A stretch of DNA of 64,000 bases, from NCBI GenBank assembly GCA_002786715.1, contig PCTW01000076.1:16879-80878 (forward strand), written 5' to 3'. This document shows, piece by piece, positions 1 to 64,000 of this stretch. Source of the stretch: Bdellovibrio sp. CG22_combo_CG10-13_8_21_14_all_39_27 (lineage in GTDB: Bacteria > Bdellovibrionota > Bacteriovoracia > Bacteriovoracales > Bacteriovoracaceae). Position 1 is the stretch's first letter. Every line of letters starts with the position of its first letter. The notes beneath the pieces were generated by a model. The model searched no databases and was not told the DNA's origin. It worked only from the letters and a program-made list of their open reading frames with translations. Position numbers and translations under genes: made by a program.

Positions 1-38
1 TTTTCAGTCCTTTGCTCTACCAACTGAGCTAACTGGGC
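1..38 (-). tRNA. tRNA-Phe (GAA), 3' part cut off by the window edge
   Basis: Read on the minus strand from 38 to 1 this is the 5' half of a tRNA: 7-nt acceptor strand GCCCAGT, U8/A9, D-stem GCTC..GAGC with AGTTGGTA loop, anticodon stem AAGGA and loop CTGAAAA, giving anticodon GAA. The remaining anticodon stem, T arm and CCA lie outside the window. Confidence 0.93.
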
Positions 39-67
39 ATTCAGAAATACGAATCAAAGTACCGGTA

Positions 68-96
68 AAGTTAAAGGATAGGACCACAATCGTCAA
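68..96 (-). promoter_or_regulatory. Possible promoter of tRNA-Phe
   Basis: Minus-strand TTGACG (96-91) lies 17 nt from TAACTT (73-68), about 30 nt before the mature tRNA 5' end. The -35 is good and the -10 weak. The same TTGACG box precedes the tRNA-Val gene at 10298, which supports the reading. Confidence 0.4.
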
Positions 97-142
97 TTGA
101 ATTATTTTGAATCTTTGACCTCTTTTGTTGTAGAGTCGGACC

Positions 143-949
143 ATGGGAATTCAACTACACAAAATAAAATTGCCTTACGCAAAAACTGAGACTCATGCAC
201 TGATCTTTCTGCCCGATCCTGCCTCTGAAGTGAAGAAAGGATTTGGGATTTTTACACATGGCTTCACGTCACATAAAGGCTCAATTTTGAATTGGCCGGT
301 GCGTTTGGCCGAAGAAGGTTTGGCCTGTATTCTTTTTGACTTACCGGGCCATTATTTAGGAAATTATTCGGAAGTTGAGAGCCTTGAGGAATTTATTTCT
401 GAAGCCCCTAAGCTCTTCGCTCATGCAATGTCTGAGCTTAAAAATAGCTTCACTGAGCATTTTCCCCTCTATGATCATTACCTTGATGACTCCGATTTCA
501 CTGTCGCCTTAGGAGGCCATTCTTTGGGCGCTCTACTCTCTTTGCATGCCATTTCACTTCCCGCATTTCATAGTTATAAACGCATAGGAATCTGCGTAGG
601 TCTAGGGATGCCACCTGAAGGTGTGACTCATCTTTTTGATACGCCCTTTTACAAAAGCACACTGCAAGTTCGCGCTCAATTGGTTTCACCTGCCCTCAAT
701 CCTGATGTGGTTTTTCCTTGGATTAAAAAAGATAAGGAAGAATTAGAATTGAGTGGAGAGCGTTTGCATTTTATCACTGGTGAAGATGATCTGGTGGTGG
801 GAAAAACCGGAACTGAGCAATTGGTTGAATCGCTACGTGCCAAAGGCAATGATGTGTCGATTGAAAAGCCGGCGAAGCTCGCTCACCAATTACCTGAGAT
901 GGCCGCCGCCCACGTTAAAAAATTTCTTAAGGATTTTGGCCTGCTCTAA
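143..949 (+). CDS. Alpha/beta hydrolase
   Basis: A 268-residue soluble protein with no signal peptide, typical size for a single-domain alpha/beta hydrolase (esterase, lipase or acyltransferase type). An HG oxyanion-loop motif lies near residues 39-40, the nucleophile elbow GHSLG puts the catalytic Ser at 127, an acidic turn GEDD near 213-216 offers the Asp, and His248 in LAHQLPE fits the last triad member. The GHSLG strand and the C-terminal His are the parts I trust most; the substrate cannot be told. Its 3' end overlaps the convergent queG by 23 bp, so there is no terminator between the two genes. Confidence 0.85.
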   Translation: MGIQLHKIKLPYAKTETHALIFLPDPASEVKKGFGIFTHGFTSHKGSILNWPVRLAEEGLACILFDLPGHYLGNYSEVESLEEFISEAPKLFAHAMSELKNSFTEHFPLYDHYLDDSDFTVALGGHSLGALLSLHAISLPAFHSYKRIGICVGLGMPPEGVTHLFDTPFYKSTLQVRAQLVSPALNPDVVFPWIKKDKEELELSGERLHFITGEDDLVVGKTGTEQLVESLRAKGNDVSIEKPAKLAHQLPEMAAAHVKKFLKDFGLL

Positions 950-1925
950 TTTTTTTCCAAAATTTAAGACTGCGAAGAAGAGCCCGCCGTCCTGTTCGTC
1001 CCATTGGCGTTTCTTTATACTTTTTGGCAAATGCCGACTGGCTGCTTTTTTCTAAATCTTGAATGATATCTTCTAAGTCAGGTTTTAAAAATTGATTGAT
1101 CAGTTGATGAGGATCTTTAAGTGGGATCGAAGTATCGCTCTCTCTTTTGATATTCCAAGGACAAACATCTTGGCAAATGTCACAGCCAAAAATTTCGCCA
1201 CTGCCCTTCTCTGCACCAAGCGGAGTTGGAGCTTCTTCTTTCATCATCTCAATGCTCCAAGTAGAAAGGCATTGATTAGCGATCAGTGTTCTGGATTTGG
1301 GATCAATGGCATTAGTGGGACAAGCATCGATACAAGCTGTGCAACTGCCACAATGATCAGATTCAATTTGAGGCGTTTTTTGATTTTCTAATTTTTGATT
1401 AAGAATGAGTGAGCCGATCATCAGAAATGAGCCATGCTTGCGATGAATCAGCATGGAATTTTTGCCAAACCAGCCAAGGCCAGAGCGCAAGGCCAAATCG
1501 CGATCGAGAACAGGATGAATATCTAGCGCCAACTTTCCTTCAAGCTCAGGATTTGTCTTTTTTAATTTTTGCAAAATAAGATTCAGACGATCAGCAATGA
1601 TGCGATGATAATCCGCCCCTTCGAAACCAAAAACATAGCTGGCCATTTTCAATCCGTTACTCTCTTCTGATTGATAGAAATGGCGAAGGGATTCGCGCGC
1701 TGGAAAATAATCAAAAAGAAAAACGAGCGCTGATTGCACTTCCGGGTAAGTCGCTTGTAGTGATTTTCGAAGATCCTTGCGATGATCTGCGAGATAACCG
1801 AGTTCGCCATGGTTACCTTGATCAATCCATTTTTGAAATTGTTCAAAAGAAATCGCCTCGAGTTGCTCTGTGTATCCCCAATCGACAATATCTAAGGAAT
1901 GGAGCCAATCGTGATCAAATATCAT
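927..1925 (-). CDS. queG: Epoxyqueuosine reductase QueG
   Basis: A 332-residue cobalamin- and iron-sulfur-dependent reductase that turns epoxyqueuosine into queuosine at tRNA position 34. The N-terminal half carries the family stretch with LDIHPVLD (residues 134-141; Asp135 likely aligns with the proposed general acid) and GLGWFGKNSML. Two [4Fe-4S] motifs follow: CGSCTACIDACP (Cys192, 195, 198, 202) and CDICQDVCPWN (Cys248, 251, 255, with Cys219 as the fourth ligand). Length is near the family norm, without the extra C-terminal HEAT repeats some members have. It starts 2 bp after the pyruvate kinase-ferredoxin stop, so the two are almost certainly cotranscribed. queC, an earlier step of the pathway, is at 24944. 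Confidence 0.96.
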   Translation of the reverse strand: MIFDHDWLHSLDIVDWGYTEQLEAISFEQFQKWIDQGNHGELGYLADHRKDLRKSLQATYPEVQSALVFLFDYFPARESLRHFYQSEESNGLKMASYVFGFEGADYHRIIADRLNLILQKLKKTNPELEGKLALDIHPVLDRDLALRSGLGWFGKNSMLIHRKHGSFLMIGSLILNQKLENQKTPQIESDHCGSCTACIDACPTNAIDPKSRTLIANQCLSTWSIEMMKEEAPTPLGAEKGSGEIFGCDICQDVCPWNIKRESDTSIPLKDPHQLINQFLKPDLEDIIQDLEKSSQSAFAKKYKETPMGRTGRRALLRSLKFWKKIRAGQNP

Positions 1926-1927
1926 TT

Positions 1928-3604
1928 TTATGTAGGGATGATTTCAATCGCACCAGTTGGACAGACGCGAATACATTCCATATCAAGAGTACAAGCCCCT
2001 AGCTTGGCTTCATTGATAATTGTATTTTTGTTTTCATCATCTGAAGTCATCCAGATATCATGAGGACAAATACCGATACAATTCTGACAAGAAGCACAGA
2101 TGCTGGTGTCTAAAAGAATTTTCTTTTTATCGTCACTGGCCTCGATCAATACGTCCGAACCGCCTAAAACTTTTGGAACGTCTTTGATGATTTCAACTTT
2201 GACAGAGTTGGAGCTTCCTCTCGCAAAAAACTTGCCATCACCTCGGGTAATGACGAGCTTATCGCCGTTGACGAGATTCAATTTCGTTTTGACTTTGTCG
2301 ATAACCATCACTTGAAAATTAAAATTGTCTTCATTGAAGTCGATTAATTGAAAAGGCGTCACTCCCCAATAAAGAGACATGCGACGAACGGTGCGGATAT
2401 TATTAGTAATGCCCAACACTTCTTTATTAGGTCTGAAACATGCAATTTTCTGGCAAGAGCTTCCACTTTCGGTAATTGACAAAATATAACGTGCGTAAAT
2501 TTTCTCAGCTATCATACTGGCCGCAACCATCACTGAACTGGTGACGTTGGTGAGGTCCATGTTACGAAGAAGCGGGCGCTCTTTTGGAGTGCGTTCAGCT
2601 TCTAGAATAATACTATTCATCATTTGAACGGTTTCGAGCGGATATTTACCATTGGCAGTTTCACCAGAGAGCATGACGGCATCTGTGCCATCCCAAACTG
2701 CATTGGCCACATCGGAAGCCTCAGCTCTTGTAGGAGTTGGATTCTCTGTCATACTCTCAAGCATCTGCGTGGCAGTGATGACTGGAACTTGCGCTTCATT
2801 ACACATCATGATTATTTTTTTCTGAATAGAAGGAACCAAATGGTTTCCAACTTCAACACCCATATCTCCACGGGCCACCATAATGACATCGACAACTTTC
2901 AAAATTTCGGGAAGATTATCAATGGCCTGAGGCTTTTCAATTTTGGCGATGATTGGAATATTCACTTTCAAAGAATGAAGAAGATACTTCACCTGAAGAA
3001 TATCTTCTTTTTTACGGACAAAACTTAAGGCGATAAAATCAATATCTTGTTTAAGACCAAAGAGCAGATCCTCACGATCTTTTTCCGTAAAGGCAGGAGC
3101 TGAAACATCACAGTCTGGAAGGTTAATTCCTTTGTTTGACTTTAGCATTCCTCCAACATCAACTTTGATTTTATAAACATCACCGTCGCGCTTAATGGCC
3201 GTTGCTCTAAGCAATCCATCATCGAAAAGAATGCGAGCTTGATCGTGACAATCATCAACTAATTTTTCATAAATAGTTGGGATGTAGCGATCTTTGTACT
3301 GAGGATACTTTTCTTGGAGTTTGGATGGCCCAATAACCCAATCTTCACCATTTTTAAGTTCTAGCGGTGTAGGAAGTTTATCAACACGAATTTTAGGACC
3401 TTGAAGATCGAGTAAAATCGCAATTTCTTTTTTGATATTTTTAGAAGCCTGCCTGATATTTTTTATGGTTTGTGCATGACCTTCGTGAGTTCCGTGACTC
3501 ATATTAATCCTGGCGACATTAATGCCAGCATTAATTAATTTTTCAATCATTTCTACGGTATTTGAAGCAGGCCCTAATGTGGCCACAATTTTAGCTCGAC
3601 GCAT
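1928..3604 (-). CDS. pyk: Pyruvate kinase with C-terminal two-cluster ferredoxin domain
   Basis: Residues 1-~480 form a complete pyruvate kinase: start RRAKIVATLGPAS, catalytic loop AKIEKPQ (Lys221), VARGDMGVEV (Asp247), ITATQMLESM, then MLSGETANGKYP and a full C domain. Added to this is a ferredoxin module at about 502-558: CASCQNCIGICP (Cys503, 506, 509, 513) and CTLDMECIRVCP (Cys538, 544, 548 with Asp541 where the second Cys is normal), ending PTGAIEI. Normal pyruvate kinases stop near 470-480 residues or carry a PEP-utiliser-like domain, so this fusion is unusual. An in-frame ATG lies five codons upstream (3619), but GAGAGGGG sits just before the 3604 ATG, so I choose 3604. queG follows 2 bp downstream. 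Confidence 0.93.
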   Translation of the reverse strand: MRRAKIVATLGPASNTVEMIEKLINAGINVARINMSHGTHEGHAQTIKNIRQASKNIKKEIAILLDLQGPKIRVDKLPTPLELKNGEDWVIGPSKLQEKYPQYKDRYIPTIYEKLVDDCHDQARILFDDGLLRATAIKRDGDVYKIKVDVGGMLKSNKGINLPDCDVSAPAFTEKDREDLLFGLKQDIDFIALSFVRKKEDILQVKYLLHSLKVNIPIIAKIEKPQAIDNLPEILKVVDVIMVARGDMGVEVGNHLVPSIQKKIIMMCNEAQVPVITATQMLESMTENPTPTRAEASDVANAVWDGTDAVMLSGETANGKYPLETVQMMNSIILEAERTPKERPLLRNMDLTNVTSSVMVAASMIAEKIYARYILSITESGSSCQKIACFRPNKEVLGITNNIRTVRRMSLYWGVTPFQLIDFNEDNFNFQVMVIDKVKTKLNLVNGDKLVITRGDGKFFARGSSNSVKVEIIKDVPKVLGGSDVLIEASDDKKKILLDTSICASCQNCIGICPHDIWMTSDDENKNTIINEAKLGACTLDMECIRVCPTGAIEIIPT

Positions 3605-3667
3605 ATTCCCCTCTCTCATTTGAGATAGAATAGCACCAAATGGAGCTAGGCTACAAGGCTCTGATTG

Positions 3668-5620
3668 TTAGGTTTCCGAGGTTTTAGCGCTTTGACGTTC
3701 GCGGCTGGCCCTAATTTCATTGGCGGCCATATTAGAGTTACGAAGTTTTTCCATCTTAATTTCGTATTGTTCAATAAGATTCTCTTTTTCCATTTGCGAT
3801 TTTTCAGCTAAACGTTGGTACTCATTAGTTAGCATTGAAACTTTTGACTGCATTTCTCTTTGATGCTCAACTCTTTCCGAACTAATCATATTTTCATAAC
3901 GTTCAGTCATTTTAGTAAGCTGTACATCAGAAGTGTTCTTAGCACTTGCGAGTTTGCGATCAAATTCATTACGAACGGTAGTTAAACTCTTATTAAAATC
4001 TCGTTCTTTTGCCTCAATAGCTCGTTTATAATTGCGTTCATCTTCATTTTTCATGTCTTGATAATATTTTGTCATGGCCAATTGTTCAGTCGCGGCCTTC
4101 TTTTCAACGTTGGTCAAGCGAGACTCATAATTTTCAATGACTCTCATCATTTCTTGATCTTTCATTTCAAGACGCTTTTCAAGAGAGGTTTCTTTGCGCT
4201 CAAATTGCGATTTTAAATCATCCTTAAGCTCTTCTTTTTCATTGCGAACTTGACGTCTCGTATCTTCAAAGAATTGGGTTTGTTCTTTACCCATTTCACG
4301 ACGAAGTGTTTCAATATTGTTTTGATTATCAGTTTGTAAATTACTAACGTAACGTTGATGCTCGACTTCTTTATTATCTAGCTTATTGGCCAAGTCCTGT
4401 CTGGCAGAAAGACTATCTTGCTCTCGAGCCAACTCGGTGCGATTGTATTGAGTTTTGTAGGCTTCAATCGTTTTCTCGTTGTCGTCTTTAAGTTTACCAA
4501 CATAGTTTTGCTGATACTCTCTAAATTCGGCATTCTTTTTGTCAATATCCTTAGAATGATTAACTTCCATTCCCTTCAATTCATCTTGGTACCCTTGAGC
4601 GATTCGTTCATTCAAAAGAGCATTTGTATAATTTCTATTCTCAGATTCATTATTTAAATTCGCGATTTGGTTCTTATAGGTATCATGAATACGCTTTGTA
4701 TTATCTTGTGCTTTTGTATCAAAACCTTCATTTAAAAGTTTGTTGGTTTGTCTCTCCCAACCAATACGATCATTAGCAAAGTCCTTTTCCATCATTCTCT
4801 TTTCGCTCTTACCTTCTCTTGCAATTTTCTGCATTTCCTTTTGATTTCTATCATTAAGAGAGTCAGTCAGTTCTCCAAAATTGGCCTTCATATTATTGAT
4901 TTCATCGGCCTTATTTTGAAGGAGAATTGTTTTTTGATTATCATGATTATTATTTATTCGACGGATATCCTGCTCTTGAGCAGTTCTCAAAGATTCTTTC
5001 TCAAGCTGATGCATGTCGTTTGCTTTATTTTTTGCAATGTTCGCATCTTGGACAAGTGATTGCTTCTCTGTTCGATGAGTATGCATGAGATTCTTCTTCT
5101 CACCATCATACTGATCTCTCATAGTGTTCACACTCTTGGTAGTGGTTTTATTCAAAGTATTTAATTGCTCATCAAATTGATGTTGATTTCGAGAAATCCC
5201 TTCATCAAAACGTTGCTTAATATTTTCTCTGTGAACAGTATCAAGTTTATCACGCTCACGCTTTGCAACTTCAAAGGCGTCACTGATTTCATTTAGCTTT
5301 TGATTGTATTGATTTTTGGTTGTACTTTTGTCGCGATTAAATTCAGTTTTTGACTCATCCAACTCTTTGCGAAATCGATCAGTACGACGTGCTATTTCTT
5401 CTGATGTTTGGCGATCGAAGCGATCGACGTTACGAGCATTCTGCTCTTCCAGATCACTTTTTTGTTCTTTGAAAACGTTGAGTTGATTATTTTCTTTTGT
5501 CTTATGGAGCTTTTCTAGGTCTTCAGCCTTCTCATCATAGTTCTTACGAACTTCATTCGCTGAGTCTCGATACTGCTGTCTCGCTTGTGAAAGTCTGCTG
5601 TTGTAGTCGTTAATATCCAC
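3668..5620 (-). CDS. Long all-coiled-coil protein
   Basis: 650 residues made almost wholly of Lys, Glu, Asp, Gln, Asn and Arg with spaced Leu/Met/Ile, with almost no Pro or Gly and no signal peptide or membrane segment. This predicts one near-continuous alpha-helical coiled coil with Asn/Gln-rich heptads, a cytoskeletal or scaffold-like design. It begins with GTG, preceded by GAAGGA at 5-nt spacing, and has its own -10 box. No family is recognised; an SMC-like or intermediate-filament-like role is possible, but there is no Walker motif, so it is not an SMC ATPase. Pyruvate kinase follows 63 bp downstream on the same strand and may share the transcript. Confidence 0.85.
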   Translation of the reverse strand: MDINDYNSRLSQARQQYRDSANEVRKNYDEKAEDLEKLHKTKENNQLNVFKEQKSDLEEQNARNVDRFDRQTSEEIARRTDRFRKELDESKTEFNRDKSTTKNQYNQKLNEISDAFEVAKRERDKLDTVHRENIKQRFDEGISRNQHQFDEQLNTLNKTTTKSVNTMRDQYDGEKKNLMHTHRTEKQSLVQDANIAKNKANDMHQLEKESLRTAQEQDIRRINNNHDNQKTILLQNKADEINNMKANFGELTDSLNDRNQKEMQKIAREGKSEKRMMEKDFANDRIGWERQTNKLLNEGFDTKAQDNTKRIHDTYKNQIANLNNESENRNYTNALLNERIAQGYQDELKGMEVNHSKDIDKKNAEFREYQQNYVGKLKDDNEKTIEAYKTQYNRTELAREQDSLSARQDLANKLDNKEVEHQRYVSNLQTDNQNNIETLRREMGKEQTQFFEDTRRQVRNEKEELKDDLKSQFERKETSLEKRLEMKDQEMMRVIENYESRLTNVEKKAATEQLAMTKYYQDMKNEDERNYKRAIEAKERDFNKSLTTVRNEFDRKLASAKNTSDVQLTKMTERYENMISSERVEHQREMQSKVSMLTNEYQRLAEKSQMEKENLIEQYEIKMEKLRNSNMAANEIRASRERQSAKTSET

Positions 5621-5655
5621 TCAAATCCTTCCTCATCCTGAGGGTTCACCTTTCT

Positions 5656-5661
5656 ATTATA
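5656..5661 (-). promoter_or_regulatory. -10 box for the coiled-coil gene
   Basis: A perfect minus-strand TATAAT lies between the terminator of the upstream gene and the GTG start at 5620, implying a leader of about 28 nt. No good -35 is visible; the 17-nt position falls in the T-run of the terminator. Confidence 0.45.
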
Positions 5662-5672
5662 GGTTCTAAGAC

Positions 5673-5710
5673 AAAAAAAAACGCCCGGGGTCAAATTTTC
5701 CCGCGGGCGT
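5673..5710 (-). terminator. Intrinsic terminator of the DsbA-like lipoprotein gene
   Basis: On the minus strand a GC-rich stem (ACGCCCG paired with CGGGCGT, extended by two more G-C pairs after one mismatch) is followed by a run of eight to nine T. It lies about 25 bp after the stop codon at 5735. There is no T-run on the plus side, so it is one-directional. Confidence 0.85.
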
Positions 5711-5734
5711 CCTAAAGATGAGTAAATTGAGTAA

Positions 5735-6784
5735 CTATTTAAGGTCTTCGTCGATTAATTCTGCAAAGACTTCAAGTGGTTGCGCCCCATTGACGACTTT
5801 ACCGTTGACGAAAAAGGTCGGAGTTGATTTTACTTCGACTTCTTTCCCATCTTCCATGTCTTGGTCGATTTTAGCGTTATGCTTATCACTCATTAAACAT
5901 TTATTAAATTCTTCAAGCCTGAGTCCAATCGCCTTTGCCTTAGCTTTGAGACCATCGACATTAAGTCCTGCTTGGTCTGCGAACATAGCATCATGCATTT
6001 TCCAAAAGCTATCTGCACTTTGTTCAAAGGCACACATACCAGCAACGGCAGCGATCTTAGCGTGCTCATGAAACGGAAGTGGAAAGTTTTTGTATACGAC
6101 ATTTACTTTCTTACCATATTTTTCCTTCACTTCTTTAATCGTCTCCGCTGCTTTTGAGCAGAAAGGGCATTGAAAGTCAGAGAATTCAACGATCGTAACT
6201 TGCTCTCCCCCTTTGCCAGTTGCAGGAGACCCTTCTGTTTTAACATTGAAACGTGGAGATTCTGGCTTTTTCAAATAAATCTCAACAGGATTCTTTTGAG
6301 TCATTTTCCCTAGCCATACGTCGACAGCTCCTTTTTTCTTTTCCATCGTCAAGAAGCCCTTTACTCTTTCTTTGAGCTCAGGAGTCAAAGATTCTTTAGG
6401 AATGCCTCTCTCTTTCACAAATTTATCAACTTCAGCGCTGCTGATTTTTATATCTTTAGCGATTACTTTTTCTAGAAATTCATCGTTAGTTAAATTTTTC
6501 TTCTCAGGATGAGCATTCATAAATTTTTCAAGAATTAATGAACGAAGTTTATTCATTTTAAGTTCGTAAACTTTCATTTCAGCTTCGTAAATTTCACTTG
6601 TGATTCCTGTGACCATTTCGCTTTCAGTAATTTCTTGGCCATTAATTTTTGCCACAACACCAGTTTTTGGGGCGTCTTTATAAACGAAGTTTGGTTTTGA
6701 TTCAGCTTCTTTGGTACATGCAATAGCAACGATAAGCGATGCTGCAACCCCAAAAGATATCAATGTGGATTTTCCCAATTGCAT
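5735..6784 (-). CDS. Lipoprotein with SurA-like N-terminus and DsbA-like thioredoxin domain
   Basis: 349 residues. A hydrophobic N-terminus ends in a plausible lipobox with Cys23. Residues 42-60 (VVAKINGQEITESEM) look like the start of a SurA/PpiC-type N-terminal chaperone domain, helical to about 165. From about 193 there is a DsbA/DsbG-like thioredoxin fold with active site FQCPFC (Cys206, Cys209) and the cis-Pro loop STPTFFVNG. This architecture suggests a periplasmic lipid-anchored thiol oxidase or isomerase that binds unfolded substrates. It has its own terminator at 5673. The DsbD/ScsB-like reductase at 51036 could be an electron donor for such a protein, though nothing here links them directly. 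Confidence 0.88.
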   Translation of the reverse strand: MQLGKSTLISFGVAASLIVAIACTKEAESKPNFVYKDAPKTGVVAKINGQEITESEMVTGITSEIYEAEMKVYELKMNKLRSLILEKFMNAHPEKKNLTNDEFLEKVIAKDIKISSAEVDKFVKERGIPKESLTPELKERVKGFLTMEKKKGAVDVWLGKMTQKNPVEIYLKKPESPRFNVKTEGSPATGKGGEQVTIVEFSDFQCPFCSKAAETIKEVKEKYGKKVNVVYKNFPLPFHEHAKIAAVAGMCAFEQSADSFWKMHDAMFADQAGLNVDGLKAKAKAIGLRLEEFNKCLMSDKHNAKIDQDMEDGKEVEVKSTPTFFVNGKVVNGAQPLEVFAELIDEDLK

Positions 6785-6837
6785 AGTTACTCCTTAAATG
6801 AAGAAAAATAATATGGAAAATGATAACTCAGGGTGAG

Positions 6838-8592
6838 CTAAGATGGCGACAATTCTCGAATAAATTGACAATAAATTGAACTAGATTCCATCAATTCGTG
6901 ATGATTTCCTGACGATACTAATCGGCCTTTGTCCATAACGATAATTCTATCGGAACTTTTTATGGTTTCTAGACGATGAGCTACGATAATGGTTAATGCT
7001 TTACGCTGAATCATTAAGACGAGTTTGCGAAGTGCTTCCTCAAGCTCAGAATCCAAGCCTGATGAAATTTCATCGAAGAGCACAACTGGCTTATTTAAAT
7101 AACAAGCGCGTAGACCTGCAAGCAATTGCTTTTGTCCCATTGATAACTCTCCCACTTTGAGCTGAGTATCAAGTTGAATTCCCCAACGTTTTAAATAAGG
7201 AATCATTGTCGTTGCTTCATTCCAGAAACTTTCAAGTTCTGGACTGACTTGATCTTCAAAGTTCAGATTAAATGCGACTGTAGTAGAGAAAAGATGAGAA
7301 TCTTGAGAAACGATTCCCACTTGTCTTCTATACTTAGCCTGAGCTTTTGGATCATGATCAAGAGGAATTTTTCTGGCATTGTCAGACAACAAATGAATAT
7401 CCATTTTCGTTGGCAAAATATTAGCTGCAATAATATTGAGTACTGTACTTTTTCCAGATCCAGAGAGGCCAACGATCCCAATTAACTCTCCACATTTTCC
7501 TTCAAAGTGAACATCCTTAATGGCGAAAGCTTCCTCACCTTCGAGATTGGGATATTCAAATGAATCAATATTGACATTTAATCGGTCAAACACAAAGTCA
7601 GGAGTTAAACCATTTTCTTGAGAAGGATTTAAAGCATCTAAAAACTCTGCAATTCTTACCACTCCTGATTGGGCCCTTTGAATATTGGCGATCTTCCCGG
7701 AAATCTCTTTTAAAGGATTTATTGAACGCTGAATAAGATCCACAAGAGCAAACACAATCGCAGCTTCAGTTAATTTTGAATAAGGAGAAATGAGAAAAAC
7801 GAAGGCAAGTAAAAGAGGATAAAGAGACTCCGCAACAGAGTAATAAGCAGCATCCCAAAAATTATATCTCAATTGTGTCTTTAGAAAATCTTCTGAAGCC
7901 ACATTAGTTTTTTGCGAACCATAGCCACTATGATTGCTGTAAAAAGCTTCTTTTAATCCGCCGACAACATCGGCGACAGCACGAGAGAGCTTTCCGCGAG
8001 AAGTTCGAACTGCCATAAACACATCTCGCAAACCACGAGATCCCCATAATAAAACCGCAAGGGCTCCAATTTCAAAGAGAGAAAGTGAAATACCGGAGAT
8101 GAGATTTAGCCCAATAAAACTGATGAGACTTGAAACAACGAAAAAAAGATCGATGATAATTCCAAAAGACCCCGAGGTGACAAGCTCGCGAATAGATTCT
8201 GTGTCTGTCATGACTCTGGCCAAAACTTCACCGAGTGGAAATTTTTCTTTCAATGCTTTTTCTTGCTTGCTCTCATCCATTCCTTCATGGGTCAAGATCC
8301 ATGATCGGTAACAAGATAGGCGTAAATGGTTCATCACACCATAGACAAAACGATTGATGGCATATTGGTAGGCCACTCGATTAAGGTAAATTCCTACGAA
8401 TAAAAAAAGAAGAATTTTTAAAGTCGCACCAAACTGTGGGCTTCCATATGATCTTGCCAATTCTGCAGTGTAACGAGGAAGCTCAAGACCTAAAAAGCTC
8501 GAGATCCCTAACGTGAAGACAATAACAGCGATCCATCGTGAAACGCCTTTAAATCGAAACAGCTCAAACCATCTGTTTTTCGAAATGCTCAT
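6838..8592 (-). CDS. ABC exporter half-transporter, consensus Walker B subunit
   Basis: 584 residues: an N-terminal six-helix type-IV exporter membrane domain (to about 300) and a nucleotide-binding domain with Walker A GLSGSGKST (375-383), signature LSMGQ (483-487, Met for the usual Gly), Walker B VVLFDE (Glu508) and H-loop His539. It overlaps the upstream half-transporter by 29 bp, so the two are translated together and should form a heterodimer. The altered signature here and the altered Walker B in the partner fall in the same composite ATP site, as in known asymmetric exporters. The substrate is unknown; lipid or peptide are both possible. Confidence 0.93.
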   Translation of the reverse strand: MSISKNRWFELFRFKGVSRWIAVIVFTLGISSFLGLELPRYTAELARSYGSPQFGATLKILLFLFVGIYLNRVAYQYAINRFVYGVMNHLRLSCYRSWILTHEGMDESKQEKALKEKFPLGEVLARVMTDTESIRELVTSGSFGIIIDLFFVVSSLISFIGLNLISGISLSLFEIGALAVLLWGSRGLRDVFMAVRTSRGKLSRAVADVVGGLKEAFYSNHSGYGSQKTNVASEDFLKTQLRYNFWDAAYYSVAESLYPLLLAFVFLISPYSKLTEAAIVFALVDLIQRSINPLKEISGKIANIQRAQSGVVRIAEFLDALNPSQENGLTPDFVFDRLNVNIDSFEYPNLEGEEAFAIKDVHFEGKCGELIGIVGLSGSGKSTVLNIIAANILPTKMDIHLLSDNARKIPLDHDPKAQAKYRRQVGIVSQDSHLFSTTVAFNLNFEDQVSPELESFWNEATTMIPYLKRWGIQLDTQLKVGELSMGQKQLLAGLRACYLNKPVVLFDEISSGLDSELEEALRKLVLMIQRKALTIIVAHRLETIKSSDRIIVMDKGRLVSSGNHHELMESSSIYCQFIRELSPS

Positions 8593-10207
8593 ATGTTTGA
8601 GTTCCTTCTTTTAAGAGGTTTGACGTTAATCCAGATTCAAGCACTTTCCCTTTGTCTCCTAGAAGCACAACGAAGTCGCAATAGCGCAAAGTAGATAGGC
8701 GATGTGTGGAGAGATAAATGATCTTATGCTGAAGCACTGGATGCACTTTTATTTTTTTTATAATGTCGCGCTCAAGAATAAGATCGACCGAAGAAAAGGG
8801 GTCATCCCAATAAAGAACTTGGCCACCTGACAACAAAGATCGAACGAGGGCCATGCGTTTACTTTGACCACCTGATAGGCGAACACCATTTTCACCGAGT
8901 TCCATTTTCATCAGACCTTGAAAATCTTTATTGAGTTCTTGAAGTCCGAAAAGTTCTAACAGTTCTTTTGCCAAGATGAGATCCTGATCACTTGGCCGAT
9001 GCCCTAAGAAGAGATTTGCCGTCATAGAATCATTATAAACATAAGGCTCTTGAGAGACATAAGATAATGACTGCTCTTGAACTCTTCCCCACTCTGCCAA
9101 TTGATTTAAAAAAGTCGTTTTTCCACAACCAGTGTTACCTGCAATCGCAAACCAACCTGATTTTAGAACAGGAACCACGATTTGTTTGTCCCATAGCTCT
9201 ACTGTCACTTCATCTTTCTTTTGACTATTAAGATTTCTAAGTTGAAGTTCCATCGGAGAGGACTGACAACTTTGTTGATAAAGTTCACACATGCGCTTCC
9301 ACGCCCCCCAGCTTCGAGCGAAAACCATTCCGATCCACGAAACAAACATCATCGGCTCAAGAAAAAGGAAAACAAATCCCGAAAACCAAATGAGCATACT
9401 AGCGCCCAACTGCTGATCATTGATGAGATAAGCTCCCCATATGAGAGAGAGACCAATTCCTAGCGGAATAAGAGGGATGGTAAATGAAATACGATTTGAA
9501 GCTTGAAAAACTTTAAAGAGTTCGTTTTGAGAAACGCGGTCAAAAGCCGAAACAAACGAGTCTTCGGCGTGAAAATTGCGAATTGTTTTTTTACCGTTGT
9601 AGCTTTCCATAATAAAGTTTTGAACTTCACCTTGAAGGTCCTGAGCAAAACGAAAGTGGTGACGATTTTGACTAGCGACAATAGTAAACATTACAAAAGT
9701 GATCAGCATCGGAGAGAAGGCAATCAATAAAGTTGGAGCTCCTTCCAAGACTTTAGGAATGAGAACAATCAAAGCTATTAACATATTCATCATTTGCAAA
9801 ACAGCAAAGCCAATGAGGGCCCGAACATTTTCTAGGTCGTTAGATAAAACTTGATAAATTTGGCCACGGCCACGAGAGAAAAAACGTGAAGGCGAAACTT
9901 TTTCTAAAGATTCCATCATCTCTAGTCGTAAATCTCTTTCCAAAATTCTTGCGGGGTAAAAAAAGAGCCAACGAGAAGCTGTTCTAAAAGTAATAATAGC
10001 GGCAGCGAATATCAGAAAAAGCCAGGGAGAAATGACGATATTTTTTCCTTGAATCATCTCGGCCAAATCGCGGGCCATGCCTGGTAGCTTGGCCAAAATA
10101 AATTGAGTCATAAATAGACTCACTGCGGCGCCTATATAATAGCCCCAATAGCGTCTGAACTGGACAAGGAACAGTTTTGTGAGTGAAAGATCAAAGTAAG
10201 ATCGCAT
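8564..10207 (-). CDS. ABC exporter half-transporter, degenerate Walker B subunit
   Basis: 547 residues with several N-terminal membrane helices (about 20-300), Walker A GNTGCGKTT (357-365), a perfect LSGGQ (444-448), and Walker B VLYWDD in which Asp469 replaces the catalytic Glu; the H-loop His is present in STHRLST. This is the catalytically weak subunit of a heterodimeric exporter with the 6838-8592 product. The ATG lies only 8 nt downstream of a near-consensus -10 and has no ribosome-binding site, so the mRNA is probably leaderless; the next Met in frame is residue 33, inside the membrane domain. Confidence 0.93.
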   Translation of the reverse strand: MRSYFDLSLTKLFLVQFRRYWGYYIGAAVSLFMTQFILAKLPGMARDLAEMIQGKNIVISPWLFLIFAAAIITFRTASRWLFFYPARILERDLRLEMMESLEKVSPSRFFSRGRGQIYQVLSNDLENVRALIGFAVLQMMNMLIALIVLIPKVLEGAPTLLIAFSPMLITFVMFTIVASQNRHHFRFAQDLQGEVQNFIMESYNGKKTIRNFHAEDSFVSAFDRVSQNELFKVFQASNRISFTIPLIPLGIGLSLIWGAYLINDQQLGASMLIWFSGFVFLFLEPMMFVSWIGMVFARSWGAWKRMCELYQQSCQSSPMELQLRNLNSQKKDEVTVELWDKQIVVPVLKSGWFAIAGNTGCGKTTFLNQLAEWGRVQEQSLSYVSQEPYVYNDSMTANLFLGHRPSDQDLILAKELLELFGLQELNKDFQGLMKMELGENGVRLSGGQSKRMALVRSLLSGGQVLYWDDPFSSVDLILERDIIKKIKVHPVLQHKIIYLSTHRLSTLRYCDFVVLLGDKGKVLESGLTSNLLKEGTQTYEHFEKQMV

Positions 10208-10215
10208 AGAACGAC

Positions 10216-10244
10216 ATAATAGTTTGAAAATTGGGGAGTGTCAT
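10216..10244 (-). promoter_or_regulatory. Promoter of the ABC exporter operon (leaderless)
   Basis: Minus-strand ATGACA (10244-10239), a 17-nt spacer, then TATTAT (10221-10216): five of six matches in both boxes. Transcription should begin near 10209, at or within about two bases of the ATG at 10207. It is divergent from the tRNA-Val promoter. Confidence 0.7.
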
Positions 10245-10255
10245 GGGAAATGAGG

Positions 10256-10285
10256 TTGACGATAATTGGGCAATTACTTTATATT
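10256..10285 (+). promoter_or_regulatory. Promoter of tRNA-Val
   Basis: TTGACG (10256-10261), an 18-nt spacer and TATATT (10280-10285) put the start site near 10292, six bases before the mature tRNA. Confidence 0.72.
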
Positions 10286-10297
10286 GTCCTTTCTTCT

Positions 10298-10372
10298 TGG
10301 CCCATAGCTCAGTGGTAGAGCACTACCTTGACATGGTAGGGGTCTGCAGTTCGATCCTGCATGGGCCAACCA
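10298..10372 (+). tRNA. tRNA-Val (GAC)
   Basis: Complete 75-nt cloverleaf with encoded CCA. Acceptor TGGCCCA pairs with TGGGCCA, D-arm is GCTC..GAGC, anticodon stem CTACC/GGTAG encloses loop TTGACAT (anticodon GAC), T-arm TGCAG/CTGCA encloses TTCGATC, discriminator A then CCA. It is a lone tRNA with its own promoter. Confidence 0.96.
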
Positions 10373-10396
10373 TTTTTTGTATCACCATTTTTTTTG

Positions 10397-10570
10397 TGAT
10401 TTGTCCGCCTATGCCTTGCAGGCGCTAACGCTACTGCAAGTCACAACGGTAAAGCGACCGTCAAATTGCTATCGCAATTTTTTCTATGATTTGTCCGCCT
10501 ATGCCTTGCAGGCGCTAACGCTACTGCAAGTCACAACGGTAAAGCGACCGTCAAATTGCTATCGCAATTT
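10397..10570 (+). repeat. Tandem structured repeat, two perfect 84-bp copies, period 90 bp
   Basis: Copy 1 is 10397-10480 and copy 2 is 10487-10570, identical, separated by 6 bp. Each copy holds three consecutive inverted repeats: CTTGCA..TGCAAG with an inner GCG/CGC, ACGGT-aaagcg-ACCGT, and AAATTGC-tatc-GCAATTT. The last is followed by T-rich sequence in copy 1 and resembles a weak terminator on both strands. The unit lies between tRNA-Val and a convergent protein gene. It is noncoding as far as I can see, although 90 bp keeps reading frame. Candidates are tandem bidirectional terminators, a REP/BIME-like element, or a tRNA-linked small RNA. Confidence 0.9.
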
Positions 10571-10582
10571 GCACGTGTCGCA

Positions 10583-11155
10583 TCAAGCGGATTTTTTAAA
10601 TTTTAAATCATTTAGCTTCTTTTGCATGAGATGAATTCTCTTTTGGCGAGCTTCCTCTTGCGACAACGGTTTATTACCAAAAAGTGGAAAACCAATAGGG
10701 ACTTGGTGATCTTTATGAAGTCGAGCAATGATACCTAAACTTTGTGCATTAATGGTCTGCACTTCTTTCATCAAATTGACAAAAAATTGAATTCCAGCAG
10801 TAGGCTTTCTTTGTATCCATTCATAAAAATCATCAACAGTAACTTTTACTTCTTCAATATTTGATTTTGCAAAAATTTCAAAAGGTGATTGGTGAATTCC
10901 TGAGAGCGAAAAATCTCCGTAAAAGTCTCCACGACTCAGATCACGAATTTCCATTAATTTTGTGTTGAGATTTTTATAAACAATGGCCTGGCCATCTATA
11001 ATAATGGAAAATTCGAGACAGGGTTCATTCTCTTGCAACATTCTCTGGCCTTTATTCCATTCGTATACTTTTGATTTTCGCAAGAGGGCTTCTACATCTG
11101 AAGCGTCCATTTCTCCAAAGAGAGAACAACCTCGCATTCGCTGATAGAGTGTCAT
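10583..11155 (-). CDS. Cyclic-nucleotide-binding-fold protein
   Basis: 190 residues. Residues about 10-115 fit the cNMP-binding beta-roll (FGEMDASDVEALL, then KGQRMLQENEPCLEFSIIIDGQAIVYK and GDFYGDFSL). The phosphate-binding cassette is degenerate: the Arg-Ala stretch of CRP is not evident, so ligand binding is uncertain. The C-terminal part (about 120-190) is helical and basic, with no clear helix-turn-helix, so it is unlikely to be a CRP-type DNA-binding regulator. It is alone on the minus strand, convergent with tRNA-Val, and its stop lies 13 bp from the tandem repeat, which probably ends its transcript. Confidence 0.8.
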   Translation of the reverse strand: MTLYQRMRGCSLFGEMDASDVEALLRKSKVYEWNKGQRMLQENEPCLEFSIIIDGQAIVYKNLNTKLMEIRDLSRGDFYGDFSLSGIHQSPFEIFAKSNIEEVKVTVDDFYEWIQRKPTAGIQFFVNLMKEVQTINAQSLGIIARLHKDHQVPIGFPLFGNKPLSQEEARQKRIHLMQKKLNDLKFKKSA

Positions 11156-11262
11156 AGTTAAGTCCTTTTGAGGGATTCTTAAAGCTCGCTCATTATGAAC
11201 TCAATTGCTGAATTAACAAAACTCCTTACTGGCGACTCCTAAGCTACCAATAATTCATTTGC

Positions 11263-11293
11263 ACAAAAAAAAGAAAGTGCCCAGAATTTGGGC
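11263..11293 (-). terminator. Weak intrinsic terminator of the 11307 gene
   Basis: Minus-strand stem GCCCA/TGGGC with a 5-nt loop is followed, after a short ACTTTC, by a run of eight T. The stem is only 5 bp. Confidence 0.45.
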
Positions 11294-11306
11294 CAAAAAA
11301 GAGAAA

Positions 11307-12401
11307 TTAAAAACTCAATCCGATACCGGCCTTGAGTTCAGTATTTTTGTCTTCGTTCCCAACTGAAGTGTAGCTGACGAAGAGTCGATCAACGATTTTT
11401 ACTTTGCGATAGTCAAATTGATATCCTAGGCCAAAACCCATGGTAGAAAAAGCTCCGCCTGTTGAGCTATTCCATTTTTGTATTCCTAATCCACCATCAA
11501 CATAAAAACTTTCTCCCACAAAATATTCTGCATAGGCTGCAAAATCGAGAACTAAAAATGTTTCAGCGGTCGTATCAATATTAGCTTTAACAAAATGGCC
11601 ACCGGCATGACCTCTCATACCCCAACTATTCTTGAATCTATAGCGAGGAGTCCAAGCAATATCAGTTGTCGAAAGAGTATTGGCCTCTTTGTCAGTGACT
11701 TTAGCGATTGCGCCTGTAAATGAGAGCGGAAGAAATGATTGGCGATACTCATCTAAGACTTCCAATTCTTCTTTCGGTCGAATTTTAAAAACAGTCGTTC
11801 TACCATCGAGAGACTTATTTTGTTCGAGGACATAACGAGATTCTGCTTTTATATCATCCATTTGTTTTAAGTCTTCTTTTTCAGAAAACTCTTGAAATTC
11901 TTCCAGATATTTTTGACTTTTTGAGGGCGTTATTTTCCTTTCAACTACTTTGATCGGAGCCTTTTTCTTTATGCTATTTTCGACGGTTTGTAATTTAGGT
12001 TTACTTGAAGCACGATCAATTTTTAATTGTCTTTCAGTCTTAACAACTGCTGATGCTACTTTTGTTTTAGGAGACATTTTTTTTAATTGTTTCGCCAATC
12101 TATTGATTTCAACTTTTCTATTGAAGTTTTTATTTGAAAGAACGCATTCATATTCACGATGACAAAGGGATTGCTCTCCGTCATTTGCGCAGTTCCATTT
12201 CGATTTAGCACGAGGAAGATAAAACCCTCGACAAGTCTTATCCCCTTTCATCAATTGCCATTCTGCTTTTGTTTGGTAGTAAGAAATGGAATGAGAATAA
12301 CTCTTCACTTCGAGTTTAAAAGTTGTGCCTTTTTGCGCCCAAGTTAAAGGGATCACCACGACGGCAGCAAGCAATATCAGAGGCAAGATAAACGACTTCA
12401 T
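11307..12401 (-). CDS. Exported protein, C-terminal outer-membrane beta-barrel-like domain
   Basis: 364 residues with a Sec signal peptide (MKSF then a hydrophobic core, cleavage after TWAQ or near residue 22). Residues about 25-90 form a Cys-containing N-terminal region (Cys near CRGFY, NCANDG, LCHREYECVL). A Lys-rich, probably disordered stretch spans 100-200. The last about 150 residues alternate aromatic/hydrophobic and polar residues with GGLGIQKW and GFGLGYQF and end in Phe, as in porin-like barrels recognised by BAM. Family not recognised. It is transcribed alone, divergent from the giant IPT/TIG lipoprotein. Confidence 0.75.
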   Translation of the reverse strand: MKSFILPLILLAAVVVIPLTWAQKGTTFKLEVKSYSHSISYYQTKAEWQLMKGDKTCRGFYLPRAKSKWNCANDGEQSLCHREYECVLSNKNFNRKVEINRLAKQLKKMSPKTKVASAVVKTERQLKIDRASSKPKLQTVENSIKKKAPIKVVERKITPSKSQKYLEEFQEFSEKEDLKQMDDIKAESRYVLEQNKSLDGRTTVFKIRPKEELEVLDEYRQSFLPLSFTGAIAKVTDKEANTLSTTDIAWTPRYRFKNSWGMRGHAGGHFVKANIDTTAETFLVLDFAAYAEYFVGESFYVDGGLGIQKWNSSTGGAFSTMGFGLGYQFDYRKVKIVDRLFVSYTSVGNEDKNTELKAGIGLSF

Positions 12402-12660
12402 GTCGGAAATTCTCCTAGTGGCATAAGTCTATGATAACGCATAAGTTGGAGTGCCTCGCGGAGTTGTCACTTCTTGCCTAGAGAGGTTGACTTTAAAGCC
12501 TCAAGAATAACCGTCTAAATCAATCTAAAACTTCGTAATTATTAAAGAAAGCGTGGATCTCAAGCCTTCGATCTGGAATCCAAGGCTTAAAATGACGAGA
12601 TGAGAAGTCAAAACTTATGGAATTTACTCCCTTTCCGATAAGTTTTAGTGGAGGAATTGG
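12402..12660. other. Divergent intergenic region, 259 bp
   Basis: It must hold the promoters of both flanking genes, but I see no convincing -35/-10 pair. One inverted repeat is present: AAGCCTT (12562-12568) with AAGGCTT (12582-12588), loop 13 nt. A GGAGG ribosome-binding site at 12650-12654 fixes the GTG start at 12661. Confidence 0.5.
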
Positions 12661-15600
12661 GTGCATAAATCGACTCTCGCTCTCTATAGCGTTTTGATCG
12701 CATTGCTCGTCGGCTGCGTGGCCGGAGAAGTTGGAGAAAAAAAAGTTCTTCCTGGCGTAGTCGCGCTTTCACTTAGTTCAATCTCTCCTAGCGCGGGTAA
12801 TCCCACAGGTGGCACGAGTGTCACTCTTACGGGATCAGGTTTTCAAAGTTCAATGGCCATCATGATTGGTGGTGCTCCCTGTACGATTACAAGTTCATCT
12901 GCAAGCTCAGCAACATGTACGACAGCAGGACATTCAATCGGCACAGTCGATGTTTTTGTTATTAGATCCGATGGTGATAATGACACTTTAACTAATGGCT
13001 ACACTTATCAAAATGCACCAACACTCACATCAGTCACTCCTAACTTAGGAACAAATACAGGCTCAACCGGAATTGCATTGACCGGTACTGGATTTCTAAG
13101 CGGAGCCACCGTAACTGTTGGCAGCTTGCCATGCTCTGGCGTCACTGTCGTAGGACCAACTAGTATTACTTGTACAATTCCAAGTTGTGGAGCTTCATGT
13201 CCCTACGCCAATGCCGTAGTCAACGTCGCTGTAACAAACTCGGATGGCCAAGCTTCAGGAACACAAACATACACTTTTGCCGATACACCAATCATTAGTT
13301 CTGTAACAAAAAATGCAGGGGCCCTTGCCGGCGGTGGAACAATTGTCATCGCGGGAAATTATTTCAAGCCCGTTGGAGTGACTCCTCCAACTGTAGATAT
13401 TGGTGGGGCAGCTTGTGTTGTCAATGCCGGACTTACGACTAATACGAGTATTACTTGTGTGACATCGGTAAACACGGCAGGAGCTAAAACGGTTTCTGTG
13501 ACGAATGAAGTTTCACTGACAGGAACTCTCGCTTCAGGTTTTACTTATCAAGCCGCTCCTACAATTACTTCACTTTCTTTAAATGCAGGTAACCCAACTG
13601 GTGGCTATACAACAACAATAACTGGAACTAATTTTGATGTTGCAAATGGAGCAGTCATAAGTGTGGGCGGAACGGCCTGTACAACTTCTTCTGTTGTAAG
13701 TACAACATCTGCGACATGTCAGGTTCCAGCAGGAGCATTGGGTGCAACAACTCTTACTTTTGTAAACAACGATGCTAACTCACAGGCCGTTGCAGCTCCA
13801 CCAACTTTCACTTATCAAAATGCACCAACGCTTACCGAAATTCACGATAAAGTGCTATGTGATGCCAGCGGTACACCTTCTGCGTGTACTAACAAAGTAA
13901 GTGCAGGACCCCTCGCCGGAGGCAGACAAGTTTATCTCATCGGAACCGGTTTCGTATCAGGAGCGACAGTTACAATTAACGGTACTTCATGTGGAACTCT
14001 CACTGTTGATAGTGCGACACAAATTACTTGCACCACTCCTGCAAATCCTGCTGGAACCTATGATGTGGTTGTAACAAATGCTGACGGGCAAACTGTAACG
14101 CTCTCTTCTGCCTATCTCTACAGAGCAGCTCCAACCATTACCAGCTTTACTCCAAATGCAGGGGCTCTTGGTGGATTAACTTCAATGACAATAAACGGAA
14201 CAGGCTTTCTCGCAGGTGCTGTCGTAACTTTTGATATCGGTGGAACTCCTGCAGTATGCTCATCCCCTTCTATAACAAGTACACAAATTACTTGTGCAAC
14301 AGTTGCCCACGTGGCCGCTTCAGTAAATATCACTGTAACAAATACTGATAATCAATCAGCGACTTCAGCTACCAATTACACTTACCAAGGCCCTCCGGTA
14401 TTTACATCTCCAAGTCCTAATGGAGGTACAATTAATGGGTTCCAATTGCTTACGATAACAGGGAGTGGTTTCGATACAGTTAATGGTATGTCTATCTTAG
14501 TTGGTGGCAATACCTGTTCGAGTCCTACAGTTGTCAATCCAACAACGGTCACTTGTACGACACCGACTCATGCTTTAGGCACGGTTGATATTACACTCAC
14601 AAATCTCGATGGTGATTCACAAAGTGTTACGGCCACGAATGTCTACACTTATCAATCCCCACCTTCAATCTCTCAAATTTTTGATAAAGTTTTATGTGAT
14701 GCCAGTGGTGTTGTTCCCTCATGTACAGATAAGATCGCTTCAGAAAGCATCAATGGTGGCAATGTTGTTTATATCACTGGAAGCAATTTTTTAGCAGGAG
14801 CGACTGTAACGATTGGTGGTAATGCCTGTACTGCCCCAACTGTTGTTTCTTCAACTCTCATTACTTGTACGACTCCCGCTTCTGCGACAACTGGTGCTAA
14901 AACTTTGGTTGTCACAAATTATGATGCTCAAACATCTACAAAATTTAATGCCTACACATATCAATCACCACCAACGATAACTGCCATAACTCCTAACACT
15001 GGCTCAAGTGCAGGTTCAGGAACTATCGTTGTTCAGGGGACAAATTTTGATGTTGCCAATGGAGTAACCGTTACCGTTAATGGAAATCCTTGTTCTCCAA
15101 CATTTTCACTTACACCCACTTCAGTTAGCTGTATGACTCCAGCGATTGGTGGTGGAGCACTAGCGACTCCTTATGATGTAGTCCTCACTTTAAAAGATGG
15201 AGATGCTCAAGCGACCACCAGTGTCGGTTCATTTACCTATATAGCTGCGCCGACTGTCAGCAATATTTCGCCAAACGTAGGACCAACAACTGGTGGCCAG
15301 TCAGTAACCATTACGGGAACCGGATTTGATACTGCAAATGGGGCAACAGTAACCATTGCTGGAGCCACCTGCACTTCTCCTGTCGTCGTTAGTTCAACGA
15401 CAATTACCTGTACAACGGGTGTTAGCACTGCAGGTACTAATAATGTTGTTGTTACAAATACAGATGCCAACTTGCAATCAGGAACATTAGTTAGTGGATA
15501 CACTTATCAAATAAAACCTATTATCGCGAATATTGTACCAAGTTCAGGAGCCCTTGCGGGAGGTTCACTGGTTACAGTTAATGGGAGTGGTTTTGTCGAT

Positions 15601-18252
15601 AACACAATAACATCGATCTCTATCAATAGCTTACCTTGTGTCGTTCAAGCCGGAGTTACGTACACTCAGCTCACTTGTATCACGGGGGGACCAAATGCAG
15701 AGGGAACATATTCTGCTACCGTCACAAATTCAAATGATGGACAAAATTCTACAACGGCCAATGCCTTTACTTATTATGCTGCTCCTACAATTTCGACGAT
15801 TGCTCCAAGTTATGGACCAGTCACTGGATCTGGCCCATCATTTAGAATCTATGGAACCAAGTTTATCCAAATCGGAGCAACAGTTCCTATTATCCGTTTC
15901 GATCCAGGGGGAAGCCCGGTCGACTGCGCCACTGTAACGGTCATTGATTCTACTACATTAGAGTGTGCAAGTACTCCCGCGCATGCTGCAGGTTATGTTA
16001 CTGTTCGAGTTATCAATCCAGATGGAGATGCTCAGCAAGTAGATTTTCCTTTAGGGTTTAGCTTTTGGGCACAACCCACTGTGGCTTCTGTTGATATTCC
16101 CAATGGACCGGCAAGCGGTGGAACAAATATTACCATTACTGGAACAGGATTTGGTGGAGCGACAAGTGCAACAGTTGGTGGAGTTGCATGCACTAGTTTT
16201 GCCATCGTTGATGCGAACAATGTGACTTGTACGACTGGTAATAAAGGAAACACAACGACGATTGCTGCTTCAGATATTATTGTCTCAACGTTTGATGGCC
16301 AGTCAGGAACATTAAGCTCAGCTTTTACTTATAATCCTCCTCCGAGAATTGATACCGTTGCTAATACTGCGACTCCTACAGTTAGCGCAGGTCCTCTGGC
16401 CGGAGGAACAAATATTACAATTACTGGAGATTTCTTTGTCGCTGGAGCGACGGTTTCAGTCGGGGCAGTGACCTGTACAACGCCAGTTATCGCAGCAACA
16501 TCTATTACCTGTGATACAGGAATAAATACGGCAGGATTAAAAGATGTCGTCGTCACTAATCCCGATGGCCAATCATTTACATTGAGCAATTCGTTTACTT
16601 ATAGAGCAGCTCCAACCATTTCGGGTGTCGCTTTAAGTGCCGGGGCCCTTGGTGGTGGAACAACTATTACTTTAACGGGAACTGGATTTATTGCTAATGC
16701 AATCGTTGATATAGATCCTGCAGGAACATCTGCAAGTTGCGGTTCAGTTTCTGTTGTCAGTCCAACTTCAATTACATGTACGACCTCGGCCCATGCCGCT
16801 GGTACTTTTGATGTCAGAGTAACTAATGAAGAAGGACAAGCAGGAACACTTGCTAGTTCTTATACTTATCAAGCTGCTCCAACTGTCGGCTCACTTTCAG
16901 TTTCAAATGGTGCTTCTGGTGGTGGCACTGCCATGACTATAACGGGAACAGGATTTTTAACAGGTGCAACAGTTGACTTTGGTGGGTCTTCTTGTGGAAC
17001 AGTCGTCGTTGTATCGTTGACTTCTATTACATGTACGACTTCAACCCATGCAAACGGAGTCGTCACTGTCACCGTCACCAATGCTGATACGCAATCGGGA
17101 TCACTTGCGAGTTCATTTACTTATCAGGGAGCACCTACAATCTCGGGCGTCTCTCCTTCGGGTGGGGACATTGCCGGTGGCACATTGATTACGATTAGTG
17201 GAGACCAGTATTTTGCAGGAGCCTCAGTGACTCTTGATGTGGCAGGAACACCCGCTGCTTGTGGAGGAGTTACTGTTGTTAATATCAATACAATTACCTG
17301 TACTACTGTTGCCCACGCCGCTGGCCCAGTAAGCGTTCGTGTTCTCAATACAGATACACAAGCAGGAACTCTTGCCAATGGATTTACTTATCGACCTCCT
17401 CCGACAGTTTCTTTGATCTCTCCAACCGGAGGACCTACAGCAGGTGGAACGCCTGTGACGATTTCAGGGGCAAACTTTATTTCGGGTTCAACTGTAACAT
17501 TAGGTGGAGTGGCCTGTACTTCGCCGACTTTTGTAAGTGCGGCAACTCTTACTTGTACGAGTGGCGGCCCTGGAGCAGGACTAGGAGATGTTGTCGTAAC
17601 ATTACCTGATAATCAAACCGGAACTCTTTCAAATGGATTTACTTATCAAAATCCACCGACCGTAACTTCACTGGATATTATTACTGGTTCTACTTCAGGT
17701 GGTTTAATGATTACTTTGACGGGAACAGGATTTGTTACGGGGGCGAGTATCTCTTTAGGTGGCGTGGCCTGTACCAGTCCAACTTATGTCAATGCCACGA
17801 CTTATACATGTGTCACTCCAGCAAAAGCAGCTGGCACCTATAGTATTACTCTCACTAATGCTGATTCACAAAGTGCGACTCTGGGAAGTGCCTTTACCTA
17901 CGTTTCGATGGCACAACTCCAATGGCAACGTGGAACCGTTTCTCCTAACCCTCCTGACCCTGATACTTTTGGGCCAGCGGCCATTAATATCACACATACC
18001 TATACATTGAAAAACGTTGGTAATGCTGTCAGTAGCACAGTTACAGTTTCTATAGGTGGCACAAATGCTACAGGTTGGTTTAAAGGAACTGATACTTGTT
18101 CCTCTAGTGCTTTAGCTGCTGGAGCAAGTTGTACTGTTCAAGCAACATTCCTCGGAGGTGGTTTACCCACTGGTGCCTACACTGCAACTTTAGATGTTAC
18201 AGCAACTTCTGGAGGAAGTGACTCCAATACAATGAACGGGAGCGTTCCATGA
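12661..18252 (+). CDS. Giant surface lipoprotein with 19 IPT/TIG repeats
   Basis: 1863 residues starting at GTG behind GGAGG. The signal peptide ends in lipobox LLVGC, so Cys19 is lipidated. I count 19 tandem IPT/TIG immunoglobulin-like repeats of roughly 80-100 residues, each with the pattern P-x-x-G-x-x-x-GG-T-x-h-T-I-x-G-x-x-F, a central GG..C segment and a closing [FY]TY[QR] strand. Most repeats carry two Cys (as in ACTS...ITCTT), suggesting one disulfide per domain. The final about 110 residues differ: a CARDB/choice-of-anchor-D-like domain with SCTVQATF. Two repeats share an insert containing DKVLCDASG, a trace of block duplication. The role is probably surface adhesion or a stalk. It overlaps the next gene by 4 bp (ATGA). 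Confidence 0.92.
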   Translation: MHKSTLALYSVLIALLVGCVAGEVGEKKVLPGVVALSLSSISPSAGNPTGGTSVTLTGSGFQSSMAIMIGGAPCTITSSSASSATCTTAGHSIGTVDVFVIRSDGDNDTLTNGYTYQNAPTLTSVTPNLGTNTGSTGIALTGTGFLSGATVTVGSLPCSGVTVVGPTSITCTIPSCGASCPYANAVVNVAVTNSDGQASGTQTYTFADTPIISSVTKNAGALAGGGTIVIAGNYFKPVGVTPPTVDIGGAACVVNAGLTTNTSITCVTSVNTAGAKTVSVTNEVSLTGTLASGFTYQAAPTITSLSLNAGNPTGGYTTTITGTNFDVANGAVISVGGTACTTSSVVSTTSATCQVPAGALGATTLTFVNNDANSQAVAAPPTFTYQNAPTLTEIHDKVLCDASGTPSACTNKVSAGPLAGGRQVYLIGTGFVSGATVTINGTSCGTLTVDSATQITCTTPANPAGTYDVVVTNADGQTVTLSSAYLYRAAPTITSFTPNAGALGGLTSMTINGTGFLAGAVVTFDIGGTPAVCSSPSITSTQITCATVAHVAASVNITVTNTDNQSATSATNYTYQGPPVFTSPSPNGGTINGFQLLTITGSGFDTVNGMSILVGGNTCSSPTVVNPTTVTCTTPTHALGTVDITLTNLDGDSQSVTATNVYTYQSPPSISQIFDKVLCDASGVVPSCTDKIASESINGGNVVYITGSNFLAGATVTIGGNACTAPTVVSSTLITCTTPASATTGAKTLVVTNYDAQTSTKFNAYTYQSPPTITAITPNTGSSAGSGTIVVQGTNFDVANGVTVTVNGNPCSPTFSLTPTSVSCMTPAIGGGALATPYDVVLTLKDGDAQATTSVGSFTYIAAPTVSNISPNVGPTTGGQSVTITGTGFDTANGATVTIAGATCTSPVVVSSTTITCTTGVSTAGTNNVVVTNTDANLQSGTLVSGYTYQIKPIIANIVPSSGALAGGSLVTVNGSGFVDNTITSISINSLPCVVQAGVTYTQLTCITGGPNAEGTYSATVTNSNDGQNSTTANAFTYYAAPTISTIAPSYGPVTGSGPSFRIYGTKFIQIGATVPIIRFDPGGSPVDCATVTVIDSTTLECASTPAHAAGYVTVRVINPDGDAQQVDFPLGFSFWAQPTVASVDIPNGPASGGTNITITGTGFGGATSATVGGVACTSFAIVDANNVTCTTGNKGNTTTIAASDIIVSTFDGQSGTLSSAFTYNPPPRIDTVANTATPTVSAGPLAGGTNITITGDFFVAGATVSVGAVTCTTPVIAATSITCDTGINTAGLKDVVVTNPDGQSFTLSNSFTYRAAPTISGVALSAGALGGGTTITLTGTGFIANAIVDIDPAGTSASCGSVSVVSPTSITCTTSAHAAGTFDVRVTNEEGQAGTLASSYTYQAAPTVGSLSVSNGASGGGTAMTITGTGFLTGATVDFGGSSCGTVVVVSLTSITCTTSTHANGVVTVTVTNADTQSGSLASSFTYQGAPTISGVSPSGGDIAGGTLITISGDQYFAGASVTLDVAGTPAACGGVTVVNINTITCTTVAHAAGPVSVRVLNTDTQAGTLANGFTYRPPPTVSLISPTGGPTAGGTPVTISGANFISGSTVTLGGVACTSPTFVSAATLTCTSGGPGAGLGDVVVTLPDNQTGTLSNGFTYQNPPTVTSLDIITGSTSGGLMITLTGTGFVTGASISLGGVACTSPTYVNATTYTCVTPAKAAGTYSITLTNADSQSATLGSAFTYVSMAQLQWQRGTVSPNPPDPDTFGPAAINITHTYTLKNVGNAVSSTVTVSIGGTNATGWFKGTDTCSSSALAAGASCTVQATFLGGGLPTGAYTATLDVTATSGGSDSNTMNGSVP

Positions 18253-18893
18253 GAAATCTTATTTTATTTTTACTTTTTACCCAATCAGCATTTGCTTCGG
18301 ATGTACAAATATGTTTTGAAACCGCCAATCATTATGGAGATGGAAATCAGTTTATGGACATTCCCAAAGATTGTTTCGAAACATTAAGCGATAGAAATGC
18401 TCCCACCGTCACAGATGAAAAATGGTCTGTTGTAGGTGAAAATAATCTCATTATGATCAAAGATCTTCAAAGCACTAAAGTCACATCTATCGCTGGCAGC
18501 TATTCAGAAATTGATGATATTAAATCCATGCTGATCGATTCTGATCGCGATGAGCTTTATGTTCTTTCTAGCCGTGGTGAAATTAAAGTTTATTGGTTAA
18601 AACTTCCTGGCAACGTCGCACCAAGAAGAATCATTAGAAATCCAGAAGGCTCGAGTATCGATAAAATGGTTCTCGATCCTAGCAAAGGTCAATTATGGCT
18701 TTATGGTTCAAGCGCAGAAGAACTAGTGGCCATTAATCGCGATGCAAATCTCATGATGCCGCCAGAAAAGCAAAAGCTAAAAATCCTTTCTCGTCACCCT
18801 GCTTCACAAGTTGAAGAGCTCAGCTTTGACAAAGATAGCAAAAAAATTAATTTCAAGACGCGTCAAGGGCGCAGAATGATAGTCGAAGACTGA
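18249..18893 (+). CDS. Secreted protein coupled to the IPT/TIG lipoprotein
   Basis: 214 residues with a signal peptide (MRNLILFLLFTQSAFAS). The mature part begins with a two-Cys segment (VQICFETANHYGDG...KDCFETLS) followed by repeating beta-strand blocks such as DSDRDELYVLSSRGEIKVY and DPSKGQLWLYGSSAEELVAIN, which look like blades of a small beta-propeller or NHL-like fold. Translation is coupled to the giant lipoprotein by the ATGA overlap, so it probably works with it, for example as a partner at the cell surface. No named family is recognised. Confidence 0.8.
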   Translation: MRNLILFLLFTQSAFASDVQICFETANHYGDGNQFMDIPKDCFETLSDRNAPTVTDEKWSVVGENNLIMIKDLQSTKVTSIAGSYSEIDDIKSMLIDSDRDELYVLSSRGEIKVYWLKLPGNVAPRRIIRNPEGSSIDKMVLDPSKGQLWLYGSSAEELVAINRDANLMMPPEKQKLKILSRHPASQVEELSFDKDSKKINFKTRQGRRMIVED

Positions 18894-18958
18894 GGATTTC
18901 CTTTTCCCATATCCTTTAAAAACTGATACTTTAGGCTTCAATTAGGGGAGTCCAAATT

Positions 18959-20032
18959 ATGAGTAATTGTCACATTCATCGTGAAGCTATCGATGCTGTT
19001 AAAAACTTTTCTCTTCCTCAAGAATTACCTTTTGGTAAAACGATAGCTCCCGTTATGGTTAAAGTTCATTACAACAAAGGTGAATGGAGTAAATCAGAAC
19101 TTCTTCCCTACTCTCCATTAACATTAGATCCAACGTGCAAAGTTCTTCATTATGCCCAAGAAATCTTTGAAGGAATGAAAGCTTATCGTGTTGAAGGACA
19201 AGGTCCGCTCTTATTTAGACCCGAAGAAAATTTACAACGCTTTAATATGTCGGCAAGAAGAATGGCGATGCCAGAAGTTCCTGAAGAAATTTTTATGGGA
19301 GCAGTTGAGGCCATCGTTGGTGCCTGCGCGCCAATAATTCCCCGTCGTAGTGGCGAGTCTCTTTATATTCGTCCTTTTATGTTTGCGAGTGAAAATGGTC
19401 TGGGAATAAAGCCCGCTGAACATTTTATTTTTCTCGTAGTTGCTTCACCTTCTGGCGCCTATTTTTCAGGCGGCAGTGTTCAAGTTCAAATCGAACGTGA
19501 AGCGATTCGTGCCTGTCCAGATGGTGTTGGTTTTGCCAAAACAGGTGGCAATTATGCCGCTTCCCTTCTTTCTATGATTGAAGCGAAAAAACAAGGTTAC
19601 GATCAAGTCTTGTGGTTAGATGCTCTTCACAAGAGAGATGTTGAAGAACTCTCAGGAATGAATTTCTTTGCTGTTTATAATAATCGCTTAGTAACACCAA
19701 AACTTACGTCAACTATTTTAAATGGGATCACTAGAAAATCTCTCATTCAATTGGCCCGTCATCAAGGCTTCCAAGTGGACGAAGAAACGATAAGTATTGA
19801 TCAAATCATTGCCGATATTCAATCTGGAAAAATTACTGAAGCTTTCGCTTGCGGAACTGCTGTGATCATAACCCCTATCTCTCATCTTGGAGAGAAAGAT
19901 GGAACTCGTTATGCCCTTCCACAAGCTGTTGGAGAGGTTTCGATGAAGCTTCGCAACGCTCTTCTCGATCTTCAAGAAGGACGTGCCCAAGATACATTTG
20001 AATGGGTAAAGAAAGTCGCCCCTTTGGCCTAA
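18959..20032 (+). CDS. ilvE: Branched-chain amino acid aminotransferase
   Basis: 357 residues, the length of class IV PLP aminotransferases of the bacterial BCAT II group. It transfers the amino group between Leu/Ile/Val and 2-oxoglutarate. Visible motifs are YAQEIFEGMKAYR near 65-77, LYIRPFMFASE, the PLP lysine in FAKTGGNYAAS (Lys194), ELSGMNFFAVYNN, and FACGTAVIITP near the C-terminus. Upstream GGGGAG gives a good ribosome-binding site. It appears monocistronic, about 65 bp after the previous gene. Confidence 0.95.
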   Translation: MSNCHIHREAIDAVKNFSLPQELPFGKTIAPVMVKVHYNKGEWSKSELLPYSPLTLDPTCKVLHYAQEIFEGMKAYRVEGQGPLLFRPEENLQRFNMSARRMAMPEVPEEIFMGAVEAIVGACAPIIPRRSGESLYIRPFMFASENGLGIKPAEHFIFLVVASPSGAYFSGGSVQVQIEREAIRACPDGVGFAKTGGNYAASLLSMIEAKKQGYDQVLWLDALHKRDVEELSGMNFFAVYNNRLVTPKLTSTILNGITRKSLIQLARHQGFQVDEETISIDQIIADIQSGKITEAFACGTAVIITPISHLGEKDGTRYALPQAVGEVSMKLRNALLDLQEGRAQDTFEWVKKVAPLA

Positions 20033-20146
20033 AGTAAATGAGATTCCTCAGGGTGCGACTGAACTAAAAAGCTCGAATATTACAATACCAGCGCAACTAT
20101 CCACTTCACAAACTCTCCTTTACACTAATATTCAACTCGTTCCTAA

Positions 20147-20168
20147 AAAATGTGACATGTCACATTTT
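20147..20168. promoter_or_regulatory. 22-bp perfect palindrome upstream of the ECF sigma gene
   Basis: Core TGTGACATGTCACA (20151-20164) flanked by AAAA and TTTT, all self-complementary. Half-sites TGTGA/TCACA are those of CRP but with a 4-bp spacer, the spacing of FNR-type sites. It lies 32 bp before the GTG start at 20201, so it is well placed as an operator for the sigma factor and its partner. The binding protein is unknown. Confidence 0.75.
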
Positions 20169-20200
20169 GGACTTGAGATTCGTATACCGGGTAATGAAGA

Positions 20201-20710
20201 GTGAAATCGGATCAAGAACTTATGATTGCTTATATTAGTGGAGACCAACAGGCCTTCTCAGAGCTATATACACGATACAAACCACGTGTTTACGGATACT
20301 TATCTCAAAAAGTAGCTCCTACAGAGCGAGATGATCTGTTCCAAAGTGTCTTCATGAAGCTTCATCATAAGAAGCACTTGTTTAAGCCGGAATATGCTTT
20401 TGCCCCTTGGTTCTTCACTTTGATTAAGCATGAAATAATTGATGTTGCCCGGAGAAATTCGAAGCGGACTACTGAGCCATTATTTGAAGAGCAACACTTT
20501 CAAGACGATCAAACGGGACAGTCCGATAGTGTTGAGAAAATTGAAAGTTTAAATCTCAATGAGCAAGACCAAAAGCTCCTCTACTTGAAGTTTGTTGAAG
20601 GTAAAGGATATCAGGAACTCGAATTAGAATTTTCAAGTAAAGCTGCAACTCTTCGAAAGAGAGTTAGCCGTTTGCTTGAAAAATTAAAATGGAGGGATTC
20701 ACATGAGTGA
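20201..20710 (+). CDS. ECF-family RNA polymerase sigma factor
   Basis: 169 residues, the usual size for a group IV sigma factor with only regions 2 and 4. Region 2: DQQAFSELYTRYKPRVYGYL, then DDLFQSVFMKLHH and PWFFTLIKHEIIDVARR. Region 4: LNEQDQKLLYLKFVEGKGYQEL followed by the helix-turn-helix AATLRKRVSRLLEKLK. Start GTG has AAGAG close upstream. The downstream membrane-protein gene overlaps it by 8 bp, the classic layout for a sigma factor and its anti-sigma regulator. The palindrome at 20147 lies just upstream. Subgroup not assigned. Confidence 0.92.
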   Translation: MKSDQELMIAYISGDQQAFSELYTRYKPRVYGYLSQKVAPTERDDLFQSVFMKLHHKKHLFKPEYAFAPWFFTLIKHEIIDVARRNSKRTTEPLFEEQHFQDDQTGQSDSVEKIESLNLNEQDQKLLYLKFVEGKGYQELELEFSSKAATLRKRVSRLLEKLKWRDSHE

Positions 20711-21230
20711 AAAGGAATTTATAAAATTCATGAAGGCCAATCAATCCCCATCTCAAAATTTAGATGAATTGGTGATCGCTCATCAGGGCAATCTTTTTGC
20801 CCAAGACAGAATTATTGTTTTTTCAAAAGTCGTTGCTATTCATGCTCTCGCAGGAACTGCAACATTGGCAGTATGTCCTCAGTTTGGCTGGAATCCTTTT
20901 GGAGCGAATCCACAAACTATGCATATCTTTATGGGCTATGGGATGTGGGCCTGTGGACTTTTTTGTGGTTCCCTCTTTATGGTTCTCGGGGCTTTTTTAA
21001 AGCTCGTCCTTTTGCAAAAATCCAGCGTGAGTCTTTATTACCGTAACGGTATAAAGAACTCTTTTATGCTTTCGAGTCTCTTTCTTTTTATGATGATGAC
21101 AGCTGGCGCGATGACCTCAAGTGATAATATCTTTTTAGGTTTTGTCTTTGCTCTTTTTTGGTGGTTAGGAGCTTTAATAGCGGAAACTCTCTCTTTTGGT
21201 GCTCAAAAGTTATTTCATCAAATTCAATAA
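20703..21230 (+). CDS. Four-helix membrane protein, putative anti-sigma or sensor partner
   Basis: 175 residues: a cytoplasmic N-terminal tail of about 35 residues (MSEKEFIKFMKANQSPS) then four predicted membrane helices (about 38-58, 73-104, 118-137, 145-165). The first two helices and the loop hold a striking set of His and Cys: His47, Cys58, His74, Cys84, Cys88, with CPQFGWNPFG in the loop. The gene overlaps the sigma gene by 8 bp, so a role in holding or releasing the sigma factor is likely. The His/Cys set could bind metal or heme or react with oxidants; this is inference. It is not a ZAS or RskA-type anti-sigma by motif. Confidence 0.75.
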   Translation: MSEKEFIKFMKANQSPSQNLDELVIAHQGNLFAQDRIIVFSKVVAIHALAGTATLAVCPQFGWNPFGANPQTMHIFMGYGMWACGLFCGSLFMVLGAFLKLVLLQKSSVSLYYRNGIKNSFMLSSLFLFMMMTAGAMTSSDNIFLGFVFALFWWLGALIAETLSFGAQKLFHQIQ

Positions 21231-21260
21231 AAAAGGCCCTCCGAAGAGGGCCTAATCTTT
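21228..21260. terminator. Bidirectional terminator
   Basis: Stem AGGCCCTC/GAGGGCCT (21234-21241 with 21246-21253), tetraloop CGAA on plus and UUCG on minus. T-rich after it on plus (AATCTTTTT) and directly on minus (six T). It serves the convergent membrane-protein gene and antiporter gene. Confidence 0.92.
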
Positions 21261-21277
21261 TTAACTTTTAGATTTTC

Positions 21278-22603
21278 TTAATGTCCGCCCAAGCTATCTA
21301 AACTTGGAATGAGTTGGAAGCACAAGATACAAATGATAGTTGGGCCAATAGCTCCCATTAAAATTCCCAATGGAGAGATATTATTGTCTTTGAATGATCC
21401 CTTCAAAATTCCGAAACCTGCTGGGTTTGGAGCATTGGCGATAACCGTTAAACCACCACCAGTCACTGCACCTGCAACGAGGTTGTATTTTGCAGAATCT
21501 GAAAGTTCAACGAGTGAACCGAGATAAGTAAGAGCAGCGTTATCTGTAATGGCAGTTAAACCAGTTGCTCCAAAATAAAGAGCAAGGTCACCCATTTTTG
21601 TAATGACTTCTTGTAGCCACCACTGTTGTTGCGTACCGAGCACGACGAGACCACCAAGGAAGAATCCAACTAAAAGAGATTCTTTGAGCTTTGCTTTGTC
21701 TTGATATTCTTCAGTAACAACCATGAAGCCTAAGAAGAATAAAAAGAGTCCTAAGAAGAAAACCATGTGGTGAGCAGTATAAACAACAAGGGCCAAGAAA
21801 AGGATATGAATAAGAGTCATCCACCAAGTTGGAACCATGTAGTTGTCATGCTTTTGCTTAATGATAAGTTTACCCTGTAGTTCACCTTTGAAAATGAAGG
21901 CCATAGCAACTGTTGAAATGATAACAGCGATCGCAGCTTTATATCCGAAGAATTCTAACATGTGGGCCATTCCCCAATGCCACTTACTCGCTACCATTAA
22001 AACTGGAGGAGCTGCAAAGTGAGTGAGAGTTCCACCAACTGAAACGTTTACAAAAAGCAATCCGATTGTTGCGTACTTAAATTTGTCAGACATTTCGTTC
22101 GAATAGAAATAATCGAGAAGAATCAAAGCTGTCACAGTCATCGCCGCAGGCTCAGTAATGAATGATCCCAAAAGAGGACCCATAACGAGGGCAGAAATAT
22201 AAAATCCCATCTTTGGGGGCAATGGAATAAGTTTCGCAAACATCGTAATAACTTTTTCAGCGAGAAGAATAATGGGACGTGTTCCGGCCATACACATAAT
22301 GACGAAAACAAAAGCTGGTTCAGTAAAATTCAAGCTTTCGAGATAATGAATAGCTCCGCCGATCACTGCATGGTGCTCATCATAAACAACGAATCCTTCA
22401 TGGAAAGAAAAAATGATGATAAAGAGAGCGCTCCAAATGCCGAAAACAGCTTCAACTTCTCCTAAAAAGTGAAAGAGGTTTTCACCGATAGAGCCTTCTG
22501 GATACTTGTGGGCCAGATGTTGAAATTTAGAAACGAGAAATGTGTGCAGTACGGCCAATGCGAACAATGCCGTCCCCCACATCTGAACGAAAGTCGGGTT
22601 CAT
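21278..22603 (-). CDS. Putative Na+/H+ antiporter (Na_H_antiport_3-like)
   Basis: 441 residues with about 11-12 hydrophobic segments. The sequence fits the putative Na+/H+ antiporter family found in Chlamydiae and some other bacteria: FTEPAFVFVIMCMAGTRPI, a discontinuous-helix-like stretch LLGSFITEPAAMTVTALIL, HFAAPPVLMVA, and a second inverted set ATGLTAITDNAALTYLGSL with GGGLTVIANAPNPAG. Acidic and Asn residues inside the helices (ITEPA, ITDNAAL) are the likely ion-binding sites. AGGAG precedes the ATG. Flanked by terminators on both sides, so it is a single-gene unit. Confidence 0.88.
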   Translation of the reverse strand: MNPTFVQMWGTALFALAVLHTFLVSKFQHLAHKYPEGSIGENLFHFLGEVEAVFGIWSALFIIIFSFHEGFVVYDEHHAVIGGAIHYLESLNFTEPAFVFVIMCMAGTRPIILLAEKVITMFAKLIPLPPKMGFYISALVMGPLLGSFITEPAAMTVTALILLDYFYSNEMSDKFKYATIGLLFVNVSVGGTLTHFAAPPVLMVASKWHWGMAHMLEFFGYKAAIAVIISTVAMAFIFKGELQGKLIIKQKHDNYMVPTWWMTLIHILFLALVVYTAHHMVFFLGLFLFFLGFMVVTEEYQDKAKLKESLLVGFFLGGLVVLGTQQQWWLQEVITKMGDLALYFGATGLTAITDNAALTYLGSLVELSDSAKYNLVAGAVTGGGLTVIANAPNPAGFGILKGSFKDNNISPLGILMGAIGPTIICILCFQLIPSLDSLGGH

Positions 22604-22670
22604 AAACTTACTCCTGAAAAGGTAGATGATTTAAATCAATGATATCACTCGAATCAAATGACGCAATAAA

Positions 22671-22693
22671 AAAGCCCCCAATTTTGGGGGCTT
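22671..22693 (-). terminator. Intrinsic terminator of the ferredoxin gene
   Basis: Minus-strand stem AAGCCCCC/GGGGGCTT followed by six T, about 30 bp after the ferredoxin stop codon. Confidence 0.9.
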
Positions 22694-22722
22694 AATTAAT
22701 TCGCAATGCGTAAAGTTAAAAA

Positions 22723-22971
22723 TTAGCCGTCAAAACCAATTGAACCGACGGGACAAGCTTCCATTTGCTCTTTGCACAACTCGATTTCTTCTGGAGTTGC
22801 TGGTTGCTTATAGACGTAAGCATTTCCGTCTTCATCTTCAGTAAAAAAATCAGGAGCCCCTGTATAGCAAACGTTGCAAGCAATACAGCCCTCGCCATTA
22901 TCATCATCTGGATCAGTACAATACCAAGCGCCAGGAATATTTTTTTTGTGCTTAAGGTTCTTATTAGACAT
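22723..22971 (-). CDS. Single-cluster [4Fe-4S] ferredoxin
   Basis: 82 residues, very acidic (PDDDNGEG, FFTEDEDGN). One cluster motif is split in the usual way: CIACNVC near residues 29-35, then YTGAPDFF, and the fourth Cys in EACPVGSIGF near the C-terminus. This matches one-cluster ferredoxins in which the second site is lost. A two-Cys first segment (WYC) near residue 18 is also present. AGGAG precedes the ATG and a strong terminator follows, so it is a monocistronic electron carrier. A generic electron donor role, for example for QueG, is possible but not shown. Confidence 0.9.
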   Translation of the reverse strand: MSNKNLKHKKNIPGAWYCTDPDDDNGEGCIACNVCYTGAPDFFTEDEDGNAYVYKQPATPEEIELCKEQMEACPVGSIGFDG

Positions 22972-23162
22972 GGGAGTCTCCTATTTGGATAAAAGTCTGA
23001 AATATCTGATTTAAGGGCTCAAAAGTAACTCAAATCTCTTCGAATGTGAAGAGTGTCTGAAGATTGTTTAATGATCTTTTCTCGCGAAGGCCCTTGAGTT
23101 TCACCCGAGTTCTTGAAATTATATTCCCTTTCTAGAAAGTGACCTACTTAGAGGAGTGTTTC

Positions 23163-24917
23163 ATGTCTCAAACTCTTAATCGTGCTCAAGCTTGGGCCCA
23201 AAATTCTTTTTTCGAACAAAGCTCACGTGATGAGATCAAGAAGTTGATCGACAATAAAGATTTAGCCGAAATTGAAGAACGCTTTTACCGCGAACTAGAA
23301 TTTGGAACAGGTGGCTTACGAGGAATTTTAGGAGCCGGCGCCAATCGCATGAATAAGTACAACGTCCGAAAAGCTTCTCACGCTCTAGCGACAACGATTA
23401 AAAAAAGTTTACCAGAACCTTGGTCTGTGGCCATTAGTTATGACTCTCGCCACTTCTCTTTTGAATTTGCCAAAGAAGCAGCAAGTGTTTTTGCGGCCAA
23501 TGGTATGAAAGCATTGATCTACCAAAGAATGAATCCAGTGGCACTCGCTTCATTTGCCGTTCGTCATAATAATTGTTCAGCAGGAATTATGGTTACAGCT
23601 AGTCACAACCCTCCTAAATACAATGGTTATAAAGTCTTTTGGAATGATGGGGCTCAAGTAACTCCTCCCAATGATAAAAACATTATTAATGAATACAATG
23701 CCATTACTGATTACTCACAAATTCCAGTGGTGGATTTTGATCTGGCCATGAAGGAAGGAAAAATCCAATGGCTGACAGAGAAAGATGAAGATCTCTATTT
23801 TGCAGCAATTAGAAAAAGTTTTGTTAATCCTGAAATGTGTCTGAGTAATGGAAATAAACTTAAGGTTGTTTACACTGCTCTTCATGGTACGGGACTTATT
23901 CCATGCACCAGAGCTCTCAAAGAACTTGGCCTAACGGATATTGAAATCGTCCCAGAGCAGGCACAACCAGATGGAAGTTTCCCCACTGTAAAATCACCCA
24001 ATCCAGAAAATCCAGATGCCCTGGCCATGGCGGTAGAACTGCTGAAAAAAACCAATGCCGATATTGCACTTGGAACTGACCCTGATACTGATCGCGTCGG
24101 TATTGCACTTATGCATGAGAATAAGATTCAATATCTCAACGGGAATCAGATCGGAATTTTGATGCTTCATTACATTCTCACGGAGTATAAAAAACAGGGC
24201 AAGTTGGCGAATAATCCCTATTTCGTAAAAACCATCGTAACGACTGAGCTTCAATCCAAAATCGCGGAAAGCTTTGGAGTCAAAGTAGAAAATACTCTCA
24301 CTGGATTCAAATGGATTTGCGGTCGTATGAATGAAATTGATCATAACGAACCCAACCGCCAATTTATTTTTGCCACAGAAGAGTCATTTGGATATTTGAA
24401 TCATAACAATGTTCGCGACAAAGACGGTGTAAGCTCAATTGCATTAGTAGCAGAAATTGCCCTACATCATAAATTACAAGGGAAAAGCCTCTTTCAAGCT
24501 CTCGATGATATTTATCAAGAATATGGATTTTCTCACGAGTCTCTTCTCTCAATTGATTATGAAGGAAAAGAAGGCGCAGAAAAAATTAATCGCATTATGG
24601 AAGTGTTTAGAAATCGCAAGGATTCGACAATTGAGGGACAAGAAATTGAATCCATCGATGATATTAAAAAGGGTGAAAAGCGCTTTCTCGATGGCCGTCC
24701 TTCACAAAAAATTGATCTGCCCTCGAGTAATGTTCTAGGTCTTCACTTTAAGAACGGAAATAAGCTCTTCCTCCGACCTTCAGGAACTGAACCTAAGATA
24801 AAGTTCTACATCATGATAAGTGAGAACGAAGGCTCCCTAAGTGATAAAAAACACAAGGCCATAGCATTGACAGATCGCATCCTAAGTTTTATCAAGACTC
24901 AAGCAGAGAAAGCTTAG
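23163..24917 (+). CDS. Phospho-sugar mutase (phosphoglucomutase/phosphomannomutase)
   Basis: 584 residues of the alpha-D-phosphohexomutase superfamily, PgcA-like by length. Active-site Ser147 lies in TASHNPPKYNGYK, the metal loop is DPDTDRVG, the sugar loop is TEESFGYL, and the phosphate-binding loop near the C-terminus is RPSGTEPKIKFY; FGTGGLRG lies near the start. It interconverts hexose 1- and 6-phosphates for glycogen, cell-wall or LPS sugars. A GTG at 23139 in the same frame is possible, but GAGGAG at 23151-23156 sits 6 nt before the ATG at 23163, which I take. queC follows 26 bp downstream. Confidence 0.94.
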   Translation: MSQTLNRAQAWAQNSFFEQSSRDEIKKLIDNKDLAEIEERFYRELEFGTGGLRGILGAGANRMNKYNVRKASHALATTIKKSLPEPWSVAISYDSRHFSFEFAKEAASVFAANGMKALIYQRMNPVALASFAVRHNNCSAGIMVTASHNPPKYNGYKVFWNDGAQVTPPNDKNIINEYNAITDYSQIPVVDFDLAMKEGKIQWLTEKDEDLYFAAIRKSFVNPEMCLSNGNKLKVVYTALHGTGLIPCTRALKELGLTDIEIVPEQAQPDGSFPTVKSPNPENPDALAMAVELLKKTNADIALGTDPDTDRVGIALMHENKIQYLNGNQIGILMLHYILTEYKKQGKLANNPYFVKTIVTTELQSKIAESFGVKVENTLTGFKWICGRMNEIDHNEPNRQFIFATEESFGYLNHNNVRDKDGVSSIALVAEIALHHKLQGKSLFQALDDIYQEYGFSHESLLSIDYEGKEGAEKINRIMEVFRNRKDSTIEGQEIESIDDIKKGEKRFLDGRPSQKIDLPSSNVLGLHFKNGNKLFLRPSGTEPKIKFYIMISENEGSLSDKKHKAIALTDRILSFIKTQAEKA

Positions 24918-24943
24918 ATTTTGTAAATGCGAGGAGATTGAAC

Positions 24944-25642
24944 ATGTCGAAGTCTCAAGACTTGGCCATATGTCTAGTCAGTGGTGGTATGGATTCGCTC
25001 GTTACGGCCGCGATTGCCAATACCAAGCACGAAAGATTGGCCTTTCTCCATCTTAATTACGGTCAGAAAACAGAAAAACGCGAACTCAAAAGTTTCCACG
25101 ATATTGCAGAGTTTTATGGAGTCCCTGAATCTCATCGCAAAATTATTGATGTTTCTTTCTTAAAGCAAATCGGTGGCTCATCTCTCACTGATGATTCTAT
25201 CAATGTTAAAAATTATGAAGGCGATAAAGAAGTTATCCCGGACTCTTACGTTCCTTTTAGAAATACTCATATCGTCTCGATGGCAGTTTCTTGGGCAGAA
25301 GTTATAGGGGCTAAGAAAATTTTTATCGGTGCCGTTTATGAAGATTCTTCAGGCTATCCTGACTGTCGTCCAAGTTATTACAAAGCACTTAATGCCCTTA
25401 TCAAAGAAGGCACTAAGGACGGAGATATCGAAGTTATAACTCCAGTCATTCTGATGAAGAAAGAGGAAATCGTAAAAAAAGCAGTTGAGATGAAAGCTCC
25501 TCTTGAACTGACATGGTCATGTTATTCTAGTGAAGATAAATCATGTGGTATTTGCGATTCTTGTGCGCTTAGACTGCGCGGTTTTCAAAAGGCAGGAATT
25601 GAAGATCCTTTGCCTTACCATCAACGTCCAAAATATATTTAA
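24944..25642 (+). CDS. queC: 7-cyano-7-deazaguanine synthase QueC
   Basis: 232 residues, the normal QueC size. It converts 7-carboxy-7-deazaguanine to preQ0 using ammonia and ATP. The PP-loop SGGMDSLVTA is at the N-terminus; FRNTHIVSMAVSWAE and FIGAVYEDSSGYPDCRPSY are family signatures; the zinc site is the cluster CYSSEDKSCGICDSC near the C-terminus. ATG at 24944 follows GAGGAG at 24931-24936; a TTG two codons earlier is less likely. Its TAA stop shares the TTAA with the stop of the convergent TPR gene. queG at 927 is the last step of the same pathway. Confidence 0.97.
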   Translation: MSKSQDLAICLVSGGMDSLVTAAIANTKHERLAFLHLNYGQKTEKRELKSFHDIAEFYGVPESHRKIIDVSFLKQIGGSSLTDDSINVKNYEGDKEVIPDSYVPFRNTHIVSMAVSWAEVIGAKKIFIGAVYEDSSGYPDCRPSYYKALNALIKEGTKDGDIEVITPVILMKKEEIVKKAVEMKAPLELTWSCYSSEDKSCGICDSCALRLRGFQKAGIEDPLPYHQRPKYI

Positions 25643-26199
25643 TTTTCTTGCTCCATCATCTGGCGTGTTTTCTGAATCGCGATTTCAGTTGATTCGATCA
25701 AATGCATATCCCCTTTGAGTAATCTCATTCCATGGACTTTCAATAATAAATCGAGTGCTTTTTGATAACGTTTTTGTTCGAATAAGCTTTTAGCATAGTG
25801 TTGTAGAGCAAAGTCATGAAAAACGGCGAGCTCACGATTATGATTTTGTTCCACTTCTTTTATGATTCGAGTGAAAACGGCATCGGCCTTATTAAAATCT
25901 CCCATATACTGATGAACAATGGCCAACCGAAGAGCGACTCCTTCGGCAAGGACCATTTCTTTTAAATTGGTATAGATAGTATGAGAATCAGCAAGCATGA
26001 GTTCCGCTTCCTCAAGCTTTCCAACAATTCGCAGATAAACTCCAACGAGATTCAACATCTTTGCTTTTTCTTTTTCTGAATTGGACATATCCATTTTTTC
26101 TTTGAGAAAAGCTATTCCTCTCTCCATATCTTGTGGATTGACCGGAACATCACGTAAAAGATCATTGTATTGGGTCGACATATCATAGGGGTTTTCCAC
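25639..26199 (-). CDS. TPR-like helical-repeat protein
   Basis: 186 residues, no signal peptide. From about 40 on it is a series of paired helices with TPR-like spacing: AKMLNLVGVYLRIVGKLEEAELML, EGVALRLAIVHQYMGDFNKADAVF, FHDFALQHYAKSLFEQKRYQKALDLL. It would be a cytoplasmic protein-protein interaction scaffold of about three or four repeats. It is the last gene of the dnaE operon, 2 bp after the DUF2298 gene, and overlaps queC by 4 bp tail to tail. Partner unknown. Confidence 0.82.
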   Translation of the reverse strand: MENPYDMSTQYNDLLRDVPVNPQDMERGIAFLKEKMDMSNSEKEKAKMLNLVGVYLRIVGKLEEAELMLADSHTIYTNLKEMVLAEGVALRLAIVHQYMGDFNKADAVFTRIIKEVEQNHNRELAVFHDFALQHYAKSLFEQKRYQKALDLLLKVHGMRLLKGDMHLIESTEIAIQKTRQMMEQEN

Positions 26200-26201
26200 A
26201 A

Positions 26202-28295
26202 TTACCTCACAAATTCTGAAATATCACCAACAGCATAAAGAGTAGATTGCTTGCTGCTGATCAATGGTTTAAACAATTCTTGAAATTTTGAAAACTTAGC
26301 GAGTCCTTCGAATGAGTATTGCGACTCTTCATAAGGTCCAATTACAATAAAGGAAATTTTATTTTGAACAAGCATTTCATAAGCTTTAATAGCATCGAGT
26401 GAATTATAAATAAAATCCACTTCTTTCTTTCTTTTCTCTATAGAAAGTCCTTTCACTCCACGTAGCTTTACATGACCTGTCCAACCTAAGAAAGTCGGAA
26501 TACCTGTATGCATAGAGACACGCGATGCTCGATGGTCGAAAGAAGGTCCGTAGCCTTCTAATAATATCGGTGTCCCTTCAACATTTCCTCGTATCCATCG
26601 GATAACATCATAATCCCCTGGATTCATTTTTTTTAAATAGCGACTACCGTACAAAGAAGGTCTCTCTGTACCAAAAGGATTATAGGTTAAAAAAGCGGAA
26701 GCATTGATATAACTAGCTAGCAAGGTAGGAGCTAAAACGAGAATGGCAAGCATATGAGTTTGCAGTCGAAATTTCCAAGGAACATAGAACCAACTTGGGC
26801 GTAGAGAGAGTACGGCCAGTAATCCCCACAAGATGAAAGTGATATTACCGAATTTAAAGACTGAATTAAATCGATCATGAATAATAATATTTTCAGAAAA
26901 TAGATTGAGTAAAACTGTCGTTACCAGCATGGCCAACATTGATTTGGTGAACCCCTCCCTTAATAACAGTTTTTTTACCTTCAACTGTCTCAATATGGGA
27001 AAAGCGGAAATCAAAATCAAAACCCACCAATGACCTTGAAAACCAAAATAATGGATAAGGTCATTACGCCCACCAAAATTCCATCTTATATCGAGAGGAG
27101 TACCTCCTTTTAAGGAGAGAACCATTGGTAAAAAAAGTATCGGAACGATTAAAGCAGACAAGCAAAGCTGGCCAATCTTATGCAGTTGCACTTTAAAGTT
27201 TTCTGTAAAAAACAAATAGAAAAGTGAAAAGAATGCAGCAAAAAGTGACATCACTATAAAATCCCAGGAATTAATCGCCAGCAAAGACCCCCAACTCAAA
27301 CTCAAAAGCAGAAGAGATGGCCACTTCCATTTTTTAGTATCACTCCAAAAGGAAATGAAGAGAGCGATAAAAAGAATGCTCCAAGAATAACTCATGACAT
27401 GGGGATGAAGATCGGCAAAGAGGAATGACCAAAAAGGAAATTCTGCAAACTCTCCTCTTTCAAAAAGTCGTGTCGACTTCCAAAAAAAGGAAATATCAAT
27501 TTTCCCCCCCTGGGTAAATCTTTGAATAGTATTCCAATGACTACCTAGGCACAAAATAAGTGAACCAAAGAAGGCCAGAGAAATTCTCTTCGTCATCTGA
27601 AAAAGCAATCCTGAGATAGCTTGAGCAAAAAAAGCAGCACAACTCGCGACCGCAAGGGCGTAACCTAATTCTTCTTTCACTCCAGAAACTTTGATCAATC
27701 CTGAATAAAAAAAGTAACCCCAATAATAGTATTTCATTTGAAATCCGGAAAACCACGGGTCTTGGACAGGAAAGGTAGAATTTCGCGACATGAAGTTCAA
27801 AAACGTAAAGTCCATTGGCTTTTCACCCCAATATATTTCTGGAGAATAAGCGCGAAGAACTAAAAAAGTGGCGAAAACAAAAAGAAATAGCCCCTCACTT
27901 AAAAGAACCTTCTTCCAATTTTTAATAAGTATCTCTGATAAGCTTTGACTCCCCTTTGCTCCCCAATGGGCCATCGTGATGAGAGTGATTAAGACTAAAG
28001 TAAGACGAGTTTCTCGAGATTGAAAAAAAGGCAAATAGGCAAGTAACCAATCGAGGTAAAAAATTAAAAAAAGAGAAATCATTTTTGAAAAGAAAATCAT
28101 TCCCTGATGTTTTTGGGGGAAGAGTCGATTCGTAAGTGGAAGGAGATTAATACTGAGTAGAAAAATATAATAGTACCAAAAAACCATTCCTCCAAAATCA
28201 ACTGAACTCAACTGAAAAAAGAAAAGATTAAGAATGGCAAAAACTATCCATGGAACAATAAAGAGACCAAAAGGCAACGCTTTACGAAAGTTCAA
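26202..28295 (-). CDS. DUF2298 (YYY) multi-pass membrane protein
   Basis: 697 residues with roughly 14-16 hydrophobic segments. The family hallmark is clear at about 153-195: PEIYWGEKPMDFTFLN, NSTFPVQDPWFSG, then YYYWGYF. This is the DUF2298/Chlor_Arch_YYY family, best known from Chloroflexi and Archaea, with a GT-C glycosyltransferase-like plan (acidic loop GEKPMDF after an early helix, large C-terminal soluble tail with ILLEGYGPSFDHRAS). A role as a lipid-linked sugar transferase is inference. It overlaps pyrD by 14 bp and is followed after 2 bp by the TPR gene, so it sits mid-operon. Confidence 0.88.
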   Translation of the reverse strand: MNFRKALPFGLFIVPWIVFAILNLFFFQLSSVDFGGMVFWYYYIFLLSINLLPLTNRLFPQKHQGMIFFSKMISLFLIFYLDWLLAYLPFFQSRETRLTLVLITLITMAHWGAKGSQSLSEILIKNWKKVLLSEGLFLFVFATFLVLRAYSPEIYWGEKPMDFTFLNFMSRNSTFPVQDPWFSGFQMKYYYWGYFFYSGLIKVSGVKEELGYALAVASCAAFFAQAISGLLFQMTKRISLAFFGSLILCLGSHWNTIQRFTQGGKIDISFFWKSTRLFERGEFAEFPFWSFLFADLHPHVMSYSWSILFIALFISFWSDTKKWKWPSLLLLSLSWGSLLAINSWDFIVMSLFAAFFSLFYLFFTENFKVQLHKIGQLCLSALIVPILFLPMVLSLKGGTPLDIRWNFGGRNDLIHYFGFQGHWWVLILISAFPILRQLKVKKLLLREGFTKSMLAMLVTTVLLNLFSENIIIHDRFNSVFKFGNITFILWGLLAVLSLRPSWFYVPWKFRLQTHMLAILVLAPTLLASYINASAFLTYNPFGTERPSLYGSRYLKKMNPGDYDVIRWIRGNVEGTPILLEGYGPSFDHRASRVSMHTGIPTFLGWTGHVKLRGVKGLSIEKRKKEVDFIYNSLDAIKAYEMLVQNKISFIVIGPYEESQYSFEGLAKFSKFQELFKPLISSKQSTLYAVGDISEFVR

Positions 28296-29346
28296 TGGAA
28301 CCTAACTCCTTAGGATTTTTTAAAAGTTCTTCTAGGTCACGAGCTCCAGTTATTTTGAGAACTTCAAGAATCTCATTTTGCCACTGACTTAGAATCTGTG
28401 GACCTTGAAAAATAAAAGAGGTGTAAATCTGCAAAGCTCGTCCGCCATGGCTCCAATAATCGAGAACCTCAGAAAAATCAGCAAAGCCTCCGACACCAAT
28501 CATTTCGAGAGAACTGCCTTTCAAACGCTCTAAACATTTTAATCGAAAGTGTTGGGCCTTAGGATAAAGCAAACGCCCAGAAATTCCACCTTCACCACGA
28601 TCGGCCATAATAGTTGTATTAGTGGCAATGATGCCTTCTAAATTGTAGTCGTGACATACTTGAAAAAGTGCATCTAAATCCTCTGTTGCCATGTCTGGCG
28701 ATATTTTTAAATAGAGAGGCTTAGGACATTGAGTTCGATGCTTTTCAAGTTCTGAAAAAATGAGTTTTAAAGATTCGGTGCTTTGAAGATCCCGCAAACC
28801 AGGAGTGTTGGGAGAAGAAACATTGATGACCAAATAGTCGGCCAAGGGGGCCAATCGTTGATAGAGTTTTGCATAATCACTTGGAGCATCTTCCGCTTTG
28901 GTATTTTTGTTTTTTCCTAAATTGATTCCTAGAGTTTTTCCAAAGCGCAACGAGGATGTGACATTACTCGCTAATGCCTCCATTCCATGATTATTAAAAC
29001 CCATGCGGTTGCGAAGAGATTCTTCTTCAACATAGCGAAAAAGTCTCGGTTTATCATTTCCAGGCTGTTCAAGAGGAGTGACTGTGCCTATTTCAACTGC
29101 TCCAAAGAGAATTCGAGAAAAAAATTCAATGGCCTCGCCATTTTTATCAAGACCTGCGGCCAACCCAACTGGAAATGACCAATTCATCGAACCTACTTTA
29201 AGACTTAATCGAGGATCAACTTCAGGAGTATTAAAGAGTTCGGCTGAACTCTTTGGAAAGTGAGATAGCATCGATAGCGATAAATGATGAGCGGCTTCGG
29301 GATCGAGGCGAAAGGCTGCAAACTTAAAAACAGAATAAAGCGACAT
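28282..29346 (-). CDS. pyrD: Dihydroorotate dehydrogenase (quinone), class 2
   Basis: 354 residues, with the short N-terminal helical segment (MSLYSVFKFAAFRLDPEAAHHLSL) that docks class 2 enzymes on the membrane and reaches the quinone. It oxidises dihydroorotate to orotate in pyrimidine synthesis. FMN-barrel motifs: VGLAAGLDKNGE, GAVEIGTVTP, RNRMGFNNHG, LGINLGKNK, and catalytic Ser in VINVSSPNTPGLRDLQ, later LKISPD and GVGGF. Located 8 bp after the CsgG-like lipoprotein gene and overlapping the DUF2298 gene by 14 bp. Confidence 0.96.
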   Translation of the reverse strand: MSLYSVFKFAAFRLDPEAAHHLSLSMLSHFPKSSAELFNTPEVDPRLSLKVGSMNWSFPVGLAAGLDKNGEAIEFFSRILFGAVEIGTVTPLEQPGNDKPRLFRYVEEESLRNRMGFNNHGMEALASNVTSSLRFGKTLGINLGKNKNTKAEDAPSDYAKLYQRLAPLADYLVINVSSPNTPGLRDLQSTESLKLIFSELEKHRTQCPKPLYLKISPDMATEDLDALFQVCHDYNLEGIIATNTTIMADRGEGGISGRLLYPKAQHFRLKCLERLKGSSLEMIGVGGFADFSEVLDYWSHGGRALQIYTSFIFQGPQILSQWQNEILEVLKITGARDLEELLKNPKELGSIELS

Positions 29347-29354
29347 ATTGTCCC

Positions 29355-30272
29355 TTAATAGAGTTGTACGAAATCGCCTTCAACAACACTTCCACCCGAA
29401 TGTAAAATAGCGATGGCCCCATCAGGTCCGAAATAATCAATGATCTCGATAGTCCCTTTTACTTCGCCTTTACTTATTCCGATGAGAGCCCCTGTTTCAG
29501 GGTCAAAAATTTCTTGTCCTTCAGTGACAACTTTTAAAACATCACTGATCTGAACACCTGAATCACGACCTGCATTCACATAGATTTTGTTACCAATAAT
29601 CTTTGCAACACGGCCTACCCAATCCATGCGTGAAGAAAGCTCAGCTATTTTGGGAATAAATCTTCGAATGGCCACTTTGGCGGAGTATCTTAGAAGTTCT
29701 CTGCGATAAGTGAGCTGAGTCTCTCTATCCTGAGCAAAGAAGCGAAACGTAGAGTCATCAGCATAGCCGCGGACGACTTCATTAAAAACTTCTTTACTTG
29801 AATTGACATCAAAAATACGCAGTTCGATTTTAGCTTCAGAATAAGATTTGGTTTCTTTCACGAGACCAATTTCATCTGTTTTTTCACGAACTCGGGCTTC
29901 CATGATTCGACCAAACATCACCATGTTAATACCAGAAACTTTGGCCTTTCTTGCCAGCTGGATAAGCTTGCTACCGCCACCAGAATAAATCTCTTTGGAA
30001 TCTCCAAAGAGTTTAGAAGCTTGAGGATCTATAATAAATTCTCCAGTTCTCATCAACTCAAGTCTTAATTCCTCAGTCGAAACAAAGGCCAAGTCATCAC
30101 CACCGTAAGGAGATTCATTTGCAAACAAAAGAAGAGCTGCCTTTTTCTTAATTCCCGAAAAATGAGCACGTGGTGTTGGTCTCGCTCTCTTTCCTTCATT
30201 ATTGCGATCGATAACATCAGAACCACATGACGAAAGAATAAGAGCGAAAATGAAGAACCAAATTGAACGCAT
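29355..30272 (-). CDS. CsgG/FlgT-like lipoprotein
   Basis: 305 residues with a signal peptide ending in lipobox ILSSC (Cys16). Residues about 40-190 have a CsgG-like pattern: KKAALLLFANES, FVSTEELRLELMRTGEFIIDP, and MVMFGRIMEARV. The C-terminal part (about 215-305) resembles the FlgT C-terminal/SH3-like domain: GRVAKIIGNKIYVNAGRDSGVQISDVLKV. So this is an envelope lipoprotein that may assemble at the outer membrane near the flagellum or a secretion complex. It is next to an exported protein of similar style (30284), 11 bp apart. Confidence 0.78.
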   Translation of the reverse strand: MRSIWFFIFALILSSCGSDVIDRNNEGKRARPTPRAHFSGIKKKAALLLFANESPYGGDDLAFVSTEELRLELMRTGEFIIDPQASKLFGDSKEIYSGGGSKLIQLARKAKVSGINMVMFGRIMEARVREKTDEIGLVKETKSYSEAKIELRIFDVNSSKEVFNEVVRGYADDSTFRFFAQDRETQLTYRRELLRYSAKVAIRRFIPKIAELSSRMDWVGRVAKIIGNKIYVNAGRDSGVQISDVLKVVTEGQEIFDPETGALIGISKGEVKGTIEIIDYFGPDGAIAILHSGGSVVEGDFVQLY

Positions 30273-30283
30273 ACTATTTCTCC

Positions 30284-31609
30284 CTAAGTCGAAGACTTCA
30301 CTTTCTCTTGAGAATTCTCAGCAGATGGACTTAAGCTCCATTCAAGAGGTCCGGCATTTTCAATACTCTTGATCACTTGATTTTGAATCTCACGACCAAC
30401 GAGTCCTTTCAACATATTAAGCATTTCACTTCCGTCTCCAAAAAAACGAATTCCAATTTCTGCTTCATTTCCTCGAAGCCTAACCAATCCAGCTGTCGCT
30501 TTTTTAACAACTCCGATTTGATTAATCAGATCGCTAATTGCAATAGCATCAGAAACATTTTTAATGTTGGAGATTTTAATTTTTAAAAATTGAGACGGGA
30601 TTGGAGAAGAAATGATTTGAGAGAACTTCCCCCAAAAACTAACTGGCATTCTGTAGATCATACTGGCCAATTGCGAACTGAATTGATGTAGATCTTGGGT
30701 TGAGAAAGAACCAATCTCAGTTGGGAAATCGCCTTTATCAAGGACAAAGTTACTTTGACTATCGAGAAGCACATACTCACCTGTGACATGAAATGTACGT
30801 TTTTGAAGAACATTGTCTTCATTCGTTTTATTTAATCTCAAGTTTACTTTAAGCCACAACTCTCCCGCTTCATGTTGTTCGGTAGCTAGAACTTCTGAGC
30901 GATGAATGCGATTTTCAAACTGACTGATGAGAGAATTATCGGCAACGATAACTTCGCTAATTCCAACTCCTCCCGATTCTAACAACCATTTTTTCCAATG
31001 ATCATTAACGACGCTCGTGAAATCACTTTCAAGATCCACACCCGTGTCACTCCAAGTCGAATTGACCAATTGAAAGTCAGTCATTAAGTAGAGCTTGGCA
31101 TAACCTTCTCTCGAACCTGACTTAATGAAGCTCATGTACAAATCAGTTAAATTTTTTCGATCAACTTTGGCTTCAACGTTCATAAAACGCGAATTGGGAA
31201 CTTGGGGAGAACGAGACATCTTTTTAATTGAGTAAGACTGTATGGCCCTTTGGATTCGGCCATAACGAGCTTGAGCATTGAGCTTTTGGGTTCTTAAGGC
31301 TTTCTCAAAATCTGTTCGGTTCTTAGCTGATTCTTCAGGTTTCGTTTTTTCTTTTAAAGATTCTTCGATCGGTTTGAAATAATTTTCAAACTGATCTTCA
31401 TATCTTTGCCAAAAGGCTTTGCTATCAAGACCAAGAGTATCCATTTCCTTAGTCAGGATTTGCTTAAAAGATTGGTAAAGCAATTGTTGCTTGATAAAAA
31501 CAAGATTGTCTTCATCTTTAGAAAAAAATCGACCTTCGCCCTCTTGAACAGATTGAGGATAAGCCCCTACTGAAAAAAGGAATACAAAAAGGACAAATAA
31601 TTTTTTCAT
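30284..31609 (-). CDS. Exported protein of unknown function, partner of the CsgG-like lipoprotein
   Basis: 441 residues with a signal peptide (MKKLFVLFVFLFSVGAYPQS). The mature part is mixed helix and strand, starting with a charged helical stretch (about 30-140), then beta segments with LRLNKTNEDNVLQKRTFHVTGEYVLL and IKISNIKNVSDAIAISDLINQIGVV, and a C-terminal TAGLVRLRGNEAEIGIRFFG. No family is recognised; the late segment resembles modules of FlgT-type or DUF2066-type envelope proteins, but weakly. AGGAG precedes the ATG. It sits 9 bp downstream of dnaE and 11 bp before the lipoprotein gene, so these two envelope proteins probably act together. Confidence 0.72.
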   Translation of the reverse strand: MKKLFVLFVFLFSVGAYPQSVQEGEGRFFSKDEDNLVFIKQQLLYQSFKQILTKEMDTLGLDSKAFWQRYEDQFENYFKPIEESLKEKTKPEESAKNRTDFEKALRTQKLNAQARYGRIQRAIQSYSIKKMSRSPQVPNSRFMNVEAKVDRKNLTDLYMSFIKSGSREGYAKLYLMTDFQLVNSTWSDTGVDLESDFTSVVNDHWKKWLLESGGVGISEVIVADNSLISQFENRIHRSEVLATEQHEAGELWLKVNLRLNKTNEDNVLQKRTFHVTGEYVLLDSQSNFVLDKGDFPTEIGSFSTQDLHQFSSQLASMIYRMPVSFWGKFSQIISSPIPSQFLKIKISNIKNVSDAIAISDLINQIGVVKKATAGLVRLRGNEAEIGIRFFGDGSEMLNMLKGLVGREIQNQVIKSIENAGPLEWSLSPSAENSQEKVKSST

Positions 31610-31618
31610 TCTTCACTC

Positions 31619-34600
31619 CTAGTGAGTGAGCGTCGAGACATTCTCCAAGCGGCCATCGACAATAAATTGAACGATGTTACGATCAAAAACCTCATTTATC
31701 TTAGTCGCCATTTGAGGAGTTGGATTTACCAAGAAATCCTCTGGCAACGAGATGCGGGCCTTTCCGTAGTCCGCCTCGAAAATAACATGCATAGGCACGG
31801 TACCTCGATAGCTCAACACCACCTGTTTTAATCTCTCTAAACGCTTGGTGGATAGCTCGTCTATTTTAACACTAATCCTCACGCCAGTAACCCTCTCTTC
31901 TGCTTGGTCTTCAAGCTTTTGGATTTTTTCTGGGAAGAACTTACGAGGCTCCTCTGAAAGGTTGACTTTTCCAGTCATGATAACGGGTTCATCGGTCTTT
32001 AAAATCTCCGCATATTCTTGAAAAGTTCGAGGAAAAACGATGCATTCAATTTTCCCAGAGAGATCTTCCAGCTGGGCAAAGCACATCTTATCGCCTTTCT
32101 TAGTGATAATTTCTTTTTTGCCTGTGATGAGTCCTGCTAGAACCATGTCACGCTTGTCTTGACCTTGAGCTTCATGGACCTGGGCTATTTCCATCGAGAC
32201 CATTTGGCGCACAATATCTCGCACTTTGTCGAGAGGATGACCCGAAACATAGATTCCCAGTAATTGAGCTTCATCAGATAGTTTCTCTTTATCTTCAAAA
32301 TCAGGAAGCTCCTCAAAATCAATTCCTGAGCCCATCATAGGATTGTCTTCGCCTCCAAGATCAAATAACGAAGCTTGCCCGAGTAATCTCTCTTCTTGTT
32401 TCTTTAAAGAATAAGAAATCGCTCGTTCCATATTGTGAAGAAGGGTTCGTCGATTGTAGCCATCCACATTATCAAAAGCTCCCACCCGAATGAGAGATTC
32501 AATGACTCTCTTATTTACTGATTTCATATCGACGCGATCGCAAAAGTCGAGAAAACTTTTAAATGGCCCATTTTTATCACGCTCACTAAGAATCGCTCCA
32601 ACTGCAGACTCTCCAACGTTCTTAGCTGCCCCCATTCCGATTCGAACTTGACCTTCAACCACGTTGAAATGCCAAAGGGATTCATTTATATGAGGGGCGA
32701 GTACATCGATGCCATGTTCACGAGCATCGTTAATATATTGAGTGATTTTGTCTTTGTTATCAATTTCAGAACTCAATAGGGCCGCATAGAAAGCTGCCGG
32801 ATAATAATACTTTAAGAAAGCCGTTTGATAAGCAATGAGACCATAAGCAACAGCATGAGACTTATTAAATCCGTAGGCCGCAAATTTTTCCATGGTATCA
32901 AAAAGCTCGAGAGCTTTTTGTTCATTAAAACCTTTTGAGATGGCCCCTTGTCTAAAAATTTCCCGATGCTTCGCCATCTCCTCTGCTTTCTTTTTCCCCA
33001 TGGCACGACGGAGCATATCCGCTTGTCCTAACGAGTATCCAGCAACGACACGCGAAGCATTCATCACCTGTTCTTGATAGACGACAACTCCATAAGTGTC
33101 TTTCAATACTGGCTCAAGTTCAGGGAATGGAAATTTCATTTCCTTTCGACCGTGCTTGATTTCAATAAAGTCATCCACCATTCCTGATTCAAGCGGACCT
33201 GGTCGATAGAGAGCATTGATGGCCGTAATATCGTCGAGAGTGCCTGGTTGAATGCGCTTGCACAATTCAATCATACCTGAAGATTCTAGCTGGAATACAC
33301 CGACGGTATGGCCTTTTGAAATATAGTCGTAAACATTTTGATCTTCGAGATCAATACTTTCGATATCAAAATCGGCCATGTGATCGCGACGAATAAACTT
33401 CACCGCTTGATTAATAACCGTCAATGTTTTGAGACCTAAAAAGTCAAATTTCACCAATCCAATTTTTTCTGAAAAATCCTTATCGAATTGAACAACTTTT
33501 TCTCCTTCTCTTCCCCTAAATAAAGGACAGTAACTCACCAAAGGCTGGTTGGTAATAATAACTCCAGCAGCGTGAATAGAAGCGTGTCTCAAAAGTCCTT
33601 CGAGACGACGAGAAATATTAAAGATTTGCTTAATTTTAGGATCGCTTTCGATCAGCTCAACCAATTTGGGTTCTTTTTCTAAAGCATCTTCAAGTGAAAT
33701 ACCAAGCTCATCTGGAATCAACTTAGAAATGATATCGGCTTCACCAAAGGTGAGTCCAAAAACACGTGACACGTCTTTGATTACGGCTTTGGCTTGAAGT
33801 TTACCGAAGGTAATAATCTGACCGACCCGCTCTTCCCCATATTTTTGAGTCACATAATCAATAACTCGTCCTCGCCCTGCTTGGCAAAAATCGACGTCAA
33901 AGTCAGGCATTGAAACACGTTCTGGATTTATAAATCTTTCAAAGAGGAGATTAAAAGGAATCGGATCAACGTTAGTAATATCGAGAGAATAGGCCACTAA
34001 AGAGCCAGCTCCTGAACCGCGTCCAGGACCAACGGGAATATCATTATCTTTGGCCCACTTGATAAAGTCAGAAACGATGAGGAAGTAACCTGGAAAACCC
34101 ATTTGAAGAATCATTCCGATTTCTTCTTCCAGACGCTCAGTATATTTTGGTTTTATCTCTGATTCCCAATTGGGTTCATTGGATAATTTTTTAAAGTGGG
34201 GTCCCTTGAAACGTTTGTCTAATCCTTCGCGGCTCATACGACGAAAGAAGTCTCCCACTGTTTCATCAGTTTCTATAGGGTAATCAGGAAGGTGATAAAT
34301 CTGTCGACCTTGCTCATCTTTAAATTTCAATTCGACATTACACTTGTCGGCAATTTTAAGAGTGTTGTCGCAGGCTTCAGGGACATGAGCAAATGATTGG
34401 CGCATCTTCTCAGGTGACTTGTAATAAAACTCTTGAGATGTCATTCTCATGCGATTTTCATCAGCATAGGTCTTACCAGTTTGGATACAGAGTAGAACCT
34501 CTTGAGCTGTGGCATCTTCAGCAGTCATATAATGGCAATCATTTGTGGCCACCATATTCATGTTTTTCTCGCGAGCATATTTAATAATTTTCTCGTTAAC

Positions 34601-35224
34601 AATTTTTTGCTCGGCCAATCCATTTTCTTGGAGTTCGAGATAAAAATCATCTCCAAAAATGCCGTGCAATTTTTCAATGGCAGTAATGGCGCGTTCGTCT
34701 TGATCGGTAAAGAAGTTGTAGCCAACCTCTCCTTTGAGACAAGCTGTTGTACAAATTAAACCTTTACTAAATTTTTTCAATAATTCAAAATCGGTGCGAG
34801 GTTTATAATAAAAACCTTCGAGATAGGCATGTGTTAATAGTTGACATAAATTTTCATAACCCTCTTTATCTTTACACAAAAGAATAAGGTGATGAATTTG
34901 TCTCATTGATTCTTCAGAATCTTGGTTTGAAACCGAGGCTGATCTTTTGGTCGGCTTTCGATCAAAGCGAGAACCCGGAGTAAAATAAATTTCACTTCCA
35001 AGAATGGGTTTAATCCCTGCTTGCTTACATTGTGTATAAAAATCAATCGCACCAAACATATTGCCGTGATCTGTTTGAGCAATGGCCGGAACATTCCACT
35101 CTTTGGCTTGCTTAATCAAATCTGGAATTCTGATGGCCCCATCGAGTAAAGAGTACTGAGTATGCAAGTGAAGATGAACAAAACTCTCAGGATGAGTTTC
35201 GATGAAATTGGTCTGATCTGTCAT
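31619..35224 (-). CDS. dnaE: DNA polymerase III alpha subunit
   Basis: 1201 residues, the replicative polymerase catalytic subunit. N-terminal PHP domain: FVHLHLHTQYSLLDGA and AIAQTDHGNMFGAID. Palm: GPGRGSGAGSLVAYSL, the catalytic pair in PDFDVDFC, and the family blocks GRGRVIDYVTQKYG and RPGPLESGMVDDFI. Then a helix-hairpin-helix region, a beta-clamp-binding motif QASLF near residue 950, and an OB domain (AGLITGKKEIITKKGD). It is DnaE1 type by length and domain order. It leads a minus-strand operon with two envelope proteins, pyrD, the DUF2298 gene and a TPR gene, all within 11 bp of each other. Confidence 0.98.
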   Translation of the reverse strand: MTDQTNFIETHPESFVHLHLHTQYSLLDGAIRIPDLIKQAKEWNVPAIAQTDHGNMFGAIDFYTQCKQAGIKPILGSEIYFTPGSRFDRKPTKRSASVSNQDSEESMRQIHHLILLCKDKEGYENLCQLLTHAYLEGFYYKPRTDFELLKKFSKGLICTTACLKGEVGYNFFTDQDERAITAIEKLHGIFGDDFYLELQENGLAEQKIVNEKIIKYAREKNMNMVATNDCHYMTAEDATAQEVLLCIQTGKTYADENRMRMTSQEFYYKSPEKMRQSFAHVPEACDNTLKIADKCNVELKFKDEQGRQIYHLPDYPIETDETVGDFFRRMSREGLDKRFKGPHFKKLSNEPNWESEIKPKYTERLEEEIGMILQMGFPGYFLIVSDFIKWAKDNDIPVGPGRGSGAGSLVAYSLDITNVDPIPFNLLFERFINPERVSMPDFDVDFCQAGRGRVIDYVTQKYGEERVGQIITFGKLQAKAVIKDVSRVFGLTFGEADIISKLIPDELGISLEDALEKEPKLVELIESDPKIKQIFNISRRLEGLLRHASIHAAGVIITNQPLVSYCPLFRGREGEKVVQFDKDFSEKIGLVKFDFLGLKTLTVINQAVKFIRRDHMADFDIESIDLEDQNVYDYISKGHTVGVFQLESSGMIELCKRIQPGTLDDITAINALYRPGPLESGMVDDFIEIKHGRKEMKFPFPELEPVLKDTYGVVVYQEQVMNASRVVAGYSLGQADMLRRAMGKKKAEEMAKHREIFRQGAISKGFNEQKALELFDTMEKFAAYGFNKSHAVAYGLIAYQTAFLKYYYPAAFYAALLSSEIDNKDKITQYINDAREHGIDVLAPHINESLWHFNVVEGQVRIGMGAAKNVGESAVGAILSERDKNGPFKSFLDFCDRVDMKSVNKRVIESLIRVGAFDNVDGYNRRTLLHNMERAISYSLKKQEERLLGQASLFDLGGEDNPMMGSGIDFEELPDFEDKEKLSDEAQLLGIYVSGHPLDKVRDIVRQMVSMEIAQVHEAQGQDKRDMVLAGLITGKKEIITKKGDKMCFAQLEDLSGKIECIVFPRTFQEYAEILKTDEPVIMTGKVNLSEEPRKFFPEKIQKLEDQAEERVTGVRISVKIDELSTKRLERLKQVVLSYRGTVPMHVIFEADYGKARISLPEDFLVNPTPQMATKINEVFDRNIVQFIVDGRLENVSTLTH

Positions 35225-35268
35225 GAGGTGTCCCTCTATCTTTCGATATGTGTATGTGTGTTGGTTTC

Positions 35269-35297
35269 ATTATAGAAAATTCCCGACCATCAGTCAG
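35269..35297 (-). promoter_or_regulatory. Promoter of the dnaE operon
   Basis: Minus-strand CTGACT (35297-35292), 17-nt spacer, perfect TATAAT (35274-35269). Transcription would start near 35262, leaving about a 38-nt leader. The -35 lies in the hairpin that ends the upstream PhoX-like gene. Confidence 0.6.
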
Positions 35298-35302
35298 GGA
35301 GA
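35273..35302 (-). terminator. Probable terminator of the PhoX-like gene
   Basis: Minus-strand stem TCCCTGAC/GTCGGGA with one bulged base and a 5-nt loop, then ATTTTC. It overlaps the dnaE promoter, so termination and initiation share sequence. Confidence 0.5.
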
Positions 35303-35350
35303 ATCGTTCCAATACCAAACACGACTCATGACATTAAGTACTTAAAAAGA

Positions 35351-36958
35351 TTAAGCTTGGTTAATAATTTTATCAAGATTTGGGCCAAAAATTTCTATCA
35401 CTGCCGAGCGAGGTTTTTCCGCGCCGCCCAATGGCCAGTGACTGGTGTACTTATCCGCTGATTTTGATTTCTCACCCGGGTGTTGAACAGAGACAAAAAG
35501 TGATTTGTAATCAGGAGAAAAACAAAGTCCTGTCAGCTCAGCATCGACTGGCGCGGAAGCGACTTGAAAGGGTTTACCTGCATTCGGTCCACTCATCGGA
35601 AAAAAGAAAAGTCCGTTGTTTTGAAACTTTGTATAAGGAGCTTTATGCATGGCCGAGCCTGAAATATCTGTCACCATCCAAAGGTTTCCATGAAGATCAA
35701 AAGCCAAGTTGTCAGGACAAGAAAACTCTTCTCCACCAACAGCAAAATCGCTTGCAACAAAGCGATCACTTAAATGATCTCCGTTGGCAGGAGAGATTTT
35801 CATAATTGAGCCGTGATAGTCACCAACGTCCACATTATTTGTGAGAGTTACAAAGACTTCTCCCGTCTTTGGAGAAACTTCAATATCTTCAGGACGGTTG
35901 AGCCTTGTAGCGCCAACAAGCTCACCTGCTTCGCGAGCAAAAGTTAATACATCTAATTGATCTTTGAAGTTCTTCTTGAGAATCGCTTGCTTATTAATAT
36001 CGAGCGAAATCCATTTTCCCTTTTTTACGTCACCAACAAAAAGTTCCCCTTCTTCAAGTGAACCTTTTTTCTTTGAAATAAATTTGTAAATATATTGCCC
36101 AGCTTTATCATCGCCAGAATAGACAACGGTGCGTCCATCACGAGCTAAAACACAGGTTGCTGACTCATGAGAGAACCGACCGAGTGCAGTCAATTTTTTT
36201 GCCTTCCCCGTCTTAGGTTCAATTTCGACAACCCAACCATAATGTTCAGGAGGTCTATTGTAAGCTTTGTTCCATTCGTTCATTGGCTTGGTTAAAATTT
36301 TTCCTTTTGAATCCCTGTCTCCGTAATAATCTTGATAATTTTCTTCGCAACTCAAGACCGTTCCCCAAGAAGTAAAACCGCCTGCACATCCAGCAAAAGT
36401 TCCGATCGCAAAGTTTGATCCCATAATTTTTCGAGGGGCGGCAAATGGAATTTTGGTTGTTCCATCAAGTCTTCGGTTATAACTTGAATTCTTCACCATT
36501 TCCCAACGACCTGCTTTATTAATTTTAATATGAACAAGAGAACCACCAACATCTTTGCGTTCAAGATCAATCATGGCCTTCGTTTTATTATCAAGATTTT
36601 TAAAGTCATGGATAAGATGAGGCAGTGGATACTCATGGTTAACCCAAAGAATTCCCTCTGTCCCTTTTTTGTTGAGTGAAGTAAAAGCTAAGTAATCGTT
36701 ATTAATTCCAAACTTTTCTCCACGTGAATTGAGTCGATCACCCCAAGTAATGAAACGATGATATTGAAAGCCTTCGGCCAAAAGCAATTCATCAGCACTG
36801 CTAGGATTTAAAGGTTTGAAGCTTTGAAAAGGAGTTGAGTTTTTTGAAGTTGAACAGCTTGTTAATGCATTTGAGCTTAATAAACCTAAACCTGTAACAG
36901 TTCCTGCACTAATAAATTTAACAAAATCTCTGCGGTTCAATTCATTTACTTGAGTCAT
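35351..36958 (-). CDS. PhoX-family protein (DUF839), Tat-exported
   Basis: 535 residues. The N-terminus is a twin-arginine signal: NRRDFVKFISAGTVTGLGLL, with a Cys (LTSC) that could be lipidated. PhoX alkaline phosphatase motifs: NHEYPLPH, SWGTVLSCEENYQDYYG, GRFSHESATCV, YSGDDKAGQYIYKF, RPEDIEVSPKTGEVFVTLTNN, FSCPDNLAFD. PhoX enzymes use Ca and Fe to hydrolyse phosphate esters; here the activity is inferred. A longer in-frame reading to 37036 exists, but the promoter at 36984-37012 and AAGGAG just before this ATG set the start at 36958. The Na/Pi cotransporter at 40304 fits a phosphate theme. Confidence 0.9.
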   Translation of the reverse strand: MTQVNELNRRDFVKFISAGTVTGLGLLSSNALTSCSTSKNSTPFQSFKPLNPSSADELLLAEGFQYHRFITWGDRLNSRGEKFGINNDYLAFTSLNKKGTEGILWVNHEYPLPHLIHDFKNLDNKTKAMIDLERKDVGGSLVHIKINKAGRWEMVKNSSYNRRLDGTTKIPFAAPRKIMGSNFAIGTFAGCAGGFTSWGTVLSCEENYQDYYGDRDSKGKILTKPMNEWNKAYNRPPEHYGWVVEIEPKTGKAKKLTALGRFSHESATCVLARDGRTVVYSGDDKAGQYIYKFISKKKGSLEEGELFVGDVKKGKWISLDINKQAILKKNFKDQLDVLTFAREAGELVGATRLNRPEDIEVSPKTGEVFVTLTNNVDVGDYHGSIMKISPANGDHLSDRFVASDFAVGGEEFSCPDNLAFDLHGNLWMVTDISGSAMHKAPYTKFQNNGLFFFPMSGPNAGKPFQVASAPVDAELTGLCFSPDYKSLFVSVQHPGEKSKSADKYTSHWPLGGAEKPRSAVIEIFGPNLDKIINQA

Positions 36959-36983
36959 TATCATCTCCTTTGAAGTGAAGATT

Positions 36984-37012
36984 ATTATGCTCTCCTTAAA
37001 GCTGCTTGTGAA
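36984..37012 (-). promoter_or_regulatory. Promoter of the PhoX-like gene
   Basis: Minus-strand TTCACA (37012-37007), 17-nt spacer, CATAAT (36989-36984): five of six matches in both boxes. The start site near 36977 lies downstream of the first in-frame ATG, which supports the shorter protein. Confidence 0.65.
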
Positions 37013-37094
37013 GAATTTACAAGATGATGCAACCATAAACTGATTCTGTGCTAATCATCCCCTAACAAATATTTATTAAAACAGGGAGCCACCG

Positions 37095-37427
37095 ATGAAA
37101 ACTGTGTTTTTTGGTTCATTATTATTCTTATCGATGTCACTAAATGCTGCAGAAATTCTTAATTGTACAACTCCAGGTGATGCACTGGATTCAGTGGTCT
37201 TGACTCAAGATGGGAAAAGTAAAAATCTCACTATTACTTATATGAGTGAAGAAACAGAAACTTTTAAAGTAATGAGCTATGAAGGAACGACTATTATCGC
37301 TGCTAAAGATGCTGACGCTCAATTTGGCGGGGGCATTTTTGAGGCTGCTTTAATGAATATCGATGCTTCTAAGAAGTTTGGAACTTTGGCCGCAAATGGG
37401 AATGTCTATTTCCTACAATACCAATAG
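37095..37427 (+). CDS. Small secreted protein
   Basis: 110 residues. Signal peptide MKTVFFGSLLFLSMSLNAA, then a mature domain of about 90 residues that looks all-beta (SVVLTQDGKSKNLTITYMS, TFKVMSYEGTTIIAAKD) with a single Cys near ILNCTTPGD. GGGAG precedes the ATG. No family recognised. It lies alone, divergent from the PhoX-like gene; its promoter must lie in the 136-bp intergenic region shared with that gene. Confidence 0.7.
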   Translation: MKTVFFGSLLFLSMSLNAAEILNCTTPGDALDSVVLTQDGKSKNLTITYMSEETETFKVMSYEGTTIIAAKDADAQFGGGIFEAALMNIDASKKFGTLAANGNVYFLQYQ

Positions 37428-37552
37428 ACTATAAGCACCTGATTTTACACAGGACATTGCGAAAACGTTAACCTAGATTTTTTTACACGATAGCAAATCC
37501 TTCTCCTCATTTGTGTTACAACAATGCACCACAAAATTAGGAGAAGGGTCCC

Positions 37553-38644
37553 ATGAAAACAACACTTTTGGTCATTTCACTCGTCTTGACCCAATCATTA
37601 TTCGCAGCAAATGGTGAAATCAAATGTTCTAAGAAAGTAGCTTCAAGGCACGAGAAGAAAATACTTCGCGATATTGAGCGACTCGATCAATTAAAATTTT
37701 CTGGCGAAACTTCAGCTGAAGATCTCTCTATTTTAGGCGTCGATCATGTCGATGCAGCTCGAATGAAAGATTGGTTAACCGATCGAGTGCAATATATTAT
37801 TGATGACTCTGAACCGATTGATCGTTTGAAGCTAGATGTCGCCAGCAGGTACTATGTTTACCCAGAAGCAAGTGTATTTCCTGACATGGAATCAGTGGCC
37901 AGTGGTCCAGTCTTTGGTTTCCAAATTCCCAAAGCAGAGCGAGCAGTCACTGTCATGAGCAATATCGGAGCTGTTCTCTATATGGCTGGAAAAAGTAGTA
38001 AGCAATTACTTCAAGTCAAAATTCCACTTTCTTTGTTCAAGGCAGATAAGGTTTTAGTAAACTCACCACGCACTGGTATAATCCAAATCGGCGAAGGTCT
38101 TTTCATGAAAAAATTTATGTTCAATGAAAAGGAAGATGATGCTGTTTCAAATTCAATCTCCCGTCTTATGACTTTCTTTCATGAAGCACGTCACAGTGAC
38201 GGGCATGGAAAGAGTTTGGGATTCTTGCATGCAATTTGCCCAGCTGGTCACGACTTGGCCGGATATAGTGCCTGTGACAGAAATTTAAATGGTCCCTATA
38301 CTATCGGTAGAATCATGGCCAAAGAGTTTTTGAACAGCTGTGACTCATGTTCAGAAAATGAGAAAGAGCAGATTCGCCTTGGAATGATTGAATCAGAATC
38401 GAGAGTCATTAGGAAAACGATCATTCCTGGGAAAGATGAAGGAATGGAAATTTCAATGCTCAGAACAATGATCAAGAGCTATCAGACTTTAATTGAATTA
38501 ACTCCAGATGGAGCTTCAAGACAAGAGTATCAAAATAAAATTGACTCCATGAATGCTCAATTACAAAATTTACTGGCCCAAAGTGGAAAAGCAGTTGAAG
38601 TCCCAAGTAAGTTTTGGGATGCTAATCCGGAGGGAACTCGCTAA
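37553..38644 (+). CDS. Secreted protein with HEXXH metal-binding motif
   Basis: 363 residues with signal peptide MKTTLLVISLVLTQSLFAA. The central feature is HEARHSDGH at 210-218: an HEXXH zinc motif (His210, Glu211, His214) with His218 four residues on, followed by a Cys-rich segment HAICPAGHDLAGYSACDRN and CDSCSENE. A zinc metallopeptidase is the natural reading. The gene has a strong AGGAGAAGGG ribosome-binding site. Together with the next membrane-anchored protein it forms a two-gene plus-strand unit. For a predator, such secreted peptidases can act on prey or on self wall; nothing here decides this. Confidence 0.8.
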   Translation: MKTTLLVISLVLTQSLFAANGEIKCSKKVASRHEKKILRDIERLDQLKFSGETSAEDLSILGVDHVDAARMKDWLTDRVQYIIDDSEPIDRLKLDVASRYYVYPEASVFPDMESVASGPVFGFQIPKAERAVTVMSNIGAVLYMAGKSSKQLLQVKIPLSLFKADKVLVNSPRTGIIQIGEGLFMKKFMFNEKEDDAVSNSISRLMTFFHEARHSDGHGKSLGFLHAICPAGHDLAGYSACDRNLNGPYTIGRIMAKEFLNSCDSCSENEKEQIRLGMIESESRVIRKTIIPGKDEGMEISMLRTMIKSYQTLIELTPDGASRQEYQNKIDSMNAQLQNLLAQSGKAVEVPSKFWDANPEGTR

Positions 38645-38654
38645 GGAGAGCATA

Positions 38655-39284
38655 GTGCTTCGTTCATGGATTAACAAAGTTTCAAATAATTACTCTACCA
38701 TCACAGCGATTATCATAACAATAATCGCTGTTTTTGTTTTTATTTATAAATTCAATAATCGTTTTATCTCCAAATCAGAAGAAGCCTTAAACTCGACAGA
38801 TCAAATCCAAAAAGAAAAGCCGACAGAGACTGGAATTGCTTCAAAAATTAAATTGAACGAAATGGAATCTCCTCCTCAAAAAAGTATGACTTTGGGCAAT
38901 ACTGAAAGTGAGCTCAGTATTGATGATTTAACGGTCGAAACTTTCACCCAGTTAACAGAGAAAATCTTTGCGGACATGCCCTTAAGGAATGATTTGCAAA
39001 ATCTAAAATCGAGCGGAGAGGCTCACCACTACCCGGAACCAGTCATTAAAGCGGGTCATCAGTTAGGTCTTTTAAAAGAGATTCTGGTGAAAAGACCTGA
39101 ATTCGAAGAACAAGGTGCTGTTTTCTATCAAAAGTGTGCTTCAGAGGAAAAGGCCATTACCTCCGTCCGGGCTTTGTGCCTTACAAATTTGGCCAAATAC
39201 AAAGCAACCCATGGGGAAATGATTGATATGTCTAAATACCCTGAAAGAGTAGTAGAATTGGCACAGCAAGGGCTAAACCCATAA
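38655..39284 (+). CDS. Membrane-anchored protein of unknown function
   Basis: 209 residues. The GTG at 38655 follows GGAG by 6 nt; an earlier in-frame ATG at 38553 lies inside the previous gene and would precede that ribosome-binding site. A short N-terminal stretch, then one transmembrane helix (TITAIIITIIAVFVFIYKF, about 16-34), a Lys/Glu/Ser linker, and a helical C-terminal domain from about 95 (VETFTQLTEKIFADM, GHQLGLLKEILVKRPEF) with two Cys. No family is recognised. A perfect 11-bp hairpin plus T-run is embedded in the transmembrane coding part. Confidence 0.75.
   Translation: MLRSWINKVSNNYSTITAIIITIIAVFVFIYKFNNRFISKSEEALNSTDQIQKEKPTETGIASKIKLNEMESPPQKSMTLGNTESELSIDDLTVETFTQLTEKIFADMPLRNDLQNLKSSGEAHHYPEPVIKAGHQLGLLKEILVKRPEFEEQGAVFYQKCASEEKAITSVRALCLTNLAKYKATHGEMIDMSKYPERVVELAQQGLNP
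38703..38736 (+). terminator. Intragenic terminator-like hairpin
   Basis: Perfect 11-bp stem ACAGCGATTAT/ATAATCGCTGT with a 7-nt loop, then TTTTTG and more T-rich sequence. It lies 59 bp after the HEXXH gene stop and inside the first codons of the next gene, encoding its membrane helix. It may attenuate the second gene. Confidence 0.65.
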
Positions 39285-39366
39285 CCGTGTAAAAGTTCCT
39301 GTCTAAGTTGATAAATTCCTAAAAATTCAGCACAATGGCCCAAATACTGAGGGAGATCCAGCGTCC

Positions 39367-40272
39367 ATGGCGATATCAATTCGACGCAAAAAATTTCCAG
39401 TCAATCAGGCCCAACTCGAGTTTAGTTTTGAGCGGCCAATTGAAGCCGATCGAAATCACCATCTTGGTGGTCGCAGTTTTTATTTCTTTGATTTCGACGA
39501 CAACGTTGCTTATCTCACAACTCCCATTGTCATTTTTAAAAAGAAAACCAATGAAGAAAGACTTATCTCCTCAAGTGAGTGGGCCCATCACAATCGCGAC
39601 ATTGGCAAGAGCGGACCGTTCCTTGACTACACGATTGATTATAACGATACGACTGGTTCCTTTCGTTATTTTCGCGACAGAGAATTTAGTCTTCTCGGAA
39701 AGATTGCTGGCAAGAGACAAACTTTTATTGAAGATATCCAAAAGGCCCTTTCTCAAGCAGATTATTCTTGGAAAGCCCCTTCATGGGATTGTTTTTTTCA
39801 TGCGACTTATAATAATCGACCTGTCTCGGTGATCACTGCTCGCGGGCATAAAAGAGATACCATTATTAAAGGAATCGAAGTTTTAGTTGAAAATGGACAC
39901 CTTCCCCATTTGCCAAATTTTTTATCAATTTATCCTGTGACAAATCCTCAAGTAAGGCGTGATCTTGGTGATACTGAAATGAATCTCTCTGTTGCTGATT
40001 TAAAAAAATCTGCCATAAGAGAGTCTGTCGAAACAGCGATCAAGCGCTATGGACTTAATCCTCATCATCGATTTGGGATGAGTGACGACGACCCAAAGAA
40101 CGTAGAACTGGTGACAGAAGAGATGAGAAGTTTAAAGCAAATCTACCCAGAAATGAGTTTTTTTGTGATTCAGACTTTTAAAGATCATTATGTTAAGACA
40201 GAAATCGTGAATGAGAAGATTCGCTCAAAGCCAATAATAAAAGGTCCAGAAACACAACTCACCCTGTTCTAG
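39367..40272 (+). CDS. HAD-like hydrolase with clamp-motif-like termini
   Basis: 301 residues, cytoplasmic. HAD motif I is FYFFDFDDNVAYL (Asp42 nucleophile, Asp44), motif II SVITARG near 157, and motif IV GMSDDDPKN near 240 with several Asp, so this looks like a Mg2+-dependent phosphatase of the HAD superfamily. The C-terminus is QLTLF, matching the beta sliding-clamp pentapeptide QL[SD]LF, and the N-terminal part has QLEFSF, which looks like the related hexapeptide. A role near DNA is therefore possible. GAGGGAG about 10 nt upstream is the ribosome-binding site. Substrate unknown. Confidence 0.75.
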   Translation: MAISIRRKKFPVNQAQLEFSFERPIEADRNHHLGGRSFYFFDFDDNVAYLTTPIVIFKKKTNEERLISSSEWAHHNRDIGKSGPFLDYTIDYNDTTGSFRYFRDREFSLLGKIAGKRQTFIEDIQKALSQADYSWKAPSWDCFFHATYNNRPVSVITARGHKRDTIIKGIEVLVENGHLPHLPNFLSIYPVTNPQVRRDLGDTEMNLSVADLKKSAIRESVETAIKRYGLNPHHRFGMSDDDPKNVELVTEEMRSLKQIYPEMSFFVIQTFKDHYVKTEIVNEKIRSKPIIKGPETQLTLF

Positions 40273-40303
40273 ACTTCGACGATCTTTCAGAACATAATAG
40301 CGT

Positions 40304-41878
40304 ATGGATAAATGGCAAATCATCTTGGCCGCAAGTTCGGCCATCATTCTTTTTCTTTTTGGAATTGAGAACTTCTCAAAAGAAATTCAAAAAGTTTCAG
40401 GAGAGAAGCTCCGTAAGTTTTTGACCAAACATACAACCAATCCTTTCAAAGGACTTTTGATTGGCGGGCTGATGACCTCAGTGATTCAATCAAGTACAGC
40501 CACATCTGTCATCGCTGTTGGATTAGTAAATGCTGGCATCATTACCTTTAGAAATTCATTAGGTATCATTTTTGGTGCCAATATAGGGACAACGATTACT
40601 GCCCAATTGGTGGCCTTTCATTTAACTAATATTGCGCCCTACTTTCTCATTTTTGGCTTTATCTTATCTATCATTAGAATCAAGTATAGCTTCATTGGAA
40701 AATCCATTTTCTTTTTTGGTTTTGTCTTTTTTAGTCTTAATATTATTTCTTCAACTCTATCTCCCTTGAAAGAAGACCCTGCCTTAATCGCTTTACTCTC
40801 CTCAATGGATAATTATTTTTATAGTTTGCTCGCAGGAATTATTTTTACTTCAATCGTCCAATCAAGTTCTGTCACTACTGGTATTGCAGTCATCTTAACT
40901 CAGCAAGGATTAATGACTCTCGATAATGCAATTCCCATTGTCATCGGGGCTAACGTAGGGACAACGATCACTGCGATCCTAGCTTCCCTCAATATGGACC
41001 TGCCTGCGAAAAAAACAGCTTTTGTCCATACCCTCTATAATTTTGCAGGAGTTCTCATTTTCACTCCTATCTTTTTTATAGCTAAGCCCTGGTTGAATTC
41101 ACTGACAATTCCTCATGCCGAAACCTTGGCCAATGTGCACTTCGCCTTCAATCTTTTAACTTCTATTTTCTTTATGATCTTCATTAATCCATTTAGTCGC
41201 TGGGCCGAAACCTTGTTTAAAGGTAATAATGAGATTGAGCATTTAAATATTGATTTTCCCATAATTAAAAACGAAGAGGATGTGCAACAGGGGATCGTCT
41301 TGATGGAAGATCTACTAGAAAAACTAATCGTTCAACTTAAGGAAAACTATTTTTTAATTTCATTAGCGATAGAAGCAAAAGAAGAGCACCTCCTCAATAA
41401 ATGTAAAAAACACCATCGCTACCTCCTCTTTCTTCGCAGTGAGCTCGACGAATTCTGTGCTCAAATGGCGATGAATAGTGCAGATGAAAAGAATGGTCGC
41501 CAAATCATTGAACTCATTAGCAAAATAGATTATATCTACCAAATTAATGACTCCATTGAAGATTTAATTGAGCTTAATGATGAGCTTATCCAAAAGAAAA
41601 TCCCGCTTTCTATTGATTCAATTGTTTCGATTAGGGAAATTTCAGGAAACTTAGTAAAACTATTTGATGTTTTGATAAAACAAAACAGTACAAAGAAAAG
41701 AGAAGAAGAATCATTCAAGTCCACTCAAAAAGAATTACATACGACTCTGGCCAAAAGTTATCAAAAACTTTTGAAGATTATGACCTTAATTGATAACGAG
41801 GAAGCAACTCCCCTCGCGAGATATCTCTCTGTGAACCAACGCCTCAAAGACAAAATGAACACTCTTCAGCATTTTTAG
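40304..41878 (+). CDS. Na+/phosphate cotransporter with PhoU-like C-terminus
   Basis: 524 residues. The membrane part holds the inverted repeat of the Na/Pi-II family, each half with a QSS motif: VIQSSTATSVIAVG and IVQSSSVTTGIAVIL, plus GANIGTTITAQ and GANVGTTITAI. From about 325 a soluble helical PhoU-like domain follows (QQGIVLMEDLLEKLIVQLKENYFL, IDYIYQINDSIEDLIELNDEL). It imports inorganic phosphate with sodium and the C-terminal domain probably regulates it. It starts 31 bp after the HAD gene and shares its stop codon region with the convergent histidine kinase. Confidence 0.93.
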   Translation: MDKWQIILAASSAIILFLFGIENFSKEIQKVSGEKLRKFLTKHTTNPFKGLLIGGLMTSVIQSSTATSVIAVGLVNAGIITFRNSLGIIFGANIGTTITAQLVAFHLTNIAPYFLIFGFILSIIRIKYSFIGKSIFFFGFVFFSLNIISSTLSPLKEDPALIALLSSMDNYFYSLLAGIIFTSIVQSSSVTTGIAVILTQQGLMTLDNAIPIVIGANVGTTITAILASLNMDLPAKKTAFVHTLYNFAGVLIFTPIFFIAKPWLNSLTIPHAETLANVHFAFNLLTSIFFMIFINPFSRWAETLFKGNNEIEHLNIDFPIIKNEEDVQQGIVLMEDLLEKLIVQLKENYFLISLAIEAKEEHLLNKCKKHHRYLLFLRSELDEFCAQMAMNSADEKNGRQIIELISKIDYIYQINDSIEDLIELNDELIQKKIPLSIDSIVSIREISGNLVKLFDVLIKQNSTKKREEESFKSTQKELHTTLAKSYQKLLKIMTLIDNEEATPLARYLSVNQRLKDKMNTLQHF

Positions 41879-43287
41879 GCCAACGGCAATTTAACATAAA
41901 ATGTAGAGCCTTTGCCGACTTCAGTTTCAAACCAAATTGAACCATTTAGCTCAGAAACTAAGTTATTTACAATACCCATTCCAAGACCTGTTCCATGACC
42001 CGTATCTTTGGTGGTAAAAAAGTTTTTAAAGATTTTAGTTTGATCTTTTTCTTCAATACCTGATCCATTATCCGAAACTGACAAAATAATAAAATTATCA
42101 GAATTAAATGACCTAAGTTCCATCAAACCTCTTTGACCAAGAGGGACAGCATCGGAGGCATTCGTGATGAGATTCGTAAAAATCTGTTGAAGCTTAGTAG
42201 GATTTGCATACACCAAACTCGTTTCAGCTGAAAATTCTGAATGAAATACATGATTTCGATGTTTCAAGAAAATTCCATTCACAATAACTAAATTATTTAA
42301 TAATTGATGGATATCTACTTTTTTGACAACGTCAGATTGTCTCGAAAAAGAAAGAAGCTCTTGCAAGGTTAAATTGGCCCTATCACAGGCCTCTTTTATT
42401 TTCGTTAAATCTTCCAAACTAAGCGGATGTTGATTTCCATCAGCTATATTACTCCCAACAATCATGGTCACAAAAGCTAATGGATTTTTAATTTCATGTG
42501 CGACAGATGCAGTCATTTGTCCAATAAGTGAAAGTTTTTGACTTTGATTGAAGCTAGCTTCCGCTGTTTTCAATTTTTTGCTCACTTCATCAAAATTTTT
42601 TGAATTGCGATAGAGTCGAACCCCCAATTGACCAATTTCATCCTTTCTCGAAAAGAGGGGGTCATTGTTTTGAATATTATCGAGAATAGGATCTTTCCAG
42701 CTGACCATTTTTTTTATGGGATCTAGAAAGTCAATTTCTAGCCATAGTGTAAAAAGAATAAGAACAACGGCTTGGAGCCCTGTCAAAATAACAAAGTACT
42801 TCATCGAAAGTAAAAAGATATTCCTTTTAATATTTTTTAAATGATAACCAATCATCAGGTAATAAGATCTCAATTTAGTTTTTATTGGAACGACGTATGT
42901 GGCCTCTCCTGTTTCAAGTTTTACGAATTTAGGATTAGTGGTCTTGATCTGATTAAAGATTTGATCTTTGTTAAAAAAAATATTTGATTTTTGCCCGACA
43001 TAATTTATATGATTAGAAGAAATAATCATTCCTTGATCATTGAGGAGTAGGACTCTATCAGCATTTTTGTCATAATAGCTTGAATTAATGAGTTCTAAGA
43101 CACCATTTGCTTCATAAGTTTCAAGGGATCTTTGAATAAGAACTGAAGATTGCAGAGCTGAAGATTCGATTACCGAGATTTTTCTCTCAATGGTATTTTG
43201 ATAAACGATATATGATATGGCCATATTAATGACCATTAACACGACAAAAAGAACGACGGTCCTTCTGTTTAATCGCGCTCTCATCAT
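41875..43287 (-). CDS. Membrane sensor histidine kinase
   Basis: 470 residues: membrane helix about 10-30, an extracytoplasmic sensor domain of about 130 residues that is Cache-like (RVLLLNDQGMIISSNHINYVGQ), a second helix about 160-184, a HAMP-like linker with DPIKKM, HisKA with phosphate acceptor His264 in SVAHEIKNPLAF, and HATPase_c with LITNASDAV, SDNGSGIEEKDQ and GTGLGMGIV. No response regulator is nearby, so it is an orphan. It overlaps the NMT1-like gene by 4 bp (ATGA) and is last in the guaB operon. Confidence 0.94.
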   Translation of the reverse strand: MMRARLNRRTVVLFVVLMVINMAISYIVYQNTIERKISVIESSALQSSVLIQRSLETYEANGVLELINSSYYDKNADRVLLLNDQGMIISSNHINYVGQKSNIFFNKDQIFNQIKTTNPKFVKLETGEATYVVPIKTKLRSYYLMIGYHLKNIKRNIFLLSMKYFVILTGLQAVVLILFTLWLEIDFLDPIKKMVSWKDPILDNIQNNDPLFSRKDEIGQLGVRLYRNSKNFDEVSKKLKTAEASFNQSQKLSLIGQMTASVAHEIKNPLAFVTMIVGSNIADGNQHPLSLEDLTKIKEACDRANLTLQELLSFSRQSDVVKKVDIHQLLNNLVIVNGIFLKHRNHVFHSEFSAETSLVYANPTKLQQIFTNLITNASDAVPLGQRGLMELRSFNSDNFIILSVSDNGSGIEEKDQTKIFKNFFTTKDTGHGTGLGMGIVNNLVSELNGSIWFETEVGKGSTFYVKLPLA

Positions 43288-44267
43288 TGTTGCTGCTCCA
43301 ACTTAAATGTGTTCTCAACGATAGAAAAATCAACATTTAGATTTGAGTTTTTTGCATCGTAATACTGAGAATTATTTTTAATCGCTTTTTCTAACTTATG
43401 AATTGTACTTTCAAATATTCTTTTTAAAATAGTGGAATTGTTCTTTCCAATTGGAATTTTAATATCATTGATATGACCCTCTATTACTTTTAGAGGTAAA
43501 TGGTTTCGCATTGAAATAGTATTTAAGATGTCATGATCTCTTAAGGAAATTTTCACCATCGTCTGTTGAAGGTCATAAGAGAGATCGATAAATAACTTTT
43601 TATTTTCATTAATGACACTCTTTCTTGCAACGAGAACATCTACGATTTCTCCGGGGATTGAATTACTATCGAAAAGAACCTGACTCCCCTTTTCCATAAG
43701 CTTACTTTTGACAGGATTAAAAGTAACAAGAAAGTCTACATGGCCATTTAATAAAGCTTTCTCCTGGTTTTCAAATGGTATCGAAATCAGCTTCATTTTA
43801 TTCATATCTAAATGAAAGAGCTCTGCTGCTCTAAAAAGAAGATAAGTTCCGACACTTCCTGTTTCGAGACCGACCTTACCTTTTTCTAAATCTTTAATTT
43901 TATGATTCTTACTTAAAGTTAATATGGCATCTCCCCCCGCCGAAACATCAAGTATCAGAAATACCGTAAGATCTTCGATATCATGGGACAACAAAATCGC
44001 TTCATCCAAAGTCAATGCTGCAACTTGAATAAGGTTTTTTTTGAAAGCTTGCATCACCTCGACAGAACTTGAAAATTCTACAACCTTAAACATTTTTTCA
44101 TTTTTTTGATCATGCAGTCCGTAGAGATGTAGGGATTCGTAGCCTATCCATTGGTTAGCGCCAATCATAATAGTTTTCTTATTTAGTGAATCAATACTTT
44201 TATATGCTGTAAGAGTGATCAGAAGAACTATCAAAACAAGTAATAGCTTCGACGAATGATTCTTCAT
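43284..44267 (-). CDS. NMT1/SsuA-like substrate-binding protein
   Basis: 327 residues. An N-terminal hydrophobic anchor (KLLLVLIVLLITLTAY) is followed by a type-II periplasmic binding fold: TIMIGANQWIGYESLHLYGLHD, EVMQAFKKNLIQVAALTLDEAILL, GKVGLETGSVGTYLLFRAAEL, GHVDFLVTFNPVKSKL. This fits the family that binds nitrate, sulfonate or thiamin-precursor-like ligands. No ABC permease is near; instead the kinase overlaps it, so it may be a ligand sensor for that kinase. The ATG at 44267 lies 4 nt after the guaA stop; an earlier in-frame ATG at 44321 would overlap guaA by 50 bp and put 18 residues ahead of the anchor. Confidence 0.82.
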   Translation of the reverse strand: MKNHSSKLLLVLIVLLITLTAYKSIDSLNKKTIMIGANQWIGYESLHLYGLHDQKNEKMFKVVEFSSSVEVMQAFKKNLIQVAALTLDEAILLSHDIEDLTVFLILDVSAGGDAILTLSKNHKIKDLEKGKVGLETGSVGTYLLFRAAELFHLDMNKMKLISIPFENQEKALLNGHVDFLVTFNPVKSKLMEKGSQVLFDSNSIPGEIVDVLVARKSVINENKKLFIDLSYDLQQTMVKISLRDHDILNTISMRNHLPLKVIEGHINDIKIPIGKNNSTILKRIFESTIHKLEKAIKNNSQYYDAKNSNLNVDFSIVENTFKLEQQQ

Positions 44268-44271
44268 CTCA

Positions 44272-45822
44272 TCATTCCCATTCAATAGTTCCAGGAGGTT
44301 TACTTGTAATGTCGTAGACAACTCTCGTAATCCCCCTTACTTCATTGGTGATACGATTTGAAACTTTCGATAAGAAAGCATAAGACAGATCTGACCATGT
44401 TGCCGTCATAAAATCACTAGTTGAAACGACTCTTAAACAAATCACTTCCTCATAGGCTCGACCATCACCTTTTACTCCTACTGTTTTAACGGGTAACAAT
44501 ACAGTAAAAGCTTGCGCGACAGACTCATATAAATTCATTTCAAGAAGTTCTTCAAATAAAATCTGATCGGATTCCTGAACCTTGCGAATAGAATCGGGAA
44601 ATAACTCTCCTAAAACTCGAACTCCAATACCTGGGCCTGGAAATGGGTGCCGATAAACCCATTCATGTTTTAAACCTAGCTCCATACCAATTGTTCGCCC
44701 CTCATCTTTGAAGAGAAATCTTAAAGGTTCAAGCAGCTTTAGATTCATTCTTTCAGGAAGACCTCCAACATTATGATGTGACTTGATAGTGACCGATTTT
44801 CCCCCTTTCTTATGGGGTGAAGTCGATTCAATAACATCCGGATAGAGAGTACCTTGGAGCAAATAGGTAAATTTAATAGCATGATCTCTCTCGTACTCGT
44901 GAACCTTTGTTTCAAAAACTTCAATAAAGGTTCTTCCAATTATTTTTCTTTTTTGTTCAGGATCATCTATTCCTGAAAGATTCTTATAAAAAATTTCTTT
45001 AGCGTCTATAATTTCAATATTTAAATCTGTTTGATTCTTTAAGACTTGAATATGCCCGTAGTCCTGCGGTCTCAAAAGACCATTATCAACAAAAAAACAA
45101 TGAAGATTCTTTCCAATAACATGATGAGCGATAGTGGCTGCAACTAAAGAATCTACTCCTCCACTAAAAGCGCAAAGGACATAATCCTTTCCAACACTCT
45201 TCACCAATTCATTGGCTTCCTTAAGCATCTCTCCAGCATCCCAATCTTCTTTCAAACCAGCAATGACAGAATAAAAATGTTTGAGTATATCCTTTCCATG
45301 CTCTGAATGCTCGACTTCAGGATGGAATTGCAGTCCCATGAGTTTTTTACTTTTATTGACGATCGTAGCAACCAATTTATTATGAGATTCCATCACAATT
45401 TCAAATCCCTGTGGAACGACAGAAACATGATCAAAATGGCTCATCCAAACACTTATCTCAGGAGGGCAATTGGCAATAGATTGGCCATCTTTTAATTTTA
45501 CTTTTGTATGTCCGTATTCACCAATCACACCCTTTTCAACTTTGCCTCCGAAGTATTGCCCCATCAATTGCATGCCGTAACAAATCCCGAGTAATGGGAG
45601 ATTGAGCTCAAAGACAAAAGAGTAATCTTCTTTATCTTCAAAAACAGATTGGGGACCACCTGACAAAACGATACACTCTGGTTTGTGACCTTGGTTAATT
45701 AAATCTCGGGATTCTTCTACCGTCATAATGACACTTGAATGGCCAAGCTCTCTGGTTTTACGAGTGATTAATTGTGTGTATTGAGAACCAAAGTCGATAA
45801 TCCAAATTTGTCTATCTATCAT
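44272..45822 (-). CDS. guaA: GMP synthase (glutamine-hydrolysing)
   Basis: 516 residues, the standard two-domain length. Class I glutamine amidotransferase: LSGGPQSVFE, nucleophile in GICYGMQLMG, and GLQFHPEVEHSEHG. ATP pyrophosphatase domain: AFSGGVDSLVA, then IESTSPHKKGGKSVTIKSHHN, and the dimerisation domain ending with TSKPPGTIEWE, the usual C-terminus. It converts XMP to GMP. It lies 7 bp downstream of guaB, with which it forms the guanine nucleotide branch. Confidence 0.98.
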   Translation of the reverse strand: MIDRQIWIIDFGSQYTQLITRKTRELGHSSVIMTVEESRDLINQGHKPECIVLSGGPQSVFEDKEDYSFVFELNLPLLGICYGMQLMGQYFGGKVEKGVIGEYGHTKVKLKDGQSIANCPPEISVWMSHFDHVSVVPQGFEIVMESHNKLVATIVNKSKKLMGLQFHPEVEHSEHGKDILKHFYSVIAGLKEDWDAGEMLKEANELVKSVGKDYVLCAFSGGVDSLVAATIAHHVIGKNLHCFFVDNGLLRPQDYGHIQVLKNQTDLNIEIIDAKEIFYKNLSGIDDPEQKRKIIGRTFIEVFETKVHEYERDHAIKFTYLLQGTLYPDVIESTSPHKKGGKSVTIKSHHNVGGLPERMNLKLLEPLRFLFKDEGRTIGMELGLKHEWVYRHPFPGPGIGVRVLGELFPDSIRKVQESDQILFEELLEMNLYESVAQAFTVLLPVKTVGVKGDGRAYEEVICLRVVSTSDFMTATWSDLSYAFLSKVSNRITNEVRGITRVVYDITSKPPGTIEWE

Positions 45823-45829
45823 ATACTTC

Positions 45830-47320
<1,491 letters not shown>

Positions 47321-47342
47321 CTAGAGGAAAACGATTGTTGAA

Positions 47343-47371
47343 ATTATAGACTTAAGTGAGTCTTTTGACTA
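47343..47371 (-). promoter_or_regulatory. Probable promoter of the guaBA operon
   Basis: Minus-strand TAGTCA (47371-47366), 17-nt spacer, perfect TATAAT (47348-47343). The predicted start near 47336 leaves a 40-nt leader with AGGTGG before the ATG. Confidence 0.5.
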
Positions 47372-47422
47372 TGTTAAGTGAATACTTAGCACTAGCGTTA
47401 TTTTCTCAGGTGACGCTGGGGA

Positions 47423-48580
47423 TTAGTAGTTCTTTTGATAATCCATATCTACTGACTTCAAGCGATCAATCAAATTGTTGACCTCTTGGCTATGGCGCAT
47501 TTGTTGCTTGTATTGCTCTGTCATGCCAGCTTCAAAAGCATCATTCGTTTTGATTTGAGGCGCCATTCCACCAACTGAGGCAGGGGCCCTTACGGATGAA
47601 TTTTCTAATTTTGGCTGAGGGATATTTTCAGAGGCAATACTTCTCGGTTTAACTACAGAAGCTTTCTTCTCCACAGATTTTTTGTAAGCTTTACCCATTC
47701 CATAGATTCTCAATGGAACGCCCGATGACCTCTCATAACTAGGAACGAATTTCTTGGGCTTAGTTTTTTGGGCCATTTCAGAGATTTTATCCTGATAAGT
47801 CTTCAACAACTCTTTGGCCTTTTCTTTTCTTTCTGAATGGTTGTCTTTTCTTAAGATAATAATCTTACCTTCAGGTGAAACTTCACTTTCCATGACTGGA
47901 GATTTTTCAACTTGAACAGAAGCCACAGCTCTTTGAGGCACTTCTGAAACTGTAGGAGCCGCTTTTCCATCAAGAGGTTCGATCCCTCGAAAAAGTGACG
48001 TCACGCTTTTGAATGAAGCAAAGCCAATAGGTGTCGGCTTGCGAGGATAGCCATCATTATGTTCATTTTGAATATAAGAGAAGTGACCTTCCAGTAACGA
48101 AACATTCATCATTCTATCAAGAGCATTTGAGAACTCCGCTCTACCTTTAACATTGAGTAATTGCGTTTTACCAACTGCAGGATCAAAGCTCACTATAAGC
48201 TCACCCGTTTGAGAACTAATGACAGCGTTGGCCGTTTGGATGAGATACTCACCTTGATTAACTGGAGATTGCAACCACAAATATCCCGATTTCACTTCCG
48301 CCATTTTATTAAAAAGTTTTACGTGACCTGAGCCACTCAAATGAAAACGGTGGTCATAAAAATCTGAAAAAGAAGTTTGAGATCCCTCTTCTGTAAAGAG
48401 TTCACAAAAATCAGAGAGATGATCTCCAACCTTCAACGATTTCATTTCCCCATTACAATGGGAAAAGACTTTACCTGAAAGAGCATCAATTCGAACTACC
48501 GGACTTTCTGCGAACGCACTCGTCGCAAGAGAGAAAGTAAGGAGACTAATTGCGCTTATATTTTTGCATAATCTTTTCAT
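47423..48580 (-). CDS. Secreted FecR-domain protein
   Basis: 385 residues with signal peptide (MKRLCKNISAISLLTFSLATSAFA). Residues about 28-170 follow a FecR-type all-beta pattern: VVRIDALSGKVF, LKVGDHLSD, YLIQTANAVISSQTGELIVSFD, KTQLLNVKGRAEF. The rest is low complexity and helical with Lys and Pro, ending with NLIDRLKSVDMDYQKNY. It overlaps the upstream TPR lipoprotein by 35 bp, so the two are a translationally linked envelope pair. FecR domains of this kind probably bind periplasmic or wall ligands; function unknown. Confidence 0.8.
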   Translation of the reverse strand: MKRLCKNISAISLLTFSLATSAFAESPVVRIDALSGKVFSHCNGEMKSLKVGDHLSDFCELFTEEGSQTSFSDFYDHRFHLSGSGHVKLFNKMAEVKSGYLWLQSPVNQGEYLIQTANAVISSQTGELIVSFDPAVGKTQLLNVKGRAEFSNALDRMMNVSLLEGHFSYIQNEHNDGYPRKPTPIGFASFKSVTSLFRGIEPLDGKAAPTVSEVPQRAVASVQVEKSPVMESEVSPEGKIIILRKDNHSERKEKAKELLKTYQDKISEMAQKTKPKKFVPSYERSSGVPLRIYGMGKAYKKSVEKKASVVKPRSIASENIPQPKLENSSVRAPASVGGMAPQIKTNDAFEAGMTEQYKQQMRHSQEVNNLIDRLKSVDMDYQKNY

Positions 48581-49271
48581 AATGATGACTCAATATTTTC
48601 CATTCTTCAGTGTTACGATATTTTTTTCTAAATTCTTCAACTGTTGCAAAGAAACGATCTTGATCACCCATTTCTAAGTAAGTCATGGCACTCCAGAGTT
48701 TTGCTCCTCTGTAAAACTGCGAATTTGGATGTTCTTTAACTACTCGGTCAAAATAAGCTAGAGACCAATCGTAGTGTTTTTTTGATTCAAAAGCAGAAAG
48801 ACCTGCTCTGAATAAAAACTGATCATCGATGCGGTTATCTTTTGAATATTGAGTTTCAAAAGCTTTGAAAAACTGTGACGATTTATCATAATTTTTATTT
48901 TGGAATTCTTTCTCAGCAATCGCTAATATTTGGCTTGGAGTCCATTTATAAGTGTCGAATTGAACAAGATCATTTCCTTTTACAACCGGAACAGAAGCTA
49001 TTTTTCTTTCGCTTACTGGCTTATCGCCTTTTTCATCTTTTTGCTCTAGCTGTAGAGTTAAAAAATTATTTTTAGATTTAAGCGTTTCAATCTCATATTT
49101 AAGATCTGAAACTTCTACTTTGAGATTACGATTTTCTTTAGCCAGGGCCAAAGACACTTGCTCATAGCGATTAATTCTCGCCGCTTTTTCTTCAAACTTG
49201 CTCATCATGTCGCAAGAAAGTAAGGAAGAACTTGCGATCAGTAATGCTGTCCATTCAAACATTTTTTTCAT
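48546..49271 (-). CDS. Lipoprotein with coiled coil and TPR-like repeats (CpoB/YbgF-like)
   Basis: 241 residues from the ATG at 49271, which has AAGGA 9 nt upstream; a TTG three codons earlier is too close to it. Signal with lipobox SLLSC. Next comes a coiled coil (about 35-80, KVEVSDLKYEIETLKSKNNFL) and a C-terminal TPR-like region (YKWTPSQILAIAEKEFQNKNYDKSSQFF, AYFDRVVKEHPNSQFYRGAK), the plan of CpoB/YbgF-like Tol-Pal associated proteins. It is first in a two-gene unit with the FecR-domain gene. Confidence 0.82.
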   Translation of the reverse strand: MKKMFEWTALLIASSSLLSCDMMSKFEEKAARINRYEQVSLALAKENRNLKVEVSDLKYEIETLKSKNNFLTLQLEQKDEKGDKPVSERKIASVPVVKGNDLVQFDTYKWTPSQILAIAEKEFQNKNYDKSSQFFKAFETQYSKDNRIDDQFLFRAGLSAFESKKHYDWSLAYFDRVVKEHPNSQFYRGAKLWSAMTYLEMGDQDRFFATVEEFRKKYRNTEEWKILSHHYEKIMQKYKRN

Positions 49272-49393
49272 AAATCTCAATCCTTAAACCAAATGACTTC
49301 ATAAACCATCTTCGAAGGATTTATCGGCTATTCGACAAAAAATCTTAAGTTTTGATTTCTATCTCTAAAGTTTTGAAATGATTGGAATGTCGG

Positions 49394-50125
49394 CTAAGAA
49401 AGCCCTTCCAGCTCAACTTCAGGATTGATTCGCTCTAGGCTTAATAGTGTTGATTTTCTAAGGGTTGAGAATTGTAAAGTATCGGCAATATCAAAATACA
49501 TAATATCCTGGCTTAGCATTTCGATATCTTGATGTTCACCAGCAATTTTGCATCGACCATCAAAGTTGATGATATAAGTTGGTCCTTGGAACTCAATTTT
49601 TTCTGTTTTACCTTCTTTAACATAAATCCATCTTGCTCGATATCCCGAGGGGAGAAGTCGGTCATAATCGCGAAAGCATTTTTCACTTCTCCTTACAAAA
49701 ACAAAGTTCTCTGCTTTTTTTGGAATCGAAGATTGTTCTAAAAAAGGTGGTCTTTCGGGAGAGAATAAAGGCTGACCTTCGAAAGTGAGAGAGAGTGCTT
49801 CGAAACCCTCATCATCACCCATTGCATATTCATGCCAATAATTTTGAGGTATTTGAACTAAATCTCCATTCGACATTTCGCTAGACTGTGCTCCTTGAAA
49901 CAACGCTTTACCTTTTTGAACGATCAAGAAAGAATCTACTGGATGGGCCAGTGCCGAAAAGTGTTCTCCAGGCTCTAATCCAATCCAAGCAAGAGATATA
50001 TCATTAGGAAGCTCATGATATCTAACGTGAGTATTTAAATCTCTAAAATGACCAAGGCCAATTGCAGTTCCGTTATGTTCCATATTGTAGCGAACTTTTA
50101 ATTCACTTCGACGAAACAGAATCAT
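49394..50125 (-). CDS. Cupin-fold protein
   Basis: 243 residues, cytoplasmic. The first half has cupin motifs: LEPGEHFSALAHPVDSFLIVQKGKALF and GDLVQIPQNYWHEYA, with His and Glu where metal ligands are expected. A weaker second cupin half follows (YIINFDGRCKI, LSQDIMYFDIAD), so it may be a bicupin. It overlaps the BtuF-like gene upstream by 23 bp; the two are one unit. A metal- or small-ligand-binding role tied to that protein is inference. Confidence 0.75.
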   Translation of the reverse strand: MILFRRSELKVRYNMEHNGTAIGLGHFRDLNTHVRYHELPNDISLAWIGLEPGEHFSALAHPVDSFLIVQKGKALFQGAQSSEMSNGDLVQIPQNYWHEYAMGDDEGFEALSLTFEGQPLFSPERPPFLEQSSIPKKAENFVFVRRSEKCFRDYDRLLPSGYRARWIYVKEGKTEKIEFQGPTYIINFDGRCKIAGEHQDIEMLSQDIMYFDIADTLQFSTLRKSTLLSLERINPEVELEGLS

Positions 50126-50921
50126 ACTCGCTCCATTTTTTAATTATTGAATAAGCGTAATCAAGCCCATCCTCAAATAAGGCTGGACCTGGCTGGAGAA
50201 AGATCTCCGGCTGCAATTCAAAAATCATATTTGATTTTGAAAATTTCATCTCACTCCAGCCCTGCCTCTGCTTTACACTCTCAAGCTCCAAAGCTTTTCC
50301 ACACCAACAAGAGAGATAAATGTCAGGGTCCAACTCACGAACCCTATCCCATTCTATCACTCTGTCTTTTCCAAGAATACCTCGATCAGAGATGTCTCCA
50401 AAAATATCACGTGCTCCGATGGCCCTAAAAACTTCACTAAAATAGCGAATCCCAGAAATCATGGGTTCATCCCATTCTTCAAGATAGACCTTAGGAAATC
50501 GATTGAGCTGACTGCTTAATTGGCGATAATACTCTATTTTTGTTTTGTATTTCGAAACAAGCTCGATTGCCTTCTGCTCTTTTTCAACCATACGGCCTAG
50601 AAACAAAAGATAATCAAGTGTCTCGTCCAGCGAACGATGATTCGCAATATAAACATTGGTACCTGAAGCGACCAGATCTCGAGCAATATCTTTTTGAATA
50701 TCTGAATGTCCAATAACTAAATCAGGATTCATTGAGATGATTTTCTTGAGATTGGCATGGGTAAAGGCACTCGTGACAGGGTGCTTTTTGGCTTCAGCAG
50801 GTCTTTTGACATAACAAGAAACACCAGCAATCCGCCACTCTTCGCCTAGTAAATACAACCACTCTACGGGCTCTTCAGTTAAACAAATAATCTTTCTGGG
50901 GTAGTTATTCTTCATGTTCAT
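50103..50921 (-). CDS. BtuF-like helical-backbone binding protein without signal peptide
   Basis: 272 residues of the vitamin B12/siderophore periplasmic-binding type: IICLTEEPVEWLYLLGEEWRIAGVSCYV, LKKIISMNPDLVIGHSDIQKDIA, VYIANHRSLDETLDYLLFLGRMV, and GARDIFGD. Yet the N-terminus (MNMKNNYPRKIICL) has no signal peptide and no lipobox, so the protein is probably cytoplasmic. Such soluble relatives are annotated as cobalamin-binding proteins in other bacteria. No permease or ATPase gene is near. QueG here needs cobalamin, an interesting but unproven link. Confidence 0.8.
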   Translation of the reverse strand: MNMKNNYPRKIICLTEEPVEWLYLLGEEWRIAGVSCYVKRPAEAKKHPVTSAFTHANLKKIISMNPDLVIGHSDIQKDIARDLVASGTNVYIANHRSLDETLDYLLFLGRMVEKEQKAIELVSKYKTKIEYYRQLSSQLNRFPKVYLEEWDEPMISGIRYFSEVFRAIGARDIFGDISDRGILGKDRVIEWDRVRELDPDIYLSCWCGKALELESVKQRQGWSEMKFSKSNMIFELQPEIFLQPGPALFEDGLDYAYSIIKKWSEYDSVSSK

Positions 50922-51007
50922 AACTATTTTAACATTAAAATGACAAAGGGCCTACGCAAGCTTGCATTTTACTATCAGCAATTACGACTTTTTTTGATAA
51001 ACTAACT

Positions 51008-51024
51008 GAGTTTAATAAACTCAA
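51008..51024. promoter_or_regulatory. Inverted repeat before the dsbD-like gene
   Basis: TGAGTTT-AAT-AAACTCA, a perfect 7+7 bp inverted repeat 11 bp before the start codon, directly ahead of the AAAGGAA ribosome-binding site. Possible operator or translation-control hairpin. Confidence 0.5.
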
Positions 51025-51035
51025 AGGAAAAATGC

Positions 51036-53270
51036 ATGTCGTCACTCATTCAACTCTTGGCCGTTCTTTTCTTTAGTGGAGCAGTGTGGGCGGATAAAAA
51101 TGTACCAGAAATTCCCGTTGCGTTCTCAGTTCAGCATATCAAAATCGAAGGTGATCAATATTTAGCACTCAATTACAGCAATCATCCAGAATGGCACACC
51201 TATTGGAAAAATCCCGGAGATGCAGGACTCCCTATCAAATATGAGCTTTTATCCAACGGACAAAACCTCTCCGTTGAAGAGATGGAATGGCCAGCACCAA
51301 AGCGCTACATCGAAGAAGGAGATATACTCGCCTACGGTTATCAAGGCGATTACTCTTTGTTTCTTCGCCTCTCACAAAACACTTGGAAAGAACTGCAAGG
51401 AAAGAATATTCAAATCAATTCAACCTGGTTGGTTTGTCGTCATATCTGTATTCCAGGAAAAGGAGAGCTCAGTGGAGTTGTCGGTGAAGGTTTCTCATGG
51501 CTTTCAAAAGGATCTAAAGTCATCGACCAAGACGAGCTCGTAGAGCGTTTTAATAATCTTCCACGCGAAGTTACTTTTCCTCCTGAACTCGATTTAGAAA
51601 TTATTAAATCTGAACAACCCGATGGAGATTTGCTTTTAACCTTAAACTGGCAGGGCGGAATCGCTAAAGATATTCTTCCCGCCATGAACTTAATTACACC
51701 CTACCCGGTTCCCTCTTTTGCCTTTAAGCGAGAGAAGCTCTACTCGGATTCAAAATCTCATGTTTACGGAATGCATACTATAGACTGGGATGGTCAATAT
51801 TCTGAACCTCCAGAGATATTAAGTGCAGACGGAAAATTTGCAAGCCCTCATTTTCTTAAATTTCTTTACGCAAACCCTGTGTCACAGAAAGTGGAAATTA
51901 TTAAAAAAGAGTTTAATTCATTTTCAACCGATGGATATTCCCGCTACAAAGATTTCATTTCAAACTTAAAAGCTATTTCCGTTTCAGATGCTCACTCAGC
52001 AGAGCAAGAAGCCCAACAGACTTCTTCGGGGGAAGGACAGGATAATAGTTCGCTTTTCATTTATCTCATCCTTGCCTTTATTGGCGGACTCATACTTAAT
52101 GTTATGCCCTGTGTATTGCCGGTCATAAGCCTAAAACTCTTTGAACTGATTGCTCAGAGGGAAGATAATCCCAGAAGAATTTTTACTCATAACCTAGCCT
52201 ATTCTGCAGGCGTTCTTTCAACGTTCTTAGCATTGGCATTAGTCGTTATTCTCCTGAAAAGTACAGGAACGAGTGTCGGATGGGGCTTTCAAATGCAGTC
52301 TCCGACATTTATGGCGATTATGATTGTGGTCGTTTTCATTTTCTCTTTAAATCTGTTTGGTCTTTTTGAATTCTCCACTCCTGGTGGAAAAGTTTTGGGT
52401 AATGTTCAGCTTAAAAAAGGAATCATTGGAGACTTCTCTGGTGGCGTGCTCGCTACCATTTTGTCGACTCCTTGCTCTGCTCCTTTTCTTGGAACTGCAC
52501 TGACATTTGCTTTCGGTTCAACTTCGCTGACCATCTTTCTCATTTTCATGATGATTGGTTTCGGCTTGGCGTTTCCCTTCTTGTTAACTGCAATTATTCC
52601 TCAATTGGTCACAGTCTTCCCAAAACCTGGAAAGTGGATGGAGGATATTAAAAAATTCTTAGGATTAAGTCTTATACTAACTACTGTTTGGTTAGTTGAT
52701 GTTTTTTCATCATTAGTCTCAACATCTACTTTTATGATGAAACTGAACACGTTATTGGCCCTGATCTTTTTTGGACTCTACTTCTGGCAGTTTATAGGAA
52801 AGAAAAAATGGTCTAAAATTCTTTTCTTGGCCATTCCGATAGCATTTTTTGCTCAATTGCTAATGGCCCTTTCAAGTCCTCAAGCAATGACAACATCAGG
52901 AACAGATCTTCTTAACGACAAGATTGCAAGCCAAGGACTTGAATGGGAAACTTGGAGTGAAGAAGCCATGAAGAAGCACCAACAAAAGGGCGATTTAGTT
53001 TTTATGGATTTCACCGCCAAGTGGTGCTTTACATGTAAGGTTAATGAAAAGCTCGTCATCGATACTGATTCATTTCGAAATTTAATGGCCTCAAAAAATG
53101 TTAAACTTCTCCTAGCAGACTGGACCAGAAGAGATCCACTCATTGAAAGCTTTCTTCAGAAAAATGGTTATGTCGGAGTTCCTGCTTACTTTATCCAGAA
53201 AGCAGATGGGACTCTCGTATCTCTTGGAGAAACGATATCATTGAGTGAAATTGAAAAGAATCTAAATTAG
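51036..53270 (+). CDS. DsbD/ScsB-like thiol:disulfide reductase
   Basis: 744 residues. Signal peptide, then a periplasmic N-terminal domain (about 20-320) with a CxxxC pair in WLVCRHICIPG, then eight or so membrane helices with the two DsbD Cys motifs NVMPCVLPVISLK and STPCSAPFLG, and a C-terminal thioredoxin domain with DFTAKWCFTCKVN (Cys pair near 664-667). Electrons flow from cytoplasmic thioredoxin via the membrane Cys pair to the periplasmic domains. The long N-terminal domain fits ScsB-like members more than E. coli DsbD. It is monocistronic; its stop overlaps that of the convergent kinase. Confidence 0.93.
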   Translation: MSSLIQLLAVLFFSGAVWADKNVPEIPVAFSVQHIKIEGDQYLALNYSNHPEWHTYWKNPGDAGLPIKYELLSNGQNLSVEEMEWPAPKRYIEEGDILAYGYQGDYSLFLRLSQNTWKELQGKNIQINSTWLVCRHICIPGKGELSGVVGEGFSWLSKGSKVIDQDELVERFNNLPREVTFPPELDLEIIKSEQPDGDLLLTLNWQGGIAKDILPAMNLITPYPVPSFAFKREKLYSDSKSHVYGMHTIDWDGQYSEPPEILSADGKFASPHFLKFLYANPVSQKVEIIKKEFNSFSTDGYSRYKDFISNLKAISVSDAHSAEQEAQQTSSGEGQDNSSLFIYLILAFIGGLILNVMPCVLPVISLKLFELIAQREDNPRRIFTHNLAYSAGVLSTFLALALVVILLKSTGTSVGWGFQMQSPTFMAIMIVVVFIFSLNLFGLFEFSTPGGKVLGNVQLKKGIIGDFSGGVLATILSTPCSAPFLGTALTFAFGSTSLTIFLIFMMIGFGLAFPFLLTAIIPQLVTVFPKPGKWMEDIKKFLGLSLILTTVWLVDVFSSLVSTSTFMMKLNTLLALIFFGLYFWQFIGKKKWSKILFLAIPIAFFAQLLMALSSPQAMTTSGTDLLNDKIASQGLEWETWSEEAMKKHQQKGDLVFMDFTAKWCFTCKVNEKLVIDTDSFRNLMASKNVKLLLADWTRRDPLIESFLQKNGYVGVPAYFIQKADGTLVSLGETISLSEIEKNLN

Positions 53271-54211
53271 AGAGGCAGTGTAATATAGAATGTGGTTGGA
53301 TCTTTTCGAGAAACAAGATCCAAAGTTCCTCCAACTTTTGTGATCATTCCTTTTGCTAAAGTTAAGCCTAATCCTGTTCCTTTTCCAATATCTTTAGTCG
53401 TGAAAAAGGGTTCATAAATTTTATCCTCAATCTCTGGAAGAATTCCACATCCATTGTCAGAGAAAGAAATGACTAATTTATTGGCCTCAGTAAAAACATC
53501 AATTTCAAAAACGGGCTTTTGGTAACCATCGATTGCTTCAAGAGCATTTTGTGTGAAGTTGGTCATTAAATGAAAGAGGAAGGATTCATCATATTTAATT
53601 TCTTTTGAGCATTCTACTGTCATTTTCAAAAGGACGGATTTCTCTTCGAGTTTCGACAAGATGAAATCCTGAAAATCAGCAAAAATTTCATGAATAGCTA
53701 CAGCTTTCCCCTTCTGGAATCCTTCTATTCCCGTAAAAATAAGTAGTCCTTTAATTATTTTTGAAATTCTTCTTCCTGACTCCGTGACTCGATTTCCCCA
53801 CATGGCCATTTTCTCATCTGAGCTTTTCGCAATAACTTGGCCCGCCCCAGTTATGATTTGCAATGGATTATTGATTTCATGAGCTAAGCCTTTAGAAACT
53901 TCACCTAAAGTAGTCATACGAGAAACATGAATCATCGTCTCATAATTTTTTTCTAACTGCTTAACTGCGTTATCACGATCATTTTCAAATTTTCGAATAA
54001 CGAACATCCAAATAATTGGCGAGATTAATACACTTAGAGCAAAGCTATCAATGAACATTTCGGAATACTTATTTTCAACAGGAAAGAAGAGAAAACCAGT
54101 CATTACCAACAATTCACAAGTAAACACGATAATAACGATCCTAACCATCATCTTAATTAATGATTGTTTTCTGTCAGCATTATTCTTGGCTTGGACTTTA
54201 TTCAATTTCAA
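53267..54211 (-). CDS. Small membrane histidine kinase
   Basis: 314 residues. Two membrane helices (about 23-43 and 55-72) with an extremely short loop between them, so there is no real periplasmic sensor; then HisKA with His111 in KGLAHEINNPLQII and HATPase_c with LMTNFTQNALEAI, SDNGCGILPEIED and GTGLGLTLAKG. No response regulator is near. It is the last gene of the KDO operon, overlapping gpsA by 14 bp. With no sensor domain it may sense membrane state through its helices or act with another protein. Confidence 0.92.
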   Translation of the reverse strand: MKLNKVQAKNNADRKQSLIKMMVRIVIIVFTCELLVMTGFLFFPVENKYSEMFIDSFALSVLISPIIWMFVIRKFENDRDNAVKQLEKNYETMIHVSRMTTLGEVSKGLAHEINNPLQIITGAGQVIAKSSDEKMAMWGNRVTESGRRISKIIKGLLIFTGIEGFQKGKAVAIHEIFADFQDFILSKLEEKSVLLKMTVECSKEIKYDESFLFHLMTNFTQNALEAIDGYQKPVFEIDVFTEANKLVISFSDNGCGILPEIEDKIYEPFFTTKDIGKGTGLGLTLAKGMITKVGGTLDLVSRKDPTTFYITLPL

Positions 54212-55229
54212 ATCTCGTTGGTATAGTCATCAGACCTTGCACTACATCTCGAGGAGGCAGTCCCTCGTACAGAACTTGATAAACACCTTCAAAAATGCGG
54301 CTGCGGATATCATATTTCTGAGCAACTAAATGTGCAGCTTTGGTTGTTTTATAGCCTTCAACCACAGTACGTTGAGATTTAATGATTTCTTCCGGTTTTC
54401 TTCCTTTGGCAATTTCTAAACCAAAAGTCTTGTTTCGTGAAAGCTCACCTGTCGTGGTTAAGATCAAGTCTCCCATTCCGGATAAACCATAAAAAGTTTC
54501 GGGACGAGCGTTATAAACATTTCCAAATCTCAACATTTCGGAAATGGCCCTAGTGATCATCGCAGCACGGGTATTGTGGTTGAAACCAAGACCTTCTATG
54601 ATTCCACCAGCAATCGCAATGACGTTTTTCAAAGCTCCACCAAGGAGAACACCTTTCACGTCATAAGAACCCAAAGCTTTAAAGTAGGGAGTCTCAAGCA
54701 TCTTAGAAACTTCGAGTAGGATGCGACGACTGCGGCCACCTAGAGTAACAAGCGTAATTTGCTCTTCCATGATTTCACGGGCGAAACTCGGTCCCGATAA
54801 AAAAGTAAAAAGTTCTTTATGAGACGGCCATAAATCAAAAAAGAGATCATCGGCAAGCTCTAGGGTCTCAGGATCAATCCCTTTAGACAAAGAGACAAGG
54901 GGAATACCTTGATCAAAATAAGCTGAGAATCTTTCAAAATTTTCAGAATAAAAATCGGCGATTCCAGCTGTGGGAAGTCCTGAAACTAAAAGGTCTATAT
55001 GCCCATCAAGAAGTTTATCAACTTCTTCCCAATCCAACGCTGGAATAAGATTTTCGGCTACTTTATGACCAGGGAGATAAACTTTGTTTTCTCCAAGTTT
55101 GAGGGATTCATAGATGTCCTCAGAACGGACTTTCATGATGACTTTTTCAAAATTATTGGCCAGGACCGAGGCAATTGAAGTTCCAAAAGCTCCAGCACCG
55201 ACGACCAGAGCTGTTTTGTATTTTCTCAT
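54198..55229 (-). CDS. gpsA: Glycerol-3-phosphate dehydrogenase [NAD(P)+]
   Basis: 343 residues. It reduces dihydroxyacetone phosphate to glycerol 3-phosphate, the backbone of phospholipids. Rossmann motif VVGAGAFGTSIASVLAN at the N-terminus; then SLSKGID, LSGPSFAREI, GGALKNVIAIAGGI, and TRAISEMLRFG with GLSGMGDLILT. In the KDO operon, 17 bp after the DUF493 gene. This fits an operon for outer-membrane lipid precursors. Confidence 0.97.
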   Translation of the reverse strand: MRKYKTALVVGAGAFGTSIASVLANNFEKVIMKVRSEDIYESLKLGENKVYLPGHKVAENLIPALDWEEVDKLLDGHIDLLVSGLPTAGIADFYSENFERFSAYFDQGIPLVSLSKGIDPETLELADDLFFDLWPSHKELFTFLSGPSFAREIMEEQITLVTLGGRSRRILLEVSKMLETPYFKALGSYDVKGVLLGGALKNVIAIAGGIIEGLGFNHNTRAAMITRAISEMLRFGNVYNARPETFYGLSGMGDLILTTTGELSRNKTFGLEIAKGRKPEEIIKSQRTVVEGYKTTKAAHLVAQKYDIRSRIFEGVYQVLYEGLPPRDVVQGLMTIPTRFEIE

Positions 55230-55245
55230 GAGTTCCCTCTCTCTT

Positions 55246-55506
55246 TTAAAGCGACATTAATCCTTCAATGACCGCCATTCTTTGATAAACCGAAATAATT
55301 TCATCTGCAGAAATCATCACTTTGTAAGCTGTGATCGATATATATTTTCCTGTTTTTGATGCTTTTGTTGTTATTCGGGCATCTGTTAATAAAGTCGTTG
55401 CCTCAACGAGTCTATCGACTGGTACAATAAATTTAAATATGTATTCCGATGGAAAAATAAGTTCAGTGTGAAGAACGTCTCTAAGCTTTTGCCACTTATC
55501 CGTCAT
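55246..55506 (-). CDS. DUF493 (YbeD-like) protein
   Basis: 86 residues, the size of the YbeD/DUF493 family, with an ACT-like ferredoxin fold. Family signatures are FPSEYIFKFIVP near residue 17 and KASKTGKYISITAYKVMISADEIISVYQ toward the C-terminus. It starts within a 4-bp overlap of kdsC. Function is not known; a small regulatory role in the envelope operon is possible. Confidence 0.88.
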   Translation of the reverse strand: MTDKWQKLRDVLHTELIFPSEYIFKFIVPVDRLVEATTLLTDARITTKASKTGKYISITAYKVMISADEIISVYQRMAVIEGLMSL

Positions 55507-56063
55507 TGTCCTAAATTCTCCTCAAATGTATCGAGGTGAAATCCTCTTGCATATCGCAAAATATCCATAACTTCTCGAGCACATCCCTTGCCAGGATCTC
55601 TTTGCGCTATGTAATCAACTAAATCAAAAACTTCGTAAGTCGCCCATTTGGTAGTTGCTGCAAATCCAGCTCTTTTTAATAAGGGAATATCAAAAAGTTC
55701 ATCTCCCATATAAAGGATTTCCTCATCGCTGAATCCTTGCTTATTCAGTTCGTTAAAAGCTCCTGTTTTGTCTTCGCTACCTTTATAAATGAAATCGAGT
55801 TTAAGTAGCTCTCCAAATCTTTTGTCGACAGATAAACTATTACCGCCAGTAATGACACCAACTTTAAGACCATTCTTTTGCAATAGTTTCATTCCGTATC
55901 CATCAAGAATACTATAAGTCCGATTCCAACCGATCTCAGGACCATGATAGGTCACAGTTGCATCAGTCAAAACACCATCCACATCAAAAGCGCATACTTT
56001 AATTTTTGCTAACTTGCTTTGAAACTGATCTGCTATTTTTTTAATTTCGTTCTTAGTAAACAT
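55503..56063 (-). CDS. kdsC: KDO 8-phosphate phosphatase
   Basis: 186 residues, a capless class C0 HAD phosphatase. It hydrolyses KDO 8-phosphate to KDO. Motif I VCAFDVDGVLTDATVTYH, motif II GVITGGNS, motif III region with KGSEDKTGAF, motif IV YMGDELFDIPLLKRAG. The start shares one base with the kdsA stop (TAATG), and it overlaps the DUF493 gene by 4 bp. Confidence 0.95.
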   Translation of the reverse strand: MFTKNEIKKIADQFQSKLAKIKVCAFDVDGVLTDATVTYHGPEIGWNRTYSILDGYGMKLLQKNGLKVGVITGGNSLSVDKRFGELLKLDFIYKGSEDKTGAFNELNKQGFSDEEILYMGDELFDIPLLKRAGFAATTKWATYEVFDLVDYIAQRDPGKGCAREVMDILRYARGFHLDTFEENLGQ

Positions 56064-56863
56064 TAAACAACCTCATAAAGCCGAACAAGGCTATGCACGA
56101 TTTGAGAAATATCGGCCAGCGGTAACGCAGTAGCGGCATCTGATAATGCCTTCGATGGATCGGGGTGGGTTTCCATAAAAATTCCATCAGCTCCTGCAGC
56201 AATTGCAGCTTTTGCCAAAACAATAATTTGTTCACGCTTACCACCAGTTGCCTTTCCTAAACCACCAGGACGTTGCACGCAATGAGTAGCATCATGAATC
56301 GCCTTGACTCCAAAGCCTTTCATAATCTGAAATGAAGCCATATCAACGATTAAATTATTATAACCAAAACTAGAGCCACGTTCAGTTAAGAGAATTTGAT
56401 CAAGACTTATAAAGTTAAGCGCCTTATCGACAATATTCTTTGTATCTTCAGGGGCCAAGAACTGCCCTTTTTTAACTTTCAAGCGACGATTATATTTATG
56501 ACATGCTTTAGCCCCTTCCAAAATCATATCAGTCTGGCGACACAAGAAAGCTGGAACTTGTAGTACATCAACAACTTCTGCAATGGACATCGCTTGTTCT
56601 GGAGTATGAAAGTCTGTAATCACAGGGAGACCAAACTCTTTCTTCACTTTTTCGAGAAGCCGTAAACCTTCTTCAAGTCCAGGACCTCGATAAGAGTCAA
56701 TCGCAGTTCGGTTGGCCTTATCAAAGCTTCCTTTAAAATGAAGTTGAACTTGTTTGCCAAGTGGCGACAATTCTTTAACTAAGGTACTGGCGACTTTCAT
56801 TACAAGCTCTTCACTTTCAAGAACACAAGGACCAATAAAGAGTTCGAGTGGTTGTTTTTTCAT
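56063..56863 (-). CDS. kdsA: KDO 8-phosphate synthase
   Basis: 266 residues. It joins PEP and arabinose 5-phosphate to KDO 8-phosphate, the first committed step of KDO synthesis. Motifs: FIGPCVLESEE, FKGSFDKANRTAIDSYRGPG, PVITDFHTPEQA, VLQVPAFLCRQTD, KKGQFLAPED, LTERGSSFGYNNLIVD, DATHCVQRPGG. An FGxxHxxH-like C-terminal ETHPDP. Coupled by overlap to pyrG upstream and kdsC downstream. Confidence 0.97.
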   Translation of the reverse strand: MKKQPLELFIGPCVLESEELVMKVASTLVKELSPLGKQVQLHFKGSFDKANRTAIDSYRGPGLEEGLRLLEKVKKEFGLPVITDFHTPEQAMSIAEVVDVLQVPAFLCRQTDMILEGAKACHKYNRRLKVKKGQFLAPEDTKNIVDKALNFISLDQILLTERGSSFGYNNLIVDMASFQIMKGFGVKAIHDATHCVQRPGGLGKATGGKREQIIVLAKAAIAAGADGIFMETHPDPSKALSDAATALPLADISQIVHSLVRLYEVV

Positions 56864-58494
56864 TTTTGCACCTGATTTTTATCTGAAGCTGAAATAAATG
56901 TTGAAAACAATGGATGGGGAGAAAATGGCTTTGATTTGAACTCAGGGTGATACTGACATCCGATAAAATGTGGATGGTCCTCTAGTTCGATCACTTCCAC
57001 CAAATTCATTTCTTTATTAACACCGGAGATAACCATGCCCTTGTTTTTTAGCTCTTCAATGAATTTATTATTCACTTCCAAACGATGACGATGGCGCTCA
57101 CTGATTTCATTTGACCCGTAAACTTTATGCGCAAGCGTGCCTTTTTCAAGGTGACAAGCATAAGCACCAAGTCTCATGGTTCCGCCTTTGCTTCCCCCCT
57201 CAGACTGACCGGCCATGTAATGAATCACATGTGAGCCTTTACTTGAAAACTCTTCTGAATTGGCATCTTTTACATTGGCCACATGACGAGCAAATTCAAT
57301 CATTGCCAATTGCATTCCTAAGCAGATTCCGAAATAAGGAACCTTTTTAGTTCGCGCATATTCAATTGCTTTAATTTTTCCTTCTGTTCCTCTTTCACCG
57401 AAACCACCAGGAACGAGAATCCCTTGGGCCGAGCGAAGTGCATCCCAAGAAGGGCTATCTGTGTCCTTTTCTAATTCTTCTGCATCTATATAAAGTGGTA
57501 CAAGTTTTAACTGGTTAAAAATGGCTCCGTGATGGAGAGCTTCATCGAGCGATTTATAAGATTCGATAAGCTCTGTGTACTTGCCAACGATTCCAATTCG
57601 AACTTCACGGAGGGGATGCTCGATATTATGGACAACCTTTTCAACATCTCTAATGTCTGGACGGCCAGTCCACATTCCCAACAACTCAGTAATTTTTTCA
57701 TCAATTCCTTGGCGATGAAAATTCATAGGAACTTTATAAATGGAATCCATATCTATAGAACTAAAAACATTTTCTTTGGGGAGATTACAAAAGAGCGAGA
57801 GCTTTTCATAAATACTCGGCTCAATTTCTCGATCAGAACGACAAATGATAACGTCAGGGAATAATCCAAGTGATCTCAATTCTTTGACAGAGTGCTGGGC
57901 TGGCTTTGTTTTTAATTCACCCGCGGCATTAATATACGGCAAAAGGACTAAATGAATATAGAGTACATTTTCTGGACCTACGTCAGCTGCAAATTGGCGA
58001 ATCGCTTCGAGATAAGGTTGTGATTCAATATCCCCTACCGTTCCACCAATTTCACCAAGCAAAAGATCACAATCTTTTGCAGCGACGAGAATTCTGCGTT
58101 TAATTTCATTAGTGATATGGGGAACAACTTGAACTGTTTTTCCAAGGTACTTACCTTCTCTCTCATTCTCGATAACTTGAAGATAAACTTGACCAGTGGT
58201 GAAATTACTTTTCCGGCTCAAAGTGAGTGAAGTGAATCTTTCATAATGGCCGAGATCCAAATCCGTTTCAGCACCGTCATCAGTTACAAAAACTTCACCA
58301 TGTTGAGTTGGGCTCATCGTTCCTGGATCAACGTTAATATACGGATCCATTTTCAACATATTAATTTTTATTCCACGTCGTTCGAGCAAACAAGCTAAGC
58401 TTGCTGCTGCTAAACCTTTTCCTAGAGATGAGGCGACTCCCCCAGTAATAAAAATATATTTTTTATTATTCTTTTTTTGAGCAGGGCGATTCAT
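56860..58494 (-). CDS. pyrG: CTP synthase
   Basis: 544 residues, the usual length. N-terminal amidoligase domain: KYIFITGGVASSLGKG, MLKMDPYINVDPGTMSP, GEIGGTVGDIES, and C-terminal glutamine amidotransferase with ILVPGGFGERG, nucleophile in GICLGMQLAM, and GCQYHPEF. It makes CTP from UTP. Its place between kdsB and kdsA fits, because KdsB consumes CTP to activate KDO. It lies 12 bp after kdsB and overlaps kdsA. Confidence 0.98.
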   Translation of the reverse strand: MNRPAQKKNNKKYIFITGGVASSLGKGLAAASLACLLERRGIKINMLKMDPYINVDPGTMSPTQHGEVFVTDDGAETDLDLGHYERFTSLTLSRKSNFTTGQVYLQVIENEREGKYLGKTVQVVPHITNEIKRRILVAAKDCDLLLGEIGGTVGDIESQPYLEAIRQFAADVGPENVLYIHLVLLPYINAAGELKTKPAQHSVKELRSLGLFPDVIICRSDREIEPSIYEKLSLFCNLPKENVFSSIDMDSIYKVPMNFHRQGIDEKITELLGMWTGRPDIRDVEKVVHNIEHPLREVRIGIVGKYTELIESYKSLDEALHHGAIFNQLKLVPLYIDAEELEKDTDSPSWDALRSAQGILVPGGFGERGTEGKIKAIEYARTKKVPYFGICLGMQLAMIEFARHVANVKDANSEEFSSKGSHVIHYMAGQSEGGSKGGTMRLGAYACHLEKGTLAHKVYGSNEISERHRHRLEVNNKFIEELKNKGMVISGVNKEMNLVEVIELEDHPHFIGCQYHPEFKSKPFSPHPLFSTFISASDKNQVQK

Positions 58495-58506
58495 ATCTTC
58501 TCCAAT

Positions 58507-59268
58507 TTAATGATGGGCCAATAATTTTTCTACGATAGCCACGTCAGTGGGAATATCAATGGCATGAAAAGGAGCTTCTGTTACAATGGCTCCATAATCT
58601 AAACCGAGTTCCATTCCTCTGAGCTGTTCTAATTTTTCAATATTTTCATAGTAAGAAGTTCCTGCGGCACAAAAAGCTTCGAGTGCTTCTGGTGTATAAG
58701 AATATATTCCTGCATGCTGATACCATTCTTTGGGCTTTTCTTGATCGCGGTCATAAGGAATTGGAGAGCGCGAAAAATAAAGACATTTGCCACCGTCTTT
58801 GGCCAAGACAACTTTAACCACATTCGGATTTTCAAATTCTTCATCCATGGCACGACGACGAACAATAGTTCCTACATCATGATGGCCACTCAAGTGATAA
58901 TCAATAAGTCGAGAAAGATCGACGTCACCTAGTAAAGGCTCATCACCTTGAAGATTAATCACCAGTTCAACTTCGTTCTCTTTAAAATTTCTTTTGAAGG
59001 CGAGATAGATTCTTTCTGTCCCACTTGGAACATCATCATCGACTCTTAAAACTTGACCACCATGATCGAGCACATGCTGTTCTATCCGATCATCATCAGT
59101 CACGATGTATGCTTCAACGGGATGTTTCTTTTGAAGGGACTCGTGGGCCTTAATCGCATGATCATATACCCTCATCACCATTGATCGTCCTGATATCATG
59201 GTGAGGGGTTTTCCAGGGAATCGACTAGCGCTATATCGCGCCGGAATGAGGATGACGACCCTCTTCAT
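58507..59268 (-). CDS. kdsB: CMP-KDO synthetase
   Basis: 253 residues from the ATG at 59268, with AAGG 8 nt upstream; an earlier in-frame ATG at 59313 would add 15 residues not seen in the family, whose N-terminus is normally VIIPARYSASRFPGKPL as here. It activates KDO with CTP for transfer to lipid A. Other motifs: AYIVTDDDRI, LVINLQGDEPL, FSRSPIPYDRD, QHAGIYSYTPEAL, and EQLRGMELG. First gene of a seven-gene minus-strand operon. Confidence 0.97.
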   Translation of the reverse strand: MKRVVILIPARYSASRFPGKPLTMISGRSMVMRVYDHAIKAHESLQKKHPVEAYIVTDDDRIEQHVLDHGGQVLRVDDDVPSGTERIYLAFKRNFKENEVELVINLQGDEPLLGDVDLSRLIDYHLSGHHDVGTIVRRRAMDEEFENPNVVKVVLAKDGGKCLYFSRSPIPYDRDQEKPKEWYQHAGIYSYTPEALEAFCAAGTSYYENIEKLEQLRGMELGLDYGAIVTEAPFHAIDIPTDVAIVEKLLAHH

Positions 59269-59351
59269 AAAACCAGCCTTTTCGTGAAAACCATTAAGGG
59301 AAGAATCTAACACTAGGGCCGTTTAACGCCAAGTCATGATAAACTAATGAC

Positions 59352-59696
59352 ATGTTGCGAATCGTGCTTTTTATAACATTCTTTTTTAATCAGGTAAGTT
59401 TTGCAGCTGATCGCGATTTTTCTCGATCGATCATCACTGACCCTAGCATCTCCAGACGCTGCGACGCACTTATTGAGACGCGCAATCACAAGCTCGGCTA
59501 CAAACAAAAGATCCAAGCGCTTCTGAAGCGCTGTGAACGCCTGCTCAAAATGGCGCCCCCTGAGAAAAGGACGCTTGTAAAAAAACTCAAACAAACCCGA
59601 GATCACTTAGATCAAGAGCTCCAACTAGCAGTTGATAAACTTCAAAATCAAGAAGAAGACATTATTCGAAAAGGTTGTCCTGGAATTTCTCTTTAA
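59352..59696 (+). CDS. Small secreted helical protein
   Basis: 114 residues. Signal peptide MLRIVLFITFFFNQVSFAA, then a short region with Cys (SRRCDALIE), a basic helical stretch (QKIQALLKRCERLLKM) and a long helix KRTLVKKLKQTRDHLDQELQLAVDKLQ, ending with GCPGISL. Three Cys in the mature part. No family recognised. It is divergent from kdsB and its 3' end lies about 50 bp before the TolC-like gene start, so it may be first in that unit. Confidence 0.7.
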   Translation: MLRIVLFITFFFNQVSFAADRDFSRSIITDPSISRRCDALIETRNHKLGYKQKIQALLKRCERLLKMAPPEKRTLVKKLKQTRDHLDQELQLAVDKLQNQEEDIIRKGCPGISL

Positions 59697-59746
59697 TCTT
59701 TATCTTTTACACTCCGTTTTATTCTGTTCTAGAATTCCTGCATATC

Positions 59747-61204
59747 ATGATGATATTTATTATTCGACACACACTTTTAGCGGCCCTGATGGTCAACTTC
59801 CTGCCTTGCGTATTTGCGCAAGACAAAGATATTGATCGCGAAGATCTCTATATTCAGTCAAAAGATCGATTTGATAAAAAAGAACAATATCGTCCTTTAA
59901 GCCTACGCGAAGCTATAGATCAGGGCTTAAGAAAAAACTATGGTCAACAAGAAAGACAATTACAAGGAACCCTACTCGATATTCAATGGGATGATGTCCG
60001 CGATGGATTTTGGCTTCCTAACGTAACGTTGTCACTTATTTCAGCTGAACATAGAGTTGCTCGCTTAAGAGATGGTGGAAAATCAGGTAGTAGCTTTTCC
60101 AAAAGACCAAGTGGGGCTTTGGCACTCGAGCTTGGGGATTACACTCTCTTTAATTGGGGGAAGGATTACCTGAGTTATTTGAATGATAAGACCACCATCA
60201 TGCGCTCAAAGGATAATCTCAAAGAACAGAAGCGAGATCTTAAGCACCAAATTATCATTAAATATTTTGAAGTTAATTTTTATCAGAACTTCATTACTTT
60301 TCGACGAGAATATCTTCGTCATGCTTCCTTTATCTATCGCTTGGCCCGTGAAAAAGTTTCTATCAAGAAAATCAGCCGCGAAGAATACTATCAAGCACGC
60401 TCACTCTATTTAGCGGCCCAAAGTGCCTACCAAGAAGCTCTCAACTTAAAAGCCAATGCAGATGAAGCTCTTTCTTTGCTCGTCAATGAGACAGCAGGAA
60501 TTCGCTTCATACTTAAAGATGATCTCGACTATATAAAGCTAAAGTCGAGTTTTGATGAAATCCTCTCTTTTTCAGAAGAAAAGAACACATCCGTTAGAGA
60601 CGCCTCAGCAGCAGTTGAAAATGCTCAGCGATCGCACGAACTCACTCTGAAAGAAAATCTTCCTCTACCAAAATTTACCTTAAATCTCGGAGCCTATACT
60701 CATTCTTTCGGACGCAATCAAAGCCAAACTAATTATCAAACTGCTCCAGGTAGTTCTGACTTAGAAGTTGTTGCGACATTGAATGCAACGTGGTCGATAA
60801 CTGGACCTGGCGGGCTTTTTAATGGCCGTAAAAATCAAGCAGCTGCTATCAATAAGTATCTTGCCTTTAATCAACTTGCTGAGGCTAAACATCAAGCACG
60901 TTCACAAGCGAATACCTATTTTGCCAACATCAAGTACTTTGAAGATCAAATGACAGTGCTCGATGCTCGGAACTCCAATTTAGAAAAAACCTTTGATCAA
61001 ATACTTGAAAGCTATTTAAATCGCAAAGTGAATTTCTGGGATTTCAGACATGCACTTGAAGAAAAAATTCAAACAGAAATTTTTACTGCTCAAGTCAAGT
61101 ATGAACATCTCAAGAATAAAGTTCTTCTCGCTCAAAATATGGGAATGGATGATTATCCAGGAGAAAATTTTGAAAGACTTGCAAAAGTGAGGAAAGAAGA
61201 ATGA
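59747..61204 (+). CDS. TolC-like outer-membrane efflux protein
   Basis: 485 residues. The signal peptide starts at ATG 59747 or 59750 (MMIFIIRHTLLAALM..CVFAQ); an earlier in-frame TTG exists but would spoil the signal peptide. The mature protein opens with LSLREAIDQGLRKNYGQQERQLQG, then two long helical halves of OEP type (SRSQANTYFANIKYF, LNRKVNFWDFRHALEEK) with beta strands between. No inner-membrane pump or adaptor gene is next to it. It overlaps the next gene by 4 bp. No clear ribosome-binding site. Confidence 0.88.
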   Translation: MMIFIIRHTLLAALMVNFLPCVFAQDKDIDREDLYIQSKDRFDKKEQYRPLSLREAIDQGLRKNYGQQERQLQGTLLDIQWDDVRDGFWLPNVTLSLISAEHRVARLRDGGKSGSSFSKRPSGALALELGDYTLFNWGKDYLSYLNDKTTIMRSKDNLKEQKRDLKHQIIIKYFEVNFYQNFITFRREYLRHASFIYRLAREKVSIKKISREEYYQARSLYLAAQSAYQEALNLKANADEALSLLVNETAGIRFILKDDLDYIKLKSSFDEILSFSEEKNTSVRDASAAVENAQRSHELTLKENLPLPKFTLNLGAYTHSFGRNQSQTNYQTAPGSSDLEVVATLNATWSITGPGGLFNGRKNQAAAINKYLAFNQLAEAKHQARSQANTYFANIKYFEDQMTVLDARNSNLEKTFDQILESYLNRKVNFWDFRHALEEKIQTEIFTAQVKYEHLKNKVLLAQNMGMDDYPGENFERLAKVRKEE

Positions 61205-61917
61205 TAAGAATATTTTTATTCCTCTCGCTTATATTCGCTTCGACTCCAGCTTGGTCTCAAAACAGAGATCTCGAAACACTAGAGCAGCAATACAAGGCTA
61301 ACAAAGCAACGGTAATAAAAGAGAGAAATTTTGAAACTGGTATTTTTAGAGATGAATACAATACGACTGAAGATAATAATCTTTTCACCTTAGGCTATGC
61401 TCTTAATGCTGACCTAAAAAATAGTGGAGGCATTGCTGCTTTTGAAGCTATCTATGGACGACGATTTGATCTGGCATGGTTGCAGTTTGTTGGCATGAAA
61501 ATGTCAGCTCAATTTAAAGAAGTGGCAGACACTAATTCAACCATGAATGCCACTGAAGAGTTTTTAGATACGAGAGGTTCTTTGACTCAACTCGGAGCTG
61601 GTCTTTCTTATAGAAGTCAATGGGTCAGTTATTTATTAAGTACAGGGACAAATAGAGTCTTCGAAACAGTTGCTGCTTACTTAACTTATAATACTTTTCG
61701 CGAAGGCCTTACTGAAACTGATTATAAGGGATTTGGTGTTCGTGCCGATTTTGGAATTCACAATCGATTTTCTCCTACTATGCATCTCGGAGGCAAACTC
61801 AGTTATAACCTCATCAATGCTGAAAGACCTGAGAACTTCGACAAAGAAGCTTCAAGTGAGAGGGCCCTCCTTCTTCAATGGATCTCGCTCGGAATAGATG
61901 TCACTTTTTACTTTTAA
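61201..61917 (+). CDS. Outer-membrane beta-barrel-like protein
   Basis: 238 residues with signal peptide MIRIFLFLSLIFASTPAWSQ. The mature part has strands of alternating aromatic and small residues (NLFTLGYALNADLKNSGGIAAFEAIYGRRF, GAGLSYRSQWVSYLLST, MHLGGKLSYNLINA) and ends with VTFYF, the C-terminal aromatic expected of a barrel. About 10-12 strands. It starts in the ATGA overlap with the TolC-like gene and is likely translated with it. Confidence 0.78.
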   Translation: MIRIFLFLSLIFASTPAWSQNRDLETLEQQYKANKATVIKERNFETGIFRDEYNTTEDNNLFTLGYALNADLKNSGGIAAFEAIYGRRFDLAWLQFVGMKMSAQFKEVADTNSTMNATEEFLDTRGSLTQLGAGLSYRSQWVSYLLSTGTNRVFETVAAYLTYNTFREGLTETDYKGFGVRADFGIHNRFSPTMHLGGKLSYNLINAERPENFDKEASSERALLLQWISLGIDVTFYF

Positions 61918-61926
61918 GGACCATTT

Positions 61927-63243
61927 ATGATTCCACGCTATGAAAAAAAAGAAATTTCCGAAATTTGGAACGATCATTCTAAGTTTTCTTATTACTTGCA
62001 AGCAGAACTCGCAGTGATGAAAGCTTTAGAAGGAACACTGGTTCCAGTGGGGCTAAGTGCCGAAATTGCGAAAACAGCAAAGATAAACCCCACTCGCATT
62101 GACGAAATCGAAGCCGTTACAAAACATGACGTGATTGCATTCTGTACTTCCATCACAGAAAATTTATCTGCTGAAAAGGGGAAGTACTTTCATTATGGCG
62201 TCACGAGTTCTGACATCATAGATACGGCCTTAACTCTTCAAATAAAAGCGTCATTAGAAGTCATCCTTCCCGCCTATCAAGAATTATTGCGTACTCTCTT
62301 TGATCGCGCTCATGAATTAAAAGATGTTGTGACTATGGGAAGAAGTCACGGAATGTTTGCTGAACCCATGAGTTTTGGACAAAAACTTTTAGGACACTAC
62401 AACGAGCTTTCACGCCGTTTTAAGGAACTTCAAGACTTTCACAAAGATGAGCTGACAGTGCAATTTTCTGGAGCCGTCGGAAACTACACAATAGTGACTC
62501 CTGAAATTGAATCAGCAGCAGCGACTGAGCTCAATTTAAAAGTAGAACCTTTATCAACTCAAGTCATTCCTCGCGACCGAATTGCAAAACTTGTTAACAT
62601 TGGCGCAATGGTTGGTACCGCCATCGAAAGACTTGCCGTCGAAATGAGACACCTACATCGATCAGATGTCGGAGAGCTATACGAAGGCTTTAGCAAAGGC
62701 CAAAAAGGTTCTTCGATTATGCCTCACAAGAAAAATCCTATCTCAGGCGAGAACTTGACCGGAATGGCAAGGATGCTTCGTTCTCACACTATTATGGCAA
62801 TGGAGAACATAGTCCTTTGGCATGAAAGAGATATTAGTCACTCATCAACAGAGAGGATGTACCTTCCAGATCATTTTGGGATCCTTTTCTATTCTATCAC
62901 TCGTTTGAATTCAACTCTGAAAAATATGGTGTTCAATATTGAAAAGATTGAACAAAGAGTTCAGGCAGAATGCCACTACCTTTCAAGTTATTATCTCCAT
63001 CAGTTGATCAAGTGTACTGATATTAAGCGCGAAGAACTCTATTACTTTGTTCAAGAAGCTGCTTTTCAAGGAGAACAAACCAAATCGGCAGCGGCCATGG
63101 GTGAGAAATTAAATCAAATTTTGAAAGAAAAAAATGTAAGCCTCGATTTTCCAGTTCCCAATTTTTCAGAAATTAAAAAGATCTATTTGGGTTCGGTAGA
63201 CAAAGTGTTTCAACGATCGTTAAAGGAATACCCTCTACCATGA
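61927..63243 (+). CDS. purB: Adenylosuccinate lyase
   Basis: 438 residues of the fumarase/aspartase superfamily. It splits SAICAR and adenylosuccinate, giving AICAR and AMP plus fumarate. Motifs: VTKHDVIAFC, HYGVTSSDIIDTAL, GRSHGMFAEPM, QFSGAVGNY, and the family signature GSSIMPHKKNPISGE with catalytic Ser. It overlaps the START-domain gene by 4 bp. Confidence 0.97.
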   Translation: MIPRYEKKEISEIWNDHSKFSYYLQAELAVMKALEGTLVPVGLSAEIAKTAKINPTRIDEIEAVTKHDVIAFCTSITENLSAEKGKYFHYGVTSSDIIDTALTLQIKASLEVILPAYQELLRTLFDRAHELKDVVTMGRSHGMFAEPMSFGQKLLGHYNELSRRFKELQDFHKDELTVQFSGAVGNYTIVTPEIESAAATELNLKVEPLSTQVIPRDRIAKLVNIGAMVGTAIERLAVEMRHLHRSDVGELYEGFSKGQKGSSIMPHKKNPISGENLTGMARMLRSHTIMAMENIVLWHERDISHSSTERMYLPDHFGILFYSITRLNSTLKNMVFNIEKIEQRVQAECHYLSSYYLHQLIKCTDIKREELYYFVQEAAFQGEQTKSAAAMGEKLNQILKEKNVSLDFPVPNFSEIKKIYLGSVDKVFQRSLKEYPLP

Positions 63244-63926
63244 AATCATTAATACTATTTATTTTGCTTTTGTTATCACTTTCACTAAGGGCCAGTGAAC
63301 TGACCGAAAATGATTTCAAATGGGAAATCGCATCGCAAACAGATGACATCATTGTTTATAAGGCACCAAAGCATGAAAGTGGCGTTGTCCCAATAAAAGG
63401 ACAAACTGTCTTTAATCATTCAATCTCAGAGATCTTGTCCCTTATCGCTGATACCCCTAAAAAAATTAATTGGGTTCCTTATCTCAAAGAAAGCTATCTG
63501 GTTGATGCCGTCAATCCTTTTCGCCGAGTAGAATATGCTCGTTACAATTCTCCTTGGCCATTTGAGGATCGAGTTTTTGTTCTTGATATCGAGGGAGATT
63601 ACAATAAGGAAAAGAAAGAAGTTTTTATCGCACTTAAATCTATTGATCATCCCAAAATTCCAAAAGACGATAATAGCGTTCGCGGAATGACTTATTATGG
63701 AGCAATAAGAATCAGAGACATGGGAATTAACAAAACTTATTTTGAAATTGTACTACTCTCCGACTTTGCCGGAAATGTTCCTCATTGGATTGTAAACATG
63801 GTACAGGCAAAATGGCCTTTCAAAATGTTTAAACAAATGCGAGATGAACTCAATAGACCTGGATTTCAACTCAATCCTGATTACGATCTTCAACATATTT
63901 TAAAAGCGATAAAAAGAGTTAAGTAA
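63240..63926 (+). CDS. Secreted START/SRPBCC-domain protein
   Basis: 228 residues with signal peptide MKSLILFILLLLSLSLRAS. The mature part fits a START-type lipid-binding fold (DFKWEIASQTDDIIVYKAP, ISEILSLIADTPKKINWVPYL, RVEYARYNSPWPFEDRVFVLD, GNVPHWIVNMVQAKWPFKMF). Bacterial START proteins bind lipids or hydrophobic ligands; a signal peptide puts this in the periplasm or outside. It is translationally coupled to purB. Confidence 0.88.
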   Translation: MKSLILFILLLLSLSLRASELTENDFKWEIASQTDDIIVYKAPKHESGVVPIKGQTVFNHSISEILSLIADTPKKINWVPYLKESYLVDAVNPFRRVEYARYNSPWPFEDRVFVLDIEGDYNKEKKEVFIALKSIDHPKIPKDDNSVRGMTYYGAIRIRDMGINKTYFEIVLLSDFAGNVPHWIVNMVQAKWPFKMFKQMRDELNRPGFQLNPDYDLQHILKAIKRVK

Positions 63927-63929
63927 GAA

Positions 63930-64000
63930 TCAACGAAGCGCTTCTTGAATCTTTTTCATATCAAATTTCATTACAACATCTCGCGAATTGGGTTTCTCAA
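63930..64000 (-). CDS. 3' end of a gene continuing beyond the window
   Basis: A minus-strand frame open to the window edge ends in TGA at 63932-63930. Its visible tail reads about 22 residues, ending DVVMKFDMKKIQEALR. It is convergent with the START-domain gene, only 3 bp apart. The composition looks coding, but there is too little to name it. Confidence 0.5.
   Translation of the reverse strand, partial: EKPNSRDVVMKFDMKKIQEALR

Follow-up and report, generated by a model that had tools for sequence, protein, structure and literature searches.

A predicted copper-responsive module of an ECF sigma factor and a four-helix membrane partner in Bdellovibrionota

To what signal does an ECF sigma factor respond when its gene overlaps one for a small, cysteine-bearing membrane protein, and what is the role of the perfect palindrome that precedes both? 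This question is raised by a locus in a 64,000-nucleotide stretch of a Bdellovibrio sp. genome (hereafter the window: bases 16879-80878 of contig C2 of the 4.08-Mb genome). The original prediction had described a perfect palindrome ahead of the sigma gene, an overlap between the sigma and membrane-protein genes, and the residues His47, Cys58, His74, Cys84 and Cys88 in the membrane protein. All of these are present as described, the palindrome spanning 22 bp and the overlap of the two open reading frames 8 bp (20703-20710; Table 1). Its proposal that the partner is an unusual anti-sigma factor that senses a metal is also our best reading: the conserved cysteines, the predicted regulon and the genomic neighbours point to copper. 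Very probably, the two genes encode a Cu(I)/Ag(I)-responsive module of an ECF sigma factor and its membrane anti-sigma factor. The partner most likely represents a new family, so far without annotation, of membrane anti-sigma factors that act as copper sensors. At the level of sequence comparison, the following are established: the pairing of the two genes, the invariant cysteines, the promoter, the dependence of this promoter on whether a genome has the family, and the copper-type nature of the predicted targets.

Table 1. Features of the sigma/partner locus, in window coordinates
Feature	Position	Strand	Remarks
Perfect inverted repeat, AAAATGTGACA / TGTCACATTTT	20147-20168		22 bp; two abutting -35 elements plus A/T flanks
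Left palindrome half, TGTGACA	20151-20157	-	-35 element on the minus strand
Right palindrome half, TGTCACA	20158-20164	+	-35 element of the predicted sigma-dependent autopromoter
-10 element, CGTA	20181-20184	+	16 bp past the -35 element
ECF sigma factor gene	20201-20710	+	169 aa; GTG start (start codon inferred)
Partner gene, four-helix membrane protein	20703-21230	+	175 aa; predicted anti-sigma factor and metal sensor
C58-P-Q60 codons	20874-20882	+	predicted periplasmic end of TM1
C84-x3-C88 codons	20952-20966	+	predicted periplasmic start of TM2

The sigma factor and its promoter

ECF (group IV) sigma factors possess only regions 2 and 4 of sigma-70, are shorter than about 200 aa, and are recognized further by a bipartite promoter under their own control, whose -10 element is of the CGT type. 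The sigma protein of the window matches Sigma70_r2 in Pfam (3.9e-11) and, above the cut-off, the sigma70-ECF model TIGR02937 in NCBIfam (9.8e-22, 77 bits), while its match to Sigma70_r4_2 (0.0022) lies below the cut-off of that model. With 169 aa, regions 2 and 4 only, and a predicted TGTCACA-N16-CGTA promoter before the sigma gene in most loci, it is by its sequence an ECF (group IV) sigma factor. The protein contains no cysteine and no C-terminal extension, ending just past region 4.

A 22-bp palindrome would be expected by chance about 0.015 times per 64 kb (4^-11 per position). The genome search for further copies that had been suggested with the original prediction returned the 14-bp core only once in the 4.08 Mb. 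The right half forms a -35 element with a CGTA -10 element at the proper distance. The left half lacks its counterpart, with TTCA rather than TACG at 20131-20134, and the upstream gene, encoding an aminotransferase and ending at 20032, is co-oriented with the sigma gene; hence, the left half is probably vestigial, or else an extension that arose by chance. Of the two promoters, just the sigma-facing one is complete in the window.

Across relatives, 93 non-redundant loci were compared: 55 have the word pair TCAC-N17-CGTA ahead of the sigma gene and 36 have its mirror, TACG-N17-GTGA; word pairs in shuffled sequence reach at most 11. In its full form, TGTCACA-N16-CGTA, the promoter fits at 10 or more of 11 positions in 73 of 104 loci, with a spacing of exactly 16 in 65 of these 73 good sites. 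The mirror copies point to divergent genes, often a divergent metal operon. In about ten distinct loci the two -35 elements lie 7 or 8 bp apart, i.e. they abut and therefore constitute a palindrome. In one of these settings (L062) the core is identical to that of the window, TGTGACATGTCACA, either side has a -10 element, and the divergent gene is present. Together, these sequence patterns strongly support recognition of TGTCACA-N16-CGTA by the sigma factor, and identify the palindrome as two divergent -35 elements of the pair's own sigma placed back to back. Bdellovibrio-type genomes of the genus g71 (L165-L172) retain the pair, though no good TGTCACA-N16-CGTA was found upstream; there the sigma factor may have another promoter specificity, or the genes may start elsewhere.

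The palindrome had instead been proposed as a possible operator of a CRP/FNR-like or other dimeric regulator. A perfect 22-bp dyad with TGTGA/TCACA half-sites is indeed what such a regulator might bind; the half-sites, however, lie 4 bp apart, as against the 6 bp that separate those of CRP, and the core is found once in the genome. In relatives each half is paired with its own CGTA -10 element at 16 bp, and the halves lie anywhere from 7 to over 100 bp apart though the promoter itself is retained, so that the fixed dyad expected of a CRP/FNR-type operator is missing. This variable distance and the paired -10 elements lead us to reject the operator, which we regard as very improbable. Thus, of the palindrome that was to be sought in orthologous loci, the dyad as such is rarely kept, and its right half persists as the conserved promoter element.

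A membrane protein family with conserved cysteines

The partner matched no Pfam or NCBIfam family, and neither did two other members that were checked. Among 59 related genomes, 24 yielded relatives in a search with the single sequence, and an alignment-based search recovered the family in 199 of 369 Bdellovibrionota genomes. Outside the phylum, a pattern scan built on a narrower alignment detected scattered members, gammaproteobacteria among them, in Desulfuromonadales, Desulfobulbaceae, Syntrophaceae, Desulfomicrobium, Sedimenticola and Colwellia. A single-protein scan of genome contigs with the partner gave no match, and a search queried with one member from outside the phylum turned up no plasmid copy. 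As is expected of an anti-sigma factor, the partner is coupled directly downstream of the sigma factor across genomes: of 119 loci, 112 have an ECF sigma gene immediately ahead of the partner gene, and in 93 the two overlap.

Among 111 distinct partner sequences C58, Q60 and C88 are invariant, as is W153. C84 is present in 99: all of these are from within the phylum, and all 12 sequences from outside it have F or Y at this position. The latter instead display a fixed three-histidine loop motif, typically H-N-x3-H-x2-H. The histidines of the original prediction are not fixed, position 47 being occupied by His in 50 sequences and by Gln in 44, and position 74 by His in 68; hence, of the His/Cys set whose conservation was in question, C58, C88 and, in the phylum, C84 are kept and the two histidines vary.

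An AlphaFold2 model from an alignment of 37 members has four membrane helices (mean pLDDT 89), and a modelled His-type member shows the same four-helix plan (pLDDT 85). In the model, C58 is positioned just past TM1, with C84 and C88 in the first turns of TM2. The 15-residue loop 2, between helices 2 and 3, has 3.3 Lys plus Arg residues versus 0.7 in the longer, 23-residue loop 1 between helices 1 and 2, and both termini of the protein are also rich in positive charges. By the positive-inside rule, this charge distribution predicts an N-in/C-in topology, with both ends of the partner in the cytoplasm and C58, C84 and C88 facing the periplasm. A fold search of the PDB with the partner yielded no match with E < 0.001, and the protein has no large periplasmic domain that could be cut. 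Anti-sigma factors of the ZAS type (class I) are defined by a zinc-binding domain, typically with an H-x3-C-x2-C signature; the partner has neither this signature nor a Pfam match, and does not belong to this class.

Predicted targets and genomic neighbours

In the 199 genomes with the partner, TGTCACA-N16-CGTA occurs 1.88 times per genome versus 0.42 for a reversed control (kinship ignored); in the 170 genomes without it the corresponding figures are 0.43 and 0.34 (kinship likewise ignored). Thus, as counted in these sequences, the promoter exceeds its control frequency only where the partner is encoded. The genome of the window has six sites of the form GTCACA-N16-CGTA versus four for the control, three of the six being intergenic. 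These own-genome figures are weak when taken alone, and the strength of the promoter statistics comes from the cross-genome comparison.

The three intergenic sites precede: the sigma gene itself; a cusC-cusB-cusA operon followed by a cation diffusion facilitator (CDF) gene, on contig C70; and a small operon on contig C15. The C70 pump scores 876 bits against Escherichia coli CusA and 551 bits against ZneA, and it has all three of the methionines, 573, 623 and 672, that bind copper in CusA. The CDF gene behind it is DmeF-like (Co/Ni). The C15 operon encodes a secreted protein of 139 aa together with a Haem_bd-domain protein (PF14376). The former (L200:2829-3248, minus strand) lies directly behind a perfect promoter copy and contains GEHHEEK and CFKDCAEK stretches; it has no Pfam or NCBIfam match and no relative among the neighbours of the pair. 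In relatives, unlinked promoter sites are found ahead of CusCBA-type operons in at least six genomes. In one genome (G014) such unlinked sites precede two copper-type P-ATPases (CopA-type), one of them behind a CopZ-like gene, as well as a CsoR/RicR-like repressor gene accompanied by one for an RND pump, and a cupredoxin gene. At a further locus (L245) the sigma gene has as its divergent neighbour a gene for a Cys-rich metallothionein-like protein. Judged from their sequences, the predicted targets have a copper character.

The immediate neighbourhood was tallied over 119 loci, some near-duplicates included. Beside the pair are found: HMA proteins in 45 loci; CusA-type RND pumps in 33, with CusB-type proteins in 28 and TolC-type proteins in 27; Haem_bd proteins in 13; CsoR in nine; and multicopper oxidases in eight. 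For the HMA proteins the linkage was quantified in 30 genomes, where 18 of 56 domains are encoded no more than 6 kb from the pair versus 0.2 expected.

Several less familiar proteins recur at the same loci. A secreted protein of about 210 aa with an AHPV motif near its start is encoded in 31 of the 119 (e.g. L142:4720-5349, minus strand), mostly divergently from the sigma gene and in many loci behind a mirror copy of the promoter; it belongs to no Pfam family and is probably a copper-stress protein. A membrane protein of about 125 aa with a CCALPAL motif, likened to MerT/MerC, is found in 25 of the 119 (e.g. L123:7443-7817, plus strand), often adjoining an HMA protein, and has no Pfam or NCBIfam match. 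In Desulfuromonadales and Syntrophaceae a gene for a DUF6448 protein (PF20046) diverges from the sigma gene (L081:4470-5093, minus strand; related genes in L077 and L082), and this arrangement suggests a role of DUF6448 in metal stress. In the window itself, a 1863-aa lipoprotein-like protein with many IPT/TIG-like repeats is encoded a few kb upstream of the sigma gene (12661-18252, plus strand).

Proposed copper sensing and comparison with known systems

These elements can be assembled into a proposed mechanism. At rest, the partner would act as an anti-sigma factor whose cytoplasmic N-terminal helices bind the sigma factor and keep it at the membrane. Judging from conservation and topology, rising periplasmic Cu(I) would be bound by C58, C84 and C88, with Q60 nearby, at the mouth of TM1 and TM2. 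The binding of Cu(I) or Ag(I) would then shift the helices and free the sigma factor, which would proceed to TGTCACA-N16-CGTA promoters: those of its own operon, of the unlinked cusCBA operon on C70 and of the small C15 operon with the secreted protein. In the window the working element would be the right palindrome half with the CGTA at 20181, the left half being part of a divergent promoter that lacks its -10 element and its gene in this genome. Transcription of its own operon by the sigma factor would amount to positive autoregulation. That the partners form a stand-alone family of four-helix anti-sigma factors, binding Cu(I) at the periplasmic mouth and freeing the sigma factor by a helix shift without proteolysis, is more tentative, and we give it slightly less than even chances. 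If true, one small protein would replace a CusS-type kinase in much of Bdellovibrionota and in scattered other lineages.

The signal could also be of another kind. With the same sigma/anti-sigma module, the cysteines might form a redox switch for periplasmic oxidants or disulfide stress: a disulfide is conceivable from three invariant cysteines, and oxidant-responsive membrane anti-sigma factors with periplasmic cysteines exist, such as Brucella B0023/AbcS (PMC8315932). Yet the predicted targets are genes for copper export and binding, not for repair or catalase, and members from outside the phylum have F or Y in place of one cysteine and, in the loop, the histidine motif. Such replacement of a cysteine and gain of a histidine motif suit metal ligands better than a redox pair, and we consider a redox switch unlikely. 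A departure of a different sort is that the partner transports or senses a metal and is simply co-expressed with the sigma factor. It is polytopic, has a site-like set of cysteines and contains no known sigma-binding domain recognized by Pfam or NCBIfam. Against this, the ECF sigma gene is directly upstream in nearly all loci, mostly overlapping, no transport family is matched, and the architecture, four short helices plus a conserved N-terminal segment in the cytoplasm, is suited to a regulator; a co-expressed transporter thus has as little probability as the redox switch. Soft metals other than copper may also be sensed: some loci encode MerT-like proteins, and behind the C70 operon lies the DmeF-like gene. 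Light and heme, also entertained in the original prediction, found no support in any neighbour or residue: the Haem_bd protein, both a target on C15 and a neighbour of the pair, is an output and gives no evidence for heme as the signal.

Returning to the proposed copper-responsive anti-sigma factor, the closest functional parallel is the Caulobacter SigF-NrsF system (ECF16; DUF1109/NrsF, PF06532), in which an ECF sigma factor is paired with a polytopic inner-membrane anti-sigma factor whose conserved periplasmic residues C131 and C181 matter (PMC3511200), and whose regulon is copper-induced and needed for copper tolerance (PMC8224329). The two share an ECF sigma gene followed by one for a polytopic, established or predicted anti-sigma factor with periplasmic cysteines, and a copper regulon, which is a predicted one in the present case. 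However, NrsF has six helices and two cysteines, whereas the partner has four helices and the C-P-Q / C-x3-C set with three; the NrsF regulon comprises DUF692/DUF2282 (bufferin) and MsrPQ genes, as against CusCBA, CopA and CsoR here. The partner has no match to PF06532 in Pfam at E up to 1, and hhalign of its family against NrsF gave 11% over 22 columns (99.9% for a within-family positive control). True NrsF proteins are absent from the genome of the window and present separately elsewhere in the phylum. Hence, by these profile comparisons the partner is not a member of the NrsF/DUF1109 family, and the pair is functionally like SigF-NrsF and not detectably homologous to it.

Another copper-linked ECF sigma factor, CorE of Myxococcus xanthus, controls genes for copper ATPases and multicopper oxidases (PMC8999054, PMC10141476), and detects copper through a Cys-rich extension at its own C-terminus (PMC8999054). 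CorE operates without an anti-sigma factor; the sigma factor of the window has neither the extension with a CxC linker nor any cysteine, and is not CorE-like. The promoter nearly coincides with that of ECF41, TGTCACA-n16-CGTC (PMC3426412): the -35 elements are the same and the -10 elements are CGTC and CGTA. ECF41 proteins, however, have a fused C-terminal regulatory (SnoaL-like) domain and COE gene neighbours, neither of which is found here, and a sigma factor of 169 aa with no further domain falls outside that group. In its output, a CusCBA-type pump with the three CusA-site methionines, the system resembles E. coli CusRS/CusCFBA, which is controlled by a two-component system rather than by an ECF sigma factor with a predicted membrane anti-sigma factor.

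With this assignment, widespread unannotated sigma/membrane-protein pairs gain a predicted function, signal and promoter code, and a copper-response regulon is predicted for a phylum that includes well-known bacterial predators. A study of Bdellovibrio reported two RpoE-like sigma genes without recognizable anti-sigma partners (PMC3464611); families like that of the partner may be part of the reason for such missing anti-sigma factors. A cysteine in some lineages gives way to a histidine motif in others, which provides a natural experiment in metal choice by a membrane protein, and the pair could be usable as a compact copper biosensor. The module has also multiplied locally: in one genome (G004, contig C30; L073:5225-7535) three partner and two sigma genes are packed into about 3 kb, a local duplication. 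A close relative of the window pair with the same promoter is found in the genome G081 (L243, contig C123), which has a second copy on contig C194.
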